Of a DNA stretch of 64,000 nt, positions 1 to 64,000 are shown one piece after another (within the stretch, counting starts at the first letter, position 1; each line of letters starts with the position of its first letter). Location of the stretch: contig NZ_JAKKFD010000023.1 in assembly GCF_022229005.1 (NCBI RefSeq), forward strand, positions 62,001 through 126,000, given 5' to 3'. Position numbers and translations under genes: made by a program. The notes under the pieces were generated by a model that saw only the letters and a list, made by a program, of their open reading frames with translations, made no database searches and was not told the DNA's origin. Source of the DNA: Micromonospora trifolii. Its GTDB lineage: Bacteria > Actinomycetota > Actinomycetes > Mycobacteriales > Micromonosporaceae.

Positions 1-1111
1 CCCGCTCGGCCGCCCGGCGCAACACCTCGACGACGCCGCGCAGGTGGCGGACCCGCTCCCCGCCCTCGCCGAGGATGGTCACCAACTCGCCGTCGAGCAG
101 CCGGGGTTCCGGCGCGGGCCGCAACGCGTCCAGCAGCGCGGTGAACGGCGCGGTACGGGCCAGCGGCGCGATCAGTGGCACGCCCGACGGGTTCGCCCGG
201 TGGGCGAGCAGGTTCTCCAGCAGCCCCAGCCGCCCCGGCACCCGGCGGGTCACCACGTCCCCGGGCAGCCGCAACCGGTCGGTCGGGTACTCCAACACCG
301 CCTGGCCCGCCGTACCGGTCACCACCACCTCGCCCGCCACGAACTCCTCGGCGGCCAGGGTCACCGCCACCAGCACCGGCGGCCCGGCGCGGAACCGGAC
401 CCGCAGCACCGCGGTGTCCTCCACCTCGATCGGCCGGACCCGGTAACGCTCCACCTCGATCGCGACCGGCCAGGGCGTCGCCCCGGCGAGCGCCTCGGCG
501 ATCGCCAGGCACTGCATCACCGCATGCGCGAGCGGGTTGGCGAGCGCGCCGTCCAGCACCGGCCGACCGTCCAGACTCCGCCGACCGGCCCAGGGGGAGC
601 GGACGTAGTAGGCGTCCGGCCGTTGCCACGCGGCGATGGTGGAGATACCGGTGACAGTGCCCAGCCGACCGGCGGCCAGCGCGTCGGTCAGCGCGGTGAG
701 GGCCGCCGAGCCGAGCGCCTGGAAACCGACCTGGGCCACCCGACCGGCGGCGGTGAGGGCCCAGGTCAACTCCTCGTGCTCGGCCAACGACAGCACCGGC
801 GGCTTCTCCAGCAGCAGATCCGCGCCGGTGGCCAGGGCGTCGCGGGCGATCGCCAGGTGGGTGTGCGGCGGCGTGCAGATCACCACCACATCCGGTCGGG
901 TGGCGGCGAGCATCGCCCGGTGGTCGGTGAAGACCGCCACCCCGGGCGGCACCGGGGCGGCCGGGTCGTCCTCCACCGGTCGGACGTCGACCAGGGCGAC
1001 CAACCGCAGTCGACCGGCGGCGTGCAGGGGCGCGATCACCCGCCGGTGCCAGCGACCGTGCCCGTTCGCCCCGATCACCGCCACCCGGGGCGGCGGGGCG
1101 GCCCCGCTCAC
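1..1111 (-). CDS. Gfo/Idh/MocA family NAD(P)-dependent oxidoreductase (3' end outside window)
   Basis: This is a partial gene. It starts at tandem GTG codons (1111 or 1114) and runs off the left edge, giving about 370 visible codons. The N-terminus has a Rossmann strand and loop (VAVIGANGHGRWH), and LLLEKPP is the EKP motif that carries the catalytic lysine region in Gfo/Idh/MocA enzymes. The family oxidises or reduces sugars, sugar acids or inositols in the cytoplasm. It begins 26 nt after the stop of the UxuB-like reductase gene, so it is probably the distal gene of the uronate operon. The substrate cannot be read from sequence. Because the frame has no stop in the window it was recovered by translating the reverse strand directly. 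Confidence 0.85.
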   Translation of the reverse strand, partial: MSGAAPPPRVAVIGANGHGRWHRRVIAPLHAAGRLRLVALVDVRPVEDDPAAPVPPGVAVFTDHRAMLAATRPDVVVICTPPHTHLAIARDALATGADLLLEKPPVLSLAEHEELTWALTAAGRVAQVGFQALGSAALTALTDALAAGRLGTVTGISTIAAWQRPDAYYVRSPWAGRRSLDGRPVLDGALANPLAHAVMQCLAIAEALAGATPWPVAIEVERYRVRPIEVEDTAVLRVRFRAGPPVLVAVTLAAEEFVAGEVVVTGTAGQAVLEYPTDRLRLPGDVVTRRVPGRLGLLENLLAHRANPSGVPLIAPLARTAPFTALLDALRPAPEPRLLDGELVTILGEGGERVRHLRGVVEVLRRAAER

Positions 1112-1136
1112 CACCCACCGGTCCGGGTCAACCCGG

Positions 1137-2630
1137 TCACCGGGCACCGGCCAGAGTGGCCTCGACGCCGTGCCGCTCCAACGCGGTCAGCCAGGCGATC
1201 ACGTCGGCGCGGACCTCGTCGTCCTCGGCCACCTCCATCGGGATGACGTCGCGCAACGCGAAGACCGCGTCGACAGCACCCGCCGGGCTCTGCGCCCCGG
1301 CGTCCAGCGCGGCCCGGATCGGCCCGGCCAGTGGGTCCTGGAACGGCAACGGCCGGCCGTCGTCGGCGTACCCCAGCGCGAAGCGCAACCAGGACGCCAC
1401 GACCAGCGCGCCCCAGCGCGCGGACCGCCCGCCCGCGCGCAGGTCGGCGATGGTGTGCAGGACGCGCTGCGGCAGCTTCTGGGAGCCGTCGATCGCCACC
1501 TGGAGGGTGCGGTGGTGGATCGCCGGGTTACCGAAGCGGGCAAGGGCCTGCTCGCCGTAGTCGACCACCCGGACCCCGTCCGGCGGGGTGAAGCTGGCCG
1601 CCACGTCCTCGGCGATCAGCCGGCGCAGCACGTCGCGCAGGTGCGGGATCTCCAGCGCGTCGGCGATCGTCTCCCGACCGGCCAACGCTCCGAGGTACGC
1701 GATGGCGGAGTGCACCCCGTTGAGGGCGCGCAGCTTCAACCGCTCCCACGGGCCGGCGTCGTCGGTGAGCACCGCCCCGGCGAACTCCCAACCGGGCCGG
1801 CCGCCGGGGAAATCGTCCTCGATCACCCACTGCGCGTACGGCTCGGCGGCCACCGCGGCCAGGTCGGTCACGCCGAGCGCGCGGCGGGCCGCCTCGATCG
1901 TCTCCGGGGTGCTGGCCGGCACGATCCGGTCCACCATGGTGCCCGGGCAGGTGACGTTGCCGGCCACCCACTCGACCAGCCCGGTGGGCACCCCGCCGGC
2001 CCGGCCGACCGCCTGGTCGAGCATGCCGCGCAGTCGTCGACCGTTGGCCGGCAGGTTGTCGCAGCTCACCAGGGCCACCGGCCCGGCGTCCGCGGCGGCC
2101 CGGGCGGCCAGCCCGCGCAGCAGCAGCCCCGGCACCGTGCTGGGCGGACCGCCTCCGGCCAGGTCCGCGGCGAGCGCCGAGTCCGGGGACAGCCGGCCGG
2201 TCACCGGGTCGAGTTGGTACGCCTTCTCGGTGACGGTCAGGGTCACCACGCGGATCGCCGGGTCGGCGAGCAGCGCCACCACGGCGTCCGGGTCGCTGGG
2301 CGCGTGTCGGACGCCGCTCAGGGCGCCGACCACCCGCGTGGAGCTGCCGGCGGCGGAGAGGGCGCTGACGCTGAACAGGTTGTCCTGCGCGGCGATCGCC
2401 TCGACCACTGCGGTGCTGCGCGGGGCGACGGCCACGATGCCCCAGTCACCGCCGGCCGCGCCGACCGCCGCCTCGGTGAAGACGGCCTGGTGGGCCCGGT
2501 GGAACGCGCCCAACCCCAGGTGTACGACGCCGGTCGGCACCGTGCCCGGCCGGATCAGCGGGCGGGCCTCGGCGGGCAGACGGCGCAGCATGCCCAGGCC
2601 GAGCCGGGAGGCACCGACGGTCACCGCCAT
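1137..2630 (-). CDS. Mannitol dehydrogenase-family uronate reductase (UxuB/UxaB-like)
   Basis: The product has 497 residues, the usual length for long-chain mannitol dehydrogenase-family enzymes (UxuB, UxaB, mannitol 2-dehydrogenase). Near the N-terminus VVHLGLGAFHRAHQAVF is the family signature. KLRALNGVHSAIAYLG carries the Lys/Asn/His catalytic set expected about two-thirds along. In uronate catabolism these enzymes reduce D-fructuronate to D-mannonate or D-tagaturonate to D-altronate with NADH. The gene overlaps the upstream enolase-superfamily gene by 10 nt and shares an operon with uxaC, so a uronate reductase role is much more likely than mannitol oxidation. Sequence alone does not separate UxuB from UxaB activity. 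Confidence 0.85.
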   Translation of the reverse strand: MAVTVGASRLGLGMLRRLPAEARPLIRPGTVPTGVVHLGLGAFHRAHQAVFTEAAVGAAGGDWGIVAVAPRSTAVVEAIAAQDNLFSVSALSAAGSSTRVVGALSGVRHAPSDPDAVVALLADPAIRVVTLTVTEKAYQLDPVTGRLSPDSALAADLAGGGPPSTVPGLLLRGLAARAAADAGPVALVSCDNLPANGRRLRGMLDQAVGRAGGVPTGLVEWVAGNVTCPGTMVDRIVPASTPETIEAARRALGVTDLAAVAAEPYAQWVIEDDFPGGRPGWEFAGAVLTDDAGPWERLKLRALNGVHSAIAYLGALAGRETIADALEIPHLRDVLRRLIAEDVAASFTPPDGVRVVDYGEQALARFGNPAIHHRTLQVAIDGSQKLPQRVLHTIADLRAGGRSARWGALVVASWLRFALGYADDGRPLPFQDPLAGPIRAALDAGAQSPAGAVDAVFALRDVIPMEVAEDDEVRADVIAWLTALERHGVEATLAGAR

Positions 2631-3925
2631 GCCGGGCCGTCCGGGAAGCGGAACTCCGCGATCGACGCGGGCTTCATGGTGGCGCTGTAACCGGGCCGCT
2701 CGGGCAGCAGGTAGCGGCCACCGCGGGTCCGCACCGGATCGACGAAGTGTTCGTGCAGGTGGTCGACGTACTCGATCATCCGACCGTCCAGCCCGGTGCC
2801 CACCCGCAGGTAGTCGAAGATCGCCAGGTGCTGGACGTACTCGCAGAGGCCCACGCCGCCGGCGTGCGGGCAGACCGGCACGCCGAACTTCGCCGCCAGC
2901 AGCAGCTCGGCCAGGACCTCGTTGACGCCGCCGACGCGGCAGGCGTCGATCTGCATCACCCCGATCGCCTCGGCCTGGAGCAGCTGCTTGAAGATCACCC
3001 GGTTGGCGGCCACCTCACCGGTGGCCACCCGGCAGCGGCCGGCGGTCAACTCGGCCACCGCGCGGGCGATCCGGGCGTGCCCGAGGATGTCGTCGGCATG
3101 GGTGGGCTCCTCGATCCAGTACGGGTCCACCTCGGCCAGCGCCGCCATCGCGGTGATCGCCTCGTCGACGTCCCAGACCTGGTTGGCGTCCATCATCAGC
3201 AGCGCGTCCGGGCCGATCTCCTCCCGGATGATCCGGGCCCGCCGCAGATCGTCGGCGAGCGGGCCGCCGACCTTCATCTTCATCGCCCGCCAGCCGTCGG
3301 CGTACGCCTGCCGGGTCAGCGCCCGCACCTTGTCGTCGGGGTAGCCGAGCCACCCGACCGAGGTGGTGTACGACGGGAAACCGTCACGTTCGAGGGTGGC
3401 CAACCGGTCGGCCAGCCCGTCGCGCCCCTTGTCGAGGATGGCCGCCGCCTCGTCCGGGGTGAGCGCGTCGGTGATGTGCCGGAAGTCGACGCTGGCCACC
3501 AGCTCGTCGGTGGGCAGGTCGGCGAGGAAGCGCCACATCGGCTTGCCGGCCAGTGTGGCCCGCAGGTCCCAGACCGCGTTGACCAGCGCGCCGGTCGCCA
3601 TGTGGATGACGCCCTTCTCCGGGCCCAGCCAGCGCAGCTGCACGTCGGCACTGAGCGAGCGCCAGAACGCCACCGGCTCGGCCGTGATCTCCTCGATGGT
3701 GCGTCCCCGCACGTGGTGGGCCAGGGCGCGCACCGCCGCGCAGGTGATCTCGTTGCCCCGGCCGTTGGTGAAGGTGAACCCGGCGCCGGTCGGGCCGGCG
3801 TCGGTGCCCAGCTCCACGTACGTCGCCGAGTAGTCACCCCTGTTGATCGCGTCGGAGCCGTCGCCCCTGGCGGCGGTGGGGAACCGCACGTCGTGCACCT
3901 CGACGGAGGTGATGGTGACGGTCAT
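2621..3925 (-). CDS. L-fuconate dehydratase-like enolase-superfamily protein
   Basis: The 434-residue product closely follows the L-fuconate dehydratase (FucD/ENOSF1) pattern. Supporting motifs are DGSDAINRGDYSATYVEL near the N-terminus, LRWLGPEKGVIHMA, YTTSVGWLGYPDDK, the KMKVGG catalytic lysine strand, DANQVWD and IEEPTHADD metal-binding acids, and FPVCPHAGGVGLCEYVQH-like C-terminal catalytic His/Glu (here VPVCPHAGGVGLCEYVQH). The ATG at 3925 overlaps the uxaC stop by four bases; the longer in-frame extension to 4402 lies wholly inside uxaC and was rejected. FucD enzymes dehydrate acid sugars to 2-keto-3-deoxy acids. Its position between UxaC and a uronate reductase suggests it handles the aldonate they make, possibly D-altronate, which characterised FucD can also use. 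That substrate is inferred. Confidence 0.85.
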   Translation of the reverse strand: MTVTITSVEVHDVRFPTAARGDGSDAINRGDYSATYVELGTDAGPTGAGFTFTNGRGNEITCAAVRALAHHVRGRTIEEITAEPVAFWRSLSADVQLRWLGPEKGVIHMATGALVNAVWDLRATLAGKPMWRFLADLPTDELVASVDFRHITDALTPDEAAAILDKGRDGLADRLATLERDGFPSYTTSVGWLGYPDDKVRALTRQAYADGWRAMKMKVGGPLADDLRRARIIREEIGPDALLMMDANQVWDVDEAITAMAALAEVDPYWIEEPTHADDILGHARIARAVAELTAGRCRVATGEVAANRVIFKQLLQAEAIGVMQIDACRVGGVNEVLAELLLAAKFGVPVCPHAGGVGLCEYVQHLAIFDYLRVGTGLDGRMIEYVDHLHEHFVDPVRTRGGRYLLPERPGYSATMKPASIAEFRFPDGPAWR

Positions 3926-5355
3926 TGAGCCTGTCCTCCGAAGTTGAAGACCCGCTTGGGCAGCCGGTACGCCAGGTCGACGATGGTCTCGGCGGCTTCG
4001 TCCATCGGCAGCCGGTGTTCGGCGACGAGCCGGGCCAGGAAGCCGGCGTCCACCCGGCGGGCCACGTCGTGGCGTACCGGGATGGAGCAGAACGCCCGGG
4101 TGTCGTCGACGAACCCTGTGGTGTTGTAGAAGCCGGCGCTCTCGGTGACCGTCTCCCGGAAGCGGCGCAGCACCTCCGGGGAGTCCAGGAACCACCAGGG
4201 CGCGCCGAGCAGCAGCGCGGCGTACCCGCCCGCGAGGGGCGCCAGTTCGCGGGTGAAGGTGTCCTCGTCGAGGGTGTAGAGCACCAGCCGCAGCCGGGGG
4301 TCGTTGCCGTAGCGCTCCAGCAGCGGGGCGAGCGCGTGCACGTACTCGGTGGCCTGCGGGATGTCGCCGCCGACGTCGCGGCCGTGCCGGGCGTGCAACC
4401 ACCGGTTGTGGTTGCGCACCGCGCCGGGGTGCAGCTGCATGACAAGGCCGTCGTCGAGCGACATCCGGGCGAACTCCACGAGCATGTGCGCCCGGAACGC
4501 CTCCGCGTCGGCGGCGTCGGCCTCGCCTCGCCGGCCCCGGTCGTAGAGCCGTTCGGCCTCGGCCGGGGTGAGGTCCAGGGTGCGGGCGGTGGGGTGGCCG
4601 TGGTCGGAGGAGGTAGCGCCGGCGGCGATGAACGCGGCGCGTCGGGTCCGCAGGGCGCTCAGGTAGCCGGCGTACGTGCCGGTGTCCTCACCGGCCCGGT
4701 CCCCGAGGCGGTCCACATTGGTCGACCAGCCCTCGAACTCCATGTCCACCACGTCGTCCGGGCGGAACGTGGTGACCACCCGGCCGCCCGGCCCGCCCCA
4801 CCCGTCGGCGGCGAGCTTGGCGTGCTGCGCGAGGTCGTCCAGCGGCGACTCGGTGGTGGCGAGCACCTCGATGTTGAACCGTTCGAACAGTGCACGGGGC
4901 CGGAAGTCCGGCTCGGCGAGCCGGGCCGCGATCTCGTCGTAGAGGGCGTCGGCGGTGTTCGGGCCGAGCGGGGTGTGCACACCGAACACGGTGCGGAAGG
5001 TCTGCTCCAGCCAGAGTCGCGACGGGGTGCCCCGGAACAGGTGCCAGTGCGCGGCGAAGCGTCGCCAGATCACCCGGCCGTCGGTCTCCACCGGGCTGCC
5101 GTCGCGGGTGGGCACCCCCAGATCCGCCGGGGGTACGCCCTGACTGAGCAGCATCCGGGTCAGGTAGTGGTCGGGCACGATGAGCAGCTGCGCCGGGTCC
5201 GGGAAGGGGCGGTCCTCGGCGAGCAGGGCCGGGTCGACGTGCCCGTGCGGCGAGATGATGGGTTGCTCCGCCGCCAGGGCGTACAGCTCCCGGGCCAGCG
5301 CGCGCTGGCCCGGTTCGGGCGGCAGGAGCAGGTCGGTGTTGTCGAACGTGGGCAC
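3922..5355 (-). CDS. uxaC: Glucuronate isomerase
   Basis: The 477-residue product matches uronate isomerase in length and motifs. The N-terminal IISPHGHVDPALLAEDRPF supplies the metal-binding HxH of this amidohydrolase-superfamily enzyme, and LIVPDHYLTRMLLSQGV follows. LHPGAVRNHNRW and FYNTTGFVDDTRAF lie in the C-terminal half. UxaC interconverts D-glucuronate with D-fructuronate and D-galacturonate with D-tagaturonate in the cytoplasm, which is the first step of the Ashwell pathway. It overlaps the downstream FucD-like gene by four bases and lies 25 nt after the oxidoreductase gene, so all are likely on one transcript from the divergent promoter at about 6776. Confidence 0.93.
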   Translation of the reverse strand: MPTFDNTDLLLPPEPGQRALARELYALAAEQPIISPHGHVDPALLAEDRPFPDPAQLLIVPDHYLTRMLLSQGVPPADLGVPTRDGSPVETDGRVIWRRFAAHWHLFRGTPSRLWLEQTFRTVFGVHTPLGPNTADALYDEIAARLAEPDFRPRALFERFNIEVLATTESPLDDLAQHAKLAADGWGGPGGRVVTTFRPDDVVDMEFEGWSTNVDRLGDRAGEDTGTYAGYLSALRTRRAAFIAAGATSSDHGHPTARTLDLTPAEAERLYDRGRRGEADAADAEAFRAHMLVEFARMSLDDGLVMQLHPGAVRNHNRWLHARHGRDVGGDIPQATEYVHALAPLLERYGNDPRLRLVLYTLDEDTFTRELAPLAGGYAALLLGAPWWFLDSPEVLRRFRETVTESAGFYNTTGFVDDTRAFCSIPVRHDVARRVDAGFLARLVAEHRLPMDEAAETIVDLAYRLPKRVFNFGGQAQ

Positions 5356-5380
5356 GGGGTGGGGCTCCTCGTCTCCTGTG

Positions 5381-6709
5381 TCAGCGGGGGGTGAGCAGGT
5401 CGGCGACCCGGACGGGTTGGCCGGTCTCGAAGGACCGGTTGGCGGCCAAGCCGGTGAGCAGGGCCAACGCGCCGTCGTCGGCGGTCGCGGCGCGGCCCAG
5501 CGGGTCGGGTTGCCCGCCGAGGAGCACCCCGGTCATCCGGGCGTCCGCGCCGCCGTGCCCGTGCCGACTGCGGCCCTCCACCGGGATCTGCCGGGGCGGG
5601 GCCCAGAACGGGCGCAGGGTCAGCGTCGCACCACCGCCCTCGGCCGGCGCCTCGGTGCCGTGCAGGGCGGCGCCCTTGACCGCGCCGGCGGTGCCCCGGT
5701 CGACGTGGTCGTTCTCGGCCACGTCCAGCTCCAGTCGGCCCCGGCTGCCGTTGACCATCACCCGGTAGCCCTCCCAGGGCGCGTACGCGGTGAGGTGGTA
5801 GGTCATGGTGGCGCCGGTGGAGTAGCGGGCCAGCACCGCCATGTCGTCCTCGATGCTCACCCCGGGCGCGAAGACGTTGCGGTCGCGCTGGTAGCCGTCC
5901 TCGGCCTCGGCGTCGAGGTACAGCTCGCGCAGCCGGGGGTGGGCGTCCAGCCGCAGCGCGAACGGGTCGCCGGCGGCTGCGGGGGAGCCGTGCGCCCGGT
6001 CGTAGTCGCGGGCGTAGCCGTGCCGGCGACCGTCCTCGCCGTAGAAGAAGAGCCGGCCGGCCGCGTACACCTCGACGGGTGTGGCGGCCAGCCACCAGTT
6101 GACCAGGTCGAAGTGGTGGCTGGCCTTGTGCACCATCAGTCCACCGGAGGTGGCCTTGTCGCGGTGCCAGCGGCGGAAGTAGTCGGCGCCGTGGCGGACG
6201 TCGAGCAGCCACTCGAAGTGCACCGAGCCGATCTCGCCGACCGCGCCCTCGGCGAGCAGCCGGCGAACCTGTTCGTGCAGCGGGTTGTAGCGGTAGTTGA
6301 ACGCGACGGTCACCCGACCACCGGTCTCGGTCACCGTGTCCAGGATGCGCCGGCAGCGTGCCACGTCCACTGTCATCGGTTTCTCGGTGACGACCTCGCG
6401 GCCGGCGCGCAGTGCGGCCACCACGTACTCGTCGTGGGTGACGTCCACGCTGGTGACCAGGACGACGTCGACACGCTCTTTGTCCAGCATGGTCGCGAAG
6501 TCGCCGGCCGGGTACGTGGGCACCGGGCGGTGTCCCAGCTCGCCCAGCCAGCGGTTGTGCGCGTCCATCCGGGCCTGGTTGACGTCGGCGAAGGCGACCA
6601 GCTCGGTGGTGTCGGCGTGGTCGAGCACCAGTGCCCGGACGAACATCTCGGCCCGCGCGCCGGTGCCCACGACGGCGTACCGGACCCGTCCGGCGGCTCT
6701 CGGTGACAT
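5381..6709 (-). CDS. Gfo/Idh/MocA family oxidoreductase, first gene of the uronate operon
   Basis: The product has 442 residues. RYAVVGTGARAEMFVRAL is the N-terminal Rossmann fold, REVVTEKPMTVD is the EKP motif, and VAFNYRYNPLHEQVR is a substrate-domain signature common in long Gfo/Idh/MocA members that act on sugars or sugar acids. The ATG at 6709 follows GGGAGG with a 7-nt gap. It is the promoter-proximal gene of the minus-strand uronate operon, divergent from the LacI gene. Conserved family members often act on uronates, keto-sugars or inositol; no specific substrate is claimed. The plus-strand gene at 11993 encodes a PmoA-like protein, a type often found near such oxidoreductases. Confidence 0.88.
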   Translation of the reverse strand: MSPRAAGRVRYAVVGTGARAEMFVRALVLDHADTTELVAFADVNQARMDAHNRWLGELGHRPVPTYPAGDFATMLDKERVDVVLVTSVDVTHDEYVVAALRAGREVVTEKPMTVDVARCRRILDTVTETGGRVTVAFNYRYNPLHEQVRRLLAEGAVGEIGSVHFEWLLDVRHGADYFRRWHRDKATSGGLMVHKASHHFDLVNWWLAATPVEVYAAGRLFFYGEDGRRHGYARDYDRAHGSPAAAGDPFALRLDAHPRLRELYLDAEAEDGYQRDRNVFAPGVSIEDDMAVLARYSTGATMTYHLTAYAPWEGYRVMVNGSRGRLELDVAENDHVDRGTAGAVKGAALHGTEAPAEGGGATLTLRPFWAPPRQIPVEGRSRHGHGGADARMTGVLLGGQPDPLGRAATADDGALALLTGLAANRSFETGQPVRVADLLTPR

Positions 6710-6729
6710 GCGGTCGCCTCCCGTGGTGC

Positions 6730-6743
6730 TGCAAAGGTTTGCA
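6730..6743. promoter_or_regulatory. LacI-type operator 1 (uronate operon side)
   Basis: TGCAAAGGTTTGCA is an inverted repeat (TGCAAA, 2-nt spacer, TTTGCA). It lies just upstream of the ribosome-binding site of the oxidoreductase gene and overlaps the expected transcription start. It shares 11 of 14 positions with the element at 6881-6894, so both are probably bound by the LacI protein encoded at 6946. Confidence 0.75.
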
Positions 6744-6747
6744 ATGA

Positions 6748-6776
6748 AGTAATCACGATCGATCCGTTCGCGTCAA
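6748..6776 (-). promoter_or_regulatory. Predicted promoter of the uronate operon
   Basis: On the minus strand TTGACG (6776-6771) is followed after 17 nt by ATTACT (6753-6748), a housekeeping-sigma-like pair. Operator 1 lies directly downstream, where repressor binding would block initiation. Confidence 0.5.
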
Positions 6777-6870
6777 CGACGACGGCGGGATCGGCGTCAT
6801 TTGTCAGTGTTTGAGGGGCAGTCGGTCACCAAGGGGAGTGCGGGTGCAACAAAGCCGTAACCATTGACCG

Positions 6871-6899
6871 TTGACAGTGGCGCAACCGTTTGCATTAAT
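6871..6899 (+). promoter_or_regulatory. Predicted promoter of the LacI/ABC transporter transcript
   Basis: A perfect -35 hexamer TTGACA (6871-6876) is followed after 17 nt by ATTAAT (6894-6899). The second LacI-type operator fills the spacer, the classical layout for repression by occlusion. Confidence 0.6.
6881..6894. promoter_or_regulatory. LacI-type operator 2 (regulator/ABC side)
   Basis: CGCAACCGTTTGCA matches operator 1 at 11 of 14 positions with identical spacing. It sits between the -35 and -10 elements of the plus-strand promoter, implying autoregulation and control of the transporter genes. Confidence 0.72.
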
Positions 6900-6945
6900 G
6901 GGCCACACCTGCGTGACCGCCACCACATCGGACGAAGGGGCCGCC

Positions 6946-8076
6946 GTGCCAGTCACCATCCGGGACGTCGCCCGAGCGTCCGGTGTGCACATCTCCACCG
7001 TGTCCCGCACCTTCTCCGCTCCACACCTGGTCAACCCGGAGACCCGGGTCCGGGTGCTGGCCTGCGCGGAGGATCTGGGCTACCGGCCCAACCGTGCCGC
7101 CCGAGCCCTGATCACCGGGCGGACGCACAACATCGGGCTGATCATCGCGGACATCGCGAACCCGTTCTTCCCGCCGCTGATCAAGGCGGCGGAGAGTCAG
7201 GCCCGGCACCGCGACTACCACGTCTTCGTGGCCGACACCAACGAGGACCCGACCGCCGAGGAAGAGCTGGTCCACGCGCTGGCCAAGCAGGTGGACGGGG
7301 TGCTGCTGTGCAGCCCACGGATGAGCAACAGCCTGATCGAGCAGCTCAGCCGCGAGGTGCCACTGGTCGTGGTGAACCGCCAGGTGACCGGCCTGCCCTG
7401 CGTACTGATGGACGTCGGGCAGGGCGCCCGCTCGGCGATCGAGCACCTGGTCGGCCTGGGGCACCGCAGCATCGCGCTGCTCGGTGGCCCACGCAGCTCG
7501 TGGACCAACCGGGAGATGCGCCGTGCCGCCGGCGCGGCCGCCCGAGCCGGCGGCGCGGAGCTGACAGTGCTCGGCCCCAACGCGCCCACCGAGGTCGGCG
7601 GCTCCGCCGTCGCCGAGCAGGTGCGACGCAGCGGCGTGTCGGCAGTGCTCGCCTACAACGACCTGATGGCGATCGGCCTGATCGAGGGGCTGGACGCGCT
7701 CGGGGTCCGGGTGCCGCAGGAGGTGAGCGTCGTCGGGGTCGACGACATCACCCTGAGCCGGCTGACCCGCCCCAAACTGACGACGGTGGCCACACCCACC
7801 GGGGCCGCCGGCCGGACGGCCGTCGACATGCTGCTGCAACAGGACATCGAGTCACCGCGCGGTGCGCGGGGGTCCGGTGCCGGAACGGCGATCGGCGTCC
7901 GTCGTACCACCGCACAGGTAATGCTCCAGACCGACCTGGTCATCCGCGACTCGACCGGCCCGGGCCCGTACGCCCGACCGGCACGTCCCCTGGCCGCACC
8001 GCGTGGCCCGGACCCGCATTGCCCTGCGGGCCCGGGCATCCCGACCGCGGCCACCGGTGACGCCGTCGCCTCCTAA
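6946..8076 (+). CDS. LacI-family transcriptional regulator of the uronate/ABC locus
   Basis: The 376-residue product has an N-terminal LacI helix-turn-helix (TIRDVARASGVHISTVSR, residues 4-21), a hinge around YRPNRAARAL, and a periplasmic-binding-like effector domain containing GLIIADIANPFFPPLI and VVGVDDITLSRLTRPKLTTV. I chose GTG at 6946 because GAAGGGG lies 5 nt upstream. The longer in-frame start at 6871 would translate the promoter and operator and is rejected. The C-terminal 40 or so residues are Pro/Arg/Gly-rich and look disordered. It is divergent from the uronate operon and lies 19 nt upstream of the binding-protein gene, so it likely represses both sides and responds to a uronate or uronide. 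Confidence 0.92.
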   Translation: MPVTIRDVARASGVHISTVSRTFSAPHLVNPETRVRVLACAEDLGYRPNRAARALITGRTHNIGLIIADIANPFFPPLIKAAESQARHRDYHVFVADTNEDPTAEEELVHALAKQVDGVLLCSPRMSNSLIEQLSREVPLVVVNRQVTGLPCVLMDVGQGARSAIEHLVGLGHRSIALLGGPRSSWTNREMRRAAGAAARAGGAELTVLGPNAPTEVGGSAVAEQVRRSGVSAVLAYNDLMAIGLIEGLDALGVRVPQEVSVVGVDDITLSRLTRPKLTTVATPTGAAGRTAVDMLLQQDIESPRGARGSGAGTAIGVRRTTAQVMLQTDLVIRDSTGPGPYARPARPLAAPRGPDPHCPAGPGIPTAATGDAVAS

Positions 8077-8095
8077 TGCCGAGGAGTGAGCGCAC

Positions 8096-9445
8096 ATGCA
8101 CCCCGCAACGCCCCCCACCACTAACGCGCCTGCCGGGCGCAATCACCGTACCGCGCTGCCTCGGCGGCGCCTGCTGCGCGGCCTGCTCGCCGTGACGGTC
8201 GCCGCGCCGCTGATGTTCGGGGCCGCTGCCTGCGGAGACGACGACGGCGGCGCCGCCGACCCGAACGCCCCGGTCAAGCTCTCCATCTTCTGGTGGGGCG
8301 GCGACGCCCGGGCCAAGCTGACCGAGGATGCCCTCGCGCTCTACACCAAGAAGCACCCGAACGTGACCTTCGAGAAGACCTGGCAGGCCAATCAGGGCTA
8401 CTTCGACAAGCTGGCCACCCTCACCGCCGGCGGCAACCCGCCGGACCTGTTCCAGATCGACGACAACTACCTGGCCGAGTACGCGGCCCGCAACACCACG
8501 CTCGACCTGACCTCGTACCAGAAGTCCGGGAAGCTGGACACGTCCAAGTTCCCCGAGAGCCTCTGGCAGTACGGCGTGGTCGACGGCAAGCTCGCCGGTC
8601 TGGCCGCCGGGGAGAACACCCAGGGCCTGGTCTACAACAAGACGCTGCTGACCAAGCACAACCTGCCCGAGCCGACCACCGGTATGTCGTGGGAGGAGCA
8701 CATCGCCTGGGCCGAGCAGGTCACCGCCAAGACCAAGGTGCCCGGCACCCAGGACCCGAGCGCCGACTACAAGGCGTTCTGGGTCTGGCTGCGCCAGCAG
8801 GGCAAGGACCTCTACAAGGGCAAGGAGCTGGGCTTCACCGCCGAGGACGTGACCAAGTGGTTCGACCTGTGGAAGGGCGCCCGGGACCGCAAGGCCACCC
8901 CGACCGCCGACGTCATCCACGAGGGCAACGCCACCGACATCACCAAGCAGCTGGTGGTCACCGGCAAGGCGGGCACCAGTTGGGTCTGGGCCAACCAGAT
9001 GCCGGATCTGAAGAAGAACACCAAGGACGAGCTGGGCGTGATCGCCTACCCCGGTGACCCCAGCGCGCAGTGGGCCCGGGCCTCGATGTACTGGTCGGTG
9101 TTCAAGGGCAGCAAGAACAAGGACGTCGCGATCGATGTGATCAACTTCCTGAACAACGACGTGGAGGCGGTCAAGCTGCTCGGCACCGACCGCGGCCTGC
9201 CGTCCAACCTGGACCTGCGCCGGGTCGTCAGCGACGACACCACCGACCCGGCCATGAAGCAGTCGATCGCCGTCGAGGCCGAGCTGACCCAGAAGTTCGG
9301 CGCGTCGCCGCAGGTGCCGATCAAGGGGCACAGCAAGGTGAAGTCCGAGCTGATCAAGGCCGCCGAGAACGCGCAGTACGGCCGGGCCACCCCCGCCGAG
9401 GCCGCCGCCCAGTTCATCGAGGCGTGCAAGTCCGCCATCGCCTGA
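8096..9445 (+). CDS. Sugar ABC transporter solute-binding lipoprotein
   Basis: The 449-residue product begins with an arginine-rich lipoprotein signal (RRRLLRGLL, then a hydrophobic stretch) ending at the lipobox GAAAC, so the mature protein should start at Cys46 followed by an acidic linker. The RRRLL pattern could indicate Tat export. The mature part is a family 1 extracellular solute-binding protein (KLSIFWWGGDARAKLTEDALALY, NPPDLFQIDDNYLAEYA). It would capture a sugar outside the membrane and hand it to the two permeases encoded directly downstream. The ligand is unknown; the neighbouring uronate enzymes suggest a uronic acid or uronic-acid-containing oligosaccharide. Confidence 0.9.
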   Translation: MHPATPPTTNAPAGRNHRTALPRRRLLRGLLAVTVAAPLMFGAAACGDDDGGAADPNAPVKLSIFWWGGDARAKLTEDALALYTKKHPNVTFEKTWQANQGYFDKLATLTAGGNPPDLFQIDDNYLAEYAARNTTLDLTSYQKSGKLDTSKFPESLWQYGVVDGKLAGLAAGENTQGLVYNKTLLTKHNLPEPTTGMSWEEHIAWAEQVTAKTKVPGTQDPSADYKAFWVWLRQQGKDLYKGKELGFTAEDVTKWFDLWKGARDRKATPTADVIHEGNATDITKQLVVTGKAGTSWVWANQMPDLKKNTKDELGVIAYPGDPSAQWARASMYWSVFKGSKNKDVAIDVINFLNNDVEAVKLLGTDRGLPSNLDLRRVVSDDTTDPAMKQSIAVEAELTQKFGASPQVPIKGHSKVKSELIKAAENAQYGRATPAEAAAQFIEACKSAIA

Positions 9446-9470
9446 CCGCCCGCGAGGAGAGGAGTTGTTC

Positions 9471-10454
9471 GTGGCGTTGACCACGGCGCCCGACCCGACC
9501 CGACGCGGCCCCGGATCCGACCGGGCCCACGCTGAGAGGCGTGGGCCCGGACGCTTCCGGAACAGCGAAGGTCTGGCGGGGTACGTCTTCCTGTCGCCGT
9601 GGCTCATCGGCCTGATGGGCATCACGGCAGTCCCCATGCTGCTGTCGCTCTACCTGAGCTTCACCAACTACGACATCCTCACCCCCTTCTCCGAGGTGCA
9701 GTGGGTGGGCCTGGCCAACTACGAACGGATGTTCACCGCCGACCCGTCGTACTGGCACGCGGTGCGGGTCACACTGACCTTCGCGCTGATCGCCGTACCG
9801 CTGAAACTGGCCGCGGCGCTCGGCGTGGCGCTGCTGCTCAACCGCGCCTGGCGCGGCGTCGGGGTGTTCCGCGGGTTGTTCTACCTGCCGTCCCTGCTCG
9901 GCGGCAGCGTCGCGCTGGCCATCGTCTGGGTCAACATGTTCAACCGCGACGGCGCGTTCAACTCGCTGTTGAGCCTCTTCGGCATCACCGGCAAGCCGTG
10001 GGTCAACGACCCGGACTGGGCCCTCGAAACACTGATGGTGCTGGCCATCTGGCAGTTCGGCGCGCCGATGGTGATCTTCCTGGCCGGGCTCAAGCAGGTG
10101 CCCACCGAGCTGTACGAGGCCGCCTCTGTCGACGGGGCCGGCCGGTTCCGCCAGTTCCGCAACGTCACACTGCCGATGCTCTCCCCGGTCATCTTCTTCA
10201 ACCTGGTGCTGGAGACCATCAACGGCTTCCAGGGCTTCACCGCGGCGTTCGTGCTCAGCAACGGCACCGGCGGCCCGGTCGACTCCACACTGATGTACAC
10301 GCTGAACCTCTACATCACCGGCTTCACCGACCTCAACATGGGCTACGCCTCGGCGATGGCCTGGGTGTTCCTGCTCGCCATCGCGGTCATCACCGCGATC
10401 TTCTTCAGCACCGGACGGTTCTGGGTGCACTACTCCGACGGGGAGGACCGGTGA
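9471..10454 (+). CDS. Sugar ABC transporter permease (MalF type)
   Basis: The 327-residue product has six predicted membrane helices and the binding-protein-dependent permease motif EAASVDGAGRFRQFRNVTLP, which docks to the ATPase. GTG at 9471 is chosen because GAGGAGAGGAG ends 6 nt upstream; the upstream TTG at 9465 is too close to it. No ATPase gene is present, as is common for actinomycete CUT1 importers that borrow a shared MsiK-type ATPase. Its stop overlaps the start of the second permease gene. Confidence 0.92.
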   Translation: MALTTAPDPTRRGPGSDRAHAERRGPGRFRNSEGLAGYVFLSPWLIGLMGITAVPMLLSLYLSFTNYDILTPFSEVQWVGLANYERMFTADPSYWHAVRVTLTFALIAVPLKLAAALGVALLLNRAWRGVGVFRGLFYLPSLLGGSVALAIVWVNMFNRDGAFNSLLSLFGITGKPWVNDPDWALETLMVLAIWQFGAPMVIFLAGLKQVPTELYEAASVDGAGRFRQFRNVTLPMLSPVIFFNLVLETINGFQGFTAAFVLSNGTGGPVDSTLMYTLNLYITGFTDLNMGYASAMAWVFLLAIAVITAIFFSTGRFWVHYSDGEDR

Positions 10455-11353
10455 TGGTGACCGTGACCCCGACGACCGCAGCGCCGACCACAGCGCCGCC
10501 GAACGCGCGCCGACGACAGGGCGGACGGCCCGTGCTGCGACTGCTGATCCTGGTGGCGATCGTCGCCGTGGTGCTCTACCCGCTGATCTGGATGGTGGGC
10601 ACCTCGCTGAAGTCCCAGGAGGAGATCGTCAACAACGTCGGGCTGCTACCCGAGCGGTTCACCCCGGGCAACTACACCGCCGGGTGGTCCAACTTCGACG
10701 TCAGCTTCGGCCGGTTCTTCCTCAACAGCGCGATGGTCAGCCTGCTCACCGTCATCGGCAACGGGCTGTCCTGCCTACTGGCCGCGTACGCCTTCGCCCG
10801 GCTGCGGTTCCGGCTACGCGGCATGTGGTTCGCCGTCATGATCGGCACGCTGCTGCTGCCCCAGCACGTGCTGATCGTGCCGCAGTACATCCTGTTCCGC
10901 ACGCTCGGCCTGGTCGGCGGCGACTGGCCGTACCTGCCGCTGCTCATCCCGCAGTTCCTGGCCACCGAGGCGTTCTTCGTCTTCCTCATGGTGCAGTTCA
11001 TGCGCGGCGTCCCCCGGGAGCTGGACGAGGCGGCCCGCATCGACGGCGCCGGCCCGTTCGGCATCTTCCGGCACATCATCCTGCCGCTGAGCCGCCCGGC
11101 GCTGGTCACCACGGCGATCTTCTCGTTCATCTGGACCTGGAACGACTTCTTCCGCCAACTGGTCTTCCTGTCCCAACTGGAGGACTACACAGTCCCGGTC
11201 GCGCTGACCCTGTTCATCGACTCGACCAGCCAGAGCGCGGTCGGCCCGATGTTCGCCATGTCGGTGCTGTCGCTGCTGCCGGTCTTCCTGTTCTTCGTCG
11301 CGTTCCAGCGGATGCTCGTCGAGGGGATCAACACCAGTGGCATCAAGGGCTGA
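10454..11353 (+). CDS. Sugar ABC transporter permease (MalG type)
   Basis: The 299-residue product has a short Thr/Pro/Ala-rich N-terminal tail, then six membrane helices and the EAA loop EAARIDGAGPFGIFRHIILP. ATG at 10454 overlaps the previous stop by one base (TGATG), and GGGAGG lies about 10 nt upstream. It pairs with the MalF-type permease to form the membrane channel of the CUT1 importer. The last 17 nt overlap the next gene. Confidence 0.92.
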   Translation: MVTVTPTTAAPTTAPPNARRRQGGRPVLRLLILVAIVAVVLYPLIWMVGTSLKSQEEIVNNVGLLPERFTPGNYTAGWSNFDVSFGRFFLNSAMVSLLTVIGNGLSCLLAAYAFARLRFRLRGMWFAVMIGTLLLPQHVLIVPQYILFRTLGLVGGDWPYLPLLIPQFLATEAFFVFLMVQFMRGVPRELDEAARIDGAGPFGIFRHIILPLSRPALVTTAIFSFIWTWNDFFRQLVFLSQLEDYTVPVALTLFIDSTSQSAVGPMFAMSVLSLLPVFLFFVAFQRMLVEGINTSGIKG

Positions 11354-11996
11354 ACCAGCATCAAGGGCTGAAGCCGTCGACACCGGCGGGAGGCGGGACT
11401 GGCGCGACGTCGCCCGCGACGCCGCCGACCTTGCGTTGCTGGGCATCCTCCTGACCCTCGCGGCGGTGCCCCTGCTCACCGCCGCCGCGGCGGCGGGCAC
11501 GGCCAGCGCGGCGGTGCACGACTGGACACGCACCGGCAGTTGGCCGTCGGCGCGCACGACAGTGCGTCGGTTCGGTCGCGCGGTGCTGCCCGGTGTGCCG
11601 GCCAGCCTGTTCGCGTTCGCCGTCGCCGCGCTGCTCGCCGCCGACCTGGCGGCGCTGGCCACCGGTCGGGTGCCGGGCGGCCCGGCGGCGCTGCTGGTGA
11701 CGGCGCTGATCGCGGCCGGCCTGGCCGGGTACGCCGGACTGGTCGTCGTCGAGGTGGGCGGCAACGGGGGCGGGCGGTGGCGGGCCTCGGCCCGGTCCGC
11801 CGCCCGCGCCTGCCTCGACTCGCCCACCCGTTGGGCCGCGCTCACCGGGGTCGTCGCGCTGGCCGGGCTGCTCACCGTCCTGGTCACCCCGGTCGCGGTG
11901 CCGATCCTCGCCGGCTACACGGTGGCCGCCCTGCACGCCGTCACCGTCCGCCGGCCGGTCCCCGCAGCGGTTCTCGGCCGCCGGGAGCTGCGGTGA
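11337..11996 (+). CDS. DUF624 (YesL)-like membrane protein
   Basis: The 219-residue product has several hydrophobic helices (LALLGILLTLAAVPLLTAAAA, and others near residues 85-135 and 165-200). Its arrangement and operon position, directly after two sugar permease genes, resemble DUF624/YesL proteins, whose function is not established. GTG at 11337 overlaps the permease gene by 17 nt. A 4-nt GTGA overlap joins it to the next gene. The assignment is by topology and context, so the family name is tentative. Confidence 0.65.
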   Translation: MASRAEPASRAEAVDTGGRRDWRDVARDAADLALLGILLTLAAVPLLTAAAAAGTASAAVHDWTRTGSWPSARTTVRRFGRAVLPGVPASLFAFAVAALLAADLAALATGRVPGGPAALLVTALIAAGLAGYAGLVVVEVGGNGGGRWRASARSAARACLDSPTRWAALTGVVALAGLLTVLVTPVAVPILAGYTVAALHAVTVRRPVPAAVLGRRELR

Positions 11997-12838
11997 GCGG
12001 GGAGCCGGTGCGGCTGACGGTCGGGGCCACGGAGGTGGCCGAGTACGTGCTCGACCCGGCGCTGGACGCGCGGCACGGGCCCCGACCGTACCTGCACCCG
12101 GTACGCACCCTCGGCGGCACCGTTGTCACCGACGCGCTCCCCGCCGACCACGTGTGGCACCTCGGCGCGTCCCTCGCGGTGCAGGACGTCGACGGCAGCA
12201 ACCTCTGGGGCGGGCGCACCTACGTCCGCGACGTCGGCTACACGTGGCGGGACGATCACGGCGTCATCGCGCACACCGGCGACGTCGAACGCTCCCCGGG
12301 CCGGTACGCGCACGATCTCCAGTGGCGCGACCGCGCCGGCGGGGTGCTGCTGACCGAGCGGAGGTGGCTCACCGCGTCAATGGTCGCGCCGGGCGCCTGG
12401 CGGCTCGAGCTGGAGTCCGTCCTCGTCGCCCCGGACGACAGGGAGATCCGACTGGGCAGCCCGGCCACCAACGGCCGCCCGGGCGGGGCCGGCTACGGCG
12501 GGTTCTTCTGGCGGGCCGCCGCCGACGGCGAACCGGCGGTGTTCACCGCCGACGCGGCCGGGGAGGAGACGGTCAACGGCAGTGCGGCGCCGTGGCTCGC
12601 GCTGACCGGCGCCGGGTCGGGCGGTGGGGCGTACACACTGGTCTTCACGGGTCTCGGCCGCGACGACCGGTGGTTCGTGCGGACCGGGATGTATCCGGGG
12701 GTCTGCGTGGCGTTCGCGTTCGACAGCCCGGCGCTGGTGCCGGCCGGCGGGAGTCGGCACGGCCGGTACCGGGTGTGGGTGGCCGACGGGACCCTCGACC
12801 GGGACGGTGTCGGAGCCCTGGTCACGACGGTGCCGTGA
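11993..12838 (+). CDS. PmoA-like (DUF6807) protein
   Basis: The 281-residue soluble product contains RPYLHPVRTLGGTVVTDALPADHVWHLG and a downstream WGGRTYVRDVGY region, typical of the PmoA/DUF6807 family. These proteins are often encoded beside sugar ABC importers and Gfo/Idh/MocA oxidoreductases; the name comes from a methane oxygenase annotation that does not describe their role. It has no signal peptide and is probably cytoplasmic. It is the last gene of the plus-strand operon (GTGA overlap with the DUF624-like gene). Its reaction is unknown. Confidence 0.75.
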   Translation: MSGEPVRLTVGATEVAEYVLDPALDARHGPRPYLHPVRTLGGTVVTDALPADHVWHLGASLAVQDVDGSNLWGGRTYVRDVGYTWRDDHGVIAHTGDVERSPGRYAHDLQWRDRAGGVLLTERRWLTASMVAPGAWRLELESVLVAPDDREIRLGSPATNGRPGGAGYGGFFWRAAADGEPAVFTADAAGEETVNGSAAPWLALTGAGSGGGAYTLVFTGLGRDDRWFVRTGMYPGVCVAFAFDSPALVPAGGSRHGRYRVWVADGTLDRDGVGALVTTVP

Positions 12839-12858
12839 ACCCCACGCCGCCCCGGGGG

Positions 12859-15081
12859 TCAGCCGGAGCGGTCGGTCAGCTCACGGATTGCCACCTGGTA
12901 CGCGGCCTGGGTGTGGTACGGCCAGTGTCCTTCGATCGGCGGCGGCACGGTGTCCGCCGGGTCGATGGTCAGGCTGCGGGGATCACGCAGTCGAATGTCG
13001 ACGTCGATGCCGGGCGGTGTTCCGTGCGGGCCCGGAGGAAAGATCGGCCCGCCGATCGGGTCGGTGTCGCGCCACAGGTTGCGCCACCGCCACCCGATCC
13101 GCCCGCCCAGGTCGCGCAGGGTCCGCGGCCCGAGGTACGCCGGGTAGAGCCGCGAATAGGTGCGTTGCAGGGGCGAGCCGTAGGTCAACAGGGAGACCCG
13201 GGCCAGCACGGACGGCGGTAGTTGCAGGATGGTGGCCGCGGCGAGCACCGACCCGTGGCTGTGCCCGGAGATGACCACCGGCCCCCGCGCGGTGAGCCCG
13301 GTGACCCGTTTCGCCAGCTCCGGAACGGCGCGGGCGGCGTAGCAGGGCGGCGCGAACGGGTGGACCGTCCGGGGCCAGAACGTGCCGAGGTCCCACAGCA
13401 CCGCCACCACCCGCCGGGTCTGGGCCGACCGGTACGCGCGGAAACCGAGGATCATGAGGCAGATCACCAGCAGGCTGATCACCCAGACCCCGGCGTCGGT
13501 GACGTACGCGGCGAGTACGGCGGCCGCGCCACCGTGCCCGCCCAGGCGGTCCGCGAGCTGGGTGGGACCGACCCCGATCACGTCGAAGGCGACGGTGGCC
13601 AGCCCGAGCGACGCGATCAGCAGGAACGCGACAAGCACCGGGCCCAACTCCTCGGTGATCCGGGACCGGGCGATGGTCTCCCGGACCAGGCGCAGCCGGT
13701 GCGCGTCCTCGGCCGGCACGTCCGGGTAGTCCCGCTCGATGATCCCCGCCGCCAGCCTCCGTCGCCGTCGCCGGGTCAGCAGGAGGGTCGCCGAGGTCAC
13801 CGCCGCGCCGATCAGCAGCGCGGCGAGCCCGGCGAGCGCGGCCCACCAGTAGGCCACCGGCGGCTCCAGCGGGCCGACGATCGGCGGGTTGGGCCGGATC
13901 GGATCGGGGATGTCGCCGTGGTCGAGGGCGTCCGCGACGCGGTAGACCAGGGTCGCGGTGAAGGCCGCGCCGACGCTCACCGCCGCGGCCGCCACGATCG
14001 GGGTGCCGAGCCCGCGCAGGAAGGGACGTTCGTCGTCGCGGGCGGCACGCTGGCGGGTGTACGTGACGAGCATGAGCACGACCAGCAGGAGGCCCTGCGC
14101 GGCGACCACCCCGGCGGCGGCGCCCTCGTACCCGGGCAGCTTGCCCGACCCGGACGGTTCCCCGTCCGCGAGCGCGGCCGAGCCGAGGCAGCACACGGTC
14201 ACCACCACGGTGGCCAGCCAGAGGGGGCGGAGGAACCGTCGGGCCCTCGCCGGGCTGGCCGGCACGGGCACGGCGAGGAGGGCCACCGCGATGACGAGCA
14301 GCCCGACGGCGACCCCGAACAGCGCGCCGTGACCGGGCGCGCCCACGCCACCCGGTGAGATGCCGGCGAGCAGGGCGACGTCCAGCGTCCCGATGCCGAG
14401 CACCACGTGGAGCTGCCGCAGCCAACTCGTCGTCTGCTCGTCCTGCCAGAAGCCGGGGTCGGTGAGGCTCCCGGCCGGTTCACCGGACAGGCGTTGCGCC
14501 GACGACGGGCCGAACCCCTCGAAGGCCCGCGCCGACCGGGTGCCGATGGCCCAGACGACCCGCAGCGCCAGCAGGGGAACGATCGACAGCAGGGCCAGCC
14601 GGGGCCCGGCCGGGACGTTGTGCAGCCACGCCAGGTAGGGGCGGCTGGCCCGGCACCCGGGGTACGGCACGCACTGCCAGCCGACCAGGTCCAGTGTGAC
14701 GCCCACCGCCGCCAGCATGAACGTGGCAGTGAGGGTGCCGGCGAGCAACCGGCACAGCACGCCGAGCAGCCCCCACCGGTCGTGCCCCGGTGGCCGGAGC
14801 CAGATCGCCAGGTTGCTCAACATGAAGGGCAGCAGCAGCAACATCGAGGCCGTCCGTACCGCCGCGCCGGCGGTCAGCGAACCCCAGCGGTACGCCTCGA
14901 CGGCGACCCCGTCGGTGGCCCCGCCGGCGGTGCCGCTGCCCGGCCGGGGCCGGAAGAAGCCCGCATGCGTGTTCCCGGCGACCCGGGTCACGATCGGGTG
15001 GTCGAGGATCCGTTCGGCGGTGACGCCGGAGATGCCGTGCACCCGCAGCTCCACGGCGTCGCGCCCCGGCGTCTCGTCCAC
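12859..15081 (-). CDS. Large membrane protein with C-terminal alpha/beta-hydrolase (lipase-like) domain
   Basis: The 740-residue product starts at GTG 15081; upstream in-frame extension overlaps the next gene and lacks a good start. Residues 1-40 contain AVELRVHGISGVTAERIL, a soluble segment. Roughly ten hydrophobic helices follow between about 65 and 555. The C-terminal domain has the nucleophile elbow GPVVISGHSHGSVLAAATIL (Ser in GHSHG) and LLTYGSPLQRTYSRLYP, as in class 3 lipase-like and serine esterase domains. The HGISG near the N-terminus may form the oxyanion side of the same fold. It ends the minus-strand cluster that includes the contractile injection genes, so it could be a membrane component or effector, but it may be unrelated. 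Confidence 0.75.
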   Translation of the reverse strand: MDETPGRDAVELRVHGISGVTAERILDHPIVTRVAGNTHAGFFRPRPGSGTAGGATDGVAVEAYRWGSLTAGAAVRTASMLLLLPFMLSNLAIWLRPPGHDRWGLLGVLCRLLAGTLTATFMLAAVGVTLDLVGWQCVPYPGCRASRPYLAWLHNVPAGPRLALLSIVPLLALRVVWAIGTRSARAFEGFGPSSAQRLSGEPAGSLTDPGFWQDEQTTSWLRQLHVVLGIGTLDVALLAGISPGGVGAPGHGALFGVAVGLLVIAVALLAVPVPASPARARRFLRPLWLATVVVTVCCLGSAALADGEPSGSGKLPGYEGAAAGVVAAQGLLLVVLMLVTYTRQRAARDDERPFLRGLGTPIVAAAAVSVGAAFTATLVYRVADALDHGDIPDPIRPNPPIVGPLEPPVAYWWAALAGLAALLIGAAVTSATLLLTRRRRRRLAAGIIERDYPDVPAEDAHRLRLVRETIARSRITEELGPVLVAFLLIASLGLATVAFDVIGVGPTQLADRLGGHGGAAAVLAAYVTDAGVWVISLLVICLMILGFRAYRSAQTRRVVAVLWDLGTFWPRTVHPFAPPCYAARAVPELAKRVTGLTARGPVVISGHSHGSVLAAATILQLPPSVLARVSLLTYGSPLQRTYSRLYPAYLGPRTLRDLGGRIGWRWRNLWRDTDPIGGPIFPPGPHGTPPGIDVDIRLRDPRSLTIDPADTVPPPIEGHWPYHTQAAYQVAIRELTDRSG

Positions 15082-15131
15082 GCCGTCAGGGTCACAGACA
15101 ATCCACCCGGGCGCTGCCGATACCGCAAACG

Positions 15132-15887
15132 TCAACGGGTCGGTAGCGCGGCGGTGACGCGGATGGCCTTGACGATCGCCGGGATGGAGCCGATCAACAG
15201 CACCAGCCCCCAGATGATCGCGATGATCGCGAAGACCAGCGCCGCCACGTCGTCGACGATGCTGACCAGGATCACCGGCACCAGGTTGTGCAGGAACTCC
15301 AGCACGACGGTGCACAGCAGTGTGGTGAGGATCAGCAGGACGAGACCCTTGTTCTGCAGGAAGCGTGGCTGGGCCAGCACCAGCATCCCGGCCCACACCA
15401 GCTTGAGCAGCAGCACCAGCCCGAGCAGCACCGCCGCCTCGCCGACCGGGAAGAACCCCCACAGCGCCAGGTACGCCAGGGTGCCGAACGGAACGGCCAG
15501 GAACAGCGACACCATGATGGACAGCTCCACGAACGCGATGACCAGCGCGATCAGCCCGACGATGATCAGGATGATCGAGAAGATCAGGCTGGCGACGCCC
15601 TGCACCCGACCCTGTACGCGCTCGGGCAGCAGCAGGCCCAGGCAGAACAGCCCCGTGCTCCAGACCGCCACCGCGTCGATCAACGCCAGGTAGCCGGTGC
15701 CCCGGCCGGACGGTTCGCTGACCCCGGACACGTCGTCGATCTCCACGTCCAGCGCGCCGGCGCTGTCCGCGAGGGCCGCACCGGCGTCGGCGCCGCCGAG
15801 CAGCAGCCCGGCGCCGAGTTCCACCCCGATCGCCAGGACGATGGCGAGCATGGCCATCAGCAGGAACGGCTTGCGCAGGTCACCCAC
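15132..15887 (-). CDS. Polytopic membrane protein, unknown function
   Basis: The 251-residue product is almost entirely hydrophobic, with about six to seven predicted helices. An acidic loop (ALDVEIDDVSGVSEPSGRGTG) separates the first helix from the rest. I do not recognise a family. It lies 51 nt upstream of the hydrolase gene and 30 nt downstream of the small anchored protein gene. All point the same way as the contractile injection genes, so these may be its membrane-linked accessory genes. Confidence 0.75.
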   Translation of the reverse strand: MGDLRKPFLLMAMLAIVLAIGVELGAGLLLGGADAGAALADSAGALDVEIDDVSGVSEPSGRGTGYLALIDAVAVWSTGLFCLGLLLPERVQGRVQGVASLIFSIILIIVGLIALVIAFVELSIMVSLFLAVPFGTLAYLALWGFFPVGEAAVLLGLVLLLKLVWAGMLVLAQPRFLQNKGLVLLILTTLLCTVVLEFLHNLVPVILVSIVDDVAALVFAIIAIIWGLVLLIGSIPAIVKAIRVTAALPTR

Positions 15888-15917
15888 GGCGGCACCTTCC
15901 TCTCGGTCCAGGTCGGG

Positions 15918-16379
15918 TCAGGACGTGGCCACGACGACAACGCAGCCGCCCAGGCCGGGGCAGACCAGACCCACCTCGGTGGCCTGGTCGACGGCGATCT
16001 TCGCCACCGCGCCGGTGCCGTCCGCCGTCGGCTCGACCTCGTCGCGGATGGTGAGGTCGGCGTCGCCGGGCGCCGGGGCGACGACGGTGAACCGGGCCGC
16101 GCTGCGCAGCACCAGGGTGCGCAGCCCGCCGGGGTCCGCGACCCGCACCACGCAACTGCCGGAGAACTCCAGCCGGCCCGCCTCGTCGGCGCATTCGGCG
16201 CTGACAGTCGCCGGATCCACCGAGGAACGCTCGCCGCCGAGGGCGCCCAACCGGTCGACGAACCCGTGCCGGGCCCCCGGATCACCCCGGTCGTCACTGC
16301 CCGCGCCGACCGCGACCACGAAGAGCGCCACCAGCACGGCGGCGAGCAGCCCCAGCAGCGCCTTCTGCCGACCACTCAT
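15918..16379 (-). CDS. Small membrane-anchored extracytoplasmic protein, unknown
   Basis: The 153-residue product has an N-terminal membrane segment (KALLGLLAAVLVALFVVAVG, residues 6-25), then a soluble domain with two cysteines (SAECADEAG and FSGSCVVRV) that may pair outside the cell, and a third cysteine pair near the C-terminus (GLVCPGLGGCVV). It overlaps the preceding gene by four bases (ATGA), so translation is coupled to the membrane protein encoded at 16376. No family is recognised. Confidence 0.7.
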   Translation of the reverse strand: MSGRQKALLGLLAAVLVALFVVAVGAGSDDRGDPGARHGFVDRLGALGGERSSVDPATVSAECADEAGRLEFSGSCVVRVADPGGLRTLVLRSAARFTVVAPAPGDADLTIRDEVEPTADGTGAVAKIAVDQATEVGLVCPGLGGCVVVVATS

Positions 16380-17305
16380 CGGGCCACGGCCTGCGCCACG
16401 ATCTCGGTGAACCGGATCTCGTCGACGCCAGCGAAGTAGCGGTTGGTGCCCTGCGTCTTGCCGACCACCAGCAGCGTCACCTGGTGTGGGCCCTTGGCGA
16501 GCTGCACCGTGCCGACGTCCAGGAACTCAGTCTTTCGCACCGTCGGCGTGAAGCCGAGGAACGTGCCGCCGACCTGGTTGCCGTCGATGGCGAAGACGGT
16601 GTTGGCGTAGTCGAGGGAGGTGGTGCGTACCGCGGCGAAACGCCAGGTGCCGTCGGCCGGGATCTGCACCGTCACCGTGACCTTGTCGCCGATGGCCAGC
16701 CCCTGGAAGAACAACTGCTTGTCGCCGGACCAGGTCACCCCGCAGCAGTTGGGTTGCGCCTCCACCTTCGCCCCGTTCTTCGCCGGGGAGTCCACCACCG
16801 CGCCCGGCACCAGGCTCTCCGCCTCGACGGTGACCACCCGCGGCTCGCCGGGGGTCGGCTCGCCGTCGCGGGTCAGCAACACCACCCCCACGGCGACCAC
16901 CACCAGCACCAACGCCGCCGCGGCGGCGATCCACAACCACGGGGTACGCCGTGGCGGCGCGACCGCCCGCACCTCGTACGTGACCCGGCCGCTGGAGCGC
17001 GAACTCTCCTCCGGCGCGGTGTTCGCCGAGTACGCGAACCCGGTCATGTCGTAGCGCCGGGGCGCGGTGCCGGCCGGCACCGCGAGCTTGACCAGGAACG
17101 ACACCGAGCCCTGCCCGGGTACCACCCGTTGGGGTTCGGCGACGGTGAACCACGCCCGCTGGGAGCCGTCACCGGGCGCCACGTCGAACACCACGGTGTC
17201 CGGCGCGTTGCCCGGGTTGGAGACGGTGAAGGTCAGCTCGCCGCTGTTGCGCGGGTCGACTGTGAACTGCTCGGCGGCGGCGACGACCGCCCATTCGGTG
17301 GTCAT
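16376..17305 (-). CDS. Single-pass membrane protein with outer carbohydrate-binding-like domain, candidate injection-system anchor
   Basis: The 309-residue product has three parts. Residues 1-115 form an Ig-like beta domain without signal peptide (SGELTFTVSNPGNAPDTVVF), likely cytoplasmic. Residues 123-145 are one membrane helix (TPWLWIAAAAALVLVVVAVG). Residues 150-309 resemble a CBM6/35-like jelly roll (VTVEAESLVPGA, GDKVTVTVQIPADGTWRFAAV, LAKGPHQVTLLVVGKT) placed outside the cell. It overlaps the tail protein I gene by four bases and is therefore part of the injection-system operon. It could tether the baseplate to the membrane, analogous to the CisA membrane protein of Streptomyces systems; that role is inferred from topology and position. 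Confidence 0.75.
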   Translation of the reverse strand: MTTEWAVVAAAEQFTVDPRNSGELTFTVSNPGNAPDTVVFDVAPGDGSQRAWFTVAEPQRVVPGQGSVSFLVKLAVPAGTAPRRYDMTGFAYSANTAPEESSRSSGRVTYEVRAVAPPRRTPWLWIAAAAALVLVVVAVGVVLLTRDGEPTPGEPRVVTVEAESLVPGAVVDSPAKNGAKVEAQPNCCGVTWSGDKQLFFQGLAIGDKVTVTVQIPADGTWRFAAVRTTSLDYANTVFAIDGNQVGGTFLGFTPTVRKTEFLDVGTVQLAKGPHQVTLLVVGKTQGTNRYFAGVDEIRFTEIVAQAVAR

Positions 17306-17817
17306 GACGACTCCTCTTCCAGGACGATCTCGACAGTGGCCGAGGCGGGTTTCTCCGCCTCGACGATGCGGGTGATCACGGCGAGCTGACCGGCGGCGGC
17401 GACCGGCACCCGCACCACGACGTGGAACGGCTGGTCGGCCGGTTCGTCCAAAGCGAAACCACTCAACCCGGTAGCCACCTCGAGAGCTCTTCGCATCCCG
17501 TACGGGGTGCCGCGCCACCGGGCCAGCAGGGCGGCGTTGGCCACCAGGTCGCGCAGCCGCCCCACCGGCAGCGGCAGTGGGGTGTCCGGCCGGGGCGAGG
17601 CCACCACGTGGTCCATCGCCACCCAGCGGGTCAACCGCACGACCAGCCCGTCCGGCGCCCGGTACGGGTCGAACAGCGCGTCCACCTCGGCGAGGATCGC
17701 CTCGTCCGGGGCGTGCAGCCCCTCCATCACGTCCAGCAGCGCCCAGAGCACGCTGCCCGGCACGCAGGCCCGCTGGTAGGCGGCGGGCAGCAGCCGTTCA
17801 ATCGCCGAGCGTCGCAT
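17302..17817 (-). CDS. Phage tail protein I-like baseplate protein
   Basis: The 171-residue product contains IERLLPAAYQ, SVLWALLDVMEGLHAPDEAIL, a long middle region ending in TPYGMRRALEVATGLSGF, and a beta-rich C-terminus. This matches the phage tail protein domain found next to baseplate J genes in contractile injection systems (Afp12/gpI-like). It would help form the wedge of the baseplate. It overlaps the baseplate J gene by 20 nt and the membrane protein gene by four bases. Confidence 0.8.
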   Translation of the reverse strand: MRRSAIERLLPAAYQRACVPGSVLWALLDVMEGLHAPDEAILAEVDALFDPYRAPDGLVVRLTRWVAMDHVVASPRPDTPLPLPVGRLRDLVANAALLARWRGTPYGMRRALEVATGLSGFALDEPADQPFHVVVRVPVAAAGQLAVITRIVEAEKPASATVEIVLEEESS

Positions 17818-20488
17818 CCTGGCGCACCACCTCGATGTCGTGCTCGCCGGAGCAGAGCAGCCAGGTATCGGGAACTGTCACCGCGTCGGCGGTGGCCTGG
17901 TTGGCGCTGGGCGTCCAGGTGACGGCGTCGGCGCTGCGGTGCACGCCGCGCTCGCCGCTGGCCAGGATCAACCGCTCCGCCGCGACGGTGCCGCCGGTTG
18001 TCGCGCCGCCGGTTGCCGCGCTGCCGGCTGTCGGGCCGCTCACCGCGATGGCGTCGACCGGGACGAACCGGGTCCGGTCCCGCAACGGCAAGCCGCAGTT
18101 GACCGACACGGACTGCCACTGCGGCTGGGCGGCGAGGCTGTCCAGCCGCAGCACCCCGCCGCTCTGCGTGGCAGCCACCGCCTGCTGGCCGGCGAACGCG
18201 AGGTCCCGGCAGGTGCCGCCGACCCACCCGGCCTGCATCGACTGCCACTTCACGTCGGACTCGAACAGCCTGGTGCGGTGGCAGCCCTGGCCGGGCTTCC
18301 TCGGATCCGGCTCGCCGGCGCCGCTCCACAGCAGGGTGGCCGGGCCGTCGTACTGCACGGCGAGGACCCGGTTGTCCACGTTGGCCAGACCGACGTGGCT
18401 GAAGCTGCCGGGTCGGCCGCCGCTGGTCGACAGGTACACCCCGAAGCTGGCCTGCGCCGCCACCGCCACCCCCGGCGCGCCCCGCTCGGAGACGAACGTG
18501 CGGACCGCGTAGAAGCCCCGGTCGGCGTCGGTAGGGTCGACCAGGATCTGCAACGGCACCGCCCCGGGCAGCAGCGACACCTCGTACAGGCCGGTGTCGG
18601 TGGCCACCAGCAGCGCGCCCGCGCCGTCGCGGTCCAGCCAGGCAAGGTCGGAGATCCGCGAGTCCAGGTCGGTGAGCAGCGACCACGTCTCGCCCAGGTC
18701 GGTGCTCAGGTGCACCCGGGAGCCGCCCGAGGCGCGCAGCGTCACCACCGCCACCGAGCCGGCACGCGCGACGATGCCGGGCCGCACCGGCGCGGGCGCC
18801 GGCGCCACCCGCAGCACCGTCTCGTCGTCGTCGAAGCGACCTGCCGGTTCCCAACCCGCGCCGCCGTTGCTGGAGCGGAACAACACCGAGCCGCGCCCCG
18901 CGTACCAGGTGCGTGGCTGGTACTGGTCCACGGCGAGGGCGCGGACGTTCGCGTCGGGGGCCTCGTCGACCACGAACCGCACCGACTCGACGTAGCGCAC
19001 CCCCGGCTCGGCGTGCTCCAGCAGCCGGTACACGTTGGACGCCCGCAGTGGCTCGCCGAACGGCCAGCCGGTCGGGTTGAGCGCGGTGGGCAGCGGGCTC
19101 AACGTCTGGTGCAGCCGGTCGTGGATGCGGCGCCGGACCGCGTCCACGTCCTCCTCGCGGCGGACCACCACCCGGGCCCGCACGGACACCGCCTTGAACC
19201 GCGCCCAGGTGGCCCGGGAGCGGATGCCGAGCATCCGGCGTTCCTCCAGGTCCGCCTCGACCCGGTGCCGCGCCTCGGGTACCTCGTGCTCACGCAGCAC
19301 CGCCACCGGCAGCCGACCGCCCGGTCGGGCCGCCTCCGGCACGTACGGCACCAGCACCACCTCGACCTCGCCCGGCCGGGCGAAGCTGTACACCGCCGCG
19401 CGGGTGAACGCCCGCGCCCGCGCCACTGCGCCGGAGCTGGTCGCGAGGACCTCGAAGTCGCGGGCGGTGACCGCCCGCTGCTGGGCGAAGAACTCGTACG
19501 GGCCGCGCAGCAGCACCGACTCCAGCGCCTCCATCTCCCGGCCGCCGGCCGCCGGGGCGGGGTTGTCCACGCGTACCCCGGGTAGCGGGTCGCGCAGGCT
19601 GGTCAGCGTGCCCGCCGCCACGTTGCCGGTGGGTCCGCCACCGGCGCGGTACCAGAGCCGGATCTGCCGTCCGGCCGGCGGGACCGCCGCGACGGTCACC
19701 GGCGGCACGGTGCTCGTCGGTGCTGTCGCGTCGGCCGTGACCTCACCGGGCGGGGTCGCCCCGGCGGGGGGTCGCAGGTCGAGGGCCGGGGCGAAGATGA
19801 CGGTGCCGGAGCAGCGGTCGACCAGGTACGCCTTGGCCTGCGGGCCGAGCCCGGCGAAGCTGTCCACCGGCTGCCAGATCTCGAACGTGCGACCGTCGTG
19901 TTCGCGGGCCGCAGCACCCAACTCGACAGTGCCGGCCGGCACCTCCACCCCGAGCAGCAGGTCCAGCGACTCGGCGGTGTGCGTCAGTGGCGCGTGCGCC
20001 GCGCGCAGCACCTGCCCCGGCTGGCCGGTGCCCACTCCGAGCAGTTCCGCCTCGACCGGTTCGCAGTGGTGCATCCGTACGGTCACCGACGTCTCGTCGG
20101 CGGGCAGCAGCGTGGGCTCGGTGGTGACGAACAGGACCGGCCGGGGGTCCGCGCCCCGGGCCGCCGCGACCCGCAGCCCGGCCGGGATCCGGACCGCGCC
20201 GCGGTCGGTGCCGGTACGGGTGAACCGGACGTCCGCCCAGGCCGCTGTCGGCGCGTGCCGGGTGACCCCGAGCAGGTTCAGGAACGAGACGTACGCCTTC
20301 TCCGGCAACTGGTTCAACCGGTAGATCATCACCTCGGTGAGGTGCGCGAACGTCTCCACCAGCGCCATGCCGGGGTCGTGCGCCGACAGGTCGGTCCAGG
20401 CCGGGCAGGACTGCCGGATCCGTTCCCGGGCCTCGGTGACCAGGTCGAGGAAGCCGCGATCGTCCAGGTGCGGCACGGGCAGCGTCAT
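17798..20488 (-). CDS. Baseplate J-like protein fused to a C-terminal Asp-box beta-propeller
   Basis: The 896-residue product starts at ATG 20488. Residues 1-90 carry the baseplate J opening (TDLSAHDPGMALVETFAHLTEVMIYRLNQLP). The central part to about 520 has putative baseplate assembly features (FFAQQRAVTARDFEVLA). From about 530 to the end it becomes a repeat domain with Asp-box/BNR-like motifs SSNGGAGWEP, STDLGETWSLL, STSGGRPGSFSH and SADAVTWTPS, the signature of sialidase or VPS10-type propellers. The baseplate half should assemble wedges around the spike; the propeller could bind a surface glycan or another protein. It overlaps the gp25 gene by four bases. Confidence 0.85.
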   Translation of the reverse strand: MTLPVPHLDDRGFLDLVTEARERIRQSCPAWTDLSAHDPGMALVETFAHLTEVMIYRLNQLPEKAYVSFLNLLGVTRHAPTAAWADVRFTRTGTDRGAVRIPAGLRVAAARGADPRPVLFVTTEPTLLPADETSVTVRMHHCEPVEAELLGVGTGQPGQVLRAAHAPLTHTAESLDLLLGVEVPAGTVELGAAAREHDGRTFEIWQPVDSFAGLGPQAKAYLVDRCSGTVIFAPALDLRPPAGATPPGEVTADATAPTSTVPPVTVAAVPPAGRQIRLWYRAGGGPTGNVAAGTLTSLRDPLPGVRVDNPAPAAGGREMEALESVLLRGPYEFFAQQRAVTARDFEVLATSSGAVARARAFTRAAVYSFARPGEVEVVLVPYVPEAARPGGRLPVAVLREHEVPEARHRVEADLEERRMLGIRSRATWARFKAVSVRARVVVRREEDVDAVRRRIHDRLHQTLSPLPTALNPTGWPFGEPLRASNVYRLLEHAEPGVRYVESVRFVVDEAPDANVRALAVDQYQPRTWYAGRGSVLFRSSNGGAGWEPAGRFDDDETVLRVAPAPAPVRPGIVARAGSVAVVTLRASGGSRVHLSTDLGETWSLLTDLDSRISDLAWLDRDGAGALLVATDTGLYEVSLLPGAVPLQILVDPTDADRGFYAVRTFVSERGAPGVAVAAQASFGVYLSTSGGRPGSFSHVGLANVDNRVLAVQYDGPATLLWSGAGEPDPRKPGQGCHRTRLFESDVKWQSMQAGWVGGTCRDLAFAGQQAVAATQSGGVLRLDSLAAQPQWQSVSVNCGLPLRDRTRFVPVDAIAVSGPTAGSAATGGATTGGTVAAERLILASGERGVHRSADAVTWTPSANQATADAVTVPDTWLLCSGEHDIEVVRQDATLGD

Positions 20489-20919
20489 GACGCTCCTCCC
20501 TGGGCGGGTTCGTCGACCGGGAGCAGGTCCACGGAGAAGACCAGTTGCCCGGGTGTCAGGCTGGCCCGCACCCGGTAGTCCAACCGGATCACCAGCCGCC
20601 ACGCGTCGTCCGGGTCCGGCCCGGCGTCCACGTCGATCACCTCGACCCGGGGCTCCCAACGGGCGATGGCCTGCCGGACGTAGTGGATGGCCAGGCCGGC
20701 GGTGGTGTCGTCGTTGGGCGCGAAGACCAACCGGTGCAGCCGGGAGCCGTACCCGGGTCGCATCAGCCGCTCGCCCGGCGTCGTCGACAGGAGCAGGAAC
20801 AGCGCCTGCCGTACGCTCTCGTCGCCCTCGGTCATTGCCAGGCCGCCGGCCGCGGTGAGCGCCAACCCGCCGGTGCGGCCGGCGTCGAAGCCGGCGCCGA
20901 CGAAGCGGAAGGCCCTCAT
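20485..20919 (-). CDS. GPW/gp25 family baseplate wedge protein
   Basis: The 144-residue product has the gp25/GPW core: GDESVRQALFLLLSTTPGERLMRPGYGSRL followed by VRQAIARWEPRVEVIDVDA. The EPRV motif is typical. In contractile tails this protein joins the sheath to the baseplate and nucleates sheath polymerisation. ATGA overlaps tie it to the baseplate J gene downstream and to the small PAAR-like gene upstream. Confidence 0.9.
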   Translation of the reverse strand: MRAFRFVGAGFDAGRTGGLALTAAGGLAMTEGDESVRQALFLLLSTTPGERLMRPGYGSRLHRLVFAPNDDTTAGLAIHYVRQAIARWEPRVEVIDVDAGPDPDDAWRLVIRLDYRVRASLTPGQLVFSVDLLPVDEPAQGGAS

Positions 20920-21254
20920 CGGTCCGCCCCCAGGAACCCCTGAGCGGGGTCGCGCACCGTGTGCTTGACCAACCCCGGCGGTGTGCCGTTGGTGAACCCC
21001 TCCAGGTGCGACAGCACCACCCGGTGCCCGTCGACGCGGACCCAGTCGCTGTAGCCGACCCGGACGGTCAGCGTCGTCGTGCACGGCTTGATGGTCGGGC
21101 CGTAGTTCGGGCAGGCGATGATGGTGCGTCCCTCCGGGTCGTCGTCGACGAGCACGGGTACACCGGTGACGGTCACCCACTGCCGCGAGGGTCGGTTCTC
21201 GACCCGGCCGTCGTGATCGCAGGTGATCACGGAGTCACTGTGGATCCAGCGCAT
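20916..21254 (-). CDS. PAAR-like small protein, candidate spike tip
   Basis: The 112-residue product opens with HSDSVITCDHDGRV and later has IIACPNYGPTIKPCTTTL, a cysteine/histidine arrangement that could bind a metal. In contractile systems the PAAR protein caps the VgrG spike and is encoded beside it. Here the gene sits directly between the VgrG-like gene and gp25 with one- and four-base overlaps. The sequence lacks obvious PAAR tripeptide repeats, so the call depends on size, Cys/His content and position. Confidence 0.55.
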   Translation of the reverse strand: MRWIHSDSVITCDHDGRVENRPSRQWVTVTGVPVLVDDDPEGRTIIACPNYGPTIKPCTTTLTVRVGYSDWVRVDGHRVVLSHLEGFTNGTPPGLVKHTVRDPAQGFLGADR

Positions 21255-22846
21255 CAGCCGCCTCCTTTGTGGTGGGCGCGGGCGAGCGAACGGGCCTGCT
21301 CCGCCGCGGTGGTCGGGTCCTCGGTCGAGTCGGCGTGCAGGAAGTCCACGCTGCGGGCGCGCACCACAATGGCCCGGCCGGGTGCGGAGATCACCAGGTC
21401 GGACGCCGCGTGCAGGGTGGCCAGGTCGGGGGTCAACTCCAGGAAGCTGCCGCCCTCGGTGCCCAGCCGCAGGCTGCGCCGCACGTCGTCGACGACGATC
21501 GACTGCCCGCCGGCGGTGCGCATCGTCCAGCGGCGGGCCTTTCCGTCGTCGATGCCCGCGTCGTACGGCTCGACGGCGCCGAACAGCGAACCGAGCACGA
21601 TGCCCGAGGCCGGCTCGCCGCCGGGCAGCACCACCAGCACTGTGTCGCCCGGATCGGGCAGCGCCACCAGGCCCTTGCCCGGCCCGGCGCCGGGGCAGAG
21701 CACGGCGAGCCAGCCGGCGTCCAGGTCCCCGTACGCCGGCAGGGTCAACCGCACCCGGCCCAGCCCGTCCGGGTCGGCGACGTCGGTGACGCTGCCGAGG
21801 GTGACCGCCGCGCCGCCGGTCGGCGTCGCCGGGGTGGCCGGTGGCACAGTGGAGAAACGGGTCAGGTGACCGTTGCCGTCCACCGTGTGCACCACCTCGG
21901 TCAGCACGTACGTCCCGGCGACCGGGTCGGGCACCCCGCGGAGGTCGACGCGGCGGCCCGGCCGAAGCGCCGGGTCGCCCTCGGCCATCCCCTCGGCCGT
22001 GACCAGCGTCGCCGCCCGGGTGTCCAGGCGGGCCTGGGCCAGCGCCGCCAGCTCGTCGTCGCTGCGGCCGGGCTGGTCCACGGCGGTGCGAACGCCGTCG
22101 GCGCCCACGTCGGCCGGGTCCGGCCGGTCGTCGGCGGGTCGCCCGCAGCGCGCCTCGTCGACCTGCTGGCTGATCACCTCGGCCCGCTGCGGGTGCCAGC
22201 CCAGGGCCGCGCTGGCACCGCTGGCCTGGTCGGTGTTCGTGGACAACCGCACTGTGTGCACCCCCGCGCCGAGCGTCAACGCGACCGGCTCCCCGTAGCC
22301 GGCGAGGGTGACCAGCCGGACGCCGTCAGCGTCGGCGGCCAGGTGCAGCCCGGCCCGGCCGGTCACCTCGCGCAGCAGCTCCAGATCGCTGTGCCGGTGC
22401 TGGAGAAGCCGCTCCAACCGAGGGCCGTCGACCTCGGCGGTCACCGCCAGCCCCACCGCGCCGCACAGCTCCCGGGCCAGCTCGACGGCGGTCACCGAGG
22501 TGAAGACCCGCAACCCCTGCCGCTTGCGCAGCCGGTGCAGCGGGTCGTACGCCCGCAGCCGCAGCACCGCCGCCCCGTCGGCGGCGTACTCCACCTCCAC
22601 GCAGGTGACCTCACCGGTGAACAGGGTGTCCGCGTGGTCGGCGAGCCGAACGTCGAGCACCGTGCCGGGGCGTACCGGCGGGTCGAACGCACCGGTCCCG
22701 GCGGTGGTGGCGAGCACCAACTCGGCCTGGGTGGGCTGGTCGAGGCGGGCCGCCACCCGTAGCGAGCGGACCCGCTGACGAGCCGCGGCGACCAACTCGG
22801 TGCCGTCCAGGAGGACGATTAACGCCCGGGGCGCGACGCTGGTCAT
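21254..22846 (-). CDS. VgrG/gpD-like spike protein
   Basis: The 530-residue product starts at ATG 22846. The N-terminal half follows gp27/late-control protein D-like barrels (LVLATTAGTGAFDPPVRPGTVLDVRL, HRLRKRQGLRVF, RHSDLELLREVTGRAGLHL). Around residues 350-420 is a gp5-like OB fold (VADPDGLGRVRLTLPAYGDL, GDTVLVVLPGGEPASGIVLG). The end is a short beta-repeat tail. It should form the trimeric central spike (Afp8-like). The C-terminal tail is short, with no fused effector domain. ATGA overlaps couple it to the LysM gene. Confidence 0.9.
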   Translation of the reverse strand: MTSVAPRALIVLLDGTELVAAARQRVRSLRVAARLDQPTQAELVLATTAGTGAFDPPVRPGTVLDVRLADHADTLFTGEVTCVEVEYAADGAAVLRLRAYDPLHRLRKRQGLRVFTSVTAVELARELCGAVGLAVTAEVDGPRLERLLQHRHSDLELLREVTGRAGLHLAADADGVRLVTLAGYGEPVALTLGAGVHTVRLSTNTDQASGASAALGWHPQRAEVISQQVDEARCGRPADDRPDPADVGADGVRTAVDQPGRSDDELAALAQARLDTRAATLVTAEGMAEGDPALRPGRRVDLRGVPDPVAGTYVLTEVVHTVDGNGHLTRFSTVPPATPATPTGGAAVTLGSVTDVADPDGLGRVRLTLPAYGDLDAGWLAVLCPGAGPGKGLVALPDPGDTVLVVLPGGEPASGIVLGSLFGAVEPYDAGIDDGKARRWTMRTAGGQSIVVDDVRRSLRLGTEGGSFLELTPDLATLHAASDLVISAPGRAIVVRARSVDFLHADSTEDPTTAAEQARSLARAHHKGGG

Positions 22847-23715
22847 GGCGTACCCCCGGGGTTGCCCAACGGGCTCGGAGCCGGGACGGTCGGGCCGGTC
22901 GCCGCGTTCCACGGCGCGCCGGCGACCGAGGTACCCAGGTACGACGCTCCCGCGCCTACCGCACCGGCCACCGCCTGCGCCAACCCGGCCACCGCACCGG
23001 TGCCGACGGTCGGTGGGACGGCGAGGGTGGTGCCGGCCGGCACCGCGAGAGGATCGGTGATCCGGTTGTGTTCGGCCAGCAGCCGCCAGCGCAGTGGCGA
23101 GCCCAGCGCGTCGTTGGCCAGCAGGTCGAAACGCACGCCGGAGCGACCCGGCTCGGCCGCGCCGTCACCGGCGGCGATCACCGCGCTGCCCGGCGCGGCG
23201 GTCGGGGTGCTCGCGGCGGCCAACTCCTCGGCGAAGCCGGCCTCGGCCTGATCGGCCGTCTCGGCGGCGCGGACCAGCTTCAGCCGCAACCAGGACCGTC
23301 GCGGCGACCCGGTGCCGGTGAACGCGTCGAACCGTTCCGCCACCGCGATGATCACACCGGGCACGTTCCAGGTCTTGCCCCAGACCAACCGGACCAACGG
23401 CGGTCGCAGCCAACCATGCTCGGCGGTGGAGTTCTCCGCCAGCATCCACAGCGGACGGGTGAGCACCCGGACGTCGGCCGGACGCAGCTGCGCCTCCACG
23501 AAGTCGACGTCGAAGAGCAGGTCCAGCACCAGCTCGGTACGACCCCCGCCGGTGAAGACCAGCGGATCGTCGGCCAGACCGGACCCGGTGAGCTGCCCGC
23601 CGCCGGCACCCCGCTGGCGTACGCCAGCGAGCCGGGTCACCTGCACGGTCTCCGGGTTGAGCAGGCAGTCCACCCGCTCGCCGGAGGAGTCGATGAGGAA
23701 GGCGACGCGTTCCAT
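22843..23715 (-). CDS. Contractile injection system tube/baseplate protein with LysM-like C-terminal domain
   Basis: The 290-residue product matches Afp7-like proteins. The first 150 residues are a CIS tube-type domain (LLNPETVQVTRLAGVRQRGAGG, TELVLDLLFDVDF, LVWGKTWNVPGVIIAV). Residues of about 195-235 resemble a LysM motif (RWRLLAEHNRITDPLAVPAG). The remaining tail is Ala/Gly/Pro-rich. This protein normally connects the inner tube to the spike. It is coupled by a one-base overlap to the disordered protein gene upstream and by ATGA to the VgrG-like gene. Confidence 0.85.
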   Translation of the reverse strand: MERVAFLIDSSGERVDCLLNPETVQVTRLAGVRQRGAGGGQLTGSGLADDPLVFTGGGRTELVLDLLFDVDFVEAQLRPADVRVLTRPLWMLAENSTAEHGWLRPPLVRLVWGKTWNVPGVIIAVAERFDAFTGTGSPRRSWLRLKLVRAAETADQAEAGFAEELAAASTPTAAPGSAVIAAGDGAAEPGRSGVRFDLLANDALGSPLRWRLLAEHNRITDPLAVPAGTTLAVPPTVGTGAVAGLAQAVAGAVGAGASYLGTSVAGAPWNAATGPTVPAPSPLGNPGGTP

Positions 23716-25160
23716 CAGTCACCCGCCTGTTCCCGGTCCAGCCGGGTCAGCTGGACGGTGTCCACCGCCGCGCCGGCGACCGACCACAAGGCGGTGTCGT
23801 CGGGCAGCGCCGGCCACGGGTCGACGCTGCGCGCCGCCGTGCTGGCCGGCGGCCCGTCGATTCCGGTCGCTCGTCCGCCGCCGGCCGTTCCCGTCCCGCC
23901 GTCGCGCAGCGCGACCGGGCGACCGGGCGGTGCCGGTTCGCCGGGCAGTGCCAGCCAGGGTCCACCGTCCACGAGGCGATCCAGGTCGCCGCGCGCAGAG
24001 GTCGACGGGGTTCCGGCGCTCGTCGCCGTCGAGCCGGCCCAGGACGCGCCGACCCCGCCCCGGCTCGGCCCGTCCGGAGAGCGCTGCCCCACCGCCACTG
24101 TGTCCACTCGCGACGTCCGGGCCGCGCCCGGTGCGTCACCACGCGAGTGCCCGCCGTGGTTCTGTCCAGGCCGGGCCTGGCCATCCGCCGAGTCACCCCG
24201 GAACCCGTCGCGACCACCCGAGAGCCGGTCGCCCGTGCGGCCTACGGGGGACGACTCCGGGGATCGCCAGTGGTCGACCTCGCCGGAGCGCAGTGCGTCC
24301 CGGGGTGGCCGTGAGGTGGCATCGGCCTCCGCCCGGTGCGGGCGGCCACTCGGCGAACTGTGCGGCCCGAAGACCATGGAGCGGACCGGCTCCCGGGACC
24401 CATCCGCCCGGGGCAGCCCGCCCGCGTCGAGGGCTGTGGTGTCGAGGGCTGTCGTGTCGACGGTCGTGGTGTTAGGGGCCGTGGTGTCGCCCCGGGCCGC
24501 CCGCCGTACCGGAGGCACCGCAGGCCCCGTGGGCCGGGTCGAGCCGGTTGGTGGGGTCGACGCCTCCGGCCAGGTGGTTCCGGCCGGCGGGGTGGTCAGG
24601 TCCGAGCGGGACGAAGGCGTGCCGTCGCCGGATGGGCCGACGGTACGGGTCCCCGTACCGTCGGGCCGGTCACCGATCCGCGACGGGCGGCCCGGCCCGC
24701 CGGTCCGACTCTCGGCACGCGACCTCGTCGGTCCCTCGTCCCCGCTCGCACCGGGGCTGCCCACGTCGGCCTCGCTGTCGAACCTGCCGAGCCCGGCGGA
24801 CCTGTCGAACCTGTCGAACCTGTCGGACCTGCCGGACCTGGCGAGCCTGGCGGGACCGGCGTCCGCGCCGTCGACCCGACCGGCCAACTCGCCCTGCCCG
24901 TCGCTGCGGGCTCCGCCCTCGGCGTTGCCGGCCGGGGACGGGTCGAGGTCCAGATCGTGCAGCAGGCCGGGCGCGTGGGCGGCGACCAGGTCCAGCCAGT
25001 GCTGCGGAGGCTCCCCGAACCGGCGTGGTGTCGCCGCGGGCGTCTGCGGCGGCGGAAGGTGGTCGGCGGGCTCGAACCGCCCGGCGAGGCGCTGCACCGC
25101 CCCGGCGGCCGAGCGCAGCCGGCCGGCCAGCCAGCTACCCGGGCGTCGGCGCGGTGGCAC
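23715..25160 (-). CDS. Disordered, repeat-rich protein encoded between tube and LysM genes
   Basis: The 481-residue product starts at GTG 25160, with GGAG 7 nt upstream, and overlaps the tube gene by 26 nt. About 60 N-terminal residues may fold (FGEPPQHWLDLVAAHAPGLL). The rest is low complexity, rich in Gly, Arg, Asp, Ser, Thr and Pro, with short repeats such as RFDRFDR and DTTALDTTALD. I recognise no domain. Other injection clusters have a small DUF6760-like or tape-measure-related gene at this position, so the N-terminal segment might be its counterpart. The length is unusual and there is no coiled coil. Confidence 0.65.
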   Translation of the reverse strand: MPPRRRPGSWLAGRLRSAAGAVQRLAGRFEPADHLPPPQTPAATPRRFGEPPQHWLDLVAAHAPGLLHDLDLDPSPAGNAEGGARSDGQGELAGRVDGADAGPARLARSGRSDRFDRFDRSAGLGRFDSEADVGSPGASGDEGPTRSRAESRTGGPGRPSRIGDRPDGTGTRTVGPSGDGTPSSRSDLTTPPAGTTWPEASTPPTGSTRPTGPAVPPVRRAARGDTTAPNTTTVDTTALDTTALDAGGLPRADGSREPVRSMVFGPHSSPSGRPHRAEADATSRPPRDALRSGEVDHWRSPESSPVGRTGDRLSGGRDGFRGDSADGQARPGQNHGGHSRGDAPGAARTSRVDTVAVGQRSPDGPSRGGVGASWAGSTATSAGTPSTSARGDLDRLVDGGPWLALPGEPAPPGRPVALRDGGTGTAGGGRATGIDGPPASTAARSVDPWPALPDDTALWSVAGAAVDTVQLTRLDREQAGD

Positions 25161-25617
25161 CGCCGGTCTCCAGCTCCAGGCCCTCGTAGCGCAGGGTCAG
25201 CGAGGCGATGGCGATCTCGTGGCTGAGCGTGTTGAGGTGCATCCCGCGCCACCGGGTGGGCCAGCAGTCGATCAGGTTCCAGCGCAGCACCTCGGCCGTC
25301 CCCACCGAGTCCAGCAGCACCACCGAGACGTTGCGACGGTTGAGGGTGCCCTGGGCGGTGGCGTTCACCCAGTCCCACAGCTCCCGGGAGGCGGTGATGC
25401 CGAAGTGCAACGTCACCGGCTCGTACTCGGCCTGGCCGGGCACCATCCGCATCCGACCCAGGCCGTGCTCCCGGTACGGCTGCCCGGGGATGTTCACCTC
25501 CAACCCGGTCATCTCGGTGAAGTGGCCGTTGGTGACGCCGTTGATGAGAAGTCGGAAGTTGTACGCCCGGTACGGGTCGACCGGGGCCCCGGGTTGCGGG
25601 GTGGCGGTGGTGGGCAT
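25135..25617 (-). CDS. Tail tube protein (gp19 family)
   Basis: The 160-residue product has the standard T4 gp19/Afp1-5 inner tube layout: PYRAYNFRLLINGVTNGHFTEMTGL near the N-terminus, RMRMVPGQAEYEPVTLHFGI and YEGLELETG at the end. It polymerises as hexamers inside the sheath to form the channel. It follows the sheath stop after one base. Only one tube gene is present in the cluster, so the initiator and the main tube are probably this protein plus the LysM protein. Confidence 0.93.
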   Translation of the reverse strand: MPTTATPQPGAPVDPYRAYNFRLLINGVTNGHFTEMTGLEVNIPGQPYREHGLGRMRMVPGQAEYEPVTLHFGITASRELWDWVNATAQGTLNRRNVSVVLLDSVGTAEVLRWNLIDCWPTRWRGMHLNTLSHEIAIASLTLRYEGLELETGGATAPTPG

Positions 25618-25618
25618 G

Positions 25619-26881
25619 TCAGCCTCCGATCGTCTCGGTCTCGGTGCCGCCGGCCCACTGGCTCAGCTTGAACACCACGAATTCGGCGGGCTTGACGACC
25701 GCGATGCCGATGTGGGCGATCACCATGCCCGCGTCGCGGACGTCCACCGGGTTGGTCTCCTCGTCGCACTTGACGAAGAACGCCTCCTCCGGGCTGCGCC
25801 CCAGCAGCGCGCCGTCGCGCCACACCCGGGTGAGGAACGCCCCGATGTCGCGCCGGATCGAACGCCAGAGGGTGAAGTCGTTGGGCTCGAACACCATCCA
25901 CCGGGTGCCGTTGGCGATGGCCTGCTCGATGGCGATGCTGAGGCGTCGGACGTTGAGGTAGCGCCACTCGCTGGCCTCGGCGGCGAGCGTACGGGCGCCC
26001 CAGACACGGATCCCCTCGCCGGCGAAGTAGCGGATCACGTTGACGCCCTTGGGGTTGAGCACGTCGTGTTCCGGCCGGGTGACCAGGTAGCCCAGGTCGA
26101 CTGCGCCGCGCACCGGCTCGTTGGCCGGGGCCTTGTGCACCCCGCGCAGGGCGTCGGTGCGGGCCCAGATGCCGGCCAGGTGCCCGCTCGGCGGGGTGAG
26201 TTCCAACTCGCCGCTGATCGGGTCGCGGACCCGCAGCCAGGGGTAGTAGAAGGCACCGAACTCGGACTGTCGCGGCCGGTAGGCGGCCCCCTCGTGGCCG
26301 CCGGAGCCGCCCGGTTGGCCCGGACCGCCGCCGGGACCGCCGGCCGCGCTGCCGCCCGTACCCTCGGCGGGCTTGGGGGGTTTGCCGGAGGACGGCGTGG
26401 CGACCCGGGTCAACGCGGAGATGTCGTCGATGTCCGGTGCCGGGTCGCAGATCGCGACCATGGTGCGGGTGCGCTCGGCCATGCTCAGCAGCGCCTCGTG
26501 GGACACCACGTCGTGGAAGCCGGGCGCGGCGATGATGGAGATCTCGTCGACGGCCTCCAGCAGTTGCAGACCGCCGCGCCGCTGCCCGGAGCCGGTGATC
26601 GCGCCACCCTCACCGACGTTGACCACCCAGCAGCGGGCGCCCCCGTTGTCCAGGAAGCCGAAGACCGCGCGGGCCAGCGGGGTGCTCTCCACCCGCTCCC
26701 CACCGGCGAAGAGCCGCAGGAACTCCGTCCAGTTGTTGACCGGTACCGCCTTGCCCAGGTGGGCGGAGCGATCCGGGGCGACGCCGACGAAGGCCGCGAT
26801 GCTGGTGCTCGCCGGCCCGATCGGTCGGGCGCCGCTGGGGACCTCCTCGACATAGATGCCGGGGGAGAAGTAACTGGGCAT
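25619..26881 (-). CDS. Contractile tail sheath protein
   Basis: The 420-residue product begins with SPGIYVEEVPSGARPI and contains FVGVAPDRS, CDEETNPVDVRDAGMV and a final VVFKLSQW strand, all typical of phage-tail-like sheath subunits. AGGAGG lies 4 nt upstream of ATG 26881; the longer ORF reaching 27280 is rejected. Between about residues 163 and 203 a Gly/Pro-rich insertion interrupts the fold, probably as an exposed loop. It is the only sheath gene in the window, pointing to a single-sheath system. Confidence 0.93.
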   Translation of the reverse strand: MPSYFSPGIYVEEVPSGARPIGPASTSIAAFVGVAPDRSAHLGKAVPVNNWTEFLRLFAGGERVESTPLARAVFGFLDNGGARCWVVNVGEGGAITGSGQRRGGLQLLEAVDEISIIAAPGFHDVVSHEALLSMAERTRTMVAICDPAPDIDDISALTRVATPSSGKPPKPAEGTGGSAAGGPGGGPGQPGGSGGHEGAAYRPRQSEFGAFYYPWLRVRDPISGELELTPPSGHLAGIWARTDALRGVHKAPANEPVRGAVDLGYLVTRPEHDVLNPKGVNVIRYFAGEGIRVWGARTLAAEASEWRYLNVRRLSIAIEQAIANGTRWMVFEPNDFTLWRSIRRDIGAFLTRVWRDGALLGRSPEEAFFVKCDEETNPVDVRDAGMVIAHIGIAVVKPAEFVVFKLSQWAGGTETETIGG

Positions 26882-26904
26882 CGGTCCTCCTGTGCCTGTG
26901 GGTG

Positions 26905-27603
26905 TCAGTGGGTCGGTGGCGCGCAGACGATGACGATGTCGTCCTCGGCCGGGTCGACGTCGGCGCTGAGGACGAGCCCGCGTCCGGTCAGCCGCAGCCG
27001 GACCGGGCTCGGGTGCTCGGGGTCGTGCGGGACGCCGACGATCAGGAAGCGGCCCTCGCTGTCGGTGCGGGTGGCGGACCCGATGCCGGGCAGCTCGACC
27101 CGCATCGCGGCCAGTGGCTGCTCCTGGGGGCCGACCACCCGCCCACTGAGGCTGCGCACGTCGAGTTGCCGCAACCGCAGCGGTTGCAGCACCGGCGGCG
27201 CGGCCGGAGTCGGGTGGTCCACCTGCGCCGCGACGTCGATCAGCAGCGCCGGCCGGGGTGCCGTACCGAATGCCGTCCACAGTGGTGGGTCGCCGGCCTC
27301 CAGCACGACCGGGTAGGTGCCGTCGCTGGTCGCGGCGGTGAGCACCCGGTCCAGCCGGGGCAACCCGGCCGGCCCGGTGACGCAGAGCAGGTGGCGGACC
27401 GTGAACCGGTACGGTTCGCGGACAGCGCCGCTGGAGCGGGTCTGCCGGGCCGGGCGCAGCTCCATCGGCCAGAGCGTGAGCCCGTCGGCGTCGTCACACG
27501 GACGGGGCGGGCCGACCGGGACCGGTTCCCCCGCCGCTCTGGTCACCCAGGCGACCAGCTCGGCGGTGGCGGTCTCGATCGGTCCGCGCCCGTGGGTGGT
27601 CAT
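26905..27603 (-). CDS. Injection-system protein with carboxypeptidase regulatory-like domain, possible tube/sheath terminator
   Basis: The 232-residue product has an N-terminal mixed domain (ETATAELVAWVTRAAGE, FTVRHLLCVTGP, VLEAGDPPLWTAFGTAPRPALLIDV) and a C-terminal beta domain (VRSLSGRVVGPQEQPLAAMRVEL, DSEGRFLIVGV) that resembles carboxypeptidase regulatory-like Ig folds. Its position just upstream of the sheath gene is where Pvc16/DUF4255 cap proteins are found, and the N-terminal half weakly recalls that family. The start ATG 27603 overlaps the membrane protein gene by four bases. The terminator role is an inference from position. Confidence 0.6.
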   Translation of the reverse strand: MTTHGRGPIETATAELVAWVTRAAGEPVPVGPPRPCDDADGLTLWPMELRPARQTRSSGAVREPYRFTVRHLLCVTGPAGLPRLDRVLTAATSDGTYPVVLEAGDPPLWTAFGTAPRPALLIDVAAQVDHPTPAAPPVLQPLRLRQLDVRSLSGRVVGPQEQPLAAMRVELPGIGSATRTDSEGRFLIVGVPHDPEHPSPVRLRLTGRGLVLSADVDPAEDDIVIVCAPPTH

Positions 27604-28208
27604 CGCGGCGGCGTCCCCTGGATCCGGTACGCGATGGCCTCGTTCCACACGTGTGGGTAGACGCCGATCTCGAAGTACCGGGTGAAGCGGTTGATCGGCG
27701 CGTTGGTGTGGTCGTGGTAGAGCAGCCACACCGGCGCGATGGTGAACAGGACGTAGTTGGCCAGGACGAGGGGGATGTAGAGCGGCCCGAGCAGGCGACC
27801 CTGGAAGATGTGCACGTCCTCGTGCCGTTGGATGCCCGAGCTGGAGCCGGCGCAGACGGTGCCGATGGTGGTGGCGTAGCGGGGTGAGACCCCCTCCACC
27901 ACGCTGACCCGACCGCTGTTGAGCGACGTGGGCCGGTCCAGCGAGTGCCCGAAGATCAGGTGCACGGTCAGGTAGATGGCGCCGACGACAGTGTTGAGCA
28001 GACTCCAGGTGTGGTCGACGACGAAGAGGAAGATGCCGCGGGCGTCCGAGGCGTACACCCCGGCGGAGGCCACCGACCAGCCGAAGACCGCGCCGATCAC
28101 CAGGCCCACGACGGCGCCGATCAGCAGCCCGATCGGGCCACCGGCGAGGAAGCCGAGCAGGGCGGCGAAGCCGACCTGGATGGCTGCGCTGAGAATTCCG
28201 AAGACCAT
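27600..28208 (-). CDS. Membrane protein with HExxH motif, head of injection-system operon
   Basis: The 202-residue product has two adjacent N-terminal helices rich in Gly (residues about 5-50), a third near 60-85 and a hydrophobic region near 145-165. Between them lies QRHEDVHIFQGRLLGPLY, an HExxH (HEDVH) zinc-binding pattern of metallopeptidases, preceded by a C-containing segment (GTVCAGSSSGIQ). A similar arrangement with HE..H followed by Q and LLGPLY occurs in membrane proteins of unknown role. Whether it cleaves peptides is not known. It is translationally coupled to the next injection-system gene. Confidence 0.7.
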   Translation of the reverse strand: MVFGILSAAIQVGFAALLGFLAGGPIGLLIGAVVGLVIGAVFGWSVASAGVYASDARGIFLFVVDHTWSLLNTVVGAIYLTVHLIFGHSLDRPTSLNSGRVSVVEGVSPRYATTIGTVCAGSSSGIQRHEDVHIFQGRLLGPLYIPLVLANYVLFTIAPVWLLYHDHTNAPINRFTRYFEIGVYPHVWNEAIAYRIQGTPPR

Positions 28209-28219
28209 GACGGCACCCC

Positions 28220-28555
28220 TCAGACCCAGGAACGGAAGACTCGGGGCTCACGACCGCTCGCGACCTGGGTCGGCGTCGCCTGTCGGTTGCCGGGCGGGAA
28301 CTGGTTGACGCCGAGCGCGGCGGAGAAGATGACCAGCGCGTTGAAGAACGCGATGACCCACTTCTCGCCGCCGGCGTCGTCGGCGAACGCCGCTGTCACG
28401 TAGGACAGCAGCAGCGCGATGGCGATGGCGATCCACTTGCGGAGCTTGTCGCCGCTCGGGCCGATCAGCCCGCCGATGACGTTGGTGGCCAGCAGGGTGG
28501 CGGCGCTCGCGCCGGCGATGCTCCCCAGGGCTGCCCAGGTGAAGAGATCGTTCAT
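28220..28555 (-). CDS. Small three-helix membrane protein (holin-like size)
   Basis: The 111-residue product has three predicted membrane helices (residues about 7-30, 40-58 and 66-84) and a charged C-terminal tail. The size and topology recall phage holins, which would offer a way to release or insert an injection particle, but there is no family-specific motif. AAGGGGGA precedes ATG 28555. It is the first gene of the minus-strand injection cluster, with 11 nt before the HExxH gene. Confidence 0.6.
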   Translation of the reverse strand: MNDLFTWAALGSIAGASAATLLATNVIGGLIGPSGDKLRKWIAIAIALLLSYVTAAFADDAGGEKWVIAFFNALVIFSAALGVNQFPPGNRQATPTQVASGREPRVFRSWV

Positions 28556-28697
28556 GACGATCCCCCTTCTGCGATGGTGCGACCGGGATGTGGTGGTGGT
28601 GAGGTCCGGTGCCCTCACGGGGGCACCGGGGCCGGTCGCCGTCGTTTCGGGGGCGGCCGGGGCCGGGCGTGGCCGGCTGAGCCGGCCACCAGATGGA

Positions 28698-29477
28698 TCA
28701 GCCGGGCCCCGGTGCGCCGGCGGGCGGGCCCGGCGGCGGGGTCGGACCGGGCGCAGCCGGCGCCGCGGAGTGACGGCGGACCAGGAGTACGCCCACAGCG
28801 GCGAGCAGCAGCAGGAGGAGGACACCGCCGACGACCAGCAGCCAGGGGAATCCGCCGTCGTCCTCCTCGCCGGCGGCAACCGGCGAGGTGGACGGTCGAG
28901 GTGGCGCCTCGGCCACGGCCCGCAGCTCGGCCGGCTTCTCCTGGTTGGGATCGACCTTCCAACTGACCGAGCGGCCGTTGACGGTGCCATTACTGTCGAT
29001 CACCCGGCCGGGAAATGTCACCGAGATCTCGAACGACATGAGCTTGAGGAACGCCTGTTGGTTTTGCGGATTCTGCTCCGCAACCTTTCCGCCATATTTC
29101 TTGGGATCGAGCGGCAGCGTGAAGCGGTAGAGATCTCGGTCCCGGACCAGTTTCACGCTCTCGGTGTCGAAACCGGCCAGCGGCGCCTTGCGGTAACTGA
29201 TCTGGGAGCCGTAGAAAGTGTCGTCCTGGTAAAGAGTCTCCTCGCCCGCCGGTAGGGCGGGGATGTTCTGCCGCAGCTCCGCGAAGGCGACCGGGAGGTT
29301 CTTGTTGCGGCCGCTCAGCACGGACTTCTGGGCCGTCAGCAGGAGCTGCCCGTCGACCGTGTCGTCGGCGTTGACGGTCAAGCCCATGTTGAGTTGCATG
29401 CAGCCGCTCAGCGCGGCGAGAAGGAGGAGGCACACCGCGACGCGGAGTGCCCTACCGCGGTTGACTCTCCTGTTCAT
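28698..29477 (-). CDS. LppM-like lipoprotein with C-terminal membrane helix
   Basis: The 259-residue product has a lipoprotein signal (RALRVAVCLLLLAALSGC, lipidated Cys near residue 26). An LppM/DUF3153-type domain follows (MQLNMGLTVNADDTVDGQLLLTAQKSVL), then a Pro/Thr linker, a C-terminal helix (FPWLLVVGGVLLLLLLAAVGVLLV) and a Pro/Gly-rich cytoplasmic tail. I chose ATG 29477 because it places the signal peptide at the N-terminus; an ATG 30 nt upstream is in frame, and neither has a strong ribosome-binding site. The family is cell-envelope associated in actinobacteria, with a poorly defined role. Confidence 0.8.
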   Translation of the reverse strand: MNRRVNRGRALRVAVCLLLLAALSGCMQLNMGLTVNADDTVDGQLLLTAQKSVLSGRNKNLPVAFAELRQNIPALPAGEETLYQDDTFYGSQISYRKAPLAGFDTESVKLVRDRDLYRFTLPLDPKKYGGKVAEQNPQNQQAFLKLMSFEISVTFPGRVIDSNGTVNGRSVSWKVDPNQEKPAELRAVAEAPPRPSTSPVAAGEEDDGGFPWLLVVGGVLLLLLLAAVGVLLVRRHSAAPAAPGPTPPPGPPAGAPGPG

Positions 29478-29647
29478 GGGCTCAGTGTGTGTGATCGCTT
29501 TCACCATCAGCAGTCAGCGATCGGTCACAACGAAGTCGCCGATTGTACCGGCGCGCTGTCGTCTTTGATTAGCTCCGACGGCGACCCGGTTGACTATTCT
29601 GGAGCTTTGGGGCCACGACGGTTCCTCGTCGGCCGTAGTCTGGTCCG

Positions 29648-30112
29648 ATGAGAATTGTCGCGTGCGTCCTGCTGATAGATCCCGACGGGCAGTTGCTGTT
29701 GCAACTGCGCGACGGCGACGCGACGCACCACCCGAACGTGTGGGGGCTGCCCGGCGGTCACGGCGAGCCGGGGGAGACGCCGGAGCAGACCGCCGAGCGG
29801 GAGCTGTTGGAGGAGACCGGCCTGCGGGCCGACGGGCGACTGCACCCGGTAGCCGTGCAAACGCTGCCCGAGCTGGATCGGGTGAAGCACTACTTCCTCG
29901 GCAGCACCAGGGCCCGGCAGGAGGACGTGGTGCTCGGCGAGGGCGCGGCCATGCTCTTCGTCCCCGGTGCCGAGGTGCTCGACGGTCGTCCGTGGACGCC
30001 GGGCACCGTGGAGGTGTTGACCGAGTTCCTCGCCTCGGCGGAGTACGCCGCCCTGGCCACCGGCCGGATCGCCGGGCCGGCTCAGCCCGCCGGCGGTCGC
30101 CAGTCGGCGTAG
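29648..30112 (+). CDS. Nudix hydrolase
   Basis: The 154-residue product has a complete Nudix box: GHGEPGETPEQTAERELLEE followed by TG (GX5EX7REUXEEXGU). It is preceded by VLLIDPDGQLLLQLRDGD, the usual first strands. Such enzymes hydrolyse nucleoside diphosphate derivatives; the substrate cannot be assigned. The last 31 nt overlap the 3' end of the convergent monooxygenase gene, so both coding ends share DNA. Confidence 0.9.
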   Translation: MRIVACVLLIDPDGQLLLQLRDGDATHHPNVWGLPGGHGEPGETPEQTAERELLEETGLRADGRLHPVAVQTLPELDRVKHYFLGSTRARQEDVVLGEGAAMLFVPGAEVLDGRPWTPGTVEVLTEFLASAEYAALATGRIAGPAQPAGGRQSA

Positions 30113-31245
30113 CGGGCCATGCTGCGCAGGGCGACCCGGCCCGGGGTGACCCGCAACGCGACGGTCCGCATCGCGACGGCGATCGGGTTGTGCAGCTGCT
30201 GTCCGAACCGCCCAGCGACGTAGGAGGCGCGGGCAACGGACTGACTGCGTGGGCGACGCTGCTCGTCGTACGCGGCCAGGGCGGCGGGCACTCCCTCGGC
30301 GCCGGCGGCGCAGACCGCGCCGAGCACCACAGCGTCCTCGATCGCCTGCCCGGCGCCCTGCCCGAGGTTGGGGGTCATCGGATGCGCGGCGTCGCCGAGC
30401 AGCGCCACCCGCCCCCGCACGTACGAGGGCAGCGGCTCGGTCAGGTGGTGGATGTCGTTGCGCAGCACGACGTCGGGTGGGGTCGCCGCGAGAAGCGCCG
30501 GGATGGGGTCGTGCCAGTCGCCGAAGCGCTCCCGCACGGCCGCCAGCTCGTCGGGGGCGTGGCCGCCGGGCGGGGCGTTCACCGCGCCGTACCAGTAGAG
30601 CTGGCCGTCACCGATCGGCACCATGCCGAACTCGGCTCCCGGCCCCCACGTGATGGCGGCCGGGATCGGATCGGGAAACGCGATGGCCGCCCGCCACGTC
30701 GTCGATCCCGCGTACACCGGGCCGGGGTGGTGCGGCCAGAGCTGGGCGCGGACCCGGCTGCGCAGGCCGTCGGCGCCGACCACCAGATCGGCGCTGAGGG
30801 TGTGCGCGCCGTCCGGCCCCTGATAGCGCACCTCGGCACGGTCCGGGCCCGACTCGACGTGCCGCACTGTGGCGTTGGTCTGCAGAGACGAGGCCGGCAG
30901 GGCCTCGCGCAGGGTGCGGTGCAGCGTGGCCCGGTGCACGCCGAGCGCAGTGGTGCCCAGCTGCCTGATCATCTCCGAGGCGTCCACCCGGGACAACCAC
31001 CGCCCGTGCCGGTTGCGGATCCCGCCGGGTGCCTCACCGTGTCCGCCCCGGCGCAGGGCCGGGCCGAGGCCGAGGGCGTCCACAGCACGCACGGCGTTGG
31101 CCATCAGGCTCAGACCGGCGCCGACCTCGCGCATTTCGGGGGCGCGCTCCAGCACTGTGACCCTCCATCCGTGCCGGTGCAGGGCGAGCGCCGCGCTCAA
31201 CCCGCCGATGCCGGCGCCCACCACCACCGCGTGTGAGTCGTCCAT
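30082..31245 (-). CDS. FAD-dependent monooxygenase (salicylate hydroxylase-like)
   Basis: The 387-residue product has the N-terminal FAD dinucleotide motif VVGAGIGGLSAALALHRHG, the middle DG motif (LVVGADGLRSRVR) and the C-terminal GDAAHPMTPNLGQGAGQAIED, the three hallmarks of group A flavin hydroxylases. AAGGAGG precedes ATG 31245. An 18-bp palindrome overlaps the start of the leader, and the divergent TetR gene lies beyond it, so this gene is probably repressed by that regulator. The aromatic substrate is not predictable. Confidence 0.88.
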   Translation of the reverse strand: MDDSHAVVVGAGIGGLSAALALHRHGWRVTVLERAPEMREVGAGLSLMANAVRAVDALGLGPALRRGGHGEAPGGIRNRHGRWLSRVDASEMIRQLGTTALGVHRATLHRTLREALPASSLQTNATVRHVESGPDRAEVRYQGPDGAHTLSADLVVGADGLRSRVRAQLWPHHPGPVYAGSTTWRAAIAFPDPIPAAITWGPGAEFGMVPIGDGQLYWYGAVNAPPGGHAPDELAAVRERFGDWHDPIPALLAATPPDVVLRNDIHHLTEPLPSYVRGRVALLGDAAHPMTPNLGQGAGQAIEDAVVLGAVCAAGAEGVPAALAAYDEQRRPRSQSVARASYVAGRFGQQLHNPIAVAMRTVALRVTPGRVALRSMARYADWRPPAG

Positions 31246-31255
31246 GTCGATCCTC

Positions 31256-31273
31256 CTTCTACACCTGTAGAAG
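31256..31273. promoter_or_regulatory. TetR-type operator palindrome
   Basis: CTTCTACACCTGTAGAAG has 8-bp arms around a CC spacer. It lies between the monooxygenase and TetR starts, overlapping the upstream edge of the monooxygenase ribosome-binding site, and is the obvious binding site for the TetR protein. Confidence 0.8.
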
Positions 31274-31311
31274 AGTGATACTACCTGGGGACCCCGGAAA
31301 GGAGGAGTGCC

Positions 31312-31941
31312 ATGACGGCGCGGGCGAACCGGATCGCGACGCTGACCGACGCGGCCATCGAACTGATCGCCGACGGTGGCATGCGAGCCCTGACCCACCG
31401 GGCGGTCGACGGCCGCGCCGGAATGCCGCCGGGCACCACCTCCGCGTACCTGCGGACCCGACAGGCGCTGATCGAGGCGGTCGTCGGACGGCTCGCCGAA
31501 CGGGACCGGGCCGACCTGGCCGCGTACGACCTGCCGACCGGCCCGCCGCCCCCGACCCCTGCCCCCCGGCTCGACAGCGGCGACCTCGACGCGCTCGCCA
31601 CCGGCGTCGCCGAGGTGCTCGACCGCTGGTTGAGCACCGGACGCAGCCGGAGCCTCGCCCGCTACGCGTGCCTGCTGGAGGCGGTGCACCGGCCCGAACT
31701 GCGCGGCATCCTGCACCACGGCACCGGCCTGCGGGTGCAGGCCCGGGACCTGCTGGCCAGGGCCGGGGCCACCGACCCCGACCGGCAGGGCGATCAGTTC
31801 GTCGCGTTCGTGGACGGGCTGCTCTTCGACCGACTGGCCGGCGCGGGCGCGCTCACCGCCCCACCGCCCGGCACCACGGCCAGCCGCGCCGACCTGAGCG
31901 CCGCCGTCCGTACGCTGCTGCGAGCCCTCACCGGAAGCTGA
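31312..31941 (+). CDS. TetR-family transcriptional regulator
   Basis: The 209-residue product has an N-terminal helix-turn-helix (ATLTDAAIELIADGGMRALTHRAVDGRAGMPPGTTSAYL-type pattern, about residues 8-47) and an all-helical ligand domain. GGAGG lies upstream of ATG 31312. It is divergent from the flavin monooxygenase gene with a palindromic operator between them, the usual layout for a repressor that releases the monooxygenase gene when its aromatic ligand is present. Confidence 0.88.
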   Translation: MTARANRIATLTDAAIELIADGGMRALTHRAVDGRAGMPPGTTSAYLRTRQALIEAVVGRLAERDRADLAAYDLPTGPPPPTPAPRLDSGDLDALATGVAEVLDRWLSTGRSRSLARYACLLEAVHRPELRGILHHGTGLRVQARDLLARAGATDPDRQGDQFVAFVDGLLFDRLAGAGALTAPPPGTTASRADLSAAVRTLLRALTGS

Positions 31942-32320
31942 CCCGGTCGCCGAGCGTCTCGCCGGGCCTGCTGGCGTCCGGGCCTGGTCGGGTGCGGGCC
32001 TGCTGGCGTGCGGGCCTGCTGGCGCGTGGGCACCCGGGCCGGGGCGTGGCGCAGCCCGGTGCTCAGGTCCGGCGCGTGATGGGAGACGATCGCCTCGGGA
32101 GGCCGTGACCCACCGGTCTGGTGCCGTGGGCGGGCCCTTTCGAGCTGAATCGTTTACGACATCGCGCCTGATTCGTTTGCGGCATCAGCTCCAAAGGGGG
32201 GAGCGGACGGCATGCTGCGGTGAGCCGGCGGTGCGATGTCGCGCGTTGGCGGTGCGCCGTCGTGAGCTGGCAGCACGGTGTCGGACCGGAGTGCGGCAGC
32301 GCGGCGGGAGAGGTTGGGCG
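31942..32320. other. Intergenic region with direct repeats and a paired repeat element
   Basis: This 379-bp stretch has no convincing gene. It holds three copies of the 13-mer GGGCCTGCTGGCG (31964-31976, 31996-32008, 32012-32024) and the paired repeat element at 32135-32198. Whatever promoter serves the FUSC gene should lie here, but I see no clear -10/-35 pair. Confidence 0.7.
32135..32198. repeat. Paired intergenic repeat element, copy A
   Basis: The ends form an inverted repeat: CCCTTTCGAGCTGA (32135-32148) against TCAGCTCCAAAGGG (32185-32198), 13 of 14 matching. Inside are two 18-bp direct repeats, TGAATCGTTTACGACATC (32146-32163) and TGATTCGTTTGCGGCATC (32169-32186), differing at three positions. 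A second copy lies at 46869-46976. TCGTTTACGA inside the unit is itself a short palindrome. Confidence 0.8.
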
Positions 32321-33445
32321 ATGGTGCGGTTCAGCGGTCTGCGGACTGCCGGCGGGCGATTGCGGCACGGCTGGCGGCCGGTGCTGGAGGCGACCGTCGC
32401 GGCGACAGTGGCCTGGCTGCTGGCCACCCGGCTGCTCGGGCACCCGCAGCCCTTCTTCGCGCCGGCCGCCGCGCTGATCGTCCTCGGGCAGGCCCGGGGG
32501 CAGCGCATCCGCCGGGCCGTCGAGGTCATCCTCGGGGTCGCCGCCGGGGTGCTCGTCGCGGACCTGGTGGTGCAGGCGCTCGGCCCGGGCAGCACCTGGA
32601 CGGTTGTCACCGTCATCCTGTTCACCGTCCTCCTCGCGGTGGCCTTCGGGGCCACCGGCGTGACGCTGGTGCAGGCGGCGGTCTCCGCGCTCTACCTGGT
32701 GGTGGTCGCACCGCCGGACGGCTCGTTGGTGCCGTTCCGCTTCGTCGACGCGCTGGTCGGCGGCGCGGTCGCCCTCGCGGCCAGCCTGCTTGTCGACGCC
32801 CGGCATCCCCTCGCCCCGCTGGTCGCGGAGGTGCGGCGGACCTTCGACGGGTTGGCCGGGCTGCTGGGCGGGATCGCCGACGCGTTGGACGACAGCGACG
32901 AGCCGGCGGCGGTCGCCGCGCTCAGGCAGGCGCGGGGGATGGACGCCCGGGTGGACGGGCTGCGCGACGGTGTGCTGGCCGCCGGTGAGGCCCTGCGGCT
33001 CAACGTCCGTCGACGTCGGCACATCGGTCGGCTGCGCTCGGTGGACGAGTCGATCCGCCAGATCGACTACGCGGTCCGTAACGTCCGGGTGCTGGCCCGT
33101 GCGGGCGTGACCCTCAGCCGGCTGCACACCCCGGCCCCGCCCGAACTGGGCGCCGCGCTGCGGTCACTGGCCGAGGCGGTCCGTCAGGCCGGCGCGGCCC
33201 TCGCCGCCGACCTGAACGGGCAGGAGGAAACCGCCGACCGGCACGCGACCCTGGCCGACGAGTCGGCGTTGGCCGCGGTGCACGCCGCCGGGCAGCTCTT
33301 CGGTCCCACGCAGACCCTCCCGCTAGCGATGATCATCGGTCAGGTCAGGGCCACTGCCATCGACCTGCTGCGCGGCGTCAACCCGGAGGACGACGCCGCC
33401 GTCCTCGCCCGCGTCGACGACGCCCTCGGCCTCCCGCCGGTCTGA
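32321..33445 (+). CDS. FUSC-family aromatic acid exporter-like membrane protein
   Basis: The 374-residue product has a hydrophobic N-terminal half with about six helices (LEATVAATVAWLLATRLLG, FAPAAALIVLGQARGQ, TVVTVILFTVLLAVAFGATG) and a soluble helical C-terminal half, as in FUSC/ArAE exporters. GGGAGAGG precedes ATG 32321. The transported molecule is unknown. Copy A of the paired repeat lies about 120 bp upstream. Confidence 0.8.
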   Translation: MVRFSGLRTAGGRLRHGWRPVLEATVAATVAWLLATRLLGHPQPFFAPAAALIVLGQARGQRIRRAVEVILGVAAGVLVADLVVQALGPGSTWTVVTVILFTVLLAVAFGATGVTLVQAAVSALYLVVVAPPDGSLVPFRFVDALVGGAVALAASLLVDARHPLAPLVAEVRRTFDGLAGLLGGIADALDDSDEPAAVAALRQARGMDARVDGLRDGVLAAGEALRLNVRRRRHIGRLRSVDESIRQIDYAVRNVRVLARAGVTLSRLHTPAPPELGAALRSLAEAVRQAGAALAADLNGQEETADRHATLADESALAAVHAAGQLFGPTQTLPLAMIIGQVRATAIDLLRGVNPEDDAAVLARVDDALGLPPV

Positions 33446-33457
33446 CGTCCGCACTGC

Positions 33458-34186
33458 TCAATGGTGGTTTCCTGCCCGTGGGGGATGGGCGGTGAGCCAG
33501 GCGATGGCAAAATCGCGGATCGGGGCGGGGATGTCGTGGCCGCCGGGGAACTCCTGGTAGGTCACGTCGTAGCCGAGGTCGTGCAGGTGGGGGACGAGGC
33601 GGCGGCTGCACACGTCGATGGGCAGCACCCGGTCGTCGACGCCGTGCGAGATGAAGATCCGTGGCCGGCCATGGGTGACCGGTGGCGCGGCGAAACCGGG
33701 GGAGAAGGCCAGCACCGCGTCGACCAGATCCCCGTTCGCCAGGCCCAGCGACAGCGCGTACGAGGCGCCGTCGGAGAAGCCACCGACAGTCACGTCGGAC
33801 ACCGGGTAGGTGTCGAAGACGGTGGCCAAGAGCCCGTCGATGCGCCCCACGTCCGCCCCGAAGCCGCCGGCGATCAGGTCCCAACTGGCCGCCGACGAGT
33901 CCGGGGCGACAAGCAGCAGGTGTTGCGCGTCAGCGACCGGCAACAGCAGGTCCAGCCCCTGACGCGCCGAACCGCCCGCACCGTGCAGGAGCAGCACCAA
34001 CCGGTACGCCGAACCGTCGGTCGCCGGCTCCGGGGCGTACATGAGGGCCAGCCGGTCACCGTCGGGGCCGGTCATCGGCACCAGCCCGGGGCGGCCTGGC
34101 CCCACCGGCGGGTGGCGGCGGGCGGTCAACCGGCCGTCCCGAGGGCTCGGCGCCGGGTCCCAGTGCGACGGCGCGGAGTCGGACAC
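33458..34186 (-). CDS. Phospholipase/carboxylesterase-family alpha/beta hydrolase
   Basis: The 242-residue product has LLLLHGAGGSARQGLDLL as the oxyanion strand, GGFSDGASYALSLGL with nucleophile Ser138, HGVDDRVLP with the acid near Asp184/185, and FPGGHDIP with His217, a complete serine hydrolase triad. There is no signal peptide, so it is probably cytoplasmic. It is convergent with the FUSC gene with only 12 bp between them. Confidence 0.85.
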   Translation of the reverse strand: MSDSAPSHWDPAPSPRDGRLTARRHPPVGPGRPGLVPMTGPDGDRLALMYAPEPATDGSAYRLVLLLHGAGGSARQGLDLLLPVADAQHLLLVAPDSSAASWDLIAGGFGADVGRIDGLLATVFDTYPVSDVTVGGFSDGASYALSLGLANGDLVDAVLAFSPGFAAPPVTHGRPRIFISHGVDDRVLPIDVCSRRLVPHLHDLGYDVTYQEFPGGHDIPAPIRDFAIAWLTAHPPRAGNHH

Positions 34187-34277
34187 GGGTCGGCGCTCCT
34201 CGCTGTGGACGAAAGGTCCGATGCGGTTACCCGGCCCGTACGGGGTTAACCGTCAGTGCGCTCGACCGGGCGCCGAC

Positions 34278-35267
34278 TCAGGCGCTGGCCCGCGCCACCA
34301 GGGCGGAAGGGAAGAGGGTCACCGGGGCCGCCGGGCGTCCGTCCAGCAGGGCGGTGGCCGCGGCGACGGCGATTCGGCCCACCGGGTGACTCGCGGTGGT
34401 CAACGCCGGGGCGGTCATCCCGGCCAACGGAATGTCGTCGAAGCCGGCCACCGCGACGTCACCGGGCACCCGCGCACCGGCGTCCCGCAGGCCGGCGATC
34501 ACCCCGAGCGCGGTGTCGTCGCTGATCGCGTAGATCGCGTCGATGTCCGGCCAGCGGCGCAGCGCCTCGCCGGCCGCCGTCCGGCCGCGCGCCGCCCTGA
34601 AGTCCCCGGGGAGAATCCGCTCCGGTAGGCCGGCCTCGGCCATGAGTCGGCGGTACGTCTGCACCGGGCGCTGCGCGCAGGGCAGCCACCGGGGGCCGGT
34701 CACCATGGCGATCCGGCGGCGACCCGAGGCGTACAGGTGGCGCAGCACCTCCTCGGAGCCGGCGGCGTTGTCGACGTCGAACGACGGCACGGTCGCCGAG
34801 CCGACACCGATCGAGACCACCCGACCGCGTAGCGACCGGGGCACCGCCGCCAGCAGATGCTCGGTGGTGTTGACCAGGATCACCCCGCACACGCTGCGAT
34901 CCCCGTCGAGTTGGTCGAGGCTGCGGGGGTCGCCGAACGGCAGCCGGTACAGCGCCACCCCGACACCGGCGGGCGTGCACACCCGGGCGGCGGCACCGAC
35001 CACCTGGTGCACGTACGGGTCGTCCAGCACCGCGGCGCTGGTGCCCAGAACGGCCACGACCAGGCGTACGCCGCCACCGCGGACCAGCGCTCGGGCGGCC
35101 GGGTTGGGCACGTAGCCGAGCTGGTCGACGGCTGCCGTGACCTGTTTCCGGGCGGCCGGCGAGGCGAACCCCGTGCCGGCGATCACGCGCGACGCCGTGG
35201 ACCGGGACACCCCGGCGACCCGGGCCACGTCCTCGAGAGTGGCCGGTCGGTGTGCCGCTGTCGTCAT
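34278..35267 (-). CDS. LacI-family regulator divergent from an MFS transporter
   Basis: The 329-residue product has the LacI DNA-binding helix pair (TLEDVARVAGVSRSTASRVI), a hinge (YVPNPAARAL) and a sugar-binding effector domain (FDDIPLAGMTAPALTTASHPVG). ATG 35267 follows GGAGG; the 35303 extension is rejected. A TGGTAGCGCTCTCA operator lies in the gap to the divergent MFS gene, so it likely represses that gene and itself. Confidence 0.9.
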   Translation of the reverse strand: MTTAAHRPATLEDVARVAGVSRSTASRVIAGTGFASPAARKQVTAAVDQLGYVPNPAARALVRGGGVRLVVAVLGTSAAVLDDPYVHQVVGAAARVCTPAGVGVALYRLPFGDPRSLDQLDGDRSVCGVILVNTTEHLLAAVPRSLRGRVVSIGVGSATVPSFDVDNAAGSEEVLRHLYASGRRRIAMVTGPRWLPCAQRPVQTYRRLMAEAGLPERILPGDFRAARGRTAAGEALRRWPDIDAIYAISDDTALGVIAGLRDAGARVPGDVAVAGFDDIPLAGMTAPALTTASHPVGRIAVAAATALLDGRPAAPVTLFPSALVARASA

Positions 35268-35364
35268 CGTCGCCTCCTGCGGCGGCCCGTCCGGTCGGAC
35301 CAACGCCTGCTCACATCATGCCCCGGCCAGACCAGCAGCGGTAAGGGGCGGTTGCCGGTTGTGG

Positions 35365-35378
35365 TGGTAGCGCTCTCA
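35365..35378. promoter_or_regulatory. LacI-type operator between regulator and MFS gene
   Basis: TGGTAGCGCTCTCA centres on the palindrome AGCGCT and resembles CebR-like LacI operators of actinomycetes. It differs from the TGCAAA-type operators at 6730 and 6881, consistent with a different regulator. Confidence 0.65.
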
Positions 35379-35427
35379 GGTGTGCGATCGTGCCAGCAGA
35401 TCACCCCGAGAAAGAGGACCCACCCTC

Positions 35428-36690
35428 GTGAGCGCCCCCACCAGTCGACCCGTAGCCCCGGACATCGCATCGCCGACCCTGCGGACGGTGCGGCTCGCCC
35501 GCAACGGCGTCGCTGTCACCTTCATCCTCAACGGGCTGGCCGTCGGCAGTTGGTTCTCCCGAGTCCCGGCGGTCCGGGAGGCGTTGGACATCTCCGCCGG
35601 CCGACTCGGCTTGCTGCTGCTGGCGATGAGCGTCGGCGCGCTGCTCGCCATGCCCACGTCCGGCCTGCTCGCCCAGCGGTTCGGTGCGGCCCGCACCGTC
35701 ACGATGGCCATGGTGCTGGCCGCGGTCGGCCTGACCGTGGCGGGGCTGGGCGCCACGATGACCGGGTCGTTCGCCATCGTCGCCCTGGGACTGATCGCCT
35801 TCGGCTTCGGCTCCGGCGCCTGCGACGTGGCGATGAACGTCGAGGGCGCGGCGGTGGAACGGCGGCTGGGCCATACGATCATGCCCCGTTTCCACGCCGG
35901 GTGGAGCCTCGGTTCGGTGGCCGGCGCGGCGCTCGGCGCAGGGGCCGCCCGGTTCGACGTGTCGGTCGGCGCGCATCTCGTCGCGGTGGCGGTGGTCGTG
36001 TCGACCGGCACCGCGCTCGCGGCCCGGATGTTCCTGCCCGTGGGCAGCGATCACACCGGCGACCCGGCGGACGCCACCCCGGCCGCCCGTCGCCGGGCGC
36101 AACTCGCCGCCTGGCGGGAGCCGCACACCCTGCTGATCGGGCTGTTCGTGCTGGTGGCGGCGTTCACCGAGGGCGCCGCCAACGACTGGTTGGCCGTGGC
36201 GTTCATCGATGGACGGGATTTGAGCGAGGCCGCCGGGGCGGCGGTCTTCGCGGTGTTCGTGGTGGGCATGACCGTCGGACGCACCGTCGGCACCATCGCG
36301 CTGGACCGGTGGGGTCGGGTGCCGGTGCTCAGCGGCGCCATCGGCCTGGCCGTGGTCGGCGCTGGCCTGGCCGTGCTGGCGGGCTCCGGGCCGGTGGCCG
36401 TCGTCGGCGTCGCGCTGTGGGGCCTGGGTGCGTCGCTGGGCTTCCCGGTCGGGATGAGCGCGGCTGCCGACGACGAGGCGCACGCGGCGGTGCGGGTGAG
36501 CGTGGTCGCGGTGATCGGCTACACCGCGTTCCTCGGTGGCCCGCCGTTGCTGGGGCTGGTCGGCGACGAGGTCGGCACCCTCCGCGCGCTGCTGGCGGTG
36601 CCGTTGCTGCTGCTGCCGACCCTGCTGCTGGTGCCGGTCCTGCGCCCGCCGCACTCAGCTGACACTGCTCCGTCGGTAGGTAAAAACTAA
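35428..36690 (+). CDS. MFS transporter
   Basis: The 420-residue product has 12 predicted helices, with GRLGLLLLAMSVGALLAMP and the conserved cytoplasmic loop GLLAQRFGAARTVT between helices 2 and 3. GTG 35428 is preferred over 35380 because AAAGAGGA is 9 nt upstream and the earlier start would translate the operator-proximal leader. The LacI neighbour suggests a sugar-linked substrate. A strong hairpin follows the stop at 36714. Confidence 0.85.
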   Translation: MSAPTSRPVAPDIASPTLRTVRLARNGVAVTFILNGLAVGSWFSRVPAVREALDISAGRLGLLLLAMSVGALLAMPTSGLLAQRFGAARTVTMAMVLAAVGLTVAGLGATMTGSFAIVALGLIAFGFGSGACDVAMNVEGAAVERRLGHTIMPRFHAGWSLGSVAGAALGAGAARFDVSVGAHLVAVAVVVSTGTALAARMFLPVGSDHTGDPADATPAARRRAQLAAWREPHTLLIGLFVLVAAFTEGAANDWLAVAFIDGRDLSEAAGAAVFAVFVVGMTVGRTVGTIALDRWGRVPVLSGAIGLAVVGAGLAVLAGSGPVAVVGVALWGLGASLGFPVGMSAAADDEAHAAVRVSVVAVIGYTAFLGGPPLLGLVGDEVGTLRALLAVPLLLLPTLLLVPVLRPPHSADTAPSVGKN

Positions 36691-36713
36691 CCCACCTCGC
36701 CGCCGGGCGGTAT

Positions 36714-36744
36714 CGGGTGCGCGGCCGACTGCGCCGCGCACCCG
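36714..36744 (+). terminator. Strong hairpin after the MFS gene
   Basis: CGGGTGCGCGGC (36714-36725) pairs perfectly with GCCGCGCACCCG (36733-36744) around a 7-nt loop, a 12-bp stem. There is no U-tract, which is normal for actinomycete terminators. It separates the MFS gene from the aldo/keto reductase gene. Confidence 0.7.
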
Positions 36745-36763
36745 CACTGGTTACGGTCGCCCG

Positions 36764-37660
36764 ATGCCAACCGACGAGATCACCGCCGCCGCGGCGGGCA
36801 CCTGGACCCTGGGCGACCGCACAGTGCACCGGATGGGCTTCGGCTCCATGCGGATCACCGCGAACCCCGACAGTGACCGGGCCGTCGCCCTGCTGCACCG
36901 CGCCGTGGAGCTGGGCGTCAACCACATCGACACGGCCGCGTTCTACGTCTCACCCGGGGGCACCCTGCGCGTCGGCACCGGCCCGGCCCGCTACGCCACC
37001 GAGCTGATCCGCGCGGCGCTCGCCCCGTACCCGGAGGACCTGGTGATCGCCACCAAGGTCGGTTTCGGGTACGACCCGGACGCGGGCTTCACCGAGGCGT
37101 TCACCCCGGCGCAGTTGCGGGCCCAGGTGGAGGAGAACCTTCGCCGGCTCGGCCGCGACCAGCTCGACGTGGTGAACCTGCGCCTCGGTCGGGGGCCGGG
37201 TGCGGTGCCGGTGGCCGATCGGTTCGGCGCGCTCGCCGAGTTGCGGGCCGCCGGGCTGATCCGGCACCTGGGGCTCTCCAACGCGCGGCCGCACCATCTG
37301 GACGAGGTGGCGGGCATCGCCCCGGTGGTCTGCGTGCAGAACAACTACGGGGTGGACGCCTACCGGGAGCAGGACGCGTTCGTCCGGCTCTGTGGTGAGC
37401 GGGGCATCGCCTTCGTGCCGTTCTTCGCGCTGGCCGGCACCGGGCGGGAGGCGGGCGCGAGCACCGCGCAGGGCGAGGCCGTGGAGGCGGTCGCCCGCGC
37501 CCACGGCGTCACCCCGCAGCAGGTACGCCTCGCCTGGACCCTGCACCAGGGCGCCCACGTGCTCGCCATCCCCGGCACCGCGGACCCGGACCACCTGGCG
37601 CAGAACATCGCCGCCGGAGCCCTACGCCTGACCCCGGAGGACCTGACCCGTCTTCATTGA
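36764..37660 (+). CDS. Aldo/keto reductase
   Basis: The 298-residue product forms the (beta/alpha)8 NADPH oxidoreductase fold: GFGSMRITANP, GVNHIDTAAFYVS with catalytic Asp/Tyr, LVIATKVGFG with catalytic Lys, and IRHLGLSNARPHHLDEV with the cofactor-site region. The usual His after the fourth strand (LHRxD) is replaced by DVVNLRLGRG, a substitution seen in some family branches that may alter substrate scope. Likely a cytoplasmic carbonyl reductase; the substrate is unknown. Confidence 0.87.
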   Translation: MPTDEITAAAAGTWTLGDRTVHRMGFGSMRITANPDSDRAVALLHRAVELGVNHIDTAAFYVSPGGTLRVGTGPARYATELIRAALAPYPEDLVIATKVGFGYDPDAGFTEAFTPAQLRAQVEENLRRLGRDQLDVVNLRLGRGPGAVPVADRFGALAELRAAGLIRHLGLSNARPHHLDEVAGIAPVVCVQNNYGVDAYREQDAFVRLCGERGIAFVPFFALAGTGREAGASTAQGEAVEAVARAHGVTPQQVRLAWTLHQGAHVLAIPGTADPDHLAQNIAAGALRLTPEDLTRLH

Positions 37661-37681
37661 TCGTCCGCGCGGCGTCACCGC

Positions 37682-40600
37682 TCAGGCCCGTACGACGTGC
37701 ACGACGATCTCCTGACCGTCGCCCACGGTGCCGGAGAACCCCTCCGACAACGCGTCCACGACGGTCAGTTGGAGTGCGAGGGTCTCGTGCGCGATGAGCT
37801 TCTGATGCGCGGAGATCGCCGCCGCGACTTCCGCGGGCGCGGCGATCGACACAGTGATCCGGTCGGCGACCTCGAAGTCAGCGTCACGGCGGGCCTGCTG
37901 GATGATGCGGACGACGTCGCGTGCGACGCCCTCGGCTGCCAGTTCGGGGGTGATCTCGGTGTCCAACGCGATCGTCGCGCCACGCTGGGACTCCACTACC
38001 CAACCGGTGCGCGGCACCTCCGTGATCAGGATGTCGTCCAGGCCCACCTCGACCCGGGCACCGTCGACCGACAGCGGGTACGTCCCGTACGCCCGGACGC
38101 CCTCGACCAGCTCCCGGGGGGCCACGCCGGCGATGGCCTTCGCGACGTGCTGGGTGCGGTTGCCGAACCGGCGGCCCAGGGCCCGGAAGTTCGCTTTGAC
38201 CTGCACGTCGATCACACCGCCCTGGGGATCGAGCGGCTGGAGGACCTTGACGTTCAACTCGTCGCCGATGTCGTCCAGCAACGCCTGCGGGAGAACGGTG
38301 CCGGCCGGCAGCCCCACGAGCGCGCGGCTCAACGGCTGCCGGATCCGCAGACTGCTCGTCTTCCGCGCGGACCGGCCCGCCTCGGCCAGCGCCCGCGCCG
38401 TGGCCACCTGGGCCGACAACTCGGTGCTGATCAGTGTGGTGTCGGGCGTGGGCCAGGTTGCCAGGTGCACCGACTCCGGGGCCGACGCGACCCCCCGCCG
38501 GACGACCTGCTGCCACACCTCCTCCGTGACGAAGGGAACGAACGGCGCGAGCAGCCGCGTGAGGATGTCGAGGCATTCGTACAGGGTGGTGAGCGCGTCG
38601 GGGTCGCCCTCCCAGAAACGCTGCCGCGAGCGCCGCACGTACCAGTTCGACAGGTCGTCGATGAAGTCGGCGAGCAGTCGGCCGGCGCGCGCCGTGTCGT
38701 AGTTCTGGAGTCGTTCGTCGACGGCGGCCGCGAGAGCGTGGACCTCGCCGACGATCCACCGGTCCAGCACCGGTCGCTGGGCGACCGGCTGGGCCAGGTG
38801 CGGGGACCACGTCGAGTTCGCCGCGTAGAGGGAGAAGAACGCCGCGGTGTTCCAGTAGGTCATCAACACCTTGCGGACGATCTCGTCGAGTGGGCCGGGC
38901 CCGATCCGGCGCGGCGACCACGGTGAGCCGGAGCAGGCCATGAACCAGCGCACCGCGTCGGCGCCGTGCGTGTCCATCAACGGGATCGGCAGCAGGATGT
39001 TGCCCAGGTGTTTGCTCATCTTGCGGCCGTCCTCGGCCAGGATGTGCCCGAGGCAGACGACGTTCTCGTACGGGGACCTGTCGAAGACCAGCGTGCCCAC
39101 CGCCATCAGCGTGTAGAACCACCCCCGCGTCTGGTCGATCGCCTCGCAGATGTACTGGGCCGGGTAGGTGCGCTCGAAGACCTCCCTGCTACCCGGCACG
39201 TGGGGGTAGCCCAACGACGCGAACGGCATCGCTCCGGAGTCGTACCAGGCGTCGATCACCTCGGGGACCCGGGTGGCGATCCGGCCGCAGTCCGGGCAGG
39301 CGAAGGTGATCTCGTCCACGTACGGGCGGTGCGGATCCAGCTCGGACAGGTCGGCGCCGGCCAGCTCTCCCAACTCCGTACGGGAACCGACAGCTGTCAC
39401 GTGGTTGTCCGGGCATCGCCACAGCGGCAGCGGGGTCCCCCAGTACCGGGAGCGGGACACCGCCCAGTCGATGTTGTTCTTCAGCCAGTCGCCGTAGCGG
39501 CCGTGCTTGATGTGCTCCGGGAACCAGTTGGTGTTCTCGTTCTCCCGCGTCAGCTCGTCGCGGACCTCGGTCGTCCGGATGTACCAGGATGGCTGCGCGT
39601 AGTACATCAGCGGGGTGTGGCACCGCCAGCAGTGCGGATAGGGGTGCTCGAACGGTTCGTGCCGGAACAACCGGCCAGACGTCCGGAGACTGTCGATGAG
39701 CAGCGCGTCGGCGTCCTTGAAGAACACCCCACCGACCAGGTCGATGCCGTCGTTGAACCGCCCGTTCGGGGCGACCGGGTTGACCAGCGGCAACCCGTAG
39801 GCGCGGCAGACGGCGAGGTCGTCCGCGCCGAAGGCCGGCGCCTGGTGCACCAGGCCGGTGCCGTCCTCGGTCGTGACGTACTCGGCGAGGACCACCCGGT
39901 GCGCGTCCGGGATGTCCACCAGGTCGAACGGCCGCTCGTACCGCAAACCCTCCAGGGCCGACCCCGGTACGGTCGCCAGGATCTCCGCCCCGTCGCCGAG
40001 GACCCGCCGGGTCAGCGGTTCGGCGACGACGAACGTGCCCTGCTCGGTGCGGGCGAGGGAGTACGTGACAGTGGGGTGTACGGCGACGGCGGTGTTGGAC
40101 ACCAGGGTCCACGGGGTGGTGGTCCAGATCAGCAGGTCGACGCCGCTGTGGCCGGCTATCTCCCCGCGCAACGGAAACCGCACGTACACGGAGGGGTCGG
40201 TGACGGTCTCGTACCCCTGCGCCACCTCGTGGTCGGAGAGGGTCGTGCCGTCGCGGGTGCAGTACGGCGCGACCCGGAAGTCCTCCACCAGGCGCCCACC
40301 GTCGTGGATCTGCTTCAGTGACCACCAGACGCTGTCCACGTACTCCGGGGACATGGTCTGGTACGGATGCTCCAGGTCGATCCAGTAACCCATGCGTTCG
40401 CTGAGCTGGACGAACTCGTCCACGTGCCGCAGCACCGAGGTGCGGCACAGGGCGTTGAACTCCGCGACGCCCATCTTCTCGATGTCGGGCTTGCCGCTGA
40501 GCCCCAGTTCCTTCTCCACCGCGAGCTCGACCGGCAGGCCGTGGCAGTCCCACCCGGCACGGCGTGGCACCGAGAAGCCCCGCATCGTCCGGTACCGGGG

Positions 40601-40828
40601 AAAGAGGTCCTTGAAGACCCTCGCCTCGATGTGGTGGGTGCCCGGCGTGCCGTTGGCGGTCGGCGGCCCCTCGTAGAACACCCACGGAGGACCGTCGGCC
40701 GTCTGCTCCAGACTCCGGTTGAACACGTTGTTGGCCTGCCACCACTCGATGACCGCACGGTCCATCCCACCAAGGTCGATCTTGGTGGGCAGTGGCACGA
40801 ATGGCGACTTCGATGGTCCGTCCGGCAC
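37682..40828 (-). CDS. ileS: Isoleucyl-tRNA synthetase, IleRS2 type with GTHH signature
   Basis: The product has 1048 residues from GTG 40828, chosen because AGGGAG lies 7 nt upstream; an in-frame ATG at 40852 lacks such a site. It has the class I catalytic core (WDCHGLPVELAVEKELG), an editing domain (WTTTPWTLVSN, GTGLVHQAPAFGADD), zinc-type CWRC and CPDC pairs, KMSKH (residues 603-607) and the anticodon domain, without the bacterial C-terminal zinc finger. This is the eukaryote-like IleRS2 form. Where HIGH is expected after PPTANG it reads GTHH (residues 63-66), with first and third positions swapped. It attaches isoleucine to tRNA-Ile. A T-box in the leader controls it. Confidence 0.93.
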   Translation of the reverse strand: MPDGPSKSPFVPLPTKIDLGGMDRAVIEWWQANNVFNRSLEQTADGPPWVFYEGPPTANGTPGTHHIEARVFKDLFPRYRTMRGFSVPRRAGWDCHGLPVELAVEKELGLSGKPDIEKMGVAEFNALCRTSVLRHVDEFVQLSERMGYWIDLEHPYQTMSPEYVDSVWWSLKQIHDGGRLVEDFRVAPYCTRDGTTLSDHEVAQGYETVTDPSVYVRFPLRGEIAGHSGVDLLIWTTTPWTLVSNTAVAVHPTVTYSLARTEQGTFVVAEPLTRRVLGDGAEILATVPGSALEGLRYERPFDLVDIPDAHRVVLAEYVTTEDGTGLVHQAPAFGADDLAVCRAYGLPLVNPVAPNGRFNDGIDLVGGVFFKDADALLIDSLRTSGRLFRHEPFEHPYPHCWRCHTPLMYYAQPSWYIRTTEVRDELTRENENTNWFPEHIKHGRYGDWLKNNIDWAVSRSRYWGTPLPLWRCPDNHVTAVGSRTELGELAGADLSELDPHRPYVDEITFACPDCGRIATRVPEVIDAWYDSGAMPFASLGYPHVPGSREVFERTYPAQYICEAIDQTRGWFYTLMAVGTLVFDRSPYENVVCLGHILAEDGRKMSKHLGNILLPIPLMDTHGADAVRWFMACSGSPWSPRRIGPGPLDEIVRKVLMTYWNTAAFFSLYAANSTWSPHLAQPVAQRPVLDRWIVGEVHALAAAVDERLQNYDTARAGRLLADFIDDLSNWYVRRSRQRFWEGDPDALTTLYECLDILTRLLAPFVPFVTEEVWQQVVRRGVASAPESVHLATWPTPDTTLISTELSAQVATARALAEAGRSARKTSSLRIRQPLSRALVGLPAGTVLPQALLDDIGDELNVKVLQPLDPQGGVIDVQVKANFRALGRRFGNRTQHVAKAIAGVAPRELVEGVRAYGTYPLSVDGARVEVGLDDILITEVPRTGWVVESQRGATIALDTEITPELAAEGVARDVVRIIQQARRDADFEVADRITVSIAAPAEVAAAISAHQKLIAHETLALQLTVVDALSEGFSGTVGDGQEIVVHVVRA

Positions 40829-40839
40829 CGACGTTCTCC

Positions 40840-40990
40840 CTACACTCCACATCCGCTCGCGCGGGCATCAGCTCACTGCCCACGCGGGGACGAAGCGCCA
40901 GGCGTATGGCCAGGACCCCGCGGTACCACCCCGCTTGCGCCTCGATGGTGCGGGCGCCGCTCCATTTCGCGACGTGACGTGCCGCGACGT
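40840..40990 (-). promoter_or_regulatory. Isoleucine T-box riboswitch in the ileS leader
   Basis: On the minus strand GGGGTGGTACCGCGG at 40918-40935 is the T-box bulge that pairs with uncharged tRNA acceptor ends. Just upstream a short stem, GGCGCC (40958-40953) against GGCGCC-compatible bases at 40941-40936, encloses an 11-nt loop carrying ATC (40946-40944), the isoleucine specifier. Such an ultrashort stem I with the specifier in its loop is known for actinobacterial ileS T-boxes, which act on translation. CCCCGC at 40889-40884 can pair with the GCGGGG of the T-box arm as the alternative fold. Confidence 0.9.
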
Positions 40991-41107
40991 CCGGTTCTAC
41001 TGGGGCGGCCGAGCTGCCCGTTCTTCCGGAGGCTCCCCGGTGATGGCCGGATCGGTGCCGATGCCGCCCAGCATAGCTGTCCGTGCGCGGAGCCAGTGGC
41101 CGGAGCG

Positions 41108-41773
41108 CTAGGCGCGCAGCCAGACGCGGAGGGGGCCGGTGGTGGTGAAGCCGGCGGAGAGCGCCGGCGTGAGGTCCGGTGTGGTTTCGTAGCCGACCAG
41201 CGGCGCGTCGGGCACTGTGGCGCACACCGCCCGCCAGATGTCCCGGGGGTCGTCGGTGCTGGTGAACAGGTTGGAGACGCCGTACGGGCCGTCGCCGCTG
41301 AGCACCGCCCCGCCGATGACCACACCCCGGTCGTCGTGACGGGCGAGCACCCGTACCCGGGGGTCGGCCAGGAGCGCGGGCCGGAACAGCTTCCCACCGC
41401 CGTGGGCCGCCGCCCAGGCCGCCAACCCGTCGGGTGTGGTGACCGGGGCCAGCGGTGTGCCGACAGGCGGTGCCGACGGTGGCCGGTGGATCCACTGCGC
41501 GTCGAAGAGCACCCGGAAGCCGTACCCGGACAGGTCGAGGTCGGCGAAGCTGTCCTTCACCGACGCGCCGGGCCCCGCGTCGATCCGGGCCAGCAGGGCC
41601 TCGGCGTCGACGCCCGGCCGCACTGTGACCGCGTCCGGGTACCACTGTGGCGAACGGTCGGGGACCGACCAGGCGTCGGCGTCGGTACGGCCGGCCAGCC
41701 CGTGGCTGCCACAGACGATGTCGCACCACTCGGCGTTGTTGCGGGCCGCCGCCATCAGCGCGTCCTTCAGCAC
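41108..41773 (-). CDS. Hypothetical protein, possibly acetyltransferase-related
   Basis: The product has 221 residues from GTG 41773, or 215 from ATG 41755, which has AAGGA 7 nt upstream and may be the better start. It contains AARNNAEWCDIVCGSHG, a WYPDAVTVRPG segment and RVLARHDDRGVVIGGAVLSGDGPYGVSNLF, which recalls the strand-turn core of GNAT-like proteins, without a clear acetyl-CoA motif. There is no signal peptide or membrane helix. Function is unknown. It lies upstream of the ileS T-box on the same strand, 255 bp or more from the ileS start. Confidence 0.7.
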   Translation of the reverse strand: MLKDALMAAARNNAEWCDIVCGSHGLAGRTDADAWSVPDRSPQWYPDAVTVRPGVDAEALLARIDAGPGASVKDSFADLDLSGYGFRVLFDAQWIHRPPSAPPVGTPLAPVTTPDGLAAWAAAHGGGKLFRPALLADPRVRVLARHDDRGVVIGGAVLSGDGPYGVSNLFTSTDDPRDIWRAVCATVPDAPLVGYETTPDLTPALSAGFTTTGPLRVWLRA

Positions 41774-41793
41774 ATCGGGCAGCCTAGCCAGGG

Positions 41794-42585
41794 TCAGCGG
41801 AGTCGAGTGAGCAGGATCCGGCCGCCTTCGTAGACGCCGCCGTCGATGGCGATGACTCTGTCGTCGGCGTACCGCAGTGCGACTGTGACGTCCTGCGGTG
41901 CCACGCCGAAGTGCTTGGTGAGGGTGCTGTGGCCGTGGACGAGCACGTCGCCCCCGAGCGTGCGCAGCATCAGCGACACCGGATCGTCGGGGTTCGCCTG
42001 CACGGCGTCACGAAAGGCGCCCCGATCGCTCATCCGGCCACAGAAGTCCAGCCACGCAGCGGGGTCACTGGAGCCGAGAGCCGCTGTGACTGCCGTGTTC
42101 ACGGTGGCCACACTCGATCCAAGTTCCAGGTACCGGGCGGTGTCGGAGTGCACGAGCAGGAACCCGTCGACGACCGCGACCGCGGGCAGACGCGTCATCC
42201 ACTCGACATGCTGTGGCGTCAGCTGGTGCAGGTCCTTCTCACGTCCGCCGAATCGGGCCCAGCCACCGCGAAACCCGCCCGGCTCGTCCCATCCGGCTAC
42301 GGACCTGGTACCAAACCGGTGCGCGGCGAGCAACTGCACCTCGTGGTTGCCCAACAGTGCCCCGACGTGGCCGCCCGCTGCCCTCGCGGAGACGGCGAGC
42401 CGCCGGATGTCATCGATGACGCCGACACCGTCCGGGCCCCGATCGACGTAGTCGCCGAGCAGCCACAACCGCGCGTCACCCCCGGACCAGTGCCCCGTGT
42501 GGTCGACGAGCCCGGCCTCGCGAAGTGACTCCCCGAACTCGGTCCGGTGACCGTGAATGTCCGCCGCCACGTACAGCGGCGTCAT
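41794..42585 (-). CDS. Metallophosphoesterase (PPP-type serine/threonine phosphatase fold)
   Basis: The 263-residue product carries all metal-binding blocks of the calcineurin-like fold: AADIHGH (Asp/His), LLGDYVDRGPDG, LLGNHEVQLL, LVHSD and VLVHGHST. GDYVDRG and GNHE point to the PPP-like/Ap4A-hydrolase branch, so it could dephosphorylate proteins or cleave dinucleotides. Its start overlaps the stop of a 23-codon ORF by four bases (ATGA). Confidence 0.88.
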   Translation of the reverse strand: MTPLYVAADIHGHRTEFGESLREAGLVDHTGHWSGGDARLWLLGDYVDRGPDGVGVIDDIRRLAVSARAAGGHVGALLGNHEVQLLAAHRFGTRSVAGWDEPGGFRGGWARFGGREKDLHQLTPQHVEWMTRLPAVAVVDGFLLVHSDTARYLELGSSVATVNTAVTAALGSSDPAAWLDFCGRMSDRGAFRDAVQANPDDPVSLMLRTLGGDVLVHGHSTLTKHFGVAPQDVTVALRYADDRVIAIDGGVYEGGRILLTRLR

Positions 42586-42653
42586 GCCGCTGCCGCCAGC
42601 TCACCCACGTGGATCGCCGCATGCCAGTACGGCTCATGGCCTGGGACGGTCAT
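42582..42653 (-). CDS. Possible 23-residue ORF coupled to the metallophosphoesterase gene
   Basis: An ATG at 42653 opens a 23-codon ORF (MTVPGHEPYWHAAIHVGEL and four alanines) that ends in an ATGA overlap with the phosphatase gene. A GAGGAGGAG tract lies 8 nt upstream of the start. The longer in-frame reading to 42791 is not supported by a start signal. It may be a real micro-protein, a translational coupler or the remnant of a larger gene. Confidence 0.4.
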   Translation of the reverse strand: MTVPGHEPYWHAAIHVGELAAAA

Positions 42654-42733
42654 GACAGCTCCTCCTCGGTCCGATCCGCGGTCCGGTCCATCAGCACGTT
42701 GCGATCCCCGGGAAGCTGAAAGGTGATCGACAC
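42650..42733 (-). CDS. Possible 27-residue ORF, first of a coupled trio
   Basis: From GTG 42733 (AGGGTG nearby) an ORF reads VSITFQLPGDRNVLMDRTAD and a Glu-rich end, then stops in an ATGA overlap with the 23-codon ORF. Perfect chaining of two tiny ORFs and the phosphatase gene argues against chance, but neither peptide is recognised. Confidence 0.35.
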   Translation of the reverse strand: MSITFQLPGDRNVLMDRTADRTEEELS

Positions 42734-42822
42734 GACCACACCCTAAGCGGCGGTGGTGGTGCGGACATGCCAGGACCTCGCGTTCCCGCATTGCTCGAGG
42801 TGATCGCTGAGACCGGGGTGGC

Positions 42823-43329
42823 TCAGGGGGCGTAGACCAGGTCCATCGTGTCGGTGTGGCCGGACCAGCGCAGGTCGAGGCGCCAGCAACCGGCCTGCGG
42901 CAGGTCGATGATCGACGGACCGGGTCCGCCGGCGACCTCCCGGATCACCCGGGTGTCGGTGCCGTCCCGGCGCGCGGTGATCACCAGGGTTGCCGGTGCC
43001 GTCGGGTCGGGCGAGGTCGTGGCGGCGCGGGCCACCCAGAGGATCTTGTTGTTCGACCCGTCCGTCCGGACCTGCCGCAGGGGATGGGCGAACAGCACCG
43101 CCACGATGTCACCCTTCGCGCCGAAGACGTGCGGAACGCGCGCGTCCCCGCTGAACCCGGCGTCCGCCCAGTCGGGCAGCGATCCCGTCTCGACCCGCGC
43201 CGCGCAGGCGGTCGCGGCGCTCGCTGTGGTGGCCGAACCCGCCGTCGGCGCCGCGCCGCTGGTCGTGGGCGTGCACCCCGCCAGCAGGACCACCGAGGAC
43301 GCCAGCATCAACCTGCCCCAGGAACCCAT
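42823..43329 (-). CDS. Hypothetical lipoprotein
   Basis: The 168-residue product begins with LMLASSVVLLAGC, a lipoprotein signal with lipidation at about Cys19, followed by a Thr/Ala/Ser linker. The mature domain has two further cysteines (ATACAARVETG and PQAGCWRLDLRW) that may form a disulfide, and a beta-rich end. ATG 43329 is chosen over 43362 because AAAGGGG lies 4 nt upstream and it gives a proper signal peptide. Function is unknown; it is membrane-attached outside the cell. Confidence 0.75.
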   Translation of the reverse strand: MGSWGRLMLASSVVLLAGCTPTTSGAAPTAGSATTASAATACAARVETGSLPDWADAGFSGDARVPHVFGAKGDIVAVLFAHPLRQVRTDGSNNKILWVARAATTSPDPTAPATLVITARRDGTDTRVIREVAGGPGPSIIDLPQAGCWRLDLRWSGHTDTMDLVYAP

Positions 43330-43469
43330 CTCGCCCCTTTCCGGTACGCGCCGAGGACTCATCGCACCTTTCCGACACCGCCCAGGCCCGCAGGGTTCCT
43401 AGTGACCGGGAATGTCCACCCGGCTGGCGGGGCCAGAGGGGAATCACGGGCGCATGTGAGGATGCCTAC

Positions 43470-44165
43470 GTGGAACAGACACTGGGTCGGCAGGCGGCCT
43501 CGGACGCGGTCAGCGACCAGGGATGGCGGTATCTGCTGGGCGCGTTGCGTACGTCGGTCCGTGTCGGCTCACTGGTCCAGGCAACCGAGGTGGCGGCGCG
43601 TGTGGTGGCGCTGTGCGGTAGCGACGCCGATGGCCACCTACGCGCTGATATCCGGCCAGACCGGGTCGTCTTGACCCTGCAGTCGGTGGATCAGGCGGCG
43701 CTCACCGCTTGCGATATCGACCTTGCGCGTCGGCTTTCCGCCGCCATGCGGGACGTCGGGCTACGGACCGAGCCGGAGGTTGGTACGGGAGCGCCGCGGT
43801 CGGTCCAGCTCGTGGAGATCGCTGTGGACGCGCTCGACATCGCAGCGGTCCGGCCGTTCTGGAAGGCCGTGCTGGGCTACACGGACGAGGCGGGAGCCGA
43901 CGGTCCCAAGGATCCGATCGTCGACCCGGTCGGGCAGGGTCCGGCGATGTGGTTTCAGCAGATGGATCAGCCACGCCCGGACCGGAATCGCGTCCACTTC
44001 GACATCTGTGTCCCGCACGACGAGGCACCACGGCGGATCGAAGCCGCCCTGACGGCCGGTGGCCGACTCGTATCCGCGGCCCATGCTCCCGCCTTCTGGG
44101 TTCTCGCTGATATCGAGGGCAACGAGGCTTGTGTGACGACCTGGCAGGGCCGAGACGACTCGTAG
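43470..44165 (+). CDS. Pterin dehydratase-like domain fused to VOC/glyoxalase domain
   Basis: The 231-residue product has an N-terminal region (residues about 20-100: WRYLLGALRTSVRVGS, ADIRPDRVVLTL, CDIDLARRLSAAMRDVGL) resembling pterin-4a-carbinolamine dehydratase folds. A C-terminal glyoxalase-like VOC domain follows (VEIAVDALDIAAVRPFWKAVLGY, RNRVHFDICVPHDEA, DIEGNEACVTTW). This pairing is known among actinobacterial VOC proteins of unknown substrate. GTG 43470 is the only plausible start. Confidence 0.75.
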   Translation: MEQTLGRQAASDAVSDQGWRYLLGALRTSVRVGSLVQATEVAARVVALCGSDADGHLRADIRPDRVVLTLQSVDQAALTACDIDLARRLSAAMRDVGLRTEPEVGTGAPRSVQLVEIAVDALDIAAVRPFWKAVLGYTDEAGADGPKDPIVDPVGQGPAMWFQQMDQPRPDRNRVHFDICVPHDEAPRRIEAALTAGGRLVSAAHAPAFWVLADIEGNEACVTTWQGRDDS

Positions 44166-44266
44166 ACCGGGCTGACCGGCCAGGAACTACTGCTGCCCTG
44201 AGGCGTAACGCGTTCGTCCGACAAATTCGCTGTCCGGTGGCCGGAGCGTAGTGATACACAACCGAA

Positions 44267-45043
44267 GTGCAGAACATTGTGGATTTCCCCGAGGTCCTAC
44301 GGCTGATCGACGACCGCTCGGCCGCGTTCCGTGCCGCGATCGCGTCCGCCCCCGACCTTGACGTCCAGGTCCCGACCTGCCCGGACTGGACGCTGCGCGA
44401 ACTGGCGCAGCACCTCGGCGACGGCCGCCGCCGCCAGGCCGCCATCATCGCGGCGGGCCCGGACGCTGAGCCCCCGGCGAGGACGGACCCGAAGGGCGCC
44501 CTGACCGCGCCCCGCGACCGCGAAGCCCTGGACGCCTGGCTCGCCGAGTCGACCGCGCTCATGCTCGACGCGATGCGCGAGGCCGGTTCGGACCGCGGCT
44601 GCTGGACCTGGTGGGGGCGCTCGCAGGCCCCGCAGACCAGCGGAGCCGTGGCCCGACACCAGATCCAGGAGTTGGCGGTCCACACCTACGACGCCCAGCT
44701 CACCCAGGGGGCCGCACAGCCGCTGCCGACGGACGTCGCGGTCGAGGGCGTCGACGAGTTCCTGACGACCGTCGCGGCGACGACAGTCCCCTGGCCGTTC
44801 AAGCCGGCGACCATCGACCTGCACACGATCGAAGGCCGCTCCTGGCGCCTGACCCTCAACGCCGACGGCGTCCGCTGCGACGACCTGGCCGCCGACGCGG
44901 AGCCAGGCGACATGGCGATGCGAGGCGCAGCGAGCGAGATGGTCCTCTACTTCTACCAGCGAGTCCCGCTCGACGGCCTGGAGACCACCGGCGACATCCA
45001 GCCGATGGAGCAGCTCGCGGAATGGGACCCGAACGCGTACTAG
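44267..45043 (+). CDS. Maleylpyruvate isomerase family mycothiol-dependent protein
   Basis: The 258-residue product has the DinB-like N-terminal helix bundle: VPTCPDWTLRELAQHLGDGRRRQ supplies one metal-site His and ARHQIQELAVHTYDAQL the others, as in mycothiol-dependent maleylpyruvate isomerases. The C-terminal half is an MDMPI-type domain ending in PMEQLAEWDPNAY. The start GTG 44267 has no ribosome-binding site; a -10-like GATACA about 12 nt upstream suggests a leaderless message. The last four bases overlap the convergent anti-sigma gene. Confidence 0.82.
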   Translation: MQNIVDFPEVLRLIDDRSAAFRAAIASAPDLDVQVPTCPDWTLRELAQHLGDGRRRQAAIIAAGPDAEPPARTDPKGALTAPRDREALDAWLAESTALMLDAMREAGSDRGCWTWWGRSQAPQTSGAVARHQIQELAVHTYDAQLTQGAAQPLPTDVAVEGVDEFLTTVAATTVPWPFKPATIDLHTIEGRSWRLTLNADGVRCDDLAADAEPGDMAMRGAASEMVLYFYQRVPLDGLETTGDIQPMEQLAEWDPNAY

Positions 45044-45765
45044 CCCAGTGAGCGCGCGATCTCGATCGCCTCGGCCTTGGTGAGGCTGCCCTCCAGCCGG
45101 TAGCTCACGTCGTTGTCCTGCCAGATCAGGGTCGAGCCGGCAAGCCGGGCGGTCTCCCTGCGGATCTCGCCCGCCCGGTCCACGTAGGACAACGCGTGTG
45201 GGCCGTCGACCCAGACGGCGAAGTCCCCGTTGACCTGGACCCAGTTCGCGCCCGGCGGGGTGACCTCCTTGTGGAAGGCCAGGTCGAGGTGACCGTCGAA
45301 CGCGTCGACGCGCAGCGCGCCCCCGTCGTAGAGCAGCGTCGCCACCCGGTACCGGCCCGTGGCGTCCGGGTCGGCGACCAGCACCTGCTCCGGCGGGCCC
45401 AGCATCGCCGGCAGGCGGATCGGAAACCGCACCGCCCGTTGCGCCTCGTCCAGGACGACGGCCCGCTGCCCGGGCAACGGCGCCGCGGTGCCGCCGGGCG
45501 GCGTCGGCGTCGGGGCGGTTGAGGTGGCGATGCTGACCCCGGCGAAGCGCAGCAGCCCTGTGACGACGTCGGCGATGGCGGCCCGCGTCGGCGGCAACAC
45601 CGCCACCAGCAGGGTGACGAGCGCCACCGCGGCGAGCGACCGCCACCGGCGCCGCCGGGGCGCCGGCGTGCCGAGTCGTACGCGGACCCGGGCGGTCACG
45701 TCGGGCGGATCGGGGGTGTCCAGCCAGGCGGACAGGTCGCGCAGTTCCCGTTCGAGGTCACCCAT
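45040..45765 (-). CDS. Membrane anti-sigma-like protein paired with the ECF sigma factor
   Basis: The 241-residue product starts at ATG 45765 (GGAGG 6 nt upstream; the GTG 15 nt earlier lacks one). A short N-terminal cytoplasmic part (LERELRDLSAWLDTPDPPDV) precedes a membrane helix (WRSLAAVALVTLLVAVLPP) and an extracytoplasmic domain similar to DUF4367 (WVQVNGDFAVWVDGP, SLTKAEAIEIARSLG). It overlaps the sigma gene by 8 nt. It lacks the HxxxCxxC zinc motif of ZAS anti-sigma factors, so sigma binding through its short N-terminus is an inference. Confidence 0.75.
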   Translation of the reverse strand: MGDLERELRDLSAWLDTPDPPDVTARVRVRLGTPAPRRRRWRSLAAVALVTLLVAVLPPTRAAIADVVTGLLRFAGVSIATSTAPTPTPPGGTAAPLPGQRAVVLDEAQRAVRFPIRLPAMLGPPEQVLVADPDATGRYRVATLLYDGGALRVDAFDGHLDLAFHKEVTPPGANWVQVNGDFAVWVDGPHALSYVDRAGEIRRETARLAGSTLIWQDNDVSYRLEGSLTKAEAIEIARSLG

Positions 45766-46339
45766 GCCGGACCTCCGCACTGTCGAGCAGGCCGCGAAGC
45801 TTCGCCAACGCCCGGGACGTGCGCGACTTCACAGTGCCCCGGGGCCAGCCCAGAGCCGACACCGTCTCCTCCTCGGTGAGATCGAGAAAGAACCGGCAGA
45901 CGATCACCTCGCGGTCCCGTACCGGCAGTTGCCGTAGCGCCTGCACCAGCGACGCCCGACGCTCCCCGGCGAGGACCGCGCCGACCGCGTCGTCCTCGGC
46001 GACCTCGGACGTCGGGTCCGCTGCCGCGGCCCGCAGGACGAGCCCGTCGCGCCGACCCCGGGAGCGGTGCAGGTTGCGGGTCTCGTTGGCGACGATCGCG
46101 AGCAGCCACGACCGGAAGGACGCGTCGCCCCGGTAACGGGACAGCTTCCGGTACGCCTTCACAAACGCCTCCTGGATGACGTCCTCGGAGTCCGAGCCGG
46201 CGCCGAGCAGCACCGCGGTCCGGTACGCGGATGCGGTGTGCCGGGCGACCAGGAGGTTGTACGCCTCCAGGTCACCTGCCCGAGCGCGGGTGACGAGTGC
46301 CTCGTCGTCCAGGGGAGCCTCCGTTCGGATCACACTCAT
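45758..46339 (-). CDS. ECF RNA polymerase sigma factor
   Basis: The 193-residue product has region 2 (ARAGDLEAYNLLVARHTASAYR, SEDVIQEAFVKAYRKLSRYRG, FRSWLLAIVANETRNLHR) and region 4 (LPVRDREVIVCRFFLDLTEEETVSALGWPRGTVKSRTSRAL). The regions are joined by an acidic linker. ATG 46339 is the likely start; GTG 46351 is also in frame. It directs RNA polymerase to stress or envelope promoters and is coupled to the membrane protein gene downstream. Confidence 0.92.
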   Translation of the reverse strand: MSVIRTEAPLDDEALVTRARAGDLEAYNLLVARHTASAYRTAVLLGAGSDSEDVIQEAFVKAYRKLSRYRGDASFRSWLLAIVANETRNLHRSRGRRDGLVLRAAAADPTSEVAEDDAVGAVLAGERRASLVQALRQLPVRDREVIVCRFFLDLTEEETVSALGWPRGTVKSRTSRALAKLRGLLDSAEVRHG

Positions 46340-46465
46340 GACACCGCCCACCCGCCACGGGTTCCACAGGGATCCCGACGCGGGTCAGCTCTCTCCCATC
46401 CGGCGTGCAGCGTATTGCCAGGAACCGGTGCTGCACTGGAGGGGCGTCGACGAGAGGGGCGGGGC

Positions 46466-46801
46466 ATGAGCTGGTTCAATCGGCGGTCACGGGGTGCCGA
46501 GGCGACCCCGACGAAGCTGGACCGGGAGGCGACCCGCGACGACCTCGCGGCGCTGGAGGCGTTCATCGCCACCCGACGCGGGGTGGAGTTCTACCTGGAG
46601 CCGGAGACGACCGCGACGGACACCACAGTGGTGGCGATCGCCCACGACGGCGAGTGGATCCGCCGCCGTACCGGAACGCCCCGCGCGGCCGGGGCCATCG
46701 CCCGCAAGCACGCGGTGCCGCTGTACGAGGCGGCGCGCACCGGCTACCCGGAGCGGATGCGAACCTGGAGCCGAGCCCACCCGGAACGCCACGCCCGCTG
46801 A
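46466..46801 (+). CDS. Hypothetical small cytoplasmic protein
   Basis: The 111-residue product begins MSWFNRRSRG and includes LAALEAFIATRRGVEFYLEPETTATDTTVVAIAHDGEW, a pattern repeated in actinomycete proteins of unknown function. Charged and basic at the C-terminus, with no signal peptide. GAGGGGCGGGG lies just upstream of ATG 46466. It is divergent from the sigma factor gene. Confidence 0.75.
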   Translation: MSWFNRRSRGAEATPTKLDREATRDDLAALEAFIATRRGVEFYLEPETTATDTTVVAIAHDGEWIRRRTGTPRAAGAIARKHAVPLYEAARTGYPERMRTWSRAHPERHAR

Positions 46802-46868
46802 TCGGAGCGTCGACCGGTGTCGGTTGTCGCGCGTGGCGTGTTTGGTCCCGGGCGTGTGTCGTCCGGCG

Positions 46869-46976
46869 CCTTCGGAGCTGAATCGTTGACGGCATCGCCG
46901 TACGTCCGGACCGGAAGCCGAGGAGCGGGCCGGAAGCCGAGGCGGCTGAATCGTCTACGACATCAGCTCCAAAGGG
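46869..46976. repeat. Paired intergenic repeat element, copy B
   Basis: The element has the same plan as copy A: an outer inverted pair (CCTTCGGAGCTGA at 46869, TCAGCTCCAAAGGG ending at 46976) and two 18-bp units, TGAATCGTTGACGGCATC (46879-46896) and TGAATCGTCTACGACATC (46947-46964). The units are 50 bp apart here because a segment with two CCGGAAGCCGAGG copies (46911, 46931) lies between them. Confidence 0.78.
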
Positions 46977-47129
46977 TCCGCGTGACCAGTCCGCCCCCTG
47001 GCCCGGGGCCAGTCCGCGAGGCCGATCAACCAGTTCTCCCAGCCCGCCATCGCGGCGAGAGGCAACCCCCGTGCGCCGATATCTCCGCAGGTCAATGTGG
47101 TGAGCGTGGCCGTGTGGCGGTGGGGTCCG

Positions 47130-47325
47130 CGTTGACCGGCGGCGCGGCGGTGTGGCAGCATTCGCGGCCTGACGGCAGTGAAGGAAGTCGGTGCGAATCC
47201 GACGCGGTCCCGCCACTGTCACCGGGGAGCGATCCCCCCTCGTGAGTCACGGCCGTGTGTCTGCGGTTGGAAGGCCGGGGGAGAGCGTCGATCCGGAAGC
47301 CAGGATACTTCGGCCGTCGGGATGT
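47130..47325 (+). promoter_or_regulatory. Cobalamin riboswitch of the corrin operon
   Basis: The B12-box region GACGCGGTCCCGCCACTGT (47200-47218) is preceded by GGAAGTCGGTGCGAATCC (47182-47199), with GAAGCCAGGATAC at 47295-47307 in the 3' domain; these are the conserved cobalamin aptamer blocks. It lies about 265 bp upstream of cobN. When adenosylcobalamin or a related corrinoid is plentiful the riboswitch should lower expression of the operon. The boundaries are approximate. Confidence 0.93.
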
Positions 47326-47357
47326 ACCCCAGGGCGTGGACACCCGAGGAGGACCCG

Positions 47358-47447
47358 ATGACGCACGGCGTCTCATTCATCGACAATCATCGTCGTATTG
47401 CGCTCCAGGCAGCGCGCTCCCAGGACACCGGCCACCGGCACCGCTGA
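47358..47447 (+). CDS. 29-codon leader ORF between riboswitch and cobN
   Basis: ATG 47358 follows GAGGAGGA with 4-nt spacing, a stronger site than that of cobN. The peptide reads MTHGVSFIDNHRRIALQAAR then a His/Arg-rich end, and stops at TGA 47445. No family is recognised. Its place between aptamer and cobN suggests that the riboswitch controls this ribosome-binding site first and couples it to cobN. Confidence 0.5.
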   Translation: MTHGVSFIDNHRRIALQAARSQDTGHRHR

Positions 47448-47472
47448 GCTGATCGCCCGGCGCTGATCGGCC

Positions 47473-47488
47473 CCGACGCCTGCGTCGG
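47473..47488 (+). other. 7-bp hairpin in the cobN leader
   Basis: CCGACGC (47473-47479) and GCGTCGG (47482-47488) form a tight stem with a 2-nt loop, shortly after the leader ORF stop. It may be a pause or attenuator structure; no U-tract follows. Confidence 0.45.
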
Positions 47489-47590
47489 TGCGCCGTTCGC
47501 GCGAGCCGTCGTACCGGCTGACGCCGCACCCACCCGCATCGCCCCGGTTGCCCCCGCGAGGGCCCAGGGCGTCACTTTCCGGAGCCTGCC

Positions 47591-51255
<3,665 letters not shown>

Positions 51256-51259
<4 letters not shown>

Positions 51260-53484
51260 CCGTGACCTACCCGTTCAGTGCGGTGCTCGGCATGGCCGAC
51301 ATGCGGTTGGCGTTGCTGCTCAACGCGGTCTCCCCGGCGATCGGCGGGGTGCTGGTCCGGGGTGAGAAGGGGACCGCCAAGTCCACCGCCGTGCGGGCTC
51401 TCGCCGCGCTGCTGCCTCCGGTGCGGCGGGTGGCGGGCTGCCGTTTCGGCTGTGACCCGGCCGAGCCCGACCCGGCCTGCCCGGACGGCCCGCACCCGAC
51501 CGGCTCCGCCGCCGAGACCCGTCCGGCCCGTCTCGTCGAGCTGCCGGTGGGCGCCGCCGAGGACCGGGTGGTCGGCGCACTGGACCTGGAGAAGGCGATC
51601 GGTGAGGGGGTACGCGCCTTCGAGCCGGGCCTGCTCGCCGCCGCGCACCGGGGCGTGCTCTACGTCGACGAGGTCAACCTGCTGCACGACCACCTCGTCG
51701 ACCTGCTGCTCGACGCTGCGGCGATGGGCCGCAGCCACGTCGAGCGGGAGGGCGTCTCGGTCAGCCACGCGGCCCGGTTCCTGCTGGTGGGCACGATGAA
51801 CCCGGAGGAGGGGGAGTTGCGTCCGCAGCTGCTCGACCGCTTCGGGCTCACAGTGGAGGTGGGCGCCAGCCGCGACCCGGAGATTCGGGTCGAGGTGGTC
51901 CGCCGCCGACTGGCCGCCGACGCGGACCCGGCGGGCTTCGCCGCCCGCTGGGCCGACGCCGACGCGGAGATCGCCAACCAGGTGGCCGCCGCCCGCCGCC
52001 GGCTTCCCGGGGTACGCCTGCCGGACGCCGCGTTGCGGCAGATCGCCGAGGTGTGCGCGGCGTTCGACGTGGACGGGATGCGCGCCGACATCGTCACCGC
52101 CCGGACCGCCCTCGCCCACGCCGCCTGGCTCGGCCGGGACCGGGTCACCATCGACGACGTCCGGGTGGCCGCCCGGCTGGCCCTGCCGCACCGCCGCCGC
52201 CGCGATCCGTTCGACACCCCGGGGCTGGACGAGAAGCGCCTCGACGAGGCGTTGCAGCGCGCCCAGGACGCCCACCCCGACGACCCGGACGACGCCGGGC
52301 CGGACGACCGCGGGCCGGACGACAGTGGCCCGGACGACGCCGGCCCGCAGGGCGGTGGCCCGGCCGGTGGCGGCGGCCCGAACGGGGCCGGCCCGAGTGG
52401 CGGCGGACCGCAGGGCGGCGACGGCGTCGACCACTCTGAGCACGGGTCGACGGAGCACTCTGCGGCGCGGAGCGGCGCTGGCCCCGACGGGCGCACCGAC
52501 GGCCCGGACGGCACCGACGGCTGGCCGCAGCGCCAGCCGGGCGACCGGGGCGACGACGACGGCTGGCCGCAGCACCAGCAGGGCGGCGACGGCCAGAACC
52601 CCCGCCCGCGCGGTGGCCGGCAATCGGCGACCGGTGCCGACGACCCGACCGGCGGCGGGGAGTCCCAGCCGGTGGCCGTACCCAAGGGTGGGCTGAAGGC
52701 GCGGGTGCTCACCGCGCCCGGCCTGGGTGACGGGGTGCCGGGCCGACGGTCGCGGGCCCGCACCGGGCGGGGCCGCACCACCGGCGCCCGGGTGCCGACG
52801 GGTCGGGTGGGCGCGCTGCACCTGCCGGCCACGATCCGCGCCGCCGCGCCGCACCAGGCGGCCCGGGGCCGGGTCACCGGTCCGCTGCGACTGCGCCGCG
52901 ACGACCTGCGCGAGGCGGTTCGTGAGGGGCGCGAGGGCAACCTGGTGCTGTTCGTGGTGGACGCGAGCGGCTCGATGGGCGCCCGACAGCGGATGACCAC
53001 TGTGAAGGACGCGGTGCTCGCCCTGCTCACCGACGCGTACCAGCGGCGGGACAAGGTCGCGGTGATCGCGTTCCGGGGTGGCGGCGCCCGGACCCTGCTC
53101 CCGGCGACCTCGTCGGTGCTGGCCGCCTCGACCCGGCTGGCCGAGCTGCCCACCGGCGGGCGCACGCCGTTGGCCGAGGGGCTGCTCGCCGCCGCTGACC
53201 TGTTGCGGGTGGAGCGCCTGCGCGACCCGAAGCGCCGCCCACTGGTCCTCATCGTCACCGACGGGAGAGCCACCGCCGGTCACCGTCCGCTGGACAGGGC
53301 GGCAGCAGCGGCAGCGGTGCTGGTGGCGACGGGTGCCAACTGCGTGGTCGTCGACTGCGAGTCCGGCCCCGTCCGCCTCAACCTGGCGACCCGCCTGGCC
53401 ACTCAGCTCAATGCGCCCCGAACCCCCCTGGAAGCCCTCACCCACCCCCACTCCCGCGATCTTGCACTTCCTGTCGCGGCATAA
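51256..53484 (+). CDS. AAA+/VWA chelatase subunit (ChlI-ChlD fusion type), partner of CobN
   Basis: The 742-residue product has a Mg-chelatase-type AAA+ domain (Walker [10 protein letters not shown] at 36-44, [10 protein letters not shown] Walker B near 134-142). An acidic Pro/Gly-rich linker of about 140 residues follows, then a VWA domain with the MIDAS motif DASGSMG near 569. It provides the ATP-driven motor for CobN in place of separate CobS and CobT. It overlaps cobN by four bases. The last codons run through the inverted repeat at 53454, giving the C-terminus [10 protein letters not shown], which may vary between strains. Confidence 0.88.
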
Positions 53485-53529
53485 CGGGGCGAAGCACGCA
53501 AATGACCGACAGAAACCGCAAGATCGCGG
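53454..53529. repeat. Inverted repeat across the stop of the chelatase gene
   Basis: Left arm 53454-53475 starts CCGCGATCTTGC and the right arm 53508-53529 ends GCAAGATCGCGG; 12 outer bases pair perfectly and the inner CTGTC/GACAG also matches, around a 32-nt loop. The left arm is inside the coding sequence and the TAA is in the loop. The GATCTTGC hairpin type recurs in many actinomycete genomes. Confidence 0.75.
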
Positions 53530-53572
53530 AAGAGGCGGGCGCGGGAGTGCCCGCGGGACGGGGGACGGGCTG

Positions 53573-54184
53573 ATGCCGCAGGGACAGCCGACTTCGGTGC
53601 CTCTTGACGGGTTGACGACCCGGCAGCGGCGGCACCGGCCACTGTTGATCGTCCATACCGGACAGATGAAGGGGAAGTCGACGGCGGCCTTCGGGCTGGC
53701 GTTGCGGGCCTGGACCGCCGGTCTGCCGGTCGGGGTGTTCCAGTTCGTCAAGAGCGCCAAGTGGCGGGTGGGGGAGGAGAACGCCTTCCGGGCGCTCGGC
53801 GAGGTGCACGAGCGCACCGGCCAGGGCGCGCCGGTGGCCTGGCACAAGATGGGCGAGGGCTGGTCCTGGATCCAGCGCGGCGGCGACGCCGACCACGCCG
53901 CCGACGCCCTGGAGGGCTGGCGGCAGATCCAGCGCGACCTGGCCGCCGAGCGCTACGGGCTGTACGTGCTGGACGAGTTCACCTACCCGATGAAGTGGGG
54001 GTGGGTGGACGTCGACGAGGTGGTCGCCACACTGGCCGACCGCCCCGGCTTCCAACACGTCGTGATCACCGGCCGGGACGCCGACCCGCGCCTGGTCGCC
54101 GCCGCCGACCTGGTCGCCGAGCTGACCAAGGTCAAGCACCCGATGGACGCCGGCCAGAAGGGCCAGAAGGGCATCGAGTGGTGA
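53573..54184 (+). CDS. cobO: Cob(I)yrinic acid a,c-diamide adenosyltransferase
   Basis: The 203-residue product has the P-loop GQMKGKST (residues 30-37) and the CobO core (GLALRAWTAGLPVGVFQFVKS, YGLYVLDEFTYPMKWGWVD, VVITGRDADPRL). It transfers the adenosyl group from ATP to cobalt in corrinoids. ATG 53573 is chosen over upstream starts because the family begins here and the extension would cross the repeat. Its stop overlaps the GTG of cobB. Confidence 0.92.
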   Translation: MPQGQPTSVPLDGLTTRQRRHRPLLIVHTGQMKGKSTAAFGLALRAWTAGLPVGVFQFVKSAKWRVGEENAFRALGEVHERTGQGAPVAWHKMGEGWSWIQRGGDADHAADALEGWRQIQRDLAAERYGLYVLDEFTYPMKWGWVDVDEVVATLADRPGFQHVVITGRDADPRLVAAADLVAELTKVKHPMDAGQKGQKGIEW

Positions 54185-55533
54185 GCGCGCACTGGGCACT
54201 GCCCCGGGTGGTCGTCGCCGCGCCGGCCAGCGGTCACGGCAAGACGACAGTGGCCACCGGGCTGCTCGCCGCGCTGCGCCGACGGGGCCTGACGGTCAGC
54301 CCGCACAAGGTCGGCCCCGACTACATCGACCCCGGCTACCACGCCCTCGCCGCCGGGCGACCCGGGCGCAACCTCGACCCGTTCCTGGTCGGGGCCGACC
54401 GGATCGCCGCCCTGCTGCGCCACGGCGCGTGCGTCCCGACGCCCGCCGACATCGCCGTGGTCGAGGGTGTCATGGGCCTGCACGACGGCGCTGTGGGCCG
54501 CCGCGACTACGCCTCCACAGCGCACGTCGCCCGGCTGATCGAGGCACCGGTGCTGCTGGTGTTGGACACCACAGCGCAGGGCCGGTCGGCCGCCGCGCTC
54601 ACCCTCGGCATGGCCGCGTTCGATCCGGCGGTACGGATCGGCGGGGTGATCCTCAACCGGGTCGGCTCGCCCCGACACGAGACGCTGCTGCGCGACGCCC
54701 TCGCCGAGGTGGACGTACCGGTGCTCGGGGCGGTGACCCGCGCCGCCGAGGTGGCCGCGCCGGCCCGGCACCTCGGGTTGGTGCCGGTCGCCGAGCGGGC
54801 ACCCGAATCCGTCGCTATCGTCACCGCGCTCGCCGAGCTGGTCGAGGCCACCGTGGACCTCGACGCCGTGCTCGACCTGGCCCGGAGCGCCCCACCGCTG
54901 ACCGTCCCGGCGTGGGACCCGGTCGCCGCCGTCGGCGGGCCGGCCGGCGTCGAGCGGCCACGGGTCGCCCTCGCCGGTGGTCCGGCTTTCACCTTCTCGT
55001 ACGCGGAGACCGCCGAGCTGCTCGCCGCGGCCGGCGCGGACGTCGTCACCGTCGACCCGCTACGCGACCCGGCACTGCCCACCGGCACCCGGGCGGTGGT
55101 GATCGGTGGCGGCTTCCCCGAGGCGTACGCCCAGACGTTGGCCGACAACACAGCGCTCCGCGCCGAGCTGGCCGACTTCGACGGGCCGATCGTGGCCGAG
55201 TGCGCCGGGCTGCTCTACCTCGGGCGGTCCCTGGACGGGGTGCCGATGTGCGGCCGACTGGACCTGACGGCCCGGATGACCGACCGGCTCACCCTCGGCT
55301 ACCGGGAGGCTCTGGCCGTCACCGACTCGCCGGTGGCGCGCGCCGGCGAGCCGGTACGCGGCCACGAGTTCCACCGCACCACCACCGACCCGGGCCACGG
55401 CGACGCTCCGGCGTGGCGCTGGAACGACACCGAGCACGGCTTCGTCGCCGGCCGGGTGCATGCGTCCTACCTGCACACCCACTGGGCCGGTCACCCGGAC
55501 GCGGCCCGTCGACTGGTCGAGGCGTGCCGATGA
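54181..55533 (+). CDS. cobB: Cobyrinate a,c-diamide synthase
   Basis: The 450-residue product has an N-terminal dethiobiotin synthetase-like ATPase with P-loop APASGHGKTT, the KVGPDYIDPGYH motif, and a C-terminal class I glutamine amidotransferase domain (GGGFPEAYAQ, nucleophile region VAECAGLLYLG, final HASYLHTHW). It amidates the a and c side chains using glutamine and ATP. GTG 54181 gives a GTGA overlap with cobO; GTG 54178 is equally in frame. Confidence 0.93.
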   Translation: MSAHWALPRVVVAAPASGHGKTTVATGLLAALRRRGLTVSPHKVGPDYIDPGYHALAAGRPGRNLDPFLVGADRIAALLRHGACVPTPADIAVVEGVMGLHDGAVGRRDYASTAHVARLIEAPVLLVLDTTAQGRSAAALTLGMAAFDPAVRIGGVILNRVGSPRHETLLRDALAEVDVPVLGAVTRAAEVAAPARHLGLVPVAERAPESVAIVTALAELVEATVDLDAVLDLARSAPPLTVPAWDPVAAVGGPAGVERPRVALAGGPAFTFSYAETAELLAAAGADVVTVDPLRDPALPTGTRAVVIGGGFPEAYAQTLADNTALRAELADFDGPIVAECAGLLYLGRSLDGVPMCGRLDLTARMTDRLTLGYREALAVTDSPVARAGEPVRGHEFHRTTTDPGHGDAPAWRWNDTEHGFVAGRVHASYLHTHWAGHPDAARRLVEACR

Positions 55534-56306
55534 GCGCCGACGCCACGCTCACCGGGGTGGGCGTCGGCCCGGGCGACCCGGAACTGCTCACCGTCAAGGC
55601 GGTGCGGCTGCTGCGCGAGGCCGACCTGGTCTTCGTACCCGTGATGGCGGACCGGATCGCGCCCACAGCGACCGCCGGTCCGACGCCGGCGGGCGCGGAC
55701 GGGCGGGCCGAGGCGACAGTCCGGGAGTACGTCGCGGCGGACCGGCTGCGCCGGCTGCCGTTCGCGCTGGACGACCGGGGCGGGGTCACCGCGCGCCGGG
55801 CGGCCGCCTGGGACGACGCCGCCCGCGTGGTGGTCGAGGCGATCGACGCGGGCGCGCGGTCTCTCGCGTTCGCCACCATCGGCGACCCCAACGTCTACTC
55901 CACCTTCGGTTACCTGGCCCAGAGTGTCCGTGCGCTGCGCCCGGCGGTGCGGGTGGCGACAGTGCCCGGCGTCACCGCCATGCAGGAGCTGGCGGCCCGC
56001 AGCGGCACCCCGCTCTGTGAGGGACGCGAACCGCTCACCCTGCTGCCGGCCACCGCGGGCCTGGCGCTCTTCGCCGACGCCCTCGCCGGGCCGGGCACCG
56101 TCGTGGCCTACAAGGGATGGCGGCGGCACCCGGAGTTGCTCGCCGAACTGCGCCGGCAGGGCCGCCTCGCCGACGCCGTGCTCGGGCGCAGCCTGGGGCT
56201 GCCCGGTGAACGCATCGGGCCGGTCGACGACACCGAGCACGAACTGCCGTACCTGTCGACGCTGCTGGTTCCGGCCCGCCGCGAGCACCGAGGAGGAAAG
56301 CTGTGA
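55530..56306 (+). CDS. cobI: Precorrin-2 C20-methyltransferase
   Basis: The 258-residue SAM-dependent methyltransferase has GVGVGPGDPELLTVKAVRLL at the N-terminus, FATIGDPNVYSTFGYL and VPGVTAMQELAARSGTPLCEG. These match CobI/CbiL, which methylates precorrin-2 (or its cobalt form) at C20. The ATGA overlap with cobB makes it part of the coupled operon. Confidence 0.92.
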   Translation: MSADATLTGVGVGPGDPELLTVKAVRLLREADLVFVPVMADRIAPTATAGPTPAGADGRAEATVREYVAADRLRRLPFALDDRGGVTARRAAAWDDAARVVVEAIDAGARSLAFATIGDPNVYSTFGYLAQSVRALRPAVRVATVPGVTAMQELAARSGTPLCEGREPLTLLPATAGLALFADALAGPGTVVAYKGWRRHPELLAELRRQGRLADAVLGRSLGLPGERIGPVDDTEHELPYLSTLLVPARREHRGGKL

Positions 56307-57148
56307 CCAGCGACGGCACTGTGTGGTTCGTCGGAGCCGGCCCGGGTGCGGCGGACCTGCTGACACTGCGGGCCGCCCGGGTCATCGCCGAGGCGGACAT
56401 CGTGATCTGGGCGGCCAGCCTGGTGCACGCCGACGTCCTCGACCACGCCCGCCCCGGCGCGGAGATCGTCGACTCGTCGCAACTGCCCATCGAGGGTGTG
56501 CTGCCGCTCTACCAGCGTGCCGCCGAGCAGGGGTTGACAGTGGCCCGGATCCACTCCGGAGACCCGGCGCTGTGGGGCGCGGTGCAGGAGCAACTGGACG
56601 TGTGCCGGGCACTCGACCTGGCCGTCGAGATCGTGCCCGGGGTGTCCTCGTTCACCGCCGTCGCGGCGATCGTCGGACGGGAGCTGACAGTGCCCGAGGT
56701 GGCCCAGTCGGTCATCCTCACCCGCCTCGAAGGCGGCAAGACCCCGATGCCGCCCGGCGAGCGGGTCCGCGACTTCGCCCGGCACGGCACCACGATGGCG
56801 CTGTTCCTCTCCGCCGCCCGCTCCGGGCAGGTGCAGGCCGAACTGCTGGCCGGCGGCTACCCGGAGGACACCCCGGCCGTGGTGGCGTACCAGGCGACCT
56901 GGCCCGACGAACTGGTGGTGCGCTGCACTGTCGGCACCCTGGAGGAGACTGTCAAGCAGCACAAGCTGTGGAAGCACACCCTCTTCCTGGTCGGGCCGGC
57001 CCTCGCCGCCGAGGGCACCCGCTCGCACCTCTACCACCCCGGGCACTTCCACACCTTCCGGCGGGCCGAGCCGGCCGCCCGCGCCGAGCTGCGCCGCCAG
57101 GCCAGCGCCCGCACCGGGGGGACAGCCACACCGGGGCACACACCATGA
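56303..57148 (+). CDS. cobM: Precorrin-4 C11-methyltransferase
   Basis: The 281-residue product has VWFVGAGPGAADLLTLRAARVI, SLVHADVLDHARPGAEIVDSS, RIHSGDPALWGAVQEQ and VPGVSSFTAVAAIVGRELTVPEV, all characteristic of CobM/CbiF. It methylates C11 with SAM. GTG 56303 overlaps the cobI stop by four bases. The Pro/Gly/Thr-rich C-terminus may be disordered. Confidence 0.93.
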   Translation: MTSDGTVWFVGAGPGAADLLTLRAARVIAEADIVIWAASLVHADVLDHARPGAEIVDSSQLPIEGVLPLYQRAAEQGLTVARIHSGDPALWGAVQEQLDVCRALDLAVEIVPGVSSFTAVAAIVGRELTVPEVAQSVILTRLEGGKTPMPPGERVRDFARHGTTMALFLSAARSGQVQAELLAGGYPEDTPAVVAYQATWPDELVVRCTVGTLEETVKQHKLWKHTLFLVGPALAAEGTRSHLYHPGHFHTFRRAEPAARAELRRQASARTGGTATPGHTP

Positions 57149-58296
57149 CGTACGCCGAGCCGCCGCTGCGCGAGCCGGACCTGCCGCGTACCGCGAAGGT
57201 CCGGCCCACAGCGCTGCGCACCGGCTGGACCACCGGCGCGTGCGCGACGGCGGCGGCCAAGGCCGCTGTCACCGCACTGGTCACCGGCACCACCCAGCAG
57301 GAGGTGGAGATCGGCCTGCCCGCCGGACGCCGGGTGCGCTTCCCGGTCGAGCGCTGCGAGGTGACCGGCACCCCACCGGTCCGCGCCGAAGCGGTGGTGG
57401 TCAAGGACGCCGGGGACGACCCGGATGTCACCCACGGCGCCGAGCTGACCGCCACAGTGAACTGGACCGACGCCCCCGGCCTGCGGCTGGCCGGCGGTGC
57501 CGGCGTCGGCACTGTCACCAAACCCGGCCTCGGGCTCGCGGTCGGCGGCCCGGCGATCAACGACACCCCCCGCCGGATGATCGGCGAGGCGGTGGCCGAG
57601 GTGGTCGACCTCAGCGAGGTCGGAGTCCGGGTGGTGATCAGCGTGCCGCGGGGCGAGATCATGGCCCGCAAGACCACCAACCGTCGGCTCGGCATCCTCG
57701 GCGGCATCTCGATCCTCGGCACCACCGGGATCGTCCGCCCGTTCTCCACCGCGTCGTGGCGGGCCAGCGTCGTGCAGGCCGTGCACGTGATGGCCGCCCA
57801 GGGTGAACCGACAGTGGTGCTCTGCACCGGCGGGCGTACCGAGCGGGCCGCCCGCGCGCTCCTGCCCGACCTGCCCGAGGTCTGCTTCGTCGAGGTCGGC
57901 GACTTCACCGGGGCCGCGGTGACCGCCGCCGTGGGTGACGCGATGACCGGTGTGGTCTTCGTCGGCATGGCCGGCAAGCTCGCCAAACTCGCGGCCGGAA
58001 TCCTGATGACCCACTACACCCGCTCCACTGTGGACCTCTCCCTGCTCGGCGCCGTGACCGCCGAGGCCGGCGGCGACCCGTCGCTCGTCGCCGCCGTGAC
58101 CGAGGCGAACACCGGGCGCCACGCGTACGAGCTGTGGGAGGCAGCCGGGCTGCTCGCCCCGGCCGGCGACCTGCTCTGCCAGCGGGTCCGCCAGGTGCTG
58201 CGGCGCTTCGCCGGGCCGACGGTCACAGTGGACGTGGCGATGGTCGACTTCGCCGGAGCACACGTCGTCGCCTCGTCCGGCCGGTGGCCCCGGTGA
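57145..58296 (+). CDS. cbiD: Cobalt-precorrin-5B C1-methyltransferase
   Basis: The 383-residue product has LRTGWTTGACATAAAKAAVTAL, the CbiD opening, then GVGTVTKPGLGLAVGGPAINDTPRRMI and LGILGGISILGTTGIVRPFS. CbiD methylates C1 in the oxygen-independent corrin route and acts on a cobalt-containing intermediate. The aerobic C1-methyltransferase CobF is not in the operon. ATGA overlap with cobM. Confidence 0.93.
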   Translation: MTYAEPPLREPDLPRTAKVRPTALRTGWTTGACATAAAKAAVTALVTGTTQQEVEIGLPAGRRVRFPVERCEVTGTPPVRAEAVVVKDAGDDPDVTHGAELTATVNWTDAPGLRLAGGAGVGTVTKPGLGLAVGGPAINDTPRRMIGEAVAEVVDLSEVGVRVVISVPRGEIMARKTTNRRLGILGGISILGTTGIVRPFSTASWRASVVQAVHVMAAQGEPTVVLCTGGRTERAARALLPDLPEVCFVEVGDFTGAAVTAAVGDAMTGVVFVGMAGKLAKLAAGILMTHYTRSTVDLSLLGAVTAEAGGDPSLVAAVTEANTGRHAYELWEAAGLLAPAGDLLCQRVRQVLRRFAGPTVTVDVAMVDFAGAHVVASSGRWPR

Positions 58297-59540
58297 CCGC
58301 CGTGACAGTGGTCGGCCTGGACGCGGCGGGCGCACCGCCGCACCCCGCGCTCGCACCGGTGCTGGCCACCGCCGGGCTGGTGGTCGGGGCCGCACGGCAC
58401 CTGGCCGTGGTGCCCGTACCGGCCGACGCGGACACCATCACCCTCGGGCCGCTCGCCCCCGCTCTGCGCCGCCTCGCCGAGGCCGTCGACGCCGGGGTGC
58501 CGGCCGTGGTGCTGGCCAGCGGCGACCCCGGCCTGTTCGGCATCGTCCGGCGGCTGCGCGCGGCCGGGCTGCCGCTGCGGGTGGTGCCGGCGGTGTCCAG
58601 TGTGGCCGCCGCGTTCGCCAGTGCCGGGCTGCCCTGGGACGGCGCCGCAGTGGTCACCGCGCACGGGCGCGACCCCCGAGCCGCAGTGAACGCCTGCCGG
58701 GCGCTGCCACTGGTCGCTGTGCTCACCGCGCCCGGCGCCGGCGCGGCCGAGCTGGGCGCCGGCCTGGTCGGCTGGTCCCGCCGCCTGCTGGTCGCCGAGC
58801 ACCTGGGCACCGCCGCCGAACGGATCCGCGCGGTCACCCCCGAGCAGGCCGCCGCCGAGACCTGGGCCGATCCGCACGTCCTGCTCAGCCTCGCCGACCC
58901 CGTACCCGCCGACCCCGCGCCCGCCGGCACCGTGCCCGATCAGGGCACGGCTGGGATGCGCGCCGACAACCAGCCCGCCGCCGCGCCGGCCGGCGGCTGG
59001 GCGCTGCCGGAGAACCGGTACGCCCACCGCGACTCCATGATCACGAAGTCGGAGGTGCGCGCCCTCGTCGTCGCCCGACTGCGCCCCCGACTGGGCCGGC
59101 TGATCTGGGACGTCGGGGCGGGCAGCGGCTCGGTCGGCATCGAGTGCGCGCTGCTCGGCGCGGCGGTGCTCGCCGTCGAACAGGACCCCGAGGCCGGTGC
59201 CACCATCCGGGCCAACGCCGCCGCGCACGCCGTGCACGTCCGGCTGGTTACCGGACGTGCCCCGGCAGCGCTGGCCGACCTCCCCGAGCCCGATGCGGTG
59301 TTCCTCGGCGGTGGCGGTGTCGACGTCCTCACCGCCGTGGTGGCCCGCCAACCCGAGCGGGTGGTGCTCACCCTGGCCGCACTGGACCGGGTCGCGCCGG
59401 CCGTGGGTCTGCTGCGCGCCGCCGGCTACACGGTCGAGGGCAGCCAGCTCTCCGCCGCCCGCCTCGCCGACCTGCCCGGCGGGTCGATCCGCCTCGCGGC
59501 CACCAACCCGGTGGTCGTCCTCACCGGGGAGCGCCAGTGA
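58293..59540 (+). CDS. cobL: Precorrin-6Y C5,15-methyltransferase (decarboxylating)
   Basis: The 415-residue product joins two methyltransferase domains: residues about 1-215 CbiE-like (VTVVGLDAAGAP, VLASGDPGLFGI) and 240-415 CbiT-like (LIWDVGAGSGSVGIECALLGA, VFLGGGGVDVL). It methylates C5 and C15 and removes the C12 acetate carboxyl. A Pro/Ala linker connects them. GTG 58293 overlaps cbiD by four bases. Confidence 0.92.
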   Translation: MTAVTVVGLDAAGAPPHPALAPVLATAGLVVGAARHLAVVPVPADADTITLGPLAPALRRLAEAVDAGVPAVVLASGDPGLFGIVRRLRAAGLPLRVVPAVSSVAAAFASAGLPWDGAAVVTAHGRDPRAAVNACRALPLVAVLTAPGAGAAELGAGLVGWSRRLLVAEHLGTAAERIRAVTPEQAAAETWADPHVLLSLADPVPADPAPAGTVPDQGTAGMRADNQPAAAPAGGWALPENRYAHRDSMITKSEVRALVVARLRPRLGRLIWDVGAGSGSVGIECALLGAAVLAVEQDPEAGATIRANAAAHAVHVRLVTGRAPAALADLPEPDAVFLGGGGVDVLTAVVARQPERVVLTLAALDRVAPAVGLLRAAGYTVEGSQLSAARLADLPGGSIRLAATNPVVVLTGERQ

Positions 59541-61264
59541 CCGACCAGAACCCGCCCGCCCGGATCGGCCTGGTGGCGGCCACCGCCGCCGGCCGCCGGC
59601 ACGCCGACACCCTGACCGCCGCCTGGCCGCACGCCCGGCTGGTCGAGGGGGAGACCGTCGCCCACGCGCTGCGGACCGCCTGGGCTGGCTGTGACGCGGT
59701 GATCGCGTTCCTGGCCGCCGGGGCGGTGGTGCGGATCGTCGCGCCGCTGCTCGACGACAAGCGCACCGACCCGGCGGTGGTGGTCGTCGACGAGGCGGCC
59801 CGCCACGCCGTGGCGCTGCTCGGCGGGCACGCCGGCGGGGGCAACGCCCTCGCCGAGCAGGTCGGCGCCCTGCTGGACGCCCGACCGGTGATCACCACCG
59901 CCACCGACGCTGTCGACCTGCCGGGGCTTGACACGCTCGGCTGGCCCGTTCAGGGCGCTGTCGCCGCGGTGTCCCGGGCCATCCTGGACGGTGAGCCGGT
60001 CCAGCTGATCGCCGACGCCGACTGGCCGCTGCCCGCCCTGCCCCCGAACGTGCGCGCCGCCGACGAGGACCCGACCTCCGTCGGGTACCGGTTGTTGGTC
60101 ACCGACCGGGTGGTGTCACCCGACGAGCGGACGGCAGTGCTGCGGCCGCCGTCGCTGGTCGCCGGCGTGGGCGCGAGCCGCGGCGTACCCGCCGCCGAGG
60201 TGGCGGAGCTGCTGCACCGGGTGCTGGCCGAGGCAGGCCTCGACCCGGCGAGCCTGCGCTGCCTGGCCACCGCCGACATCAAGGCCGACGAGGCGGGCAT
60301 CCGCAGCACCGCCGACGCGCTCGGCGTACCCCTGGTGACCTGGCCGGCGACGCGGCTGGCGGCGGTCGACGTGCCGCACCCCAGCGAGGTGGTCCGCGCC
60401 GCGGTCGGCACGCCGAGCGTGGCGGAGGCCGCGGCCCTGCTCGGGCCGGACGGTCGGGCCGACGACGCGGCGCTGCTGGTGGGGAAGACCGCGACGGCGA
60501 TGGCCACCGTCGCGGTGGCCCGGCACGCGCCACGCGGCCGGCTGGCCGTCGTCGGCCTCGGGCCGGGCGCCGCCGACCTGCGCACCCCCCGCGCGGTGGC
60601 CGAGCTACGTCGTGCCGCAGTGGTGGTCGGCCTCGACCAGTACCTGGAGCAGGTCCGCGACGTGCTCCGCCCCGGCACCCGGGTGCTCTCCAGCGGGCTG
60701 GGCGCGGAGGAGGCGCGGGCGCGCGCCGCCGTCGCCGAGGCCGCCGCCGGCCGGGCGGTCGCGCTGATCGGCTCCGGCGACGCCGGGGTGTACGCGATGG
60801 CCAGCCCCGCCCTGGAGTACGCCGACGAGCGCATCGACGTGGTGGGCGTGCCCGGTGTCACCGCCGCCCTCGCCGCCGGGGCGCTGCTCGGCGCGCCGCT
60901 CGGCCACGACCACGCCTACGTGAGCCTGTCCGATCTGCACACCCCGTGGGAGGTCATCGAGCGGCGGGTGACCGCCGCCGCCGAGGGTGACTTCGTGACG
61001 CTCTTCTACAACCCGCGCAGCCGGGCCCGCGACTGGCAGCTCGGCAAGGCGCTCGGCATCCTCGCCGCGCACCGGCCACCGGACACCCCGGTGGGCGTGG
61101 TCCGCAACGCCAGCCGCCCCGGCGAACAGGTGCACCTCGCAACCCTGGCCACGCTCGACCCGGCCATCGTCGACATGTACAGCGTCGTGGTCGTCGGCAG
61201 CAGCGACACGCGCCTGGTCGCCGGCCGGATGGTCACACCCCGGGGGTACCGGTGGCGTTCGTGA
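59537..61264 (+). CDS. cobJ: CbiG-CobJ fusion: cobalt-precorrin-5A hydrolase plus precorrin-3B C17-methyltransferase
   Basis: The 575-residue product is a fusion. Residues 1-330 are CbiG-like (AVIAFLAAGAVVRIVAPLLDDKRTDPAVVVVDE, LGGHAGGGNALAEQV, LVAGVGASRGVPAAEV). Residues 333-575 are CobJ/CbiH-like (LAVVGLGPGAADLRTPRAVAEL, IGSGDAGVYAMASPALEY, GHDHAYVSLSDLHTPW). The enzyme would methylate C17 with ring contraction and then open the delta-lactone. GTG 59537 overlaps cobL by four bases. Confidence 0.93.
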   Translation: MTDQNPPARIGLVAATAAGRRHADTLTAAWPHARLVEGETVAHALRTAWAGCDAVIAFLAAGAVVRIVAPLLDDKRTDPAVVVVDEAARHAVALLGGHAGGGNALAEQVGALLDARPVITTATDAVDLPGLDTLGWPVQGAVAAVSRAILDGEPVQLIADADWPLPALPPNVRAADEDPTSVGYRLLVTDRVVSPDERTAVLRPPSLVAGVGASRGVPAAEVAELLHRVLAEAGLDPASLRCLATADIKADEAGIRSTADALGVPLVTWPATRLAAVDVPHPSEVVRAAVGTPSVAEAAALLGPDGRADDAALLVGKTATAMATVAVARHAPRGRLAVVGLGPGAADLRTPRAVAELRRAAVVVGLDQYLEQVRDVLRPGTRVLSSGLGAEEARARAAVAEAAAGRAVALIGSGDAGVYAMASPALEYADERIDVVGVPGVTAALAAGALLGAPLGHDHAYVSLSDLHTPWEVIERRVTAAAEGDFVTLFYNPRSRARDWQLGKALGILAAHRPPDTPVGVVRNASRPGEQVHLATLATLDPAIVDMYSVVVVGSSDTRLVAGRMVTPRGYRWRS

Positions 61265-61449
61265 CGATCGACGCCTGCCAGGGCTGCGGCGCCTGCCTGC
61301 TCACCTGCCCCACGCACGCGATCCGACCGGTCGCCGGTGGCCTCACGGTCCGCGCCGACCGGTGCACCGGCTGCCTGGAGTGCCTGGAGATCTGCCCGGT
61401 CGACGCGATCCGCGTCGTCGAGCCCGACCCCGTTGAAGGAGCCCGATGA
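61261..61449 (+). CDS. Two-[4Fe-4S] ferredoxin in the corrin operon
   Basis: The 62-residue product has two complete CxxCxxCxxxCP motifs (CQGCGACLLTCP, CTGCLECLEICP). GTG 61261 gives the GTGA overlap used throughout this operon; GTG 61252 is a less consistent alternative. It could deliver electrons for cobalt reduction before adenosylation, or serve an iron-sulfur step such as the CbiX cluster. Its partner is not shown by the sequence. Confidence 0.9.
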   Translation: MTIDACQGCGACLLTCPTHAIRPVAGGLTVRADRCTGCLECLEICPVDAIRVVEPDPVEGAR

Positions 61450-62042
61450 GCCGGGTGGTGCACCCCATCGAGGCCGAGTCGTACCGCATTCTGCGCGAGC
61501 GCGTCGACCTGTCGCACCTGCCACCGCTGAGCCGCGCGGTGACCGAGCGGGTGGTGCACGCCAGCGCCGACCTCGCGTACGTCGATGAGCTGGTCTGCGA
61601 CGAGGCCGCCCTGGAGTCGGGGCTGGCGGCCCTGCGCGCCGGGGCGTCAGTGGTCACCGACGTGGCGATGGTCGCGGCCGGCATCACCCGGGCCGGCCTG
61701 GAACTGGTCTGCCCGGTCGCCGAGCCGGCCGCAGCAGCCCTGGGCCGCTCGGCCGGCATCACCCGCTCGGCGGCGGCCGTCCGGATCGCAGTGGAGCGGG
61801 TCGGTCCGGGCGCGGTGTGGGTGGTCGGCTGCGCGCCCACCGCGCTCGTCGAACTGCTCACAGTGGACGCCGCGCCCGCGCTCGTCGTCGGCCTGCCGGT
61901 CGGCTTCGTCGGTGCCGCCGAGTCGAAGGCGGCGCTGCGGGCCAGCGGCCTGCCCGCCGTGTCCAACGTGGGGGAGAAGGGTGGCTCGGCGGTCGCCGCC
62001 GCTGCCCTCAACGCCCTGCTCTACGTCGAGGAGAAGTCATGA
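61446..62042 (+). CDS. cobH: Precorrin-8X methylmutase
   Basis: The 198-residue product matches CobH/CbiC in length and motifs: HPIEAESYRILRERVDL, ERVVHASAD with the catalytic His38, VVTDVAMVAAGI and GLPVGFVGAAESK. It moves a methyl group from C11 to C12 to give (cobalt-)hydrogenobyrinate. ATGA overlaps tie it to the ferredoxin and the CbiX-CobA genes. Confidence 0.94.
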   Translation: MSRVVHPIEAESYRILRERVDLSHLPPLSRAVTERVVHASADLAYVDELVCDEAALESGLAALRAGASVVTDVAMVAAGITRAGLELVCPVAEPAAAALGRSAGITRSAAAVRIAVERVGPGAVWVVGCAPTALVELLTVDAAPALVVGLPVGFVGAAESKAALRASGLPAVSNVGEKGGSAVAAAALNALLYVEEKS

Positions 62043-63745
62043 CCGGGTTGGTCATCGTCGGGCACGGCACGCGCAGCGCGGCCGGGGTCGACCAGTTCGC
62101 CGCTCTCGTCGAGCGGGTCCGTCGTCGCGGCGACGTCGGTGACGTCGAGGGCGGCTTCATCGAGCTGTCCCGTCCACCGCTGACCGACGCGGTCGGCGCG
62201 CTCGTCGCCCGCGGGCACCGGGCGCTGGTGGCGCTGCCGCTGGTGCTCACCGGCGCCGGGCACGGCAAGGGCGACATCCCCGCCGCGATGGCCCGGGAAC
62301 AGCAGCGCCACAGCGGGCTCAGCTACCGCTACGGCCGCCCGCTCGGCCCCCACCCGCTGCTGCACGAAGCCCTCGAACAGCGCATCGACGCCGCACTGGC
62401 CGGTGCCGACCGGGCCGACACGGGGCTGGCTGGTGCCGACCGGGCCGACACGGAGCTGGCCGGCGCCGACCGGGCCGACACGTGGGTGGCGTTGATCGGG
62501 CGGGGGTCCACCGACCCGGACGCCAACGCCGAGGTCGCCAAGGTCGCCCGGCTGCTCTGGGAGGGGCGTGGCTACGCGGGTGTGGAGCCGGGGTTCATCT
62601 CCCTGGCGCAGCCGTCGGTGCCGGCCGTGCTGGAGCGGCTGCGCCGCCTCGGCGCGCGGCGGATCGTGGTGGCGCCGTACTTCCTGTTCGCCGGGGTGCT
62701 GCCGGACCGGATCGTCGCCCAGTCGGCGGAGTTCGCCGCCGCCCACCCCGAGCTGGACGTCCGCGTGGCCGAGGTGATCGGCGACTGTGACGCCCTCGCC
62801 GACCTCGTCCTGGAGCGGTACGCCGAGGCGCTGGGCGGGGACATCCGGATGAACTGCGACACCTGCGCGTACCGGGTGTTGATGCCCGGCTTCGCGGACA
62901 AGGTGGGTCGCCCGCAACGCCCGCACGACCACCCCGACGACCCGGTTGGCCACCACCATCACCATGACGGGCACGACCACCACGGGCACGCACACCACGA
63001 CCACGACCACGGTTCGGTCGCCGTGGTCGGCGGCGGTCCGGGGCCCGACGACCTGATCACGGTACGCGCAAAGGCGCTGCTCGACGCGGCGGACGTCGTG
63101 GTGGTCGACCGCCTCGCCCCGCAGGGGCTGCTCGCCGGGCTGCGCCCCGACGTGCTGGTGGTCGACGCCGCCAAGATGCCCCGTGGCCCGTCGATGGCCC
63201 AGGAGGCGATCAACGAGGCACTGGTGTCGCACGCGCGTGCCGGTCGCCGGGTGGTCCGGCTCAAGGGTGGTGACCCGTACGTCTTCGGGCGCGGCCACGA
63301 GGAGGTGCAGGCGTGCGTGGCGGCCGGCGTGCCGGTCACCGTGGTCCCCGGGGTGAGCAGCGCGCTCGCCGCACCGGCCCTCGCCGGCGTGCCGGTCACG
63401 CACCGGGGCGTGGCACACGACGTCACAGTCGTGTCGGGGCACCTGCCGCCCGGGCACCCCGACTCGCTCGTCGACTGGGCGGCGCTGGCCCGGGCCCGGG
63501 GCACCGTCGTGCTGCTGATGGCCGTCGACACCATCGCCAAGATCGCAACCGTGCTGATCGAGCACGGTCGCGCCCCGCAGACCCCGGTGCTGGCCGTGCA
63601 GGACGCCGGGCTCCCGGACCAGCGGTCGGTGCCCGCCCGGCTGGACGAGATCGGCGCTGTCGCCGCCCGGGAGGGCGTCGGCCCACCCGCCGTCTTCGTC
63701 CTCGGCCCGGTGGTGGCCCTCACCACCACCGGGCCGACGGGATGA
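62039..63745 (+). CDS. cobA: CbiX-CobA fusion: sirohydrochlorin cobaltochelatase plus uroporphyrinogen-III C-methyltransferase
   Basis: The 568-residue product joins two enzymes. Residues 1-295 are a long two-domain CbiX (VIVGHGTRSAAGVDQF, LPLVLTGAGHGKGDIP, APYFLFAGVLPDRI) with MNCDTC (271-276), the MxCxxC iron-sulfur motif of long CbiX. Residues 305-325 are His/Asp-rich, a likely cobalt reservoir. From about 327 a CobA/SUMT methyltransferase follows (SVAVVGGGPGPDDLITVRAKALL, VRLKGGDPYVFGRG, VVPGVSSALAAPALAGVPVTHRG). Both upstream steps of the early cobalt route lie in one chain. Near residue 120 the 10-residue unit AGADRADTxL is repeated three times. Confidence 0.93.
   Translation: MTGLVIVGHGTRSAAGVDQFAALVERVRRRGDVGDVEGGFIELSRPPLTDAVGALVARGHRALVALPLVLTGAGHGKGDIPAAMAREQQRHSGLSYRYGRPLGPHPLLHEALEQRIDAALAGADRADTGLAGADRADTELAGADRADTWVALIGRGSTDPDANAEVAKVARLLWEGRGYAGVEPGFISLAQPSVPAVLERLRRLGARRIVVAPYFLFAGVLPDRIVAQSAEFAAAHPELDVRVAEVIGDCDALADLVLERYAEALGGDIRMNCDTCAYRVLMPGFADKVGRPQRPHDHPDDPVGHHHHHDGHDHHGHAHHDHDHGSVAVVGGGPGPDDLITVRAKALLDAADVVVVDRLAPQGLLAGLRPDVLVVDAAKMPRGPSMAQEAINEALVSHARAGRRVVRLKGGDPYVFGRGHEEVQACVAAGVPVTVVPGVSSALAAPALAGVPVTHRGVAHDVTVVSGHLPPGHPDSLVDWAALARARGTVVLLMAVDTIAKIATVLIEHGRAPQTPVLAVQDAGLPDQRSVPARLDEIGAVAAREGVGPPAVFVLGPVVALTTTGPTG
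62396..62485 (+). repeat. Three tandem 30-bp repeats inside cbiX-cobA
   Basis: Three units start at 62396, 62426 and 62456, each encoding LAGADRADTx. The copies differ at a few positions. They lie between the two CbiX subdomains, expanding the linker in frame. Confidence 0.88.
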
Positions 63746-63748
63746 CGA

Positions 63749-64000
63749 CTACTCGCTGCGGCCGGTCTCCGGCCCGGTGATGCGTTCCAGCAGCGGCAGG
63801 GTGGAGGCGATGACGCCGAGGCAGGCTGCCAACCCGACCACGACGATCACGTAGAAGCCCGGCTGCGGCGCGACGAGGGTGTAGTCCATCTGCGCCCGGA
63901 GGAACAGGTGGGCGGCGAGGAGGCCCATACCGATGGCGACGGCGGCGACGGCGAGCATCGGCACGGCGCTCTCCAACGCCACCACCCGCCGCAGGACCCG
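63749..64000 (-). CDS. FtsX-like ABC transporter permease, C-terminal part (5' end outside window)
   Basis: This is a partial gene of 83 visible codons that runs off the right edge. The sequence RRVVALESAVPMLAVAAVAIG, AAHLFLRAQMDYTL and VIVVVGLAACLGVIASTLPLL ending ITGPETGRSE matches the last two membrane helices of FtsX/MacB-type permeases. It is convergent with the cobalamin operon, with three bases between stops. Its substrate is unknown. Confidence 0.75.
   Translation of the reverse strand, partial: RVLRRVVALESAVPMLAVAAVAIGMGLLAAHLFLRAQMDYTLVAPQPGFYVIVVVGLAACLGVIASTLPLLERITGPETGRSE

What the first reader, a model, noticed from the sequence alone, without database searches (positions are those of the whole stretch)
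32135..32198. Two dispersed copies of a paired 18-bp repeat element
Copy A here and copy B at 46869-46976 share an unusual plan: an outer GGAGCTGA inverted pair and inner TGAwTCG(N)xCATC direct repeats, with variable spacing. They lie in intergenic leaders of unrelated genes. They may be a REP/MITE family or a binding site of a broad regulator.
Basis: seen in the sequence. Interest (0 to 1): 0.55.

Follow-up and report, generated by a model that had tools for sequence, protein, structure and literature searches.

The report
Paired REP-like repeats of Micromonospora
The two copies belong to a family of short paired DNA repeats, found so far only in the bacterial genus Micromonospora, whose two ends stay almost unchanged between species while the DNA between them changes freely; they resemble known 'REPIN' repeats but lack the sequence tag and the partner enzyme that define those.

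Summary
Copies A (32136-32197) and B (46869-46975) each have two 28-29-bp arms: an outer CCTTTGGAGC tag plus an 18-bp quasi-palindrome TGAnTCGTyTrCGrCATC, tags outwards, around a free spacer. The genome has 34 core matches against 0 in the control; I read 16 outward-facing pairs and 5 lone arms. The arm occurs in 51 of 151 Micromonospora genomes and, of 85 genera of the order, only in that one. None of 38 cluster representatives lies inside a gene; convergent intergenes are favoured, divergent ones avoided. Spacers run from 0 (one 39-bp hairpin) to about 865 bp, while arms change mainly at a few free positions: the signature of a recognised sequence. Architecture and placement match REPINs, but the GTAG tag and a linked Y1 transposase were tested and not met, so I do not file it as a REPIN. 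Regulator operators and classical MITEs fit less well. A second family (CTGTmGAGCTGCCCC-RNNNNY-GGGGC, 33 of 151 genomes) follows the same plan. New variant of a known kind; the acting protein is unknown and no clean insertion site was found.

The parts
32136..32163 (+). copy A, left arm: outer tag CCTTTCGAGC (32136-32145) and 18-bp core TGAATCGTTTACGACATC (32146-32163)
32164..32168 (.). copy A spacer, 5 bp (gcgcc); the same place in M. parva (G030, L094/L158) has a spacer of about 280 bp with degenerate core repeats
32169..32197 (+). copy A, right arm: core TGATTCGTTTGCGGCATC (32169-32186) and outer tag AGCTCCAAAGG (32187-32197)
46869..46896 (+). copy B, left arm: outer tag CCTTCGGAGC and core TGAATCGTTGACGGCATC
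46897..46946 (.). copy B spacer, 50 bp; at the same place in Micromonospora sp. ALFpr18c (L044) the spacer and one core are absent (39-bp single unit)
46947..46975 (+). copy B, right arm: core TGAATCGTCTACGACATC and outer tag AGCTCCAAAGG

Best explanation
Copies A and B are members of a Micromonospora family of paired palindromic intergenic repeats that works like a REPIN population. The basic unit is a 39-bp imperfect hairpin, tag-core-tag. Most elements are the opened form, tag-core-spacer-core-tag, with tags outside. SHOWN: anatomy, restriction to one genus in the genomes searched, outward pairing, intergenic placement biased to gene 3' ends, presence at the same places in several species, free turnover of the spacer (0 to about 865 bp, arrays of cores, one-core forms at places where relatives have two), and position-specific conservation of the arms. 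INFERRED: the family was seeded by a non-autonomous, hairpin-using copying process whose enzyme is not identified, and is now mostly sessile. Direct core repeats and imperfect palindromes let replication slippage and template switching delete, amplify or 'correct' the inner part (L.R to single, arrays, LL or RR). The arms are kept because a sequence-specific protein still recognises CTnTGGAGCTGA..TCG..CG.CATC.
For: Own genome: 34 cores against 0 control; by my reading closed pairs, all outward-facing, 5 lone arms, one probable chance match (C6) and one place not fetched (C23). Genus: exact arm in 51 of 151 genomes, controls 0. Order: 22 of 397 genomes, 1 of 85 genera. 139 distinct elements: 108 direct-core, 16 LL, 5 RR, 10 single, in 38 flank clusters; 121 of the 139 fall in 20 clusters of two or more. 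One convergent DUF4032/amidohydrolase intergene read in 20 genomes shows absent, single, opened and half forms. Spacers at one place run 20-769 bp, at another 0-219. Right arms, not selected by the search: mean changes per position 1.8 at conserved core positions, 8.6 at free ones, 15.0 in flanks. Placement 20 tandem, 15 convergent, 3 divergent of 38, none inside genes; convergent excess P=0.001, divergent deficit P=0.0004 by intergenic bases. The 39-mer folds at -23.7 kcal/mol, z -8.3. In sp. MW-13 two unrelated places share 208 bp starting exactly at the element's left end.
Against: No enzyme is linked: Y1/RAYT (PF01797) is present in only 21 of 51 arm-bearing genomes (23 of 100 others), and none of 23 distinct Y1 loci read has a first-family arm nearby. 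No GTAG tag in this family. No clean empty site or target duplication was found. Persistence is uneven: copy A's arms are missing in G028, G004 and G024, and copy B's place has no arm in five relatives whose locus holds both flanks. Selection at each locus is not something a passive REPIN model predicts. The amplification seen in sp. MW-13 belongs to a larger repeat that carries the arms along.
Confidence: 0.55

Rival explanations
1. Operator pairs of a broad regulator or nucleoid protein: each arm binds a protein and the pair is bridged or looped; the elements are not mobile.
For: Arm conservation is sequence-specific and not stem-like: tag position 4 changes one-sidedly in many elements. Two outward-facing sites with free spacing fit a bridged pair. 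Cores are spread along the single contig of G133 (my reading).
Against: Neighbours are of varied families (28 neighbours at 15 of 38 clusters scanned). Sites avoid divergent intergenes and prefer convergent ones. Half and collapsed forms survive. Patchy within the genus, 51 of 151.
Confidence: 0.2
2. Transcription terminator or 3'-end RNA hairpin conserved between genes.
For: Strong hairpin; 35 of 38 clusters lie downstream of at least one stop codon.
Against: Spacers of hundreds of bases, some holding a gene. Pairing at tag position 4 is often broken and compensatory changes are few: 4 seen against 1.4 expected (P=0.03) in one subset, 0 against 0.6 in the other.
Confidence: 0.12
3. Classical MITE: terminal inverted repeats of a DDE transposon with deleted insides.
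For: Outward inverted tags in every closed element; one moved copy of 208 bp.
Against: Insides are hardly shared between loci. The commonest form has direct, not inverted, cores (108 of 139). No target duplication seen. Change is position-specific.
Confidence: 0.08

Closest known systems
REPINs / REP head-to-head dimers, GTAG and CGTC superfamilies (PMC3116915: outline and abstract; PMC3733652: passages)
   Same: Short palindromic units, extragenic, doublets with tags outside and variable DNA between, predicted hairpins, lone units as remnants, tens of copies or more.
   Different: No GTAG in this family (TTGG at that place; GTAG or GTCG in the second family). Cores are mostly direct, so the doublet is an imperfect hairpin. 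Spacers up to about 865 bp. No linked Y1 transposase found. Arms conserved position by position in orthologues.
BOX elements of Streptococcus pneumoniae (features recalled; PMC3049150 seen only in the listing)
   Same: Intergenic modular repeat: two fixed end modules and an inner module of variable number.
   Different: Unrelated sequence by recall, not tested; here both ends carry the same tag facing outwards and the inner core usually occurs twice.
Integron attC sites (features recalled; PMC2727003 seen only in the listing)
   Same: Two inverted simple sites, each box - short variable centre - box, around a variable terminal part, foldable as one hairpin; most like the second family.
   Different: No search for an integron integrase was made; elements are not between gene cassettes as a rule; attC box sequences were not searched for.
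IS-derived MITEs (recalled)
   Same: Short, mostly non-coding elements with inverted ends.
   Different: Inside hardly shared, no target duplication shown, direct inner repeats.

Membership tests
REPIN/REP (RAYT-linked) | extragenic palindromic unit of 20-40 bp that can form a hairpin | tested here: met
   39-mer single folds at -23.7 kcal/mol, z -8.3; 0 of 38 cluster representatives inside genes by a simple gene finder of my own
REPIN/REP (RAYT-linked) | outward-facing (head-to-head) doublets with variable spacer | tested here: met
   16 of 16 closed pairs in the own genome. The scan (129 pairs, 10 singles) itself requires outward arms; the unfiltered neighbour list has 124 outward pairs, 4 same-way pairs of tagged arms, 7 pairs that include an untagged core, and no inward pair within 1.5 kb
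REPIN/REP (RAYT-linked) | GTAG (or CGTC) tag at one foot of the hairpin | tested here: not met
   258 distinct tag sites (loci fetched for the element): this family reads TTTGG or close variants there; GTAG or GTCG mainly in the second family
REPIN/REP (RAYT-linked) | a Y1 (RAYT) transposase in the genome, flanked by the repeat | tested here: not met
   PF01797 in 21 of 51 arm-bearing genomes. 23 distinct Y1 loci read, 18 of them from 15 of those 21 genomes: none has a first-family arm; one (L410, G124) has a second-family array beside an IS605-like tnpA. Not every Y1 copy was read
MITE | target-site duplication at an insertion polymorphism | tested here: inconclusive
   no clean filled/empty pair
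MITE | copies at different places share their inside | tested here: not met
   spacers compared between 38 clusters: seven matches, of which one is the MW-13 pair, two look like one locus split by orientation, and four are short or weak
transcription-factor operator | placed at promoters of regulated genes | tested here: not met
   3 of 38 divergent, 15 of 38 convergent
integron attC | integron integrase and gene-cassette array | not tested
   no integrase search was made; single genes occur inside a few elements, but the near-identical MBL gene is also found at five other places without arms within the 1.5 kb read

The most novel reading that the evidence does not exclude
Micromonospora carries a hairpin-site system of its own: at least two repeat families with the same outward tag plan (CCTnTnGAGCTG) and different palindromic cores with a free centre, copied and rearranged by an unidentified enzyme that recognises two facing simple sites, attC- or REPIN-fashion, but neither a RAYT nor an integron integrase.
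Probability: 0.2. Interest if true: 0.75.

Novelty: new variant of a known kind. Interest (0 to 1): 0.5.

Why it matters
REPIN-like repeats are tied in print to RAYT transposases (PMC3116915, abstract). Here is a family with the same plan and placement in a high-GC actinobacterial genus, with no such link found, and with arms conserved locus by locus. It offers a clean case for asking what keeps paired palindromes in bacterial intergenes: an unknown enzyme, a bound protein, or structure. Five searches of the open-licence library that paired Micromonospora with repeat terms listed nothing that describes the family (2, 0, 0, 4 and 0 papers, judged from the listings); most subscription papers are not held.

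Tried and rejected
RAYT as the partner: the genus-wide Y1 search shows at most a weak link (21 of 51 against 23 of 100, P=0.024, not corrected for kinship), and none of 23 distinct Y1 loci read has a first-family arm (24 loci fetched; L215 and L406 are the same place). The exception for the second family, L410 in G124, is an array beside an IS605-like tnpA/tnpB pair (IS605 is my reading of the two proteins); I could not tell linkage from chance.

RNA stem selection: the covariation test is weak (4 compensatory changes against 1.4 expected, P=0.03, in the free subset; 0 against 0.6 in the selected subset).

Insertion boundaries: three candidate rows (two distinct places), the DUF4032/amidohydrolase intergene and seven second-family sites of M. 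lupini searched in five other genomes gave no clean filled/empty pair. Of the matches I aligned three; the G039 one was laid in the wrong orientation and says nothing.

Mobile gene cassette: the MBL-fold gene inside the element of M. saelicesensis and M. noduli looked like captured cargo, but the near-identical gene lies at other places without arms within the 1.5 kb read in five other genomes, so it probably moves by itself and landed in the spacer. The doxX gene inside another element looks deleted in M. foliorum rather than gained elsewhere (my reading).

MW-13 amplification: first looked like an active MITE made of these arms. In 12 of the 20 regions fetched (L297-L308) the flanks outside the arms are shared too, and ends CTAGTGCC...GGCACTAG were recognised in 8 of the 20, both ends in 3. 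So the arms are passengers there.

Rfam: in the window only the cobalamin riboswitch reached its threshold, nothing at the elements (other loci were not searched).

A single-unit pattern with exact tags found nothing in the own genome.

Full report
OBSERVATION. Both copies are in the sequence as described. Copy A: 32136-32197, left arm CCTTTCGAGC+TGAATCGTTTACGACATC, 5-bp spacer, right arm TGATTCGTTTGCGGCATC+AGCTCCAAAGG. Copy B: 46869-46975, left arm CCTTCGGAGC+TGAATCGTTGACGGCATC, 50-bp spacer, right arm TGAATCGTCTACGACATC+AGCTCCAAAGG. A lies 194 bp after the stop of a gene at 31312-31941 and 123 bp before a gene at 32321-33445 (own simple gene finder); at the orthologous locus L071 these are TetR- and FUSC-type genes. 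B lies 67 bp after a gene ending at 46801 and upstream of a cobalamin riboswitch (47156-47332) and a long gene from 47591 (CobN-like by recall, not tested).

FAMILY IN THE OWN GENOME. The 18-bp core with up to 3 mismatches has 34 places in 7.25 Mb; the reversed pattern has none. Reading the 30 loci fetched: 16 closed pairs, every one with tags outwards, and 5 lone arms; the C6 match has no tag and looks like chance; the C23 match was not fetched; three further listed cores lie inside fetched loci. Some partner arms have more than 3 mismatches and were found only by the arm scan. Pairs come as L.R (direct cores, the form of A and B), RR and LL (inverted cores).

RANGE. The exact arm GGAGCTGANTCGTNNNCGNCATC is in 51 of 151 genomes of the genus with 0 control matches and in 22 of 397 genomes of the order, all of one genus among 85.

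ANATOMY ACROSS SPECIES. In 1.31 Mb of loci, nearly all fetched because they hold or neighbour the element, 258 distinct sites of CCTNTNGAGCTG were listed; apart from six second-family sites, they are followed by the core or a recognisable variant in one orientation or the other (my reading). 139 distinct elements: 108 L.R, 16 LL, 5 RR, 10 single 39-mers, in 38 flank clusters; 121 of the 139 lie in 20 clusters of two or more. Two cluster pairs (5/26 and 31/37) look like one locus split by orientation, since LL elements have none, so 36 loci is the safer number. Spacers at one place run 20-769 bp (cluster 1), 0-219 (cluster 13) or 81-865 (cluster 31). Of the 114 loci L039-L152, chosen by one exact L arm, 105 hold a closed element, so the partner arm is mostly kept. 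Copy A keeps a 5-bp spacer in six of the seven relatives of its cluster and has an array of degenerate core repeats in the seventh, M. parva; its arms are missing at that place in G028, G004 and G024. Copy B's cluster has four relatives (L044, L127, L148, L184), and L044, sp. ALFpr18c, holds a 39-bp single unit; no arm was found in L185, L186, L188, L189 and L191, which hold both flanks, nor in L187 and L190, which show only one. A convergent DUF4032/amidohydrolase intergene (families) read in 20 genomes shows no first-family arm in nine (G034, G118 and G028 with 26 bp; also G109, G072, G110, G002, G056, G024), single units in four (G030, G029, G075, a worn one in G054), opened elements in four (G133, G093, G052, G106) and halves in three (G000, G040, G004).

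CONSTRAINT. In 17 clusters of L.R elements, ungapped identity is 0.91-0.99 in the arms, about 0.60 in spacers and 0.50-0.70 in flanks; indels lower the last two. Left arms are partly selected by the search; right arms are not, beyond the detection limits of my scan. In 16 clusters (97 sequences) right arms show on average 1.8 state changes at conserved core positions, 2.5 in the tag (15 of its 27 at one position), 8.6 at the five free core positions and 15.0 in the flanks. The five free positions were set from the family consensus, so the contrast says that orthologues vary where the family varies. Stem selection is not needed: the most changeable tag position changes on one side only in most cases and compensation is weak. 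I read this as recognition of sequence.

PLACEMENT. Of 38 clusters, one representative each, 20 are between tandem, 15 between convergent and 3 between divergent genes, 0 inside genes (36 after merging the splits: 18, 15, 3). Intergenic bases in loci L039-L152 divide 50, 17 and 33 per cent; convergent excess P=0.001, divergent deficit P=0.0004 by bases, weaker by number of intergenes (0.002 and 0.03). 30 proteins were scanned with Pfam: 28 neighbours at 15 of the 38 clusters and 2 genes inside elements. The families are varied; TetR_N, Amidohydro_1 and Response_reg each turn up at two clusters, one element lies between two DUF6232 genes, and three proteins got no family.

MOBILITY. One pair in Micromonospora sp. 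MW-13 (L078, L108), at unrelated places of one contig, shares 208 bp that begin exactly at the left end of the element and run about 54 bp past its right end. The same genome has 12 similar LL elements (L297-L308) whose flanks are shared as well; the larger repeat has ends CTAGTGCC...GGCACTAG in the copies where ends were recognised, so their spread is that repeat's. No clean empty site was found. The Y1 transposase family is not linked: 21 of 51 arm-bearing genomes against 23 of 100 others, P=0.024 without correction for kinship, and no first-family arm at 23 distinct Y1 loci, 18 of them in arm-bearing genomes.

SECOND FAMILY. CTGTMGAGCTGCCCCNNNNNNGGGGC is in 33 of 151 genus genomes, controls 0, up to 43 matches (G131). 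Of 13 sites read in G045, three are symmetric 38-bp singles, seven are outward-facing pairs and three are open at one side. The centre is mostly RNNNNY with near-free middle bases (my reading). It co-occurs with the first family (first family in 19 of 33 against 32 of 118, P=0.002, not corrected for kinship) and lies in the same intergenes in places. It is not linked to Y1 (10 of 33 against 34 of 118).

READING. The plan, placement and turnover are those of REP doublets. The library papers describe head-to-head REP dimers mostly 20-100 bp apart with DNA inserted between partners (PMC3733652, passages) and REPINs as inverted doublets tied to RAYTs (PMC3116915, abstract). Against my stress on the missing enzyme, the same passages say that tyrosine transposase genes and REP families show no obvious correlation across species. 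Two features that I take as defining were tested and not met, so it is filed as REPIN-like, not as a REPIN. Inner changes are what replication slippage between direct cores (collapse, arrays) and template switching in an imperfect palindrome (L.R to LL or RR) would give; this is inference. What keeps the arms is open; a sequence-specific protein is the simplest guess.

Noticed in passing
   Followed up: partly
   Followed up: partly
L412-L417, L136: A lone metallo-beta-lactamase-fold gene, 92-98 per cent identical DNA over about 670-740 bp, sits at unrelated places in several Micromonospora genomes; homology ends close to the gene.
   Followed up: partly
L158 1218-1552 / L094 7157-7491 (M. parva): At the place of copy A the spacer is grown to about 280 bp with many degenerate 23-bp core repeats.
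   Followed up: partly
L410 1261-1511 (G124): Array of second-family arms with about 52-bp period directly beside an IS605-like tnpA/tnpB pair.
   Followed up: partly
window 47156-47332: Cobalamin riboswitch (RF00174, 86 bits) downstream of copy B.
   Followed up: no
window 31965-32030: Short imperfect tandem repeat (gggcctgctggcg...) in the intergene of copy A (seen).
   Followed up: no
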